DNA of 22,846 nt, taken from the IMG/VR virus record IMGVR_UViG_3300045999_009115, positions 1-22,846 of that record. One strand, written 5' to 3'. The notes under the pieces were generated by a model. The model made no database searches and was not told the DNA's origin. It was given only the letters and a program-made list of their open reading frames with translations. The position numbers were made by a program, and so were the translations under genes. The stretch is from a virus. Of the stretch, positions 1 to 22,846 are shown one piece after another (positions within the stretch are counted from its first letter, which is position 1; the number at the start of each line of letters is the position of its first letter).

Positions 1-3000
1 AGGACCTATCATCATCATCGTAGTCTGCTAGATCTGGTAAAGTTCCTGTTGGTGGCGATCCACTACCGCCACTACTACCCATACCTGACACCATTGCTTG
101 ATATAAAGCTTGAGTTACATCTATATCTAATGCTTTAAATAATTCAAGTTTATCATATGTAGTAGCATATTTAGCCCTAAACTCATCTTTAAGGTTTTCT
201 AAACCTTCAGGATAGTTTGAACCTATAAACTTTTCTTCAAATAGTTTATTAACTGCATCATCTACAGCGTCTCGCACTTTAACCAGCTTAGGATCTAACA
301 TATCAGGTTTGATTGCATTTGTGACAATGGGCTCACCGTCGTAAACATCTGATTGAATTTGACTAAATTCTGGGCTTATAACACCAGCGGGAATTTGATA
401 CAAACGAGATTGTGCTTTAAACATCTCATCACGTTTACGTAAAGCTTCAGCTTCAGCTTCAGCTTGTAGACGTAATGCCTCAGCTTGTGCATCCTCGCGT
501 GCTTTTCTTTCAGCTTCTTCAGCTTCAGTCTTTAATCGTAGAGCTTCAGCTTCAGCTTCAGCTTGAGCTCTTATTGCATCCTCTTGAGCTTTTAATTCAG
601 CCAATCTTGCATTTTCTTCGTCCTTAAGTTTTCTTTCCTCAGCTTCTCTCTGATCGCGAATTCTCTTTTTTTCAGCAGCGATAGCGTCTTGAAGTTTAAT
701 CTGTTTTAAAGCTTGCTCTTGGGCGCGTTTTATAAGTTCTTCTTCTTCCTGTTGAGCCTTTTGGATACGAGCTTCTTCTGCTTCTTGAGCTTGTCTAATA
801 CGCGCTTGCTTTTCCTCTTCAGCTTTTTTAATACGCTCTTCTTCTTCTACTCGACGTCTCTCAATTTCTTCCTCAGCTTTTAAAAATGCATCTATACGTC
901 TTTTACGAGACTCTTCAAGCTCTCTCATTTCTTTGAATCTTTGATTTTCAACTAGAGTTTGAGGACTTCGTGATGATTGTGCCATTTGAAGACTTTGATT
1001 AATTTTGGATTCTAAAATTTCTGCATTATCTGTGTAATACTTATCTAAAAGTTCAAAATTAACTTTACTAAGATCTATACTTTCAACTTTTTCTAAAACA
1101 CTGTTAACTGCTGATCTTAAATTGTTTTCAATTGGAATACCTTCCAAAAGATCATTTGAAAATTTATACATAATAGTTTGTAGTTTGAATTTTAAATCTT
1201 CAAGCTGACGCTCTACATCTGGAAATACCATGTTTGCTGGTGCAAAAATATCAAATAATTCGGAAGTAATACCAAGTTGTGCAAATTCATTTTTAAATAT
1301 ACTAAGATTTGCACTAATTAATCTAAACTGTTTGCTAAAATCTACTACGCTACTTAGTTCACCCATAGTTGTAAATTGAAGAGCTTGATTATACGCTGCA
1401 CGTTTTTTCTCAAGTGCCTCAGCTGCAGCAGCAACTTCTGCCTCTGCAGCAGCTTTCTCAGCAGCAGCTTGTGCAGCTGCTTCTGCTTTCTCCTGTGCAG
1501 CAGTTCTAGGCCTTCTACGTGAAGTTCCTTCGTTTATAACTATCACAGGACCTTGACCTGCCCCTGAAGCTACATTTGGAACATCTTTAATATCAGTTGA
1601 GGCTATATTTCCTATTTTTATATTAAGACCACTGCCTGAATTAATTCCTTTTAAAGCAGACGCTGAATCTGCAACTGCTCTTAAAGCTAATGCAAGAGCT
1701 TCAAGCTGTCTAGTTTTAGAATCAAGTTCTAAATTTGCCACAGCGGCGACTAACGCTGTTACAACTTCTGGAGTTTTTTCAAAGCTTTTTGGAAAGTCTT
1801 TAAATGCAGCTTTAAGATCTGTAATAAATTTATTAAACTCTTTAAATTTTGGTGCTTGTTCTTTAAAACTAAATCGTCTTTTAAATTCACTTATACCACT
1901 ATTAAACGTAGTCATGTTTCCATTTAATGATATAAAATTACGAGATACAGGCCCTAGGAAAGTTCCAAGACGTTCCATAGCAACAGCTGCTGCTTCTGTA
2001 GCAGTAGCATTACGTTCCATCCTGTCAGCAGTACTGCTAGTTGCTGTATTTGCAGCTGCTGTTGGGTCACCTATATCCTTTAAAGCTTTTGCTAACGTGC
2101 CAAAAGCTGATACAGATCTTCTAACGTCTGCATCTTTTACTTGAATTGAAGTTAAAGAGTTTACAATCTTTTCTACACCACCTGCTAAATTATCTACATT
2201 TGGAAATGCTTTAGTAATTTCAGCCAGCTGATTCATAGCATCAGCTAGTGGGTTTGCATTATCAGCTGAAGCTTTAATAAACGATTTTACAATTCTACTA
2301 GTGCCTGACATAGTTTTTAAGAAGTTTGCTAATAGTGCGTCATAACTTTCAATAGTTTCTTTAACTTTATTTAAATCACCAATCACAGCTTTCATATCAG
2401 CTGCAAAGTTTTTTAGAGCAGGAGCAGCATCTTTCAGATCAAGCTCTACGAGATCTCCACGTTTATTTAGAAGTTTTGCAAGATCAGCTTTTGCAGCTAC
2501 TAATGAACTTGTAAGTTCTGTAAGTGTATCTTTATTAGCTTTAATAGCTGAGTTTAATATAAAAAAGTTGCTAGAGGTTGCTGCAACTTTTTCATTAAAT
2601 TCAAGTCTTTTAGCTATATTTGAATCTATAGCTTTTTCATTTGCTTCTAACGCAGCAGTACTTGCTTGGATGTCAGCTTCTTTAGGTATTTGAATCTTAG
2701 GATACTTTTGGAGCATCTTTAACATCTCTGCAGCTCTTGCGCGTTCCTCTGCTATAAAATCAGTTCCTGTAACTTCTTTACTTAAAAGAGATTGAGCTTC
2801 TAATAATTTAGCCCTTGCCATAGCTGCAGCATGGTCAAGGTTTTGTTTAAATCTAACACTAAACTGCTCATCAAACTGTTGCCTAGCCGCTTCATCAGTT
2901 TTAATAAGGCGGTCAGTGTAATCTGCGTACAAACTAATAAGATTTAAAAGTTCGTTTGCATCTTTTATGGCTACTTTTAACCCTTTAGGACCATAATCTT

Positions 3001-6000
3001 CAAGATTTGCTGAAAGTACTGATGTAACTGCTGTATTAAGCCTAGCTCCAAATCTAAACCCTGCGGGACCTGGACCTGAAGATTTAACAAGCTCAGTTTC
3101 AAAGTTCTTAACAGCTTCAACTGCTTCACCTGAAATAGTTTGAATTAACTTTTCATATTCAGCCCTAAGGTCAGCAATTTCAACTTGAGCGTTCTCAGAC
3201 GCAGCAGCAAGTGTATCGATTGCAGCAGCAGCTTGATTATCTTTAGAACTTTCAACACTGGCGCTTTCGCTCAGTTCTTCAATAGCTTTTTTCTTACGAG
3301 AAACCTTTCCAGAACGTTCTGCAGCTTTTGCAAGAACTTCCCTAGCCAGCTCATCATTAAGGTCTTTTTCAGCTTTTGTAAGTTCATCAAGTCCTACTTT
3401 TGCAGCTCTTACATTAGTGTCAAAAACGGCAATTGCTGTAGCTAGGTTTCCAATTGGAGTCATTGCGCTTATTGCAGCAGTTCCTGCAGACTCGACGTAC
3501 CTGATTAAGCTTTGAACAGCTGTAGTTGATTTTCCAATTGCTTGTACTATAGCTTCACTTAAAGATTCAAATTTACCGCCAAGTTCTTTAACAGCTTCTG
3601 AAATCTTGTCAATTTCAATTTTAAGCTGTTCAAGGTTCTCAAGACTTACCTCAGATACTCCAACATCTACAACATCCACTGTACCTACTACTGTACCTGT
3701 TGTTGCTCTGCGTGCAGCGCGAGGTGCTCTAGCACCTGTATTACGTCTCCTAGCACTTGTGTTTTCATTAAGAGCTGTAGTTTGTGAATTTAGTCTATTT
3801 GTTTCATCTGCGAGTGCATCTGCATGTTGGTTTGAAGATGTTGTTGAATCATCTGTTAATGTTTTATTTTCTACAATTGCAGCTTTTACTGCAGGTGCAG
3901 CTTTTTGAATTTTTCTAGAAGCTTCTTTAATAGCTTCTATATCTGCTTGAAGTTTATTAAAGATATCTTCCATCGAAGTTGGAGCTAAGTTTTCCTTTTC
4001 AGCTGCTGTAAGATTTCTACGTTTTGGAGGTTCTTGACTTATAAGAGGATCTTTTTTTCGTGGACTTTTTCTAAATTCAAGTTTTTCAAGCAGTTGTAAA
4101 GAGCTGTTTAATTTATCTCTAATTTCCTCAGCATCACTAATTGCTCTAGCTGTCTCGTCATCAATTTGCGCACCTATTGCATTTAATACATCTCTATTTG
4201 CTGTAATTTCAGATAGTTTATTTTTAAATAACATAACAGCTTGGTAGAATGATTCAGAAAATGCATCAAACGTTTCGCGTGAAAGTACATTACCACCATA
4301 GCGTCTACCCTCTGGGGTATCTACAGTTGCACTTAAAAACCTTTCATTGACAACGTCCATCATGCTTTTCATTTGATTGGAAATTGTAACAATTTCAGAT
4401 TTAGCTTTGGTTGCATTAGATTTAGCTGTAACTAAGTCAGCAAGCATTTGTTTAATAGCTAGTCCAATTCCTACACTTTTTGGAATTTTACCTAGTGTTA
4501 AAGATTTATTCAACGCCTTAACAAGCGCTAACCTTTCTTCAAGAGTTCCTTTAAAATCTGCTGACTCTAAATCCCCACCCAACGCAGTTGAAGCTTCTAT
4601 TAACTCTTTTCTACTTGTGCCTTTTAATGCAGTTTTACGCATTAGCTGATGAAGGCGAGATGTAGCTTCTTCGTAATTAGATGCTGTATTAAATATATCT
4701 TCAGCTTCTGCCACTATGTCAATTTTAGGAGGTTTAGGTTTAGATTGCCTACGCTTCCTACGCTGCTTGATTTGATTAGCTTCATTTTCAGCAGCAGCAA
4801 GCTGTTCATTTGCGTTAACAGCTTTCCGCATAGCTTCAACTTGATTTGCAATGGCTGCTGTCAATTGTTCAGAACTTGCAATTGCATCTAAAGCACTACC
4901 TGCATAACTTAAGAAAGAACGTTTAGACTTATCTATAATCTTAGAGTCTACTAAAGATTTAAAAGTTTCAATTTGACCACGAGTCTCAGGAGCTAAATTC
5001 TTTCTATCCATTAGTGACGGAATTAACTCTTTAAGTTGAGCTAGGCGAACTGCTAGTTGATCATAGAATGTAAAAGCTTTAAATGGATCTTCTTGAAACG
5101 CTTGGTTTTTTTCAAACTTAAGTGAATTAATCTGTTTTAAAGCTTGAGTTAATTGATTAACAAAGTTATCAGTGTCATTTTCTAAATTAGCTTCCCAGTT
5201 ATCGCCAAATATAGATGAAAGCGGAGTTTGTTCTGAAAATGTTGAAAATGCATCTTTTGTTAAAAATGTACTAGTAGCGATTGATCTAAGTTGTTGTACT
5301 AGTATTTTATTAAAATCTTTTACATCTTGTTCGCCTAATTTATTTAATGGGTTTATTAAAGCTTCTCGTAAGCTTTCGCTAATTTGAATTTCGCCTGTTC
5401 TAATACCATTTGCAATACCTGTAATTATATCATGGCCTAGATCGTAGCCATCTTGAGATGGAGACTTTGCGCGAACTGCGTCTCTGCCTGCTTGTATAAC
5501 TTCCCGCATTGCTTGCATAATGGCTTCTAGAACTTCACCTTTAGTTGCATTAATGCCTTTAGCAACGTTTTTCATAATGTCAGAGCCAATTTCAGTTCCT
5601 AAGTTTTTATCAACTTCAACTTCAATCTTGGGCTCTACAGGGTCAGCTTCTATAGTTGCAACTGATCGTTTTAACTCCTCAGCTGCTTTTTGAAGAGCTT
5701 CTGTCTCTTCAGACAAAATGCGCTGAACTCCTGAACCTATTTTTCCTTTAACTTCACCACCTGTAAATATAGTTAAAGCTCTTTGAAACTCTTTTTTATA
5801 ACGTTCTGTATTTCTAATTACAGTTTTTTGAGATCTGTCAATAATACTTTCTTGTTCTTCAGCCGCTTCTTTAACAATACCAATTGTAGCATCAGCTGTT
5901 TCAGCTGCAGCAGCAACTTGTTCTTTGCGCTGCTGAGTTGCATTTGCTGTTAAAGCTTTTCGAGTACGCTTTGCTACTGTTCTAACACCTGTAGAACCTG

Positions 6001-6379
6001 TTTCTGCAGCGCCAACTTGCCCAGATGCAGTATCTTTAGCATTTTGTACAAGTGTTTTACCTGTACTTTTAGAAGCATCTTCAAGGTCCTCATTTTCATT
6101 TTTAACAATATTTGCAGTTTGTGCAGATCCTTTTTTTACAATTTCTACACGTCTTCTCATTGCACTGCCTAAAGTTGCTGTTGCAACTTCAAATATATCA
6201 GCAGCGTCTCTAATCTGAGATGCTAAATCTCCAGTCCCTGCATCTTTTTTTGTAAGTCTTTGTAACTCTTTTTCAGCTTTATTTACTTGTTTAGTTAAAT
6301 CTTCTATCTCTTTATCAATATCTGAGGTGTCAAGTGAAACTTTTACATTTAACTGGCCTACGTTCATCCCATCGCTCAT
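1..6379 (-). CDS. Tail tape-measure protein, C-terminus beyond the window
   Basis: The minus-strand frame is open from an ATG at 6379 to the left edge, at least 2126 codons, so the protein is partial at its C-terminus. AGGAG lies 6 nt before the ATG. The protein sets phage tail length and is packed inside the tail tube. Almost all of it is predicted alpha-helical and rich in Ala, Glu, Lys and Leu. A coiled coil starts near residue 14. A motif around residues 303-320 (KSPSQDGYDLGHDI) matches the SPS-x-G-x-x-x-G signature common in tape-measure proteins. An Ala-rich stretch lies near residues 1624-1662, a charged Glu/Arg/Lys/Ala helix near 1807-1987, and a Gly/Ser-rich turn followed by YDDDDRS at the edge. 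No transmembrane segment was noticed in what I translated. It directly follows the frameshifted tail chaperones, which is the canonical order. Confidence 0.93.
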   Translation of the reverse strand, partial: MSDGMNVGQLNVKVSLDTSDIDKEIEDLTKQVNKAEKELQRLTKKDAGTGDLASQIRDAADIFEVATATLGSAMRRRVEIVKKGSAQTANIVKNENEDLEDASKSTGKTLVQNAKDTASGQVGAAETGSTGVRTVAKRTRKALTANATQQRKEQVAAAAETADATIGIVKEAAEEQESIIDRSQKTVIRNTERYKKEFQRALTIFTGGEVKGKIGSGVQRILSEETEALQKAAEELKRSVATIEADPVEPKIEVEVDKNLGTEIGSDIMKNVAKGINATKGEVLEAIMQAMREVIQAGRDAVRAKSPSQDGYDLGHDIITGIANGIRTGEIQISESLREALINPLNKLGEQDVKDFNKILVQQLRSIATSTFLTKDAFSTFSEQTPLSSIFGDNWEANLENDTDNFVNQLTQALKQINSLKFEKNQAFQEDPFKAFTFYDQLAVRLAQLKELIPSLMDRKNLAPETRGQIETFKSLVDSKIIDKSKRSFLSYAGSALDAIASSEQLTAAIANQVEAMRKAVNANEQLAAAENEANQIKQRRKRRQSKPKPPKIDIVAEAEDIFNTASNYEEATSRLHQLMRKTALKGTSRKELIEASTALGGDLESADFKGTLEERLALVKALNKSLTLGKIPKSVGIGLAIKQMLADLVTAKSNATKAKSEIVTISNQMKSMMDVVNERFLSATVDTPEGRRYGGNVLSRETFDAFSESFYQAVMLFKNKLSEITANRDVLNAIGAQIDDETARAISDAEEIRDKLNSSLQLLEKLEFRKSPRKKDPLISQEPPKRRNLTAAEKENLAPTSMEDIFNKLQADIEAIKEASRKIQKAAPAVKAAIVENKTLTDDSTTSSNQHADALADETNRLNSQTTALNENTSARRRNTGARAPRAARRATTGTVVGTVDVVDVGVSEVSLENLEQLKIEIDKISEAVKELGGKFESLSEAIVQAIGKSTTAVQSLIRYVESAGTAAISAMTPIGNLATAIAVFDTNVRAAKVGLDELTKAEKDLNDELAREVLAKAAERSGKVSRKKKAIEELSESASVESSKDNQAAAAIDTLAAASENAQVEIADLRAEYEKLIQTISGEAVEAVKNFETELVKSSGPGPAGFRFGARLNTAVTSVLSANLEDYGPKGLKVAIKDANELLNLISLYADYTDRLIKTDEAARQQFDEQFSVRFKQNLDHAAAMARAKLLEAQSLLSKEVTGTDFIAEERARAAEMLKMLQKYPKIQIPKEADIQASTAALEANEKAIDSNIAKRLEFNEKVAATSSNFFILNSAIKANKDTLTELTSSLVAAKADLAKLLNKRGDLVELDLKDAAPALKNFAADMKAVIGDLNKVKETIESYDALLANFLKTMSGTSRIVKSFIKASADNANPLADAMNQLAEITKAFPNVDNLAGGVEKIVNSLTSIQVKDADVRRSVSAFGTLAKALKDIGDPTAAANTATSSTADRMERNATATEAAAVAMERLGTFLGPVSRNFISLNGNMTTFNSGISEFKRRFSFKEQAPKFKEFNKFITDLKAAFKDFPKSFEKTPEVVTALVAAVANLELDSKTRQLEALALALRAVADSASALKGINSGSGLNIKIGNIASTDIKDVPNVASGAGQGPVIVINEGTSRRRPRTAAQEKAEAAAQAAAEKAAAEAEVAAAAEALEKKRAAYNQALQFTTMGELSSVVDFSKQFRLISANLSIFKNEFAQLGITSELFDIFAPANMVFPDVERQLEDLKFKLQTIMYKFSNDLLEGIPIENNLRSAVNSVLEKVESIDLSKVNFELLDKYYTDNAEILESKINQSLQMAQSSRSPQTLVENQRFKEMRELEESRKRRIDAFLKAEEEIERRRVEEEERIKKAEEEKQARIRQAQEAEEARIQKAQQEEEELIKRAQEQALKQIKLQDAIAAEKKRIRDQREAEERKLKDEENARLAELKAQEDAIRAQAEAEAEALRLKTEAEEAERKAREDAQAEALRLQAEAEAEALRKRDEMFKAQSRLYQIPAGVISPEFSQIQSDVYDGEPIVTNAIKPDMLDPKLVKVRDAVDDAVNKLFEEKFIGSNYPEGLENLKDEFRAKYATTYDKLELFKALDIDVTQALYQAMVSGMGSSGGSGSPPTGTLPDLADYDDDDRS

Positions 6380-6408
6380 TTCAATCTCCTGTAGCTATAT
6401 ACATTACA

Positions 6409-6687
6409 TTATTTTCGATTTCCACTTATGCTTAAAGCTATATCCCTCGCAATGTTATCAACACCTTCAATAGGTTTATTTTGCGATCTGTAGTTGTAAA
6501 TTGAGAAAAATGCGCTGTCCTTGCTAAGTCCTGAAAAAAGCGCAAGAAATCGTCTCCAAGAAAATGTACTTGTTGTCAAATCTATATTGTACTCCCTTTG
6601 AAAATCAGATTCAACAAAGTTCCACAATTCTAAAATATCAGATATGGTTACTCCGCCTTCTCTGGGTTTACCTTCATCGTCTTCAAT
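6409..6687 (-). CDS. Frameshift extension of the tail assembly chaperone (T segment, Phage_Gp15-like)
   Basis: This segment is read in the -1 frame after slippage at 6687-6693. It adds 92 residues to the first 104 of the upstream chaperone, giving a 196-residue fusion encoded by 6409-6998. The -1 frame is open from the slip site through the upstream stop codon and begins IEDDEGKPREGG. The core, YNIDLTTSTFSWRRFLALF then SGL, resembles the Phage_Gp15 family (IDL, then W-x-x-F, then L-x-GL). A TTG at 6627 could start a 72-residue free form, but I see no convincing ribosome binding site for it, and the open frame upstream argues for the fusion. By analogy with lambda gpG/gpGT, the long form recruits tail-tube subunits to the tape-measure complex. 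Confidence 0.85.
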   Translation of the reverse strand: MEDDEGKPREGGVTISDILELWNFVESDFQREYNIDLTTSTFSWRRFLALFSGLSKDSAFFSIYNYRSQNKPIEGVDNIARDIALSISGNRK

Positions 6688-6998
6688 TTTGGGTCAATTT
6701 CACGATACTCCTCCAAAACCCAATTTGTTAACTTAGATATAAGATCCATGTCAAATTCTGGATTTACTTTCCATTCGTTTATAGCATCTTTATTTCCAAA
6801 TAGCAATTCAAAGAAGTAAAGATCATCATCTTCCCCTTTCTGTGAATTTCCAAGAGATGCAGAATCTCCTTGGATGTAAAGCATAGCTTGGTAAGGTAAT
6901 GTTGGTGGAAGCCTATAAGTCTTGCCAAATAGCGTAAATGCTGGGGCTACTGCACGACGTTCTTTAATATACTTATCAAAGTCAGTGATCTTTGCCAT
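6648..6998 (-). CDS. Tail assembly chaperone, short form (gpG-like)
   Basis: This 116-residue protein starts at ATG 6998 behind a strong AAGGAGG 7 nt upstream. It lies between the major tail-tube gene and the tape-measure gene, where long-tailed phages encode the chaperone that coats the tape-measure protein during tail assembly. The sequence is a small acidic helical protein (GEDDDLYFFELLFGN, then a helix around LTNWVLEEYREIDP) with no enzymatic motif. A slippery heptamer sits at codons 102-104 and the next frame is open beyond it, so a minority of ribosomes should make a longer form (see the 6409-6687 entry). The family assignment rests on position, size and the frameshift architecture rather than on a strong sequence signature. 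Confidence 0.85.
   Translation of the reverse strand: MAKITDFDKYIKERRAVAPAFTLFGKTYRLPPTLPYQAMLYIQGDSASLGNSQKGEDDDLYFFELLFGNKDAINEWKVNPEFDMDLISKLTNWVLEEYREIDPKLKTMKVNPEKAE
6687..6693 (-). promoter_or_regulatory. -1 programmed ribosomal frameshift site, C CCA AAA
   Basis: On the minus strand the bases are CCCAAAA, phased as C CCA AAA in the frame that starts at 6998 (CCA is codon 103, AAA is codon 104). This is a perfect X XXY YYZ slippery heptamer. Both tRNAs can re-pair after a one-base backward slip as CCC AAA, and reading then continues ATT GAA GAC in the open -1 frame to the stop at 6409. Conserved -1 (sometimes -2) frameshifting in this gene pair is well established for long-tailed phages. 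I did not identify a definite downstream pseudoknot. Confidence 0.88.
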
Positions 6999-7017
6999 TG
7001 TAAATCCTCCTTATATT

Positions 7018-7098
7018 AAAAAAAAGAAAGCCTCACTAAGGGATAAGGCACACTACGTCATATTAAATGTAGTGTGCCTTTAATCCGCCTAGTGAGGC
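7018..7098 (-). terminator. Nested two-stem rho-independent terminator after the major tail-tube gene
   Basis: An outer 9-bp stem (7030-7038 with 7090-7098, GCCTCACTA/TAGTGAGGC) encloses an inner perfect 12-bp stem (7045-7056 with 7069-7080) with a 12-nt loop. A further GGAT/ATCC pairing lies between the two. On the minus strand the structure is followed directly by TTTCTTTTTTTT, the U-tract of an intrinsic terminator. It separates the tail-tube gene from the chaperone and tape-measure genes, so it should lower expression of the latter by partial termination. No U-tract follows on the plus strand. Confidence 0.85.
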
Positions 7099-7131
7099 GT
7101 ATCCCTTTATAAAGACTTATCCTAACTTAAA

Positions 7132-7596
7132 TTAGAAAATGTTGTACATACCGCTACCAGTTGGTGCCCCATCTACAGCAACTTCACCACCCCATGGCAT
7201 TACTGCAGTAGTTGCACCACCAAGGTCTGCAATTGATGGTGTACCTGTTACAATAATGTAACCAATTACACCTGAGCTTGTGTAAGCTTCAACCTTGAAA
7301 TCACGAGTAGCTGCATAGCCCACTTTTGTTGCAGCCTGCTCCCATGCAAGTTGACCTGCATCACGCGCACCTGTTACAGCATCGCTGAGATAAAAGCCTG
7401 TAAGGCTTAGTGTGGCTGTGCGCTGAGTGTGAATGCTTGAACCCCATGCACCATAGTCCATGGTTGAAACATCTTCTGAGTTACTGTCAACAGTGAACGT
7501 CCATTCTGAAACACCGCTAATTGGTACCCATGTGGCACGATTGTCTGTTGAAATGTAAAACCGATGATCGCGTGCAAGATATTTGCGAATAGCCAA
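7132..7596 (-). CDS. Major tail-tube protein
   Basis: This 154-residue protein starts at TTG 7596 behind AGAGG. No in-frame ATG fits. It begins MAIRKYLARDHRFYIS and has the beta-rich composition of a tail-tube subunit (WVPISGVSEWTF, TLSLTGFYLSD, ending GSGMYNIF). Size, position just before the tail chaperones, and a strong terminator immediately downstream all fit the most abundant tail protein, which forms stacked hexameric rings around the tape-measure protein. A clear paralogue lies at 9108-9647 and shares KYLAR-x-HRFY, ISG-x-S-x-W, L-x-GFYL and GSG-x-YNIF. This copy is less AT-rich than its paralogue, which I read as codon adaptation for high expression. The tube assignment is from architecture and composition, not from a search. 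Confidence 0.82.
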   Translation of the reverse strand: MAIRKYLARDHRFYISTDNRATWVPISGVSEWTFTVDSNSEDVSTMDYGAWGSSIHTQRTATLSLTGFYLSDAVTGARDAGQLAWEQAATKVGYAATRDFKVEAYTSSGVIGYIIVTGTPSIADLGGATTAVMPWGGEVAVDGAPTGSGMYNIF

Positions 7597-7638
7597 AGTA
7601 GTATCCTCTTTCTATTAATAACACTAAAACTATATAAA

Positions 7639-7655
7639 CGCGCCAAATTAGCGCG
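7639..7655 (-). terminator. Possible weak terminator between the LamG-like gene and the tail-tube gene
   Basis: A 5-bp GC-only stem (CGCGC/GCGCG, loop of 7) lies just after the stop codon at 7666. On the minus strand it is followed by TTTATATAGTTTT, an imperfect U-tract. It could terminate or pause transcripts coming from the head genes, or simply protect an mRNA 5' end upstream of the tail-tube gene. The stem is short, so this call is tentative. Confidence 0.4.
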
Positions 7656-7665
7656 CGGTAATTTT

Positions 7666-8448
7666 TTAAACGTACAACCTGTACTTGTTTTTCAAGTAAC
7701 GAGTAATAAGTAGTCGAGTAGCTTCACTGTGCGATGTACTGTATACAAGCACTTCAGCGATTTGACCGTTGAAGTACCCAGATACTACATCTTGAATATA
7801 CGCCGCGCCTATAGCAAAACGTGCTACTGTCAAATTGCCTACATTAAAAGCGCCTGCCGACACTTCGCTAGTTTCGTTTTCCCATAAACTGTAAGTTGTG
7901 CCGGGGGACAAATCTACACGAAGTACAGGCGTTGTCTTTGCAGTACCACCGTCACGGTTTACTGTAGTACCTGCGTCATCTGTTTTAATAGCCCTGTAAA
8001 CACCAGTATCTCTATTTATAAATCTTAAAGAAGTTCCTGATGTAAAAACACGACCCATACTTAAATAACACATAATAACATTAGTTACATCTGCGCTGTA
8101 AACAGCATAAGCTGTGATAGGCAAATCTTCGCCTAGAAATGCAGCCTGTGGGCCGTTTACAATGTAGTAATCATTCACACCATCAAAGTCCAGTGCAGGT
8201 CTGCCATTAATCGAATTTGTGCGGTAGATAGCTCTATTTGCAAGTGTACCCTGTGTAGGATTACCCGTACCAGCTATGTTAGTAAGCGTTGTAATGGCAT
8301 CGCCGTCAGCTGCCGTTGTAATGTCGTCAGCTTTCCACCAGAACTCTAAATTTGTGCGCGGGATGTCTTGGAGAAACTCGAACTCTTTCAGTGTGCCCCA
8401 TGTGTCGCTAAGCTCTGATGTGCCTGCAAACTCCAGTAAATCACTCAT
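7666..8448 (-). CDS. LamG/concanavalin A-like virion protein, probably carbohydrate-binding
   Basis: This 260-residue protein starts at ATG 8448. The A of the ATG is the last base of the preceding TAA stop (TAATG), so translation is probably coupled, with GAGG 5 nt upstream. The body fits a laminin-G-like jelly roll: LEFWWKADDIT near residues 34-44, the hallmark NGRPALDFDGVNDYY near 98-112, and the closing strand and helix GQIAEVLVYS then RYLKNKY at the end. Such domains bind glycans and are frequent in phage tail fibres and head or tail decorations. Lying between two tail-tube paralogues, it is probably displayed on the virion, perhaps on the tail shaft, for reversible host adhesion. That location is inference. 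No catalytic motif is evident. Confidence 0.75.
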   Translation of the reverse strand: MSDLLEFAGTSELSDTWGTLKEFEFLQDIPRTNLEFWWKADDITTAADGDAITTLTNIAGTGNPTQGTLANRAIYRTNSINGRPALDFDGVNDYYIVNGPQAAFLGEDLPITAYAVYSADVTNVIMCYLSMGRVFTSGTSLRFINRDTGVYRAIKTDDAGTTVNRDGGTAKTTPVLRVDLSPGTTYSLWENETSEVSAGAFNVGNLTVARFAIGAAYIQDVVSGYFNGQIAEVLVYSTSHSEATRLLITRYLKNKYRLYV

Positions 8449-9098
8449 TAAGGCCTCACTTCGACCGTAACCGTTGGTGATGCTACTGTAGAGCGCAAGC
8501 GAATATCTCTACCTGTACCTGTTGGTAAGATGAATGACCTCCGCGTACCTGCTTCGACTGGAGCGCCGTCTGCAAACGCACCTGAACCAACAGCAGCGGG
8601 GTTTTTTCCATAACTTACACGAACAAGCGCAGAAGGTAGTAAAGTAACAATGCGCACACCATCAGGTATGCTGATTGTGGTAATATTACCCGGCGTGCCA
8701 CTTAGAGTCCAAACCCCACTCTGCTCAGCACCTGTAAGGTCTGCTTGAATACCAACTGTACCAGAGCTTACTGTAACAGCAGGAGTTCCACTTATTGTAG
8801 TGGTTGTTGTAACAGTGTTGCCTACGTTAACCCACAGCCGGCCTGACGCATCGTAAATCGGCAATGTATAATCGCCGTTTGCACTAGCTAATGTTGAAGC
8901 TGTGTCACTTCGTACACCTAACGCAAGAAAACCTTTATCACCACTTGCATGAGCAGCATCTTCTGCCTTTGCAACTAACACACCGTTTTCATCAAATAAC
9001 GTTGCCCCCGCGCTTAAATGCCCGAAGGCGTTTGAGCCTGCGAGAACCGTCTGCGCGACCTTTAGGGCATCAAGAACTTGAAATGTAGTTGACGCCAT
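8448..9098 (-). CDS. Virion structural protein, Ala/Thr/Val-rich, probable appendage or decoration
   Basis: This 216-residue protein starts at ATG 9098 with AAGGAG upstream and overlaps the LamG-like gene by one base. The N-terminal 105 residues hold a pattern I recognise from many phage virion proteins, GDKGFLALGVRSDTAST then GDYTLPIYDASGRLWVN. A Thr/Val-rich low-complexity stretch follows (residues about 90-130). The C-terminal domain is beta-rich (IPDGVRIVTLLPSALVRVSYG, then RRSFILPTGTGRDIRLRS). No signal peptide or catalytic motif is seen. The paired arrangement with the lectin-like gene suggests that the two form one surface structure. The exact role is unknown. Confidence 0.65.
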   Translation of the reverse strand: MASTTFQVLDALKVAQTVLAGSNAFGHLSAGATLFDENGVLVAKAEDAAHASGDKGFLALGVRSDTASTLASANGDYTLPIYDASGRLWVNVGNTVTTTTTISGTPAVTVSSGTVGIQADLTGAEQSGVWTLSGTPGNITTISIPDGVRIVTLLPSALVRVSYGKNPAAVGSGAFADGAPVEAGTRRSFILPTGTGRDIRLRSTVASPTVTVEVRP

Positions 9099-9107
9099 TG
9101 ATACTCC

Positions 9108-9647
9108 TTATTCAGCGTATGTATACATACCAAGAACACCTGTCCACATACCAGATCGATCTATTCCAGATGCTGGGAGTGGGTAAGTCTCTTGGTCAAA
9201 TATATTATAAATTCCAGATCCTAATGGAATACCTTTTAAATTAACTGAAATGCCCCAAGAGTTTAAAGACCTGACATTACCTGTTACAGGACTTAAACTT
9301 ATACTGCCTGAGCATGTTATTAAACCAATCGTATAGCCATTTGAATCAAATGCTTCTATTTTTACCCCGCGTAATCCATTGTAACCTAAATTTGAAGCTG
9401 CAATTTCACAAGTATACTGACCTAAATCACGCTCACCTGAATTGTTTGCTAAGTAAAATCCTTCAAGATTTATAACACCTGTGCGTTTTGTTATTATAGA
9501 AGATGTCCAACCTTGACTATTATACTTAGAAGAATCACTAACTTCAGATGTATATTGAACAGACCAACTAGATAGTCCACTAATCTCAACCCAATTTTGA
9601 GAGTTATTTACATAAAATCTATGATTTCTAGCTAAATACTTCTTCAT
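9108..9647 (-). CDS. Second tail-tube-like protein (paralogue of the major tail-tube protein)
   Basis: This 179-residue protein starts at ATG 9647, overlapping the preceding stop by one base (TAATG). It opens MKKYLARNHRFYVN and aligns over its whole length with the 154-residue protein at 7132-7596: ISGLSSWSV, INLEGFYLAN, GERDLGQY, ending GSGIYNIF. A further 26-29 residues follow (QETYPLPASGIDRSG and onwards) that the paralogue lacks. Its codons are far more AT-rich, which fits a low-copy protein. Likely roles are a specialised ring at one end of the tube or a minor tube subunit carrying the C-terminal tail outward. A diverged duplicate with no function is less likely because the frame and all core motifs are intact. 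Confidence 0.75.
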   Translation of the reverse strand: MKKYLARNHRFYVNNSQNWVEISGLSSWSVQYTSEVSDSSKYNSQGWTSSIITKRTGVINLEGFYLANNSGERDLGQYTCEIAASNLGYNGLRGVKIEAFDSNGYTIGLITCSGSISLSPVTGNVRSLNSWGISVNLKGIPLGSGIYNIFDQETYPLPASGIDRSGMWTGVLGMYTYAE

Positions 9648-10015
9648 TAAATTATAGTCCGCTGTATTTCAGTTTGAAATATCTGAGCGTAGAAATACCT
9701 ATTCTGCTCATCTTGACCAGCAAAATATGGACTTTGCAAACCTTGCATATCTATAATGGGAGAATCAAGCATACTAGGAGCTTCATGAAATGTGTCATAA
9801 ACTTTAAAAGCTAAAGTTCTAGCAGTGTTATGAGATTTGCTTCTGCATAAAACTTGAAAACTCGGAAAATCATAATCCAAACCAACTTCAGGTTTTCTGC
9901 CTAGTATTGACCTAATGAGTATAATATCGTCTGGATTTGGAGGAGAGTAATTTATATAAACAGGAACAGTTACTCCTGAATTTATTAGTTTGTCCCTTAA
10001 ATACTCTAGTATCAT
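9647..10015 (-). CDS. Tail terminator / Minor_capsid_3-like protein
   Basis: This 122-residue protein starts at ATG 10015 behind CGGAGG and overlaps the preceding stop as ATGA. The pattern is that of small tail-terminator proteins of siphophages: an N-terminal helix (MILEYLRDKLINSG), a proline-containing strand with an exposed tip (INYSPPNPDDIILIRS), then FQVLCRSKSHNTARTLAFKVYD, and a C-terminal strand pair around FAGQDEQNRYFYAQIFQTEI. The family's proteins form a hexameric ring that stops tube polymerisation and docks the tail to the head. Its place between a minor-capsid-2-like gene and a tube paralogue agrees with this. Confidence 0.72.
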   Translation of the reverse strand: MILEYLRDKLINSGVTVPVYINYSPPNPDDIILIRSILGRKPEVGLDYDFPSFQVLCRSKSHNTARTLAFKVYDTFHEAPSMLDSPIIDMQGLQSPYFAGQDEQNRYFYAQIFQTEIQRTII

Positions 10016-10437
10016 AAATTCCTCCGAATTTCCATTTTTATATCACTCATTAATATAGGGTACATTTCTTGAAATGGATCTGATAGAAATTTACTAGTAC
10101 CTATTTCATGTTGAAATTCATCTCTATCATGTTGTTTAAAAGCATATTGCTTAGATACATCATCAGATCCAAAGTGAACAATTATCTCAAACTCATTTTT
10201 ACTATCTTTAGTAATTGTAATTTTTGAATTTGTAACAAGCTCCATTGAAGTTCCTGTTGCTTTATTTACTTCAGGATATCGTTCTTTAGGAACTAAAGGC
10301 CTAACATCTTCATATAAAAAATCAGACATTCGTTCGAATATTACACGTTTTAAAGGTGTTGTAAGTTTACCTTGAATTTCTTTTTTAATGCTATTAGCAT
10401 TAATGGCTCCATCTATTTGTAATCTAACACTACTCAT
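10012..10437 (-). CDS. Minor capsid protein 2 / HK97 gp10-like neck protein
   Basis: The frame can be extended to a TTG at 10455, but the ATG at 10437 (MSSVRLQIDG) is preferred because it shortens the overlap with the upstream gene to 8 bp and gives a normal start codon. The protein is about 141 residues. A long N-terminal helix (IKKEIQGKLTTPLKRVIFERMSDFL) is followed by a strand region and the segment YAFKQHDRDEFQHE-x-GTSKFLSDP. That YA-x-x-QH, H-x-x-G, K-x-L-x-x-P arrangement is typical of the minor capsid/HK97 gp10 group that helps build the head-tail interface. The following gene overlaps by 4 bp. The assignment is by pattern only. Confidence 0.68.
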   Translation of the reverse strand: MSSVRLQIDGAINANSIKKEIQGKLTTPLKRVIFERMSDFLYEDVRPLVPKERYPEVNKATGTSMELVTNSKITITKDSKNEFEIIVHFGSDDVSKQYAFKQHDRDEFQHEIGTSKFLSDPFQEMYPILMSDIKMEIRRNL

Positions 10438-10843
10438 AATACTCGTCTCTAACAATTAACTTAGTGTAAAGTCTTACACCTGATGAAGTTGTTCTATTGT
10501 GCCAGACGATTTCCCAAATCTTATTAGACATATTTAACTTATCATATGTATTTAATTCAACTTCAAATGGTAGTAAAACTGTTGCTAAGTATTTAACTTC
10601 TCTACCATCGTTTCTCGATCTGTAAAAATCTGTACTTCTAATTAAATCAACATCTTTAGCTGTAACTTCTCCAATGTAACCTAACCCACTCCACAACACC
10701 CCACTAGCCTCTAAAGGTTCTCCATACATAGAATAACTTAACTCTACATTATAAAGAACAGCTGGAGTGTTCATAAACATGTTTGAAGTGGATCTCATCA
10801 AGTCTAAAGCCCCAGCAGGCATAAGTGTTATGGGTAATGTCAT
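10430..10843 (-). CDS. Head closure / head-tail connector-like protein
   Basis: This 137-residue protein starts at ATG 10843 two bases after the previous stop, with GAGG inside the end of the upstream gene. It is beta-rich: VLYNVELSYSMYGEP, SGVLWSGLGYIGEVTAKDVDLI, EVKYLATVLLPFEV, KIWEIVWHNRTTSSGVRLYTKLIVRDE. The size, the strand-turn-strand content and the position just before the minor-capsid-2-like and terminator genes fit a stopper/closure protein that seals the portal after packaging. I do not see a unique family signature, so the role is inferred from gene order. Confidence 0.5.
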   Translation of the reverse strand: MTLPITLMPAGALDLMRSTSNMFMNTPAVLYNVELSYSMYGEPLEASGVLWSGLGYIGEVTAKDVDLIRSTDFYRSRNDGREVKYLATVLLPFEVELNTYDKLNMSNKIWEIVWHNRTTSSGVRLYTKLIVRDEYYE

Positions 10844-10844
10844 A

Positions 10845-11336
10845 CTAACGCCTCAATTCTTCCAATCGCTTCATTAGAATATCACGTCTCCATACAGGGC
10901 TATTCTCATCGAGCTGGGCAAGTATACGAGATACTGGAACCCAAGAGTCAAACTCTTTTAACTTTTCTGTAAACTTTTCACGAGTTCCATATTTTGCAAG
11001 AGCTTTAACCTCAGCATCTGTAAGAGCATTATCCATTTTAACCTCAGCAGGCGTATCATTATAATCTACAATGGCACCTTCTTCAAAAAGTTTACCATTT
11101 AATGATTTAAACATCCGTGCTTCTTTGTCTGAATATAACTCTACTACATCGTCTTTATAATTAAAAATAACAGTTCCATTAGCGTAATTATCCTCTTGCG
11201 ATTCTAGCAGAAAGTCAATTCGCGTGGAGTCATCATGAGGGTTTAAGCGAATTCCTGATATTTTACACGGTACTGTTTTTTGATATCGCGCAACCACCCT
11301 GTCTGAAAATTCAGGGTATTGATGATACTTGCTCAT
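10845..11336 (-). CDS. Uncharacterised virion-module protein, possible connector
   Basis: This 163-residue protein starts at ATG 11336 behind GGAGG. I do not recognise the family. The N-terminal half looks beta-stranded (CKISGIRLNPHDDSTRIDFLL, TVIFNYKDDVVELYS). The C-terminal third is helical and highly charged (LTDAEVKALAKYGTREKFTEKL, ending WRRDILMKRLEELRR). It is translationally packed with its neighbours (8 bp after the previous gene, 1 bp before the next). Its place between capsid and connector genes suggests a connector, completion or head-associated role, but no motif supports one in particular. Confidence 0.6.
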   Translation of the reverse strand: MSKYHQYPEFSDRVVARYQKTVPCKISGIRLNPHDDSTRIDFLLESQEDNYANGTVIFNYKDDVVELYSDKEARMFKSLNGKLFEEGAIVDYNDTPAEVKMDNALTDAEVKALAKYGTREKFTEKLKEFDSWVPVSRILAQLDENSPVWRRDILMKRLEELRR

Positions 11337-11345
11337 ATCACCTCC

Positions 11346-11711
11346 TTATTCTATTTCAAATTGAACTCTTTTTAAACCTAACGCGGCAATGCACTCATCA
11401 AAATCTGTCGATGTGCTGCCAAGTACATTACTGTCAACAAAAACACCTGATGGCGACTGCATCCACCAGTACTGTGTAGTCATAGGAGCAACTCCTGTCA
11501 TAAAGTCTTGCCACATCTGCACACGCATATCTTCAGTTACAACCGTTGAAGTTCCATAGTGTGTTGCAGGTAGTTGGCCTGTTGGACTTAACGGAATTTC
11601 AAATGTGTAAACATCTTCCGGGTTTTCTGTAAGATCAGCAGCATATGTATTTGCAGTGTCCTTTTCTTCGGCTGTAACGACCATATGCAGTCGATTAATC
11701 CATAGTGTCAC
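11346..11711 (-). CDS. Uncharacterised head-module protein
   Basis: This 121-residue protein starts at GTG 11711 behind AAAGGAG with a 6-nt spacer. The family is not recognised. Visible features are an N-terminal strand (WINRLHMVVTAEE), a Trp/Met-rich middle (MWQDFMTGVAPMTTQYWWMQSP) and a C-terminal strand-helix (DECIAALGLKRVQFEIE). Codon choice resembles the capsid genes more than the AT-rich neck genes. It lies 13 bp after the 112/107-residue gene, and the two probably act together. A virion protein of the head exterior or neck is plausible but unproven. Confidence 0.6.
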   Translation of the reverse strand: MTLWINRLHMVVTAEEKDTANTYAADLTENPEDVYTFEIPLSPTGQLPATHYGTSTVVTEDMRVQMWQDFMTGVAPMTTQYWWMQSPSGVFVDSNVLGSTSTDFDECIAALGLKRVQFEIE

Positions 11712-11724
11712 AACTACTCCTTTG

Positions 11725-12048
11725 TTAATCTTCTACTGTTCTCAGATAGATTGCGCCATTTTGTGTAAGAGCTGAGCTAAGTACAAATCGAATATACGGG
11801 TGATAGGCACCATCAGCTGCACGTACAAAAATACCACTGCCGTGAGTAGTCCATTTAACCTGCTTATCCTCAATTGTATAAACAAGTCTAAAAGGGCCTG
11901 TTGGGTAGAATGATTCTTCTAAAATAATGTTTCCACCAAAGTTTGAGCTACACGAAAAACCTGCGTAATACTCAGCACGACCTGCTTGAAATATTTCACT
12001 GGTGGCTGAGCCGCTTGAAATTACAAGCGTGTATTCATTAACAAGCAT
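11725..12048 (-). CDS. Small beta-rich virion protein, possibly head-associated
   Basis: The frame reaches a TTG at 12063, but the ATG at 12048 (MLVNEYTLVISSG) has AAAGG 7-8 nt upstream and is the better start, giving 107 residues. The sequence alternates strands and turns and fits a small beta-sandwich: YTLVISSGSATSEI, YYAGFSCSSNFGGNIILEES, GPFRLVYTIEDKQVKW, YIRFVLSSALTQNGAIYLR. No signal peptide is seen. It is the first gene after the major capsid protein, separated from it by a perfect 10-bp hairpin. A head decoration or fibre role is an inference from position and fold only. Confidence 0.58.
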   Translation of the reverse strand: MLVNEYTLVISSGSATSEIFQAGRAEYYAGFSCSSNFGGNIILEESFYPTGPFRLVYTIEDKQVKWTTHGSGIFVRAADGAYHPYIRFVLSSALTQNGAIYLRTVED

Positions 12049-12070
12049 TGCAATGCCTTTCAAGAGGGTA

Positions 12071-12100
12071 GCCCTGCGTTACACTTAAGCAACGCAGGGC
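12071..12100 (-). terminator. Hairpin after the major capsid gene, partial terminator or mRNA stabiliser
   Basis: A perfect 10-bp stem (GCCCTGCGTT/AACGCAGGGC) with a 10-nt loop lies 10 bp after the capsid stop codon. On the minus strand it is followed by TACCCTCTTG, so there is no U-tract and it is not a classic intrinsic terminator in the gene direction. The T-rich side (TTATTTATTA) is on the plus-strand exit. It is best read as a 3' end-stabilising or attenuating hairpin that lets the capsid message outnumber downstream messages. Confidence 0.5.
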
Positions 12101-12110
12101 TTATTTATTA

Positions 12111-13058
12111 TCAGGTGTTGCCTTTAATTACAAAAATGCGATCAACGGCATCAACTAGAAGAGCGTATTGCTGCCAAGCGTGAAGCACATAATCAGCTGG
12201 CTGCTTTGTAAAATCAGTGTAATCTTGATACTCCACTCCACCCATTAGAGCAATGGTACCAGCATCTTCACCGATTAGAACAACCTTATCAGTTGGAATT
12301 TTCTTAGCACGGATATCAGGTAGGCTATTTTCAAACTGCTGTGGAATTTGTACAATCGGAATACCTTTATAAGTTGTAATAAGGTTTCTACCATAAAATT
12401 CAGTAAATTGCTGGGTTGGAATAGCAGTACCACCTGATTGAACGTTAACTGGAACGCTAGTTGCAAAGTCATAAATTGGGTAAAGAGCTTTACGAGTGCC
12501 CATAATTGATTTAACACTTGGAGCACGATCTAGTAGCGATTCAATAGCGTTGTCAAGTACTGTGCGTGTAATACCTGTACTTGAAGCGTCTGTGTAATTA
12601 CTTGGAGTTGTTGAAGCATTCCAAAGCGTATTAAGTAGATTAAATACGCGATTTGCAATTTCTTCTTCTAGAGTTGCTGAAAATTCACTGCGCATCTCAC
12701 CCACTGTTTGAAGATCACCTGACTCAAGTTCACGCAGGTTTGCTTGAGTACCGACAATAATCTGATCAAACATAAAAGCAGCTTTGTCTTGATTTACAAC
12801 AGTATCAACAAGGTGATTTGTACCGGGAACCATACTACGAACTGGGTACCTGCCCTTTCGAACCTTATGCATAACACTGTCGCCCGGATTCAGCTGGCGT
12901 ACCGGCATGAATGAGCTAAATAGGTCAAGCGTAAGAAAGTTAGGGTTCATGGTTTTAACGATAATTTCGGCAAGAGCTGATCTGCCCTTTGATCTTTCTA
13001 CGCTCTTTGCAGCCTCAGCAATTGCGCGGCGTAGTTCTGATTCATTCATCTGTGTCAT
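12111..13058 (-). CDS. Major capsid protein, HK97 fold
   Basis: This 315-residue protein starts at ATG 13058 with AAGGAG 11 nt upstream. An N-terminal helix with a charged patch (ELRRAIAEAAKSVERSKGRS) leads into TLDLFSSFMPVRQLNPGDSV. A long strand region (HKVRKGRYPVRSMVPG) has the look of an E-loop, and the helix EFSATLEEEIANRVFNLLN resembles the spine helix of the HK97 fold. The C-terminal P-domain-like part includes TYKGIPIVQIPQQFENS and KVVLIGEDAGTIALMGG then DYVLHAWQQYALLVDAVDRIFVIKG, a typical capsid ending. It follows a protease-scaffold gene and a decoration-like gene, the usual head order. No scaffold or delta domain is fused to it, in agreement with a separate scaffold gene. Confidence 0.88.
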   Translation of the reverse strand: MTQMNESELRRAIAEAAKSVERSKGRSALAEIIVKTMNPNFLTLDLFSSFMPVRQLNPGDSVMHKVRKGRYPVRSMVPGTNHLVDTVVNQDKAAFMFDQIIVGTQANLRELESGDLQTVGEMRSEFSATLEEEIANRVFNLLNTLWNASTTPSNYTDASSTGITRTVLDNAIESLLDRAPSVKSIMGTRKALYPIYDFATSVPVNVQSGGTAIPTQQFTEFYGRNLITTYKGIPIVQIPQQFENSLPDIRAKKIPTDKVVLIGEDAGTIALMGGVEYQDYTDFTKQPADYVLHAWQQYALLVDAVDRIFVIKGNT

Positions 13059-13073
13059 TTATCTATAAACTCC

Positions 13074-13625
13074 TTATTGCTTTACAGTCACAACAAGGTA
13101 GTTGCGCTTTACATCGTACTCTTCGACAAAACCAACTGCCTTTGTATTATCGGTTGTATACGCAAATCTACCAGTACCATCATCAGCAACCTTAACCAGT
13201 GCACCATTAATTTTAATATTAGCGCTGTCAATCCAGCAGCCACTAGTTAGAGTGTATGATCCACCCCTGTGAAGCTGAACAAGCATGCCACTGGCAAGGA
13301 CAGGTGCTTCTAGGCTGCTAAGGCCTTCACGATACATTGTGTATTGATCGATAGGATTACCCCAGCCTGTGTTAATATCGCTGCGAATAAGAGCCGTATA
13401 GGTTGCAGTGTAATTGAGCGAGTTTACAGGACGAGGGAAGTTATCGGGCACGGCGAATGCTACAAAGACCGGGTAAGTTGTACCGCTTGCAGCTAGACTA
13501 ACGTTTGGAAGATTAGAAAGCTCCCTGCCACCGCTAATAGCAACAGTAACAAGCTTACCTTCTAGAATTTCAGCAACGGCTACACCGCCACTTACATAAT
13601 CACTAAGACGTGATACAAATGCCAT
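13074..13625 (-). CDS. Probable capsid decoration / head-stabilising protein
   Basis: This 183-residue protein starts at ATG 13625, 2 bp after the preceding stop, with AGAGAGG overlapping the end of that gene. It is beta-rich and Gly/Thr/Val-rich (GGVAVAEILEGKLVTVAISGG, TYPVFVAFAVPDNFPRPVNS) and has an end resembling a small barrel (ALVKVADDGTGRFAYTTDN, VGFVEEYDVKRNYLVVTVK). No enzyme motif or signal peptide is present. A small beta-rich gene between the scaffold/protease and the major capsid gene is the classical position of a decoration protein, and its less AT-rich codon use fits high copy number. The function is inferred from context. Confidence 0.6.
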   Translation of the reverse strand: MAFVSRLSDYVSGGVAVAEILEGKLVTVAISGGRELSNLPNVSLAASGTTYPVFVAFAVPDNFPRPVNSLNYTATYTALIRSDINTGWGNPIDQYTMYREGLSSLEAPVLASGMLVQLHRGGSYTLTSGCWIDSANIKINGALVKVADDGTGRFAYTTDNTKAVGFVEEYDVKRNYLVVTVKQ

Positions 13626-13627
13626 TC

Positions 13628-14605
13628 TTATTTACCTCTCTCAAAATACTTGCTTAAAGCCTCAACAACAACTTCAGGCTTAGGCTTGCTATTTCCAATT
13701 GTACTTGGAACCTTAATTTCAGCTTCAGCCTTAATTGAGGCTTCTGCAGGTTTTACATTTTTATAATTTCGAACAAACAGGCTAAAAACTTCATCAGATG
13801 CAGTCGTTATAAACATGCGCAAATCTTCATCGTCTTCAGCGAGTTCAATACCAACTTCAGCTAGCGCTTCTTGCCGCCCCCGTATCCGGGTTTCTGCTTC
13901 TTGTCGTTCTTTTTCAAGTTCTTTCTCCTGAACTAGAGCATCGCGCTCTGCTTTTACAGTACTATACTCAACACCTAAATTTTCATGCTCCATTTGAAGT
14001 TTTTCAATGTCAAGACGAAGACCTTCAAGCATAAGTCGAAGTTCTTCGTTTTGCATTTCTAGTAGTTTTATTTTATCTTCCATACTCATTTCTGCTATGG
14101 CAAGAATGGGAGTACGGTCTCCATATGCAGGATCTTTTACAATTGCAGTCCCTGCCATGACAATACCATGAAGCCATTCAATGCCATCTACATCTTCGCT
14201 TTCTTTGTAATACAATTCCCAAGAGGTACCAACTCGCTTGTTTTCAGCAGTGGAAGATTTAAGATAATCGTCAATTTCCTCATACTCATGCTTCCAAAGA
14301 ATTGCATCAGCGAGGATGACGTCACGATCTTCTATCGTATCAAGCTTAGCGCTGGTAATAGGACCTACAGGAACTGCGCGTGTGTGACCACCTTCTGAAA
14401 GGCCATTAAAGTTAATCTTTACAGGCATTCCAATCGCAGTAGCTATGATATTATCAGCTTCGCTCTTAGGGACAGCCTGTTTGTTAATGTTTGGTTGAAA
14501 GTCAGTTAATACAAACGAAATCTTTGTTTGTAGTGGATGACCATTTTGCTCAGCAGTATTTGCAACTGCATATACATAACCATTAAAATTCGCCAAATTT
14601 GTCAT
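13628..14605 (-). CDS. Prohead protease fused to a coiled-coil scaffold
   Basis: This 325-residue protein starts at ATG 14605 with AAGGA 6-7 nt upstream. Residues 1-170 look like a capsid maturation protease: PVKINFNG-x-x-EGGHTRAVPVGPITSAKL with H74, then GTSWELYY with S128 as candidate nucleophile, and WLHGIVMAGTAIVKDPAYG with H146. This H/S/H arrangement recalls the herpesvirus assemblin-type fold shared by phage prohead proteases. The catalytic assignment is inference. Residues about 175-250 are a long charged coiled coil (KLLEMQNEELRLMLEGLRLD and onwards), as in scaffolds. The C-terminal part is basic and ends EALSKYFERGK. Protease and scaffold in one chain, upstream of decoration and capsid genes, suggests self-cleavage and removal of the scaffold during maturation. 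Confidence 0.8.
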   Translation of the reverse strand: MTNLANFNGYVYAVANTAEQNGHPLQTKISFVLTDFQPNINKQAVPKSEADNIIATAIGMPVKINFNGLSEGGHTRAVPVGPITSAKLDTIEDRDVILADAILWKHEYEEIDDYLKSSTAENKRVGTSWELYYKESEDVDGIEWLHGIVMAGTAIVKDPAYGDRTPILAIAEMSMEDKIKLLEMQNEELRLMLEGLRLDIEKLQMEHENLGVEYSTVKAERDALVQEKELEKERQEAETRIRGRQEALAEVGIELAEDDEDLRMFITTASDEVFSLFVRNYKNVKPAEASIKAEAEIKVPSTIGNSKPKPEVVVEALSKYFERGK

Positions 14606-14618
14606 TGTCTATCCTTAC

Positions 14619-14633
14619 GTTACATTATGTAAC
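14619..14633. repeat. 15-bp palindrome upstream of the protease-scaffold gene
   Basis: GTTACAT-T-ATGTAAC is a perfect 7-bp inverted repeat around one central base. It lies immediately upstream of the AAGGA ribosome binding site of the gene starting at 14605. It could be a protein-binding operator in DNA, or a small hairpin in the leader mRNA that affects ribosome access. The sequence alone does not decide. Confidence 0.6.
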
Positions 14634-14660
14634 ATGGTGTGAAATTAACACTAAGATTAA

Positions 14661-14731
14661 AGGATAAGTAATTGCAAGTTTTAAACAAACTTACAACATA
14701 GTTTTATAACTACACTATTGCAAGTTATCCT
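14661..14731 (-). promoter_or_regulatory. Structured leader with mutually exclusive hairpins before the head operon
   Basis: On the minus strand, arm 1 (AACTTGCAA, 14726-14718) and arm 3 (the same nine bases, 14680-14672) are identical. Arm 2 (TTGTAAGTT, 14696-14688) between them is complementary to both except for one G-U. Arm 2 can thus pair with arm 1 (long loop, then TTTGTTT, terminator-like) or with arm 3 (7-nt loop), but not both. An outer pair AGGATAA/TTATCCT (14731-14725 with 14667-14661) can close the whole unit. The stop codon of the 67/73-residue gene overlaps the outer arm. The logic resembles an attenuator controlling entry into the head genes. No ligand or leader peptide is recognised. 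Confidence 0.5.
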
Positions 14732-14928
14732 GAATTATTTACATCTTTAGGTGGATAATAGCCAACCTCTACTAAAGTATGGATTACGTATGCAATAGTT
14801 TCAACAGGCCAGCCTATGTTATAAAACATGCGTTTTATTAAATCATCTTGGCTTATATAGCTTGATTTCTTTAAATATTCTATAAACGCATAAACACTAG
14901 CACTGTGAATTTTATTATAAGATTTCAC
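14725..14928 (-). CDS. Small protein of unknown function
   Basis: The frame extends to an ATG at 14946 that has no ribosome binding site. The GTG at 14928 has AGAGGAG 8 nt upstream and is preferred, giving 67 residues (73 from the ATG). The sequence is helical with aromatic residues (YNKIHSASVYAFIEYLKKSS, then RMFYNIGWPVETIAYVIHTLVE) and a short Pro/Asn-rich tail. I do not recognise the family. It could be a winged-helix-sized DNA-binding or anti-regulatory protein, since it follows the HTH gene in the same direction, but no motif shows this. A hairpin at 14957-14982 precedes it and a structured leader begins at its stop codon. Confidence 0.6.
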   Translation of the reverse strand: MKSYNKIHSASVYAFIEYLKKSSYISQDDLIKRMFYNIGWPVETIAYVIHTLVEVGYYPPKDVNNSG

Positions 14929-14956
14929 AAATAAAACTCCTCTCATAGATAATACA

Positions 14957-14982
14957 AAATTTAGGCTCTAGAACCTAAATTT
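14957..14982 (-). terminator. Hairpin with a short U-tract between the regulator and the next small gene
   Basis: A 9-bp stem (AAATTTAGG/CCTAAATTT) with an 8-nt loop lies four bases after the stop of the HTH gene. On the minus strand the distal arm ends in TTT and continues TGTATT, a weak U-tract. It is AT-rich, so it probably acts as a partial terminator or processing hairpin that reduces readthrough from the regulator promoter into the head operon. Confidence 0.5.
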
Positions 14983-14985
14983 AGA

Positions 14986-15348
14986 TTATAAGTGAACTCT
15001 GTTTTTTAAAACCTTGTAGATGTAATACTCAACTATCTTTTTGTTTACACCTGTTAACTTAGATATAGCGTCAGGTTTTAATCCTAGTTTTCTATAATTT
15101 ATAATATCATTAATTTGAGTTTCTGTGACTTTTACATACGTTTTAGTATTTTTAGGAAAATCTCCTAAAGTCATAGCAATTTCTTCGTTGTCTATTTGAA
15201 ATTGACGTCTACTAAAGTTTACCAACTCTTTAAACCAAGGTTCATTTTTATATAATATATATAAATTATAATGTGCTTTACACACTACGTAATTACTTTT
15301 AATTATATTATCACAGAGTGCGCAAGTTCTTGAAGATTTTTGACTCAA
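14986..15348 (-). CDS. Zinc-finger plus helix-turn-helix regulator
   Basis: The frame can be extended to a TTG at 15375, but AGAAAGGAG lies inside that extension, 6 nt before a second TTG at 15348, which I take as the start (120 residues, MSQKSSRTCALC). The N-terminus has C9-x2-C12-x10-C23-x2-H26 (CALCDNIIKSNYVVCKAH), a treble-clef or zinc-finger pattern. The C-terminus (about residues 78-118) reads TETQINDIINYRKLGLKPDAISKLTGV then a recognition-like helix KKIVEYYIYKVLKN, a homeodomain/resolvase-type HTH. It is the first gene of the leftward block. Its promoter lies across the divergent control region, which holds a 16-bp palindrome, so autoregulation and control of the divergent operon are likely. 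That is inference. Confidence 0.75.
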   Translation of the reverse strand: MSQKSSRTCALCDNIIKSNYVVCKAHYNLYILYKNEPWFKELVNFSRRQFQIDNEEIAMTLGDFPKNTKTYVKVTETQINDIINYRKLGLKPDAISKLTGVNKKIVEYYIYKVLKNRVHL

Positions 15349-15368
15349 TGTATTCTCCTTTCTCCCTA

Positions 15369-15397
15369 TTGACAAGACTCTCTAGGTGTGCTACACT
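15369..15397 (+). promoter_or_regulatory. Rightward sigma-70 promoter with extended -10
   Basis: TTGACA (15369-15374), a 17-bp spacer, and TACACT (15392-15397) preceded by TG-C form a near-ideal vegetative promoter with an extended -10. The predicted start is near 15404-15405, leaving a leader of about 68 nt before the gene at 15473. It reads towards an opposing promoter on the other strand, and the -10 regions face each other. Confidence 0.72.
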
Positions 15398-15431
15398 TTG
15401 CTTAAGTCGTTCGCTTGTGTAACTAATTTGT

Positions 15432-15460
15432 AGTCTATCATACAACTCTAGAGTTGTCAA
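15432..15460 (-). promoter_or_regulatory. Leftward sigma-70 promoter with extended -10
   Basis: On the minus strand TTGACA (15460-15455), a 17-bp spacer, and TAGACT (15437-15432) preceded by TG-A mirror the opposing promoter in design. The predicted start is near 15425, giving a leader of about 76 nt for the regulator gene at 15348. The first bases of the two divergent transcripts would be complementary over about 20 nt, and the two polymerases would collide. Confidence 0.68.
15442..15457. promoter_or_regulatory. 16-bp palindromic operator candidate
   Basis: ACAACTCTAGAGTTGT is a perfect 8+8 inverted repeat. It fills most of the spacer of the leftward promoter, overlaps its -35 by three bases, and ends a few bases before the AGGAGG of the gene at 15473. 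The rightward promoter spacer carries a related half (GACTCTCTAG). A bound dimer should block leftward initiation and could also act as a roadblock to rightward transcription. Confidence 0.68.
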
Positions 15461-15472
15461 TAGGAGGTTTTA

Positions 15473-15853
15473 ATGTCAACTTACGTAAAAGTTATAGACT
15501 TTAGTGTAAACGCTATGTTAGTAATTAAAGAAACATTTGCATTAGATTACGATATGATTGACTTTAATAAAGAATTTATATATTCTATAGGTACTACTGA
15601 TGTTAGAAAAGATCATTGTAAACATAATATTATAGGATTTATTAAAACTTTAAAGAAAGATTTATTAAATAGACGTCAAGTAAGTGAAGTAATTATTAGT
15701 AATGAATTAGAATACGTAAAGTTTAATTACCCCATGTTAAACTTTACACTATATAATAATAAAGAATACTATATTGAGATTAGTTCAAAATCTGTTGAAT
15801 TAGGTTTTATCAAGTCAGGTACGTTAACTTCTGTAAGATCTTATACAAAGTAA
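15473..15853 (+). CDS. Uncharacterised small protein, first gene of the rightward operon
   Basis: This 126-residue protein starts at ATG 15473 behind a strong AGGAGG. The family is not recognised. It is lysine- and isoleucine-rich with alternating strands (TYVKVIDFSVNAMLVI, EVIISNELEYVKFNYPMLNFTLY, YYIEISSKSVELGFI) and one central basic helix (NIIGFIKTLKKDLLNRR). No catalytic motif, signal peptide or membrane segment is visible. As the first gene after a strong regulated promoter, it could be an early or regulatory protein. The very AT-rich codon use is like that of the adjacent regulator. Confidence 0.7.
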   Translation: MSTYVKVIDFSVNAMLVIKETFALDYDMIDFNKEFIYSIGTTDVRKDHCKHNIIGFIKTLKKDLLNRRQVSEVIISNELEYVKFNYPMLNFTLYNNKEYYIEISSKSVELGFIKSGTLTSVRSYTK

Positions 15854-15864
15854 GGAGATTTTAA

Positions 15865-16275
15865 ATGGAAAACAAGTTAAGCAACTTTGAAAAGGTAGTT
15901 GAGTTTAATAATGCAGTAGAGTTGTTGCGCTCTAAAGCAAATCTTCCACCTGTTACGTTAGATACTCAGATGCGATTAATTCGAGAAGAGGCTAAAGAAG
16001 TTGAAAACGCGTTTAATGAATCTTTTCTAGTTAATAACGTAGCTGATCTAGCTAAAGAACTTGCAGATCTTTTATACGTAGTGTATGGAATGTTTCATCA
16101 TCTTGATATTGATGCCGACGTTATTTATACCCTTGTGCATAATAATAATATGTCTAAAGTTACAACAGATGCTCGTTTTCGAGAGGATGGAAAGCTTCTA
16201 AAGCCTGATTCTTATAGATCACTAACTGCAACTCAAATTGAAGCTGCTATGATGAGCGTAAAGGGGGTAAAGTAA
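15865..16275 (+). CDS. MazG-like nucleoside triphosphate pyrophosphohydrolase
   Basis: This 136-residue protein starts at ATG 15865 behind AAGGAG. It has the all-alpha NTP pyrophosphatase signature: E41-E42-x-x-E45 in RLIREEAKEVENAF, then E65-x-x-D68 in DLAKELADLLYVVYG. These acidic residues bind the Mg ions that hydrolyse NTP or dNTP to the monophosphate and pyrophosphate. The segment HNNNMSKV that follows is also usual in the family. The length fits a single-domain phage MazG-like enzyme. It sits two genes upstream of ribonucleotide reductase, so a role in shaping the dNTP pool or removing unwanted nucleotides is likely. Degradation of a stress alarmone is another published idea for phage MazG proteins. 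The substrate cannot be read from sequence. Confidence 0.85.
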   Translation: MENKLSNFEKVVEFNNAVELLRSKANLPPVTLDTQMRLIREEAKEVENAFNESFLVNNVADLAKELADLLYVVYGMFHHLDIDADVIYTLVHNNNMSKVTTDARFREDGKLLKPDSYRSLTATQIEAAMMSVKGVK

Positions 16276-16277
16276 TT

Positions 16278-16835
16278 ATGGACTGGAATGAAATTTTTAA
16301 AAAACTTGCACAGCATAGTGGTGGTAATTACGATAATCTTGAAGAGTGGTGGCAAGTTCTTAAAATTGCATACAGTACAGGAAATGGCGTTTTAATTAGT
16401 ATAGCACTTCGAAATATTAGCACAGAATGTTTTTACAGCGTTGCAGATATTTCAAATATGTCAATTAATCAAGTAGTTGAAGAGGCAATTAACACTTTTA
16501 TTGGTAAAAACGCAACATATAGTAAAGGAACACTTGCTAATTTTTATCGAGTAGAAAACGATTTTGACATTGATGCATTTACAGGTTTATTAACTCGTAT
16601 GAGTGACAAGATGTCTCGTATTTCTACGTTAACCTTTTCTGATAGAGACGATCTTACTGAACCACTTCGAGATTCTTATATGGATTTAGGAGTGTACGCA
16701 ATTATTGCGCAATTGATTAACATTGAGGAAGCTAATCGAGCTATCAAAGGTTTTAAATACGCAGAAGCGGAAATCAGCGTCGATGACCCTTCACTAGATG
16801 AAGGAGACATTGATGAATATAGGCGGCATTTGTGA
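16278..16835 (+). CDS. DUF1599 / nucleotide modification-associated domain 1-like protein
   Basis: This 185-residue protein starts at ATG 16278, two bases after the MazG-like gene, with AAAGGGGG in the end of that gene. Its core resembles the family once called DUF1599 (Nmad1): K77-N-A-T-Y81-S, then FTGLLTRMSDKMSRI with D110-K111 and R114, then PLRDSYMDLGVYAIIA with D132 and D136. This order of acidic and basic residues recalls all-alpha MazG-type folds. The N-terminal 70 residues (WNEIFKKLAQHSGG and onwards) look like an extra helical domain. The family is linked by gene context to base-modified phage DNA, and the neighbours here (MazG-like, ribonucleotide reductase) are nucleotide enzymes. 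The family call is from memory of the pattern. Confidence 0.7.
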   Translation: MDWNEIFKKLAQHSGGNYDNLEEWWQVLKIAYSTGNGVLISIALRNISTECFYSVADISNMSINQVVEEAINTFIGKNATYSKGTLANFYRVENDFDIDAFTGLLTRMSDKMSRISTLTFSDRDDLTEPLRDSYMDLGVYAIIAQLINIEEANRAIKGFKYAEAEISVDDPSLDEGDIDEYRRHL

Positions 16836-17040
16836 AGAGTTAAAAAGACGAGCAGATACAGCACAAATCGATTTGAAGATTGACAAATCTGGCGAAATCT
16901 GGTACGCTGTCCTTGTAACTCGCAAGGACAGCTACAGTAATCTACTAGTGAGATCCTTTGAAGCAAGATCACTAAATGATCTAGTGAGACGAGTACGTTT
17001 TCCATATCGTACTCCTGATGGTCGGGCAGTGTATGTGTAA
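16813..17040 (+). CDS. Small uncharacterised protein between the Nmad1-like and RNR genes
   Basis: The frame opens at ATG 16798, but ATG 16813 is preferred because AAGGAG lies 6 nt before it. This gives 75 residues and a 23-bp overlap with the upstream gene, suggesting coupling. The protein is small and basic (EELKRRADTAQIDLKIDKSG, then IWYAVLVTRKDS, LVRSFEARSLNDLVRRVRFPYR). The middle looks like two strands followed by a helix. No family is recognised. Its tight overlap with nucleotide-metabolism genes suggests a related or accessory function. Confidence 0.65.
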   Translation: MNIGGICEELKRRADTAQIDLKIDKSGEIWYAVLVTRKDSYSNLLVRSFEARSLNDLVRRVRFPYRTPDGRAVYV

Positions 17041-17059
17041 TAGAAAGAAAGGTTAATAA

Positions 17060-18985
17060 GTGTCGGTTTTTACAGAGTTTAATCAGGAGTTTTTAGATAA
17101 ATACGATCCAAAAGATATTCCATGGGGGTTTAATGGTTTAGGTTATATTGTCTATAAACGCACATACGCTCGTGTTCTAGAGGACGGTTCAGGCACTGAA
17201 GAGTGGAAAGATACAATTGTACGTGCAATTAAAGGAGCTCAAGCAATTGGAGCAGGGTACACGCAAGACGAAGCTGAACGTATGTTTGACCATTTGTTCA
17301 ACCTACGTGGCACGTTCAGTGGTCGTGCACTTTGGCAACTTGGTACAAAGCTTGCACTTAACTATGGCGATTCGCTGAATAACTGCTGGACAGTGTCAAT
17401 TCGCAAGCCAAAAGACTTTTTGTTTATTTTCGACGAGCTTATGATGGGTGGTGGCGTCGGCTATAGTGTAAAACGTGCTGATATCAATGAGCTTCCTAAG
17501 GTAAAGAAAGGCGTTACAGTTACACACGCTGCTAGTAACGATGCTGATTTTATTGTACCAGACAGTCGTGAGGGCTGGGTTAAACTGCTAAAGCAAGTAC
17601 TAGATGCGTACTTTGTAACAGGCAAGTCATTTACATTCTCAACAATTCTTGTACGCGGCAAGGGTGAGCCCATTAAGGGATTTGGTGGTAAAGCTTCAGG
17701 GCCAATTCCACTTATTGAAGGAATGGGTAAGATTAGCAAAGTTCTTAAATCACGTGAAGGCAAAAAACTACGCAGCGTTGATGTACTTGATATTGCAAAT
17801 ATTATTGGTTCAATTGTAATTAGTGGTAATGTTCGTCGCTCTGCACAAATTGCTGTTGGTGACAGTGACGATATTCTTTACCTTCGTGCAAAGCGTTGGG
17901 ACTTGGGCAACATCCCCAACTGGCGTGCATTTTCTAACAACACAGTTGCAGCAGATTCTGCAGATTACTTAAGTGATGAATTCTGGGAAGGGTATAATGG
18001 AAATGGAGAACCGTATGGACTCTTCAATCAGCGCCTATCTCAAGAACAAGGGCGTCTTGGGGAACGTATCGAAGATAAATGTGAACTGCCCAATCCGTGC
18101 GCAGAGCAAATTCTTGAATCTTACGAGAGTTGCAACCTCGCTGAAATCTATCTCCCGAACGTTCGAACAGTAGAGCAGTTTAAAGATGTTGCTATGTTGC
18201 TGTACAAGACATGCAAAGCTATTACTCGTATGGAGTACCTGTATGAGGAGACTAATGAAGTTATTCACCGTAACTCACGAATTGGGATTGGTATTACGGG
18301 TATTGTTGAATCGCTTGACAAGCTAGAGAACTGGGCTGATGCTGTATACAAGCATCTGCGAGAGTTTGATGCAGAGTGGAGCGATCTAAACAAAACCACC
18401 CGCAGCATTAAGCTTACGACAGTTAAGCCAAGTGGAACGCTTTCACTACTTGCAGGCGTTACACCCGGCGTTCACCCTGCCTATGCAAAGTACTACATTC
18501 GCCGTGTTCGCATGGCCAGTGACGATGCGCTTGTCGAATACTGCCGCAGCAAAGGCTATGACGTAGAGTACGCCCGTAACTTTGATGGCTCGACCGATTA
18601 CAACACGTCAATCGTGTCATTTCCTGCTAAGAGCAGCAATAACGCAATTCTGGCAAAAAACATGAGTGCGATTCGCCAGCTTGAACTTGTCAAGCTCGCA
18701 CAGACACTTTGGAGTGACAGCAGCGTGTCAGTGACCGTGTACTATCGCTTCGAAGAGCTGCCAGCTATTAAGCAGTGGCTTGAAGAGAATTATGAAACAA
18801 GTGTGAAATCTGTGTCGTTCCTACTGCACAGCGATCACGGCTTTGATCAGGCACCTTATGAGGAAATTACCAAAGAGTTGTATGATGAGTTGGCGGCTAG
18901 GGTCAAAGTGGCTGACGCTTATACAATGAGCGGCGACATGCTCAGCATTGAGGATTGTGAGGGCGGGGCTTGCCCAGTACGATAG
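17060..18985 (+). CDS. nrdJ: Adenosylcobalamin-dependent (class II) ribonucleoside-triphosphate reductase
   Basis: This 641-residue enzyme starts at GTG 17060 behind GAAAGG. It reduces ribonucleoside triphosphates to deoxy forms using a B12-generated thiyl radical. Key residues are visible with the spacing of the Lactobacillus leichmannii enzyme: C109 (LNNCWTVSI) as one redox cysteine, N345-P-C347-A-E349 as thiyl site and acid, and C358 (SCNLAEI) as the second redox cysteine, 11 residues after C347. The C-terminal shuttle pair is C633-x4-C638 (CEGGACP). The glycine-rich segment GGGVGYSVKRAD is also typical. At 641 residues it is shorter than the roughly 740-residue bacterial form. The 3' half is noticeably less AT-rich than the 5' part and the flanking genes. 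It depends on host cobalamin and thioredoxin. Confidence 0.95.
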   Translation: MSVFTEFNQEFLDKYDPKDIPWGFNGLGYIVYKRTYARVLEDGSGTEEWKDTIVRAIKGAQAIGAGYTQDEAERMFDHLFNLRGTFSGRALWQLGTKLALNYGDSLNNCWTVSIRKPKDFLFIFDELMMGGGVGYSVKRADINELPKVKKGVTVTHAASNDADFIVPDSREGWVKLLKQVLDAYFVTGKSFTFSTILVRGKGEPIKGFGGKASGPIPLIEGMGKISKVLKSREGKKLRSVDVLDIANIIGSIVISGNVRRSAQIAVGDSDDILYLRAKRWDLGNIPNWRAFSNNTVAADSADYLSDEFWEGYNGNGEPYGLFNQRLSQEQGRLGERIEDKCELPNPCAEQILESYESCNLAEIYLPNVRTVEQFKDVAMLLYKTCKAITRMEYLYEETNEVIHRNSRIGIGITGIVESLDKLENWADAVYKHLREFDAEWSDLNKTTRSIKLTTVKPSGTLSLLAGVTPGVHPAYAKYYIRRVRMASDDALVEYCRSKGYDVEYARNFDGSTDYNTSIVSFPAKSSNNAILAKNMSAIRQLELVKLAQTLWSDSSVSVTVYYRFEELPAIKQWLEENYETSVKSVSFLLHSDHGFDQAPYEEITKELYDELAARVKVADAYTMSGDMLSIEDCEGGACPVR

Positions 18986-18997
18986 GAGGTTATGTAA

Positions 18998-19051
18998 ATG
19001 TGTAATTGTTGTGAAGTTTGTCCACTTTGTGGATGCTGCTCAGGGCGTTAA
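18998..19051 (+). CDS. 17-residue cysteine-rich peptide after nrdJ
   Basis: ATG 18998 follows AGGAGG by 8 nt, directly after the nrdJ stop, and opens MCNCCEVCPLCGCCSGR followed by TAA. Seven of 17 residues are cysteine (C2, C4, C5, C8, C11, C13, C14), arranged as CxCC, CxxC and CxCC. It is in the same frame as nrdJ, separated from it by TAG GAG GTT ATG TAA. The ribosome binding site is stronger than that of nrdJ itself. Possible roles are metal binding, a thiol donor or trap for the reductase C-terminal CxxxxC pair, or a remnant of a longer C-terminus. No precedent is known to me, and translation is not proven. Confidence 0.6.
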   Translation: MCNCCEVCPLCGCCSGR

Positions 19052-19066
19052 CTTTAATCATACTAA

Positions 19067-19092
19067 TGGGCTTCTCTTTAAAGAGAAGCCCA
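19067..19092 (+). terminator. 26-bp perfect palindrome, hairpin between the RNR and terminase genes
   Basis: Positions 19067-19079 and 19080-19092 are exact inverted copies (arm TGGGCTTCTCTTT). As RNA this makes an 11-bp stem with a TTAA loop. The exit sequence on the plus strand is ACGTTATTATAA, without a proper U-run, so it is a weak terminator, an RNase or transcript-end stabiliser, or a processing site. It lies 16 bp after the cysteine-rich peptide and 23 bp before the small terminase gene, so it marks the boundary of the nucleotide-metabolism segment. Confidence 0.6.
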
Positions 19093-19114
19093 CGTTATTA
19101 TAAAAGGTAATTTA

Positions 19115-19735
19115 ATGGATTTTAAACAACGCTATAAAGAGCTTTGGGTGCAGTATGAACAAGCTTATGATTTATCAACTTTAAATGACGCAAATGATAA
19201 ATCTAATCTTGAAATGATTATTAGAAATGCTGCACTTATTGAATTGCTTCAAGAAAAGGTTACAGAGCTTGCAGAAGATGACGCTGCTGGTAATATTATG
19301 GAAATTAAAAAGATCTCTGATAGCGTTAGAGATTTAACAGATCGTAATATACAGCTTGAACGTCAATTAGGAATTGATCGAAAGTCACGTAAAAAAGATA
19401 ACGAGACTACTACAGCTGAGTATATTTTAATGTTAAAAAGTGCAGCTCAAGAGTTTATCGAGCGACGTATTATTAAAGTATATTGTCCTGATTGTAAAAT
19501 CATGGTTGGTAGGATTAGTCCAGTTCATGAACATACTGCATTTAACGCTTATTTTAAATGTAGTCAGTGTGAAAAGTTATCCATAATTGGAAGAACCGAC
19601 AGAGATGTATTCTTTGACCTTGAAAAGAACGACAGAGATTGGAGACGTAAGTACCCAATTGAGATAAAACATCCTAAAAAATCTAAAGCTGGTGAAATAG
19701 GTATTGAACCAGAGTTAATGATAGAGGACGAATAA
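19115..19735 (+). CDS. terS: Probable terminase small subunit with C-terminal zinc ribbon
   Basis: This 206-residue protein starts at ATG 19115 behind AAAAGG and ends one base before terL. Residues 30-95 are helical (IIRNAALIELLQEKVTELAE) and end in QLERQLGIDRKSRKK, a pattern I know from small terminase subunits of several phages. Residues about 100-118 are another helix. A zinc ribbon follows: C124-P-D-C127 and C149-S-Q-C152. The tail is charged and ends in acidic residues. Small terminases recognise the packaging site and stimulate the large subunit. The gene order terS-terL supports this. A zinc ribbon in this position is unusual but suits DNA binding. The identification is moderate because no classical N-terminal HTH is evident. 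Confidence 0.65.
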   Translation: MDFKQRYKELWVQYEQAYDLSTLNDANDKSNLEMIIRNAALIELLQEKVTELAEDDAAGNIMEIKKISDSVRDLTDRNIQLERQLGIDRKSRKKDNETTTAEYILMLKSAAQEFIERRIIKVYCPDCKIMVGRISPVHEHTAFNAYFKCSQCEKLSIIGRTDRDVFFDLEKNDRDWRRKYPIEIKHPKKSKAGEIGIEPELMIEDE

Positions 19736-19736
19736 A

Positions 19737-21863
19737 ATGGCGCTTAGAGAGAAATTAACAGAGGCTGAATTAGATTTAGTTGAAGTTTTAGAAGATCCTA
19801 TATTCTTTAGTGAATTTATGAGATCTACCAGAGATGCATCTCCAATTAAATCAATGTGGCCTAAGCAGGAGTTTAAATACAGGTGGTATCAAAGAGATCT
19901 TATTACAGACCAAAATGAATATGTAGTGCTTACAGGTGGTCGTGCAGTTGGAAAGTGTCAACCTGCAAGTTCTAAAGTTTACACAACTAAAGGTTATAAA
20001 TCAATTTATAAACTTTATAAAGACGGAGGAATTTTTGAAGTTTGGGCTAGGAATAACTTTGGAAACTTTGTCCAACGCAGAGCTGCTATTGTAAAAGATA
20101 AAAGAACCGATGTTTACGAAATTAAAACAGAATCTGGATATAGTATAAAAGGAACAGCAAATCATCCTATACTTACCACTCAGGACTATGTTAACATAGA
20201 AGACCTTAAAGCTGGGGATAATGTCATAGTAACAACTAAACTTCCATGGAATAGTAGTCAATCACTCTGGAGGAGTGCAGAGTTACGATTTTTAGGTTAT
20301 AGGTTCTTTGACCATAGGTGGTTTGTTGAAATACCATTTAAACCTCGTTTTAAAGCTATAGAAATTGATTATAAAAATATAGCTGAAGAGTTAAAGTTAA
20401 AATGGGTTCATAAAGGCGATCAAGTTACAATAGTAAGACCACAAGATCATAAAGGGAAAAATCCAATAGTTTATGCTGCTATTCAATTAAACTGGATTAG
20501 ACTTTACGAAGCTTCTAATATGAGCTCATACCCAAAGCATGTTCCTGAAACTTTAATGAACGAGAATATTAATAACATAAAGTTATTTCTAGAATCTCTA
20601 ATGTCGCAATGGGGTGAGTTTAAATCTAGTAAAGAGGTAAGACTTCAATGCAACTTTGAAAAAACTGCTTTAACATTTCAAGAGTTATTTCAACGTTGTG
20701 GGGTTGAAATGATGATAGATGGTACAGCATTAGTTAATGCTACTCCTGAAGCCGCATCTTACTTTTATGCTACATTTGATCTTCAAGGAGTTGCAACTAA
20801 TGTCAAAGCTCCTGTAATACCTGAAACTAGACCTGATAAGATAGTGTCAATAGAGAAAGTTCATGAGTTTGTTAAAACATATGCATTATATGTTTACGAC
20901 GATCATAACTATATATCAGGTAATATCTGTTGTCACAACTCCCTTGTATTAGAAGATAAGCAAATGTTTGACATTATGAATCAAGATTTTCAGCTTCCTG
21001 ATACTAAAGAATTGTTGATTACCACACCAAATCAAGCCCAGCTTGAACCTATTTATGGAAGGTTAATTACAAGAGTAACAACTTCTCCATTAACAAAAGA
21101 CTTTTTACAAAATCGTATTAATCGAAGCCTCGGAACAATGGATTTTAGATTTAATGGAATTCAAGTAATGCATAGAGCTCGTATTGCGGGTACTAAAGAA
21201 AGCAATCTAGTAGGCTTGCACATTCCTCGTGCAATCCTAGACGAAGGTCAGCTTTACCCAACATCTGCACTTACTCAATTAACACCAGCTCTAAATGTTT
21301 GGGAAAAGAATGTTCAATTCTTTGTAGCAGGCGTTCCAAATGGACTTAGAAACAGTGCACTTTATACAACTTCATCTAAATTACCTAGATTTAAATGGTA
21401 TCGAGTGCCGTCTGCTAATAATCCATTTTTTAGCAAAGATGACTACTTAGATGCGCTGAGGCGCTATGGTGGTGAAGATAGTGATGAATTTCAACAACTA
21501 ATCTTAGGAAAGCATGGAACAGCAGCGCTGAGCGTTATTCATAGGGATCAAATATTACAAAAATCTTATGAATTTTATTCATACAGGTACTCTAATTCTG
21601 AAGTTGATAAAGGTATACCATTTAATCAATTTTTAGACCGTCATGAGTTTGGAAATCCATCAGCTGTAATAGCAGCAATTGATACAGGTTTCACAGATCC
21701 AACTATTATTAGCATTTTAGGTTTTATTGATAATAAACGTTGGAGATACCTAGCACGGTATAAAGTTCAAAGAGTACCATTCCCCATACAAGAAGAAATA
21801 ATCGACTGGCTTGATGATTTTTATAAATTTGATCAAATTGCCATCGACATTGGGGCAGGGGGT
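19737..21863 (+). CDS. terL: Terminase large subunit, exon 1 (contains an intein)
   Basis: ATG 19737 is one base after the small subunit stop. The packaging motor ATPase shows Walker A GGRAVGK (67-73) continuing with S402 after the intein, Walker B AILDEGQ (D502, E503), and the nuclease motifs AAIDTGFTDPT (D649, D654) and IAIDIGAGG (D704). Exon 1 ends exactly at codon 709, base 21863. Unspliced translation would add RQHCSL and stop at 21884 inside the intron. After intron removal the frame continues at 22692. The mature protein thus needs RNA splicing and protein splicing. Removing the 328-residue intein leaves 381 residues from exon 1 plus exon 2, and the full length lies beyond the right edge. 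Confidence 0.93.
19956..20939 (+). mobile_element. Intein in the TerL Walker A P-loop, with degenerate LAGLIDADG endonuclease domain
   Basis: The 328-residue insertion occupies TerL residues 74-401. It starts with Cys74 (CQPASSKVYTTKGY, block A). Block B is GTANHPI with H143, block F is VYDDHNYISGN (387-396 region), and it ends with H400-N401 before Ser402. These are the residues needed for protein splicing, so the domain appears active. The middle (about residues 165-365) resembles a LAGLIDADG endonuclease: first motif FLGYRFFDH (185-193, D192), second motif FLESLMSQWG (284-293), where the usual acidic catalytic residue is replaced (W292 in the Asp position). The endonuclease is probably inactive. 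The insertion site is between GK and S of the P-loop, the most conserved point of the gene. Confidence 0.9.
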
Positions 21864-22691
21864 AGACAACATTGCTCCCTTTAAATCTAACTAACACGGC
21901 GAAAGTCCCACTGGGATAACACCGTTCCGAGCTATTAAGCAGGAGTAGAGACTATGAGCAAACAAGCGCTAAAGGTTTTGTACGCATGTATGTTGGGTGA
22001 TGGCTACACCAGTAAGCCAATTAATAGATCTTGTAGATTTAGCATTAAGCAAAGACATGATCACAGAGACCATCTAGAATATCTAGAAGATCAACTAAAC
22101 CATTTGACCACATTTCACTGGAGAGATATTCCACCTCAGGAGTACACTATTCGTGGAAAGCCTGTAAAAAGTCAAAGACTTTTTGAAATTAGAAGTAAGT
22201 ATCATCCAATTTTTACAGAAGTTCGATATAAGGCTTATATGGATGGTCATAAAGTAGTTGATCCACACATGCTTACATTTTTGGACGCAGAGTTTCTTGC
22301 AATCTGGTATCAGCAAGATGGTTATATGCATCGCATTAGGGATTCTAAAAACCCGACACCCGGTGTCGTACTCTGCACAGATCGTTTTTCATACGCTGAT
22401 CATGAGTTATTAAGACGTGCCATAATTGAACGAACTGGTTTTATTTTTAACATTCAAAGATTTGCTAAAAGTAAAGCAGGTCATCAAATGTATAGATTGC
22501 ACATGACTCGAAAACAAACAGATCAGTTTTTTGAATACGTTCGTCCTCACATTCAACCTTCGTTTGAATATAAAATCACACGTTAGAACGAGATTCTTCA
22601 CTCGTAAGAAATAGTCCGAACTGCATAGCAATATGCAGAGACTGGCAGAAATGATCAGTCCATGTGCCTAGCACATAGTAACAATACATTG
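21864..22691 (+). mobile_element. Group I intron in terL with readable core and splice sites
   Basis: The 828-nt element begins after exon ...AGGGGGT. P1: that exon end pairs with GCTCCCT (21874-21880), including the required U-G at the splice site. P10: CATT (21870-21873) pairs with the first exon 2 bases GGTG. P3: TCTAAC (21886-21891) with GTTAGA (22582-22587). P4: ACGG with CCGT (21922-21925). P5: TCCC/GGGA. P7: GACTA (21950-21954) with TAGTC (22612-22616). The R-like segment GTAGAGACTA is not standard in every base. The S-like segment is AAGAAATAGTCC. P8: ACGAG/CTCGT. Three further hairpins follow, and the element ends in G at 22691. The open frame lies between P7 5' and P3 3', where group IA introns carry P7.1/P7.2. 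The exon frame is restored exactly. Confidence 0.9.
21954..22586 (+). CDS. LAGLIDADG homing endonuclease encoded in the group I intron
   Basis: This 210-residue protein starts at ATG 21954 with AGGAG 8 nt upstream. It has two LAGLIDADG-type motifs: LYACMLGDGYT (D16) near the N-terminus and FLAIWYQQDGYM (D122) in the middle, in the manner of the LAGLIDADG_2 (PF03161-like) family. It continues with LCTDRFSYADHELLRRAI and ends IQPSFEYKITR. Both acidic residues are present, so it looks catalytically competent, making a staggered cut in intron-less terL to spread the intron. The A of the start codon is the last base of the P7 5' strand, and the stop codon lies in the P3 3' strand. A folded intron core should therefore hide the start region. 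An added maturase role is possible but not shown. Confidence 0.9.
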   Translation: MSKQALKVLYACMLGDGYTSKPINRSCRFSIKQRHDHRDHLEYLEDQLNHLTTFHWRDIPPQEYTIRGKPVKSQRLFEIRSKYHPIFTEVRYKAYMDGHKVVDPHMLTFLDAEFLAIWYQQDGYMHRIRDSKNPTPGVVLCTDRFSYADHELLRRAIIERTGFIFNIQRFAKSKAGHQMYRLHMTRKQTDQFFEYVRPHIQPSFEYKITR

Positions 22692-22846
22692 GGTGGCATT
22701 CAAATAATGCAGTCTTTGACTCAAAGAAATGAATATCAACATAAGAATTACGATAAGCGTATATTACCTGTTCAATTTGGTGAAAAGGTTACAGTTGGAT
22801 TTACAACTGAAGGCGAAGAGCTTGGAAGTACAGCAAAGTCTTATGG
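22692..22846 (+). CDS. terL: Terminase large subunit, exon 2 (continues beyond the right edge)
   Basis: Exon 2 starts GGT GGC ATT CAA and reads GGIQIMQSLTQRNEYQHKNY then DKRILPVQFGEKVTVG to the edge with no stop. Joined to exon 1 it gives IAIDIGAGG-GGIQIMQSL, a normal continuation of the TerL nuclease domain after its second acidic motif. The last two bases belong to an incomplete codon. Only a part of the C-terminal nuclease domain is in the window. Confidence 0.9.

Follow-up and report, generated by a model that had tools for sequence, protein, structure and literature searches.

The cysteine-rich zinc domain (CRD) of class II ribonucleotide reductases (RNRs; NrdJd / NrdJb) spans 150–220 aa and carries six cysteines at its end; in NrdJa+b it is a separate gene (nrdJb), and it is absent from NrdJm (Loderer 2017, PMC5704485). 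A characterised NrdJ of the monomeric type, from a Thermus phage, takes its electrons from host thioredoxin (PMC6459318). The stretch of viral DNA analysed here (the window; 22,846 nucleotides) contains an ORF directly after nrdJ that would encode a peptide of 17 residues, seven of them cysteines. Like the CRD, this peptide lies close to a class II reductase and has several CxxC-spaced cysteines. However, the CRD places six cysteines in 150–220 aa, whereas the window peptide has seven in 17 residues and follows an intact NrdJm. At this length, and next to an NrdJ that PF21995 marks as monomeric, it does not qualify as a CRD or NrdJb.

Two other kinds of cysteine-rich element bear comparison. 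Metallothioneins combine a very high cysteine content, CxC, CC and CxxC spacing and a lack of aromatic residues, all of which are seen in the predicted peptide, although the known ones are much longer than 17 residues. Polycysteine leader-ORF attenuators occur in mycobacteria. In these, a short ORF with many Cys codons stands upstream of a hairpin, as it does in the window. The window ORF is unlike them in that it is led by an SD, lies in the interior of an operon and is without competing RNA structure.

A cysteine-dense micro-ORF downstream of nrdJ

The relevant features of the window, all on the plus strand, are as follows.

17060–18985 (+): nrdJ, monomeric-type class II ribonucleotide reductase of 641 aa, with a GTG start and the C-terminus CEGGACPVR (PHROG 367, E 1e-135; PF02867, PF17975, PF21995)
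18984–18989 (+): ribosome binding site AGGAGG, which shares bases with the nrdJ stop, with ATG 8 nt further on; the motif is rare and start-associated in the window
18998–19051 (+): Cys-dense micro-ORF MCNCCEVCPLCGCCSGR, 17 aa with 7 Cys, stop included; based on the sequence, shuffles and class members elsewhere
19067–19092 (+): RNA hairpin (−18.2 kcal/mol) formed by a perfect 26-bp palindrome, separating the micro-ORF from the 206-aa gene and lacking a clear U-run
19115–19735 (+): conserved 206-aa gene before terL, with a CPxC..CSxCE motif and without a Pfam or PHROG match
19737–21884 (+): large terminase with intein, first part (PHROG 2; PF14890 intein)

The original prediction described a 17-residue peptide with seven cysteines at these coordinates, preceded by AGGAGG and an 8-nt spacer and starting 12 nt after nrdJ, and the sequence bears this out in every particular. 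It also described the micro-ORF as in frame with nrdJ. The frame is indeed the same, but two stops intervene, the TAG of nrdJ itself (18983–18985, which AGGAGG overlaps) and a TAA at 18995. Because of these two stops, the micro-ORF is a separate ORF, the shared frame means little, and simple readthrough or a frame fusion with nrdJ is rejected. AGGAGG occurs five times in the window, counting both strands; one copy lies inside the tape-measure gene, and the other three precede gene starts (at 15473 on the plus strand and at 6998 and 11336 on the minus strand), so the motif marks starts well in this genome.

In nine main genes of the window, Cys codons account for 20 of 4,783 codons (0.4%), compared to 7 of 17 in the micro-ORF. 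Dinucleotide shuffles of the 129-nt gap never reached seven cysteines in 20,000 trials and never produced an SD-led Cys-rich ORF in as many, and shuffles of the whole window yielded no ORF with at least seven Cys at a content of at least 40% (0/400). As an empirical background, 1.42 Mb of phage loci, fetched without selection for cysteine, contained no SD-led ORF of 10–45 aa in which Cys numbered five or more and made up 33% or more of the residues. By both measures, the micro-ORF exceeds chance.

The exact Cys frame, CxCCxxCPxCGCC, has no match in viral_contigs and 12 in genome_contigs, none of which is a similar micro-ORF. A looser Cys frame, which returned 110 stretches, was rejected; these were mostly low-complexity Cys repeats or pieces of long proteins. 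Because a homologue of the exact peptide was not found, selection on the window peptide is not measurable. A literature search, which misses most subscription journals, turned up no phage peptide of this kind.

Several neighbouring features deserve mention. The window NrdJ is, by its PF21995 insertion domain, of the monomeric type, and the 206-aa gene upstream of terL is possibly a small terminase. Among cultured phages, DNA-level comparison gave only weak nrdJ matches to the locus and no match to the 206-aa gene. Besides its intein, terL (19737–22844) seems to be split again by a LAGLIDADG ORF (21954–22586). The residues GAGG before this ORF and GIQIMQSL..KRILPVQF after it correspond to one unbroken stretch of the TerL of a related locus (L024), suggesting that the second split is an intron carrying a homing endonuclease. 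The nrdJ genes of five other loci (L018, L021, L157, L162 and L178) are broken up by inserts, and those in L021 and L178 code for a protein related to the LAGLIDADG product of the window.

Recurrent MCxCCxxC micro-ORFs in viral contigs

We scanned viral contigs for GGAG followed by 5–10 bases, ATG and then C-x-C-C-x-x-C. This pattern was taken from the window's own N-terminus, and the shared MCxCCxxC start of the matches is therefore by construction. The scan returned 62 stretches, chance matches among them. Cys-dense SD-led members include MCKCCKCCTCTCPECN, found in 14 contigs, and MCTCCEHCNGECICR, found in 12, along with MCSCCKCCN[ND]CC, MCDCCDCCNCCCK, MCKCCKCCNCTCCE, MCKCCDCCDCGCDC, MCKCCECCDCGCDCK, MCNCCDCCDCGCGCKS, MCKCCDCCDCDCGCNC, MCSCCIGCTCSCCVNHITD and MCNCCSECTCNCCMCCSNN. 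Class members have a good SD, 13–19 residues, the MCxCCxxC start and about 37–62% cysteine. Several begin 3–23 nt after the upstream gene (12 nt in the window), and others 47–498 nt after it.

The cysteines are not confined to the positions that the pattern dictates. At least three further Cys occupy pattern-free positions in 11 of 20 distinct peptides of 12–22 aa; the six-frame TGY rate of 3.3% predicts 0.11 such peptides. The window peptide has Cys at 3 of its 12 free positions, an excess that is modest when taken alone (P 0.006). It agrees with the class in its SD 5–10 nt before the ATG, its MCxCCxxC start, its length of 12–22 aa and its three further Cys, and like many other members it lies a few nt after the upstream gene. 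The Cys frame CxCCxxCx(1-2)CxCC is common to the window peptide and those of loci L230/L237 and L238. The CPxCG knuckle and the nrdJ neighbour are the window's alone; other class members are without either.

For the two large families, DNA divergence can be compared between contigs. It is 1.2% within the MCKCCKCCTCTCPECN micro-ORF versus 16% and 4% in the flanks, and 3.4% within the MCTCCEHCNGECICR micro-ORF versus 8.9% and 7.0% in the flanks. The differences within these micro-ORFs are synonymous, although peptide identity was itself the basis for forming the families; this introduces a bias and makes the argument supportive rather than proof. Residues other than Cys are conserved as well in the look-alike families. 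Conservation of the peptide between related contigs was thus seen for the families of L197 and L199 but not for the window.

The class members do not share a neighbouring gene. Adjacent genes encode NifU_N and Fe-S_biosyn proteins (L205), a phage lysozyme (L199), Hsp20 (L230) and DUF7207 (L197), and membrane proteins as well. At L205 (around 3577), the MCKCCKCCNCTCCE micro-ORF directly precedes phage-borne genes for NifU_N (IscU-like) and Fe-S_biosyn (IscA-like) proteins. At L199 (around 3043) and in 11 similar contigs, the MCTCCEHCNGECICR micro-ORF stands between the phage lysozyme gene and a small gene with a secreted-looking product, and a membrane-protein ORF lies upstream; this neighbourhood is probably a lysis cassette. 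In 398 sampled Pseudomonadota genomes, the pattern matched once, in an ORF that ends after two codons, and the parts examined of the cultured phages HTVC115P, Mosig and Melnitz contained no Cys-dense micro-ORF. Judged from these sequences, the class is recurrent and apparently unannotated.

The reading we favour, to which we assign an even chance of being correct, is that the micro-ORF encodes a real, translated, lineage-specific micropeptide that binds metal or thiols and belongs to this recurrent class, and that it is not part of NrdJ. The 54 bp at 18998–19051 would then be a micro-gene that this phage lineage acquired, or alone retained, between nrdJ and a conserved hairpin. Its product would most likely serve in the cytoplasm as a flexible thiolate ligand for a soft metal (Zn, Cu(I) or Fe, or else an Fe-S cluster) or would donate or buffer thiols on a small scale while the phage infects the cell, and may benefit the phage in either role. 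If translated, the micro-ORF would be among the shortest phage genes, with a cysteine density unlike that of the usual small proteins of phages. Were such a class to recur next to many kinds of gene, this would hint at something that infected cells need in general, be it the buffering of metals, a supply of thiols or Fe-S chemistry. A wider proposal, which we consider rather doubtful, is that unrelated phage groups encode metallothionein-like peptides of 13–19 residues, missed by annotation, that supply or buffer metal or thiols, with the copies next to nrdJ (window) and IscU/IscA (L205) serving metal or thiol enzymes brought by the phage.

The nrdJ–terL site in related phages

To find relatives of the locus, we aligned the 206-aa gene and searched with the alignment, which gave 46 loci, a few of them the same contigs as L025–L027. 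The order nrdJ – small gene – terL holds in all 46, and none has a Cys-rich ORF in the gap between nrdJ and the 206-aa gene. The syntenic nrdJ genes are of two kinds, one with ∼30% identity to the window's (most loci) and one with ∼54% (L025–L027). The Cys micro-ORF is likewise missing from 21 further nrdJ loci, which lie elsewhere in phage genomes and whose nrdJ is 50–56% similar to the window's, and from eight annotated phages with nrdJ. A search of nrdJ-downstream regions in relatives had been proposed along with the original prediction, with lack of conservation named as evidence against it; these regions hold no conserved Cys micro-ORF, and at the orthologous site conservation is indeed lacking.

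What the gaps share is a hairpin. Each of 26 distinct gaps in the relatives (71–128 nt) contains one strong hairpin, with z-scores of −2.4 to −8.2 and a median of about −5. Its onset is 17–38 nt after the nrdJ stop, compared to 81 nt in the window, and the added distance in the window matches the length of the SD plus the micro-ORF. Given that all relative gaps have the hairpin and none has the Cys ORF, the hairpin is, on this comparison of sequences, the conserved feature and the micro-ORF a lineage-specific addition. The gap hairpins (window 19067–19092; L024–L027 and L138–L182) are unrelated in sequence but occupy the same position, and only some have a T-rich tail; the element may act in processing or stability as well as in termination.

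Absence of the micro-ORF from all 46 orthologous and 21 other nrdJ loci, leaving one sequence only, is what would be seen if a T/G-rich insert between nrdJ and the hairpin happened, by chance or recently, to read as Cys behind a good SD, yielding an ORF that is maybe translated but functionless. Phages hold much orphan sequence, and many windows were presumably screened first, such that rare coincidences occur. Nevertheless, both backgrounds, from the shuffles and from the fetched phage loci, lie far below one, the SD agrees with the start signals of this genome, and look-alike peptides recur with Cys beyond the search pattern. We regard an ORF of this kind as possible, though on the unlikely side.

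The original prediction offered a thiol relay, a metal- or cobalt-binding peptide or a detached C-terminal tail as roles for the peptide; in the service of NrdJ, it would be a relay, a cobalamin-linked peptide or such a tail. A translated, Cys-dense micropeptide that probably binds metal or thiols is still our best guess, but a connection to NrdJ found no support. Although the micro-ORF adjoins nrdJ, 12 nt away, and NrdJ needs its C-terminal Cys pair reduced, a dedicated NrdJ partner is unsupported, because class members adjoin unrelated genes and all other nrdJ loci examined are without the peptide. The NrdJ of the window retains a CxxxxC pair of its own, and the Thermus phage NrdJm uses host thioredoxin (PMC6459318). 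A detached tail is unlikely in particular, given an NrdJ of the monomeric type with its own CEGGACPVR pair and a known Cys-rich domain that is 150–220 aa long and not found in NrdJm (PMC5704485). Overall, no role as an NrdJ partner is indicated, and we judge a peptide serving NrdJ to be improbable.

About as improbable is a Cys-sensing leader, in which scarce cysteine would stall ribosomes on the Cys codons and thereby alter the hairpin or expression of the downstream packaging genes. In its favour, the Cys codon run precedes a strong hairpin by 16 nt, the terminase genes follow, and the literature mentions leader ORFs of the polycysteine type in mycobacteria. Against it, constrained folding forms the hairpin at nine of nine simulated ribosome positions, and it takes at least 15.6 kcal/mol to block either arm of the hairpin; there is thus no competing RNA structure, and attenuation by a ribosome-driven switch is rejected. 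Relatives' gaps have the hairpin without the ORF, look-alike families conserve non-Cys residues too, and no Rfam family matches the window locus (nothing at gathering strength; two sub-threshold matches near E = 1). The micro-ORF is likely to be real and the lineage-specific micropeptide remains our preferred reading, and its interest lies less in the window's single copy than in the class as a whole and in a second micropeptide that is linked to nrdJ.

A second micropeptide linked to nrdJ

Outside the window, many nrdJ relatives are followed by an ORF of 13–35 aa with the core CW[IV]xQ[LM]YY[LF]. This ORF starts either overlapping the nrdJ stop or up to about 300 nt downstream, and it is seen at L001, L005–L011, L013–L015, L018, L019 and L259–L327. 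The shortest version is MSECWISQLYYFG, and the peptide has one cysteine. It is absent from the window, and PHROGs gave no match below E = 0.05 and hence no known family.

A pattern scan for the CW core, made independently of nrdJ, returned 69 new stretches (some contigs fetched twice). In 60 of these, nrdJ lies just upstream, and the rest consist mostly of truncated contigs and chance hits. In 37 distinct DNA sequences of the core, there is free variation at third codon positions and Ser appears as both AGY and TCN, while C, W, Q and the first Y never change; part of this invariance is fixed by the scan pattern, although nrdJ loci fetched by nrdJ similarity show the same. As far as codon usage can tell, this pattern shows selection on the CW micropeptide as a peptide, and from its genomic distribution the micropeptide is clearly nrdJ-linked in related phages. 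It is a better lead than the Cys peptide for a tiny NrdJ-associated partner, and it makes the question of whether phage NrdJ has such a partner directly testable in other phages. At L010, L011, L013 and L014, an extra small ORF containing CYKCGRKHCECHLY, which has zinc-binding spacing, lies between nrdJ and the CW micropeptide.

Follow-up and report, generated by a model that had tools for sequence, protein, structure and literature searches.

A viral terminase large subunit gene predicted to depend on both RNA and protein splicing

The terL locus and its relatives

The DNA analysed here, referred to as the window, is a 22,846-base virus contig from IMG/VR whose last gene is terL, encoding the terminase large subunit (TerL). 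The gene lies on the plus strand, as do all of its parts described below, and extends in two exons from 19737 to 22846, where it runs off the contig end. It was identified by a match to phrog_2 (terminase large subunit; 1.6e-18) and by motifs aligned with relatives, namely Walker A (GGRAVGK-S), Walker B (ILDE) and the nuclease sequences AAIDTGF and AIDIGAGG. In alignment with the annotated TerL of GX15bay and with the TerL clade defined below, Walker A, Walker B and the nuclease Asp follow one another in TerL order; the third acidic nuclease motif falls beyond the contig end.

The N-extein (19737-19955, residues 1-73) terminates in the Walker A sequence GGRAVGK, which is followed directly by T or S in the contiguous GRAVGKT/S of intein-free relatives. 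The C-extein part of exon 1 (20940-21863, Ser402-Gly709 of the precursor) is gapless at both joins with relatives. The reading frame 19737-21884 is taken up again at 22692, where exon 2 starts with GGIQIMQSL (22692-22846); this exon is collinear with the TerLs of L052, L096, L097 and L110 and is cut after 51 codons, so that about 90 C-terminal TerL residues lie outside the contig. Taken together, terL very probably carries an intein as well as a group I intron, two unlike insertions that are each predicted to remove themselves by splicing. Genes of this kind are easily misannotated in metagenomes as truncated terminases.

Just upstream of the terL operon, a class II (B12-dependent type) ribonucleotide reductase is encoded at 17060-18985, intron-free here and about 50% identical to those of Maribacter phage Panino and Caudoviricetes ctYwJ313. 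A 206-residue protein whose four Cys form two CxxC pairs (19115-19735) precedes terL and is kept in the TerL clade (35-43%; also in L135 and L136).

Among the phage records searched, the TerL of GX15bay is the closest, at only about 22% identity. Searching IMG/VR with either the C-extein or the intron endonuclease as a single query returned no relatives, nor did a TerL profile including the distant GX15bay sequence; relatives were reached solely via the neighbouring nrdJ (class II ribonucleotide reductase). The TerL of L052 found in this way is about 39-45% identical to that of the window, is intron-free and has an intein at the same site (N-extein identity 54% over residues 1-74). A profile built from the window and L052 gave 31 loci, and later profiles added L122 and L131-L136. 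The window belongs to a TerL clade of nine lineages (support 100/100). The contig of one intein-bearing member, L136, is binned with an uncultured Arenicella (Pseudomonadota) genome, which is either a hint of the host or a binning error.

An endonuclease-degenerate intein in the Walker A motif

The intein (19956-20939, 328 amino acids) is of class 1, with a Cys at position 1, a terminal HN and Ser at position +1, and splits the Walker A motif between Lys73 and Ser402. It matches Pfam Intein_splicing (E=4.6e-12), and the splicing residues pointed out in the earlier note between Walker A GK and S are all present: Cys74, the block B sequence TANH ending in His143, His400-Asn401 and Ser402. These residues are kept across the clade except for S in place of T in L097, while the block F His varies among relatives. 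The boundary is fixed by intein-free TerLs, which read through GK-S/T without a gap (contiguous GRAVGKT or GRSVGKS), as the alignment proposed in that note had been expected to reveal. The structural model (mean pLDDT 83.9) has the Hint fold; its best PDB match is TliVMA (7qsu; E=1.3e-16, TM 0.71), other matches being the DnaB and RecA mini-inteins, and its top structural matches are endonuclease-bearing inteins.

Between approximately 20274 and 20781, the nine-lineage alignment and motif reading delimit a degenerate LAGLIDADG region. Motif 1 reads LGYRFFDH and motif 2 FLESLMSQWG, in which Trp replaces the catalytic acid. This acid is absent from motif 2 in all nine lineages: its place is taken by W, F, I or Y in all but L136, where the motif itself is disrupted. 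The window intein thus does not have the two LAGLIDADG motifs with catalytic acids expected of a mobile intein, and it is probably unable to home.

Descent of the intein

An intein occupies the Walker A site in every one of the nine lineages of the TerL clade. The search patterns sat in the exteins, so that there was no selection for the intein, although nine lineages are a small sample. Extein and intein distances are strongly correlated (Mantel r=0.897, p=0.0001), the groupings L096-L131-L052 and L097-L136 are common to the intein and TerL trees, and intein identity (18-61%) is below extein identity in every pair.

In the sister clade, by contrast, inteins sit at several positions. L109 has a Walker A intein, L112 (795-1982) has one directly after the Walker B DE (VDE/C...KN/SGYY) and in L113 the intein adjoins the first nuclease Asp (GIDLGY/C...GN/TEPTA); the LAGLIDADG motifs are intact in all three. 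The terL DNA of L113 (5961-6995) and L105 (849-2405) is 98-99% identical, and L105 is without that intein; they form an apparent filled/empty allele pair, a pattern expected of recent movement.

That the window intein still homes actively and owes its presence in nine lineages to repeated recent transfer is very unlikely. While its LAGLIDADG fold is retained and sister-clade inteins appear to be mobile still, the loss of the motif 2 acid argues against homing, and an intein tree that follows the TerL tree, with intein identity lower than extein identity throughout, argues against recent transfer. On these sequence comparisons, the endonuclease-degenerate intein looks instead like an old, fixed resident inherited vertically with terL.

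For the endonuclease remnant, dN/dS in the L052 group is about 0.05, similar to the extein value, and between L131 and L133 it is 0.26 compared with 0.18 for the C-extein, on few changes; these values indicate constraint on the remnant, which is strong in the first group and moderate in the second. It could be imagined, if with little confidence, that the intein of this clade has been domesticated: it would be retained in every lineage since the packaging ATPase matures under the control of its splicing, the dead endonuclease would have a structural or regulatory role, and the intron would provide a second gate on TerL, sensitive to G nucleotides.

A group I intron in the nuclease domain

The group I intron (21864-22691, 828 nt, phase 0) ends with a terminal G at 22691. 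U21863 is the last base of exon 1 and 22692 the first of exon 2, with the join five codons past D704, exactly as the earlier note had placed it. Since 828 nt amount to 276 codons, the frame is kept on splicing, also as proposed. At this position seven relatives have no intron (L052, L096, L097, L110, L131, L135 and L136), and they join precisely at the residues predicted. They read AIDTSTGGGGLHIV, GIDAGSGGGGLQIV, AIDLGAGGGGLGIM and GIDAGAGGGGTPIM at the intron site, and the spliced window sequence, AIDIGAGG/GGIQIM, aligns with them gaplessly; intron-free TerLs have an ungapped DxGxGGGGxxI across the junction. The intein and intron junctions are both fixed by such gapless relatives, and the refuting alignment named in the earlier note, with relatives joined at other residues, was not observed. 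A misplaced splice site was considered in view of surplus junction glycines relative to the distant GX15bay and Moorella phage TerLs, and was dismissed as closer relatives share the GGGG.

The pairings P1, P3, P7 and P8 claimed for the intron are all present, and P4, P5, P6, P9 and P9.1 can be added. P1 joins the exonic strand AGGGGGU (21857-21863) to GCUCCCU (21874-21880) through seven pairs, including the U.G needed at the 5' splice site (U21863.G21874). Taken alone it is not above chance, as 7 bp can form at 14 of the gene's 909 U positions, and for this reason P1 by itself was dismissed as proof of an intron. L122 has an intron at the same site with the exon codon GGC where the window has GGG, both encoding Gly, and its guide sequence is altered to match, giving P1 as GGCGGU/GCUGCC.

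The core was studied in an alignment of nine introns with related endonucleases (terL three times, nrdJ, nrdA, nrdB and SPA01), from which the open reading frames (ORFs) were excluded. P3 pairs UCUAAC (21886-21891) with GUUAGA (22582-22587), five of its six pairs being compensated. P4 (ACGGCG/CACCGU) encloses P5 (GUCCC/GGGAU) at 21896-21925, as seen from covariation and RNAalifold, and is followed by the P6 hairpin (GCU/AGC, 21931-21940; 3/3 pairs compensated). P7, formed by GACUAU (21950-21955) and AUAGUC (22611-22616), is near-invariant in the nine introns. The P8 hairpin (ACGAG/CUCGU, 22588-22605) was obtained with RNAalifold and, independently, by single-sequence folding, and the P9 (CUGCAU/AUGCAG) and P9.1 (GACUG/CAGUC) hairpins at 22621-22660 have 10 of 12 pairs compensated.

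Across P3, P4, P5, P6, P7, P9 and P9.1, 22 of 36 pairs are compensated and 96.6% of cells pair; none of 500 shuffles matched this fold support, and slides likewise remained far below it. RNAalifold returned the same nested helices together with P8, a structure-free search recovered P3 with about the same spacing to P4 and P7 in eight introns out of nine, and the window core alone gave z=-3.26 in a single-sequence fold. The window intron therefore has a P3-P9 core with the conserved P7. On Rfam's general group I model (RF00028) it scores only 22.8 bits (E=0.003), below the gathering score of 50, and the introns of relatives are similarly low at 22-32 bits, probably because an ORF of about 630 nt splits the core. 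An Rfam match to U54 (E=1.6) was treated as chance. Extra sequence (P7.1/P7.2) between the P7 5' strand and the P3 3' strand is a mark of group IA; in the window this interval holds the endonuclease ORF.

A dead or mis-bounded intron was ruled out as a candidate by P1 and core covariation. A related proposal is that the intron no longer splices and that terL is split, exon 1 giving a truncated ATPase with a partial nuclease and the rest being unused or separately made. In its favour, the unspliced frame reaches a stop at 21884, within seven codons of the intron start, and exon 2 is preceded by a short ATG frame (22662). Against it, the P1 guide strand of L122 differs from that of the window in step with a synonymous change in the exon, covariation across nine introns supports a core that the window retains intact, and exon 2 is in frame and conserved with intron-free relatives, which makes loss of splicing highly improbable.

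The intron endonuclease

A LAGLIDADG homing endonuclease ORF of 210 amino acids (21954-22586) matches Pfam LAGLIDADG_2 (1e-20). Both motif acids, D16 and D122, are invariant in ten relatives, and this endonuclease, unlike that of the intein, looks intact. Two independent invasions of one gene, as put forward in the earlier note, agree with an intein found in nine of nine lineages and co-diverging with TerL and an intron found in three of nine, at two sites. To that account may be added that the intein seems to be the old, fixed resident with a degenerate LAGLIDADG region, and the intron the element with an apparently intact endonuclease.

On reading of the sequence, the ATG of the ORF is located inside P7, eight bases downstream of an AGGAG (21941-21945), and its stop inside P3. 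Because of this overlap at both ends, translation of the endonuclease and folding of the ribozyme should compete with or exclude each other.

Related introns with endonucleases of the same family interrupt nrdJ, nrdA and nrdB in L124-L129, L003 and L005. In L124, a related intron is found in a capsid-like gene akin to that at 12111-13058 of the window.

History of the intron within terL

Three of the nine TerL lineages have the intron: the window and L122 at the same site, and L110 at another terL site (VFCCGV/PNGWRDG, 870 nt). The intein, too, is found in the terL genes of L110 and L122. The endonucleases of the three terL introns group together (99/97) and are separate from those of ribonucleotide reductase and capsid genes. 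In the TerL tree, a placement of L110 as sister to the window and L122 was rejected (AU p=0.0012), whereas the window and L122 as sisters were not (p=0.115).

The simplest reading of these relationships would be that one terL-dwelling intron lineage changed site within terL, and the intron looks still mobile. GGGGU ends both terL 5' sites, that of the window and L122 and that of L110, and would have let P1 form at either of them, though five bases are only suggestive. Separate arrivals at the two sites from outside the terL lineage, with no change of site, are possible but doubtful. They would fit the position of the L110 TerL, which is not sister to the window and L122, and the wide distribution of the intron family in ribonucleotide reductase and capsid genes; the single clade of the three terL endonucleases, apart from those other genes, speaks for a change of site within terL, with the reservation that few sequences are known.

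Predicted maturation of TerL

The intron would fold in the pre-mRNA, an external G would attack after U21863 and the exons would be joined, removing the in-frame stop at 21884 and restoring the nuclease domain. Translation of the spliced mRNA would yield a precursor with the intein between the Walker A Lys and Ser, in which Cys74, His143, His400-Asn401 and Ser402 would bring about class 1 protein splicing, leaving GGRAVGK-SLVLEDK. TerL would thus be complete only after both RNA and protein splicing. As Lys and Ser of the P-loop lie on opposite sides of the intein and unspliced translation stops at 21884, we infer from sequence that both reactions take place and that packaging needs both. The LAGLIDADG enzyme of the intron, translated from its own start inside P7 and presumed active, would carry the intron into intron-free terL genes, while the intein, its endonuclease being degenerate, would persist by descent.

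Comparison with known systems

Each of the two elements is already known, as is the combination of an intron and an intein in one gene. SPbeta nrdE contains a group I intron and an intein (PMC3653736); like terL of the window, it is a single phage gene with RNA and protein splicing, but it encodes a ribonucleotide reductase and not a terminase. In a limited search of the main texts of open-access papers, no terL carrying an intein together with a group I intron was found.

The mycobacteriophage TerL1-a inteins sit between the Walker A Lys and the next hydroxyl residue, the same insertion point as here, although Thr follows there and Ser in the window (PMC5050341). The TerL inteins tested in that study splice and cut, whereas in the window clade the endonuclease motifs are degenerate and, in the window, an intron is added (PMC5050341). 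Group I introns in terL of Bastillevirinae, ICP1 and Jug phages are spliced in vivo; in the available text of these reports, their endonucleases are HNH/VSR-like or free-standing T5orf172, compared with LAGLIDADG in the window, and no intein is mentioned in the same terL (PMC11878797; PMC10448857; PMC12363816). The TerLs of Microcystis phage Mic1 (PMC7156551) and of Delta crAss-like phages (PMC7886860) are interrupted twice as well, but both insertions are inteins; in Mic1 one interrupts the ATPase and the other the nuclease domain, as in the window (PMC7156551). LAGLIDADG introns of the Pseudomonas phages vB_PaeP_FBPa8, HHBS10_2 and SPA01 have the same RNA fold and endonucleases about 30% related. 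Those of FBPa8 and HHBS10_2 lie in nrdB, and the endonucleases of all three fall outside the terL intron clade.

The locus suggests an intron lineage that has moved from one site to another within a single gene. It also provides a natural test of why inteins persist when they no longer home: an endonuclease-degenerate intein retained in nine diverged terminase lineages stands beside a sister clade whose inteins are intact, one of them being found in only one of two nearly identical terminases.
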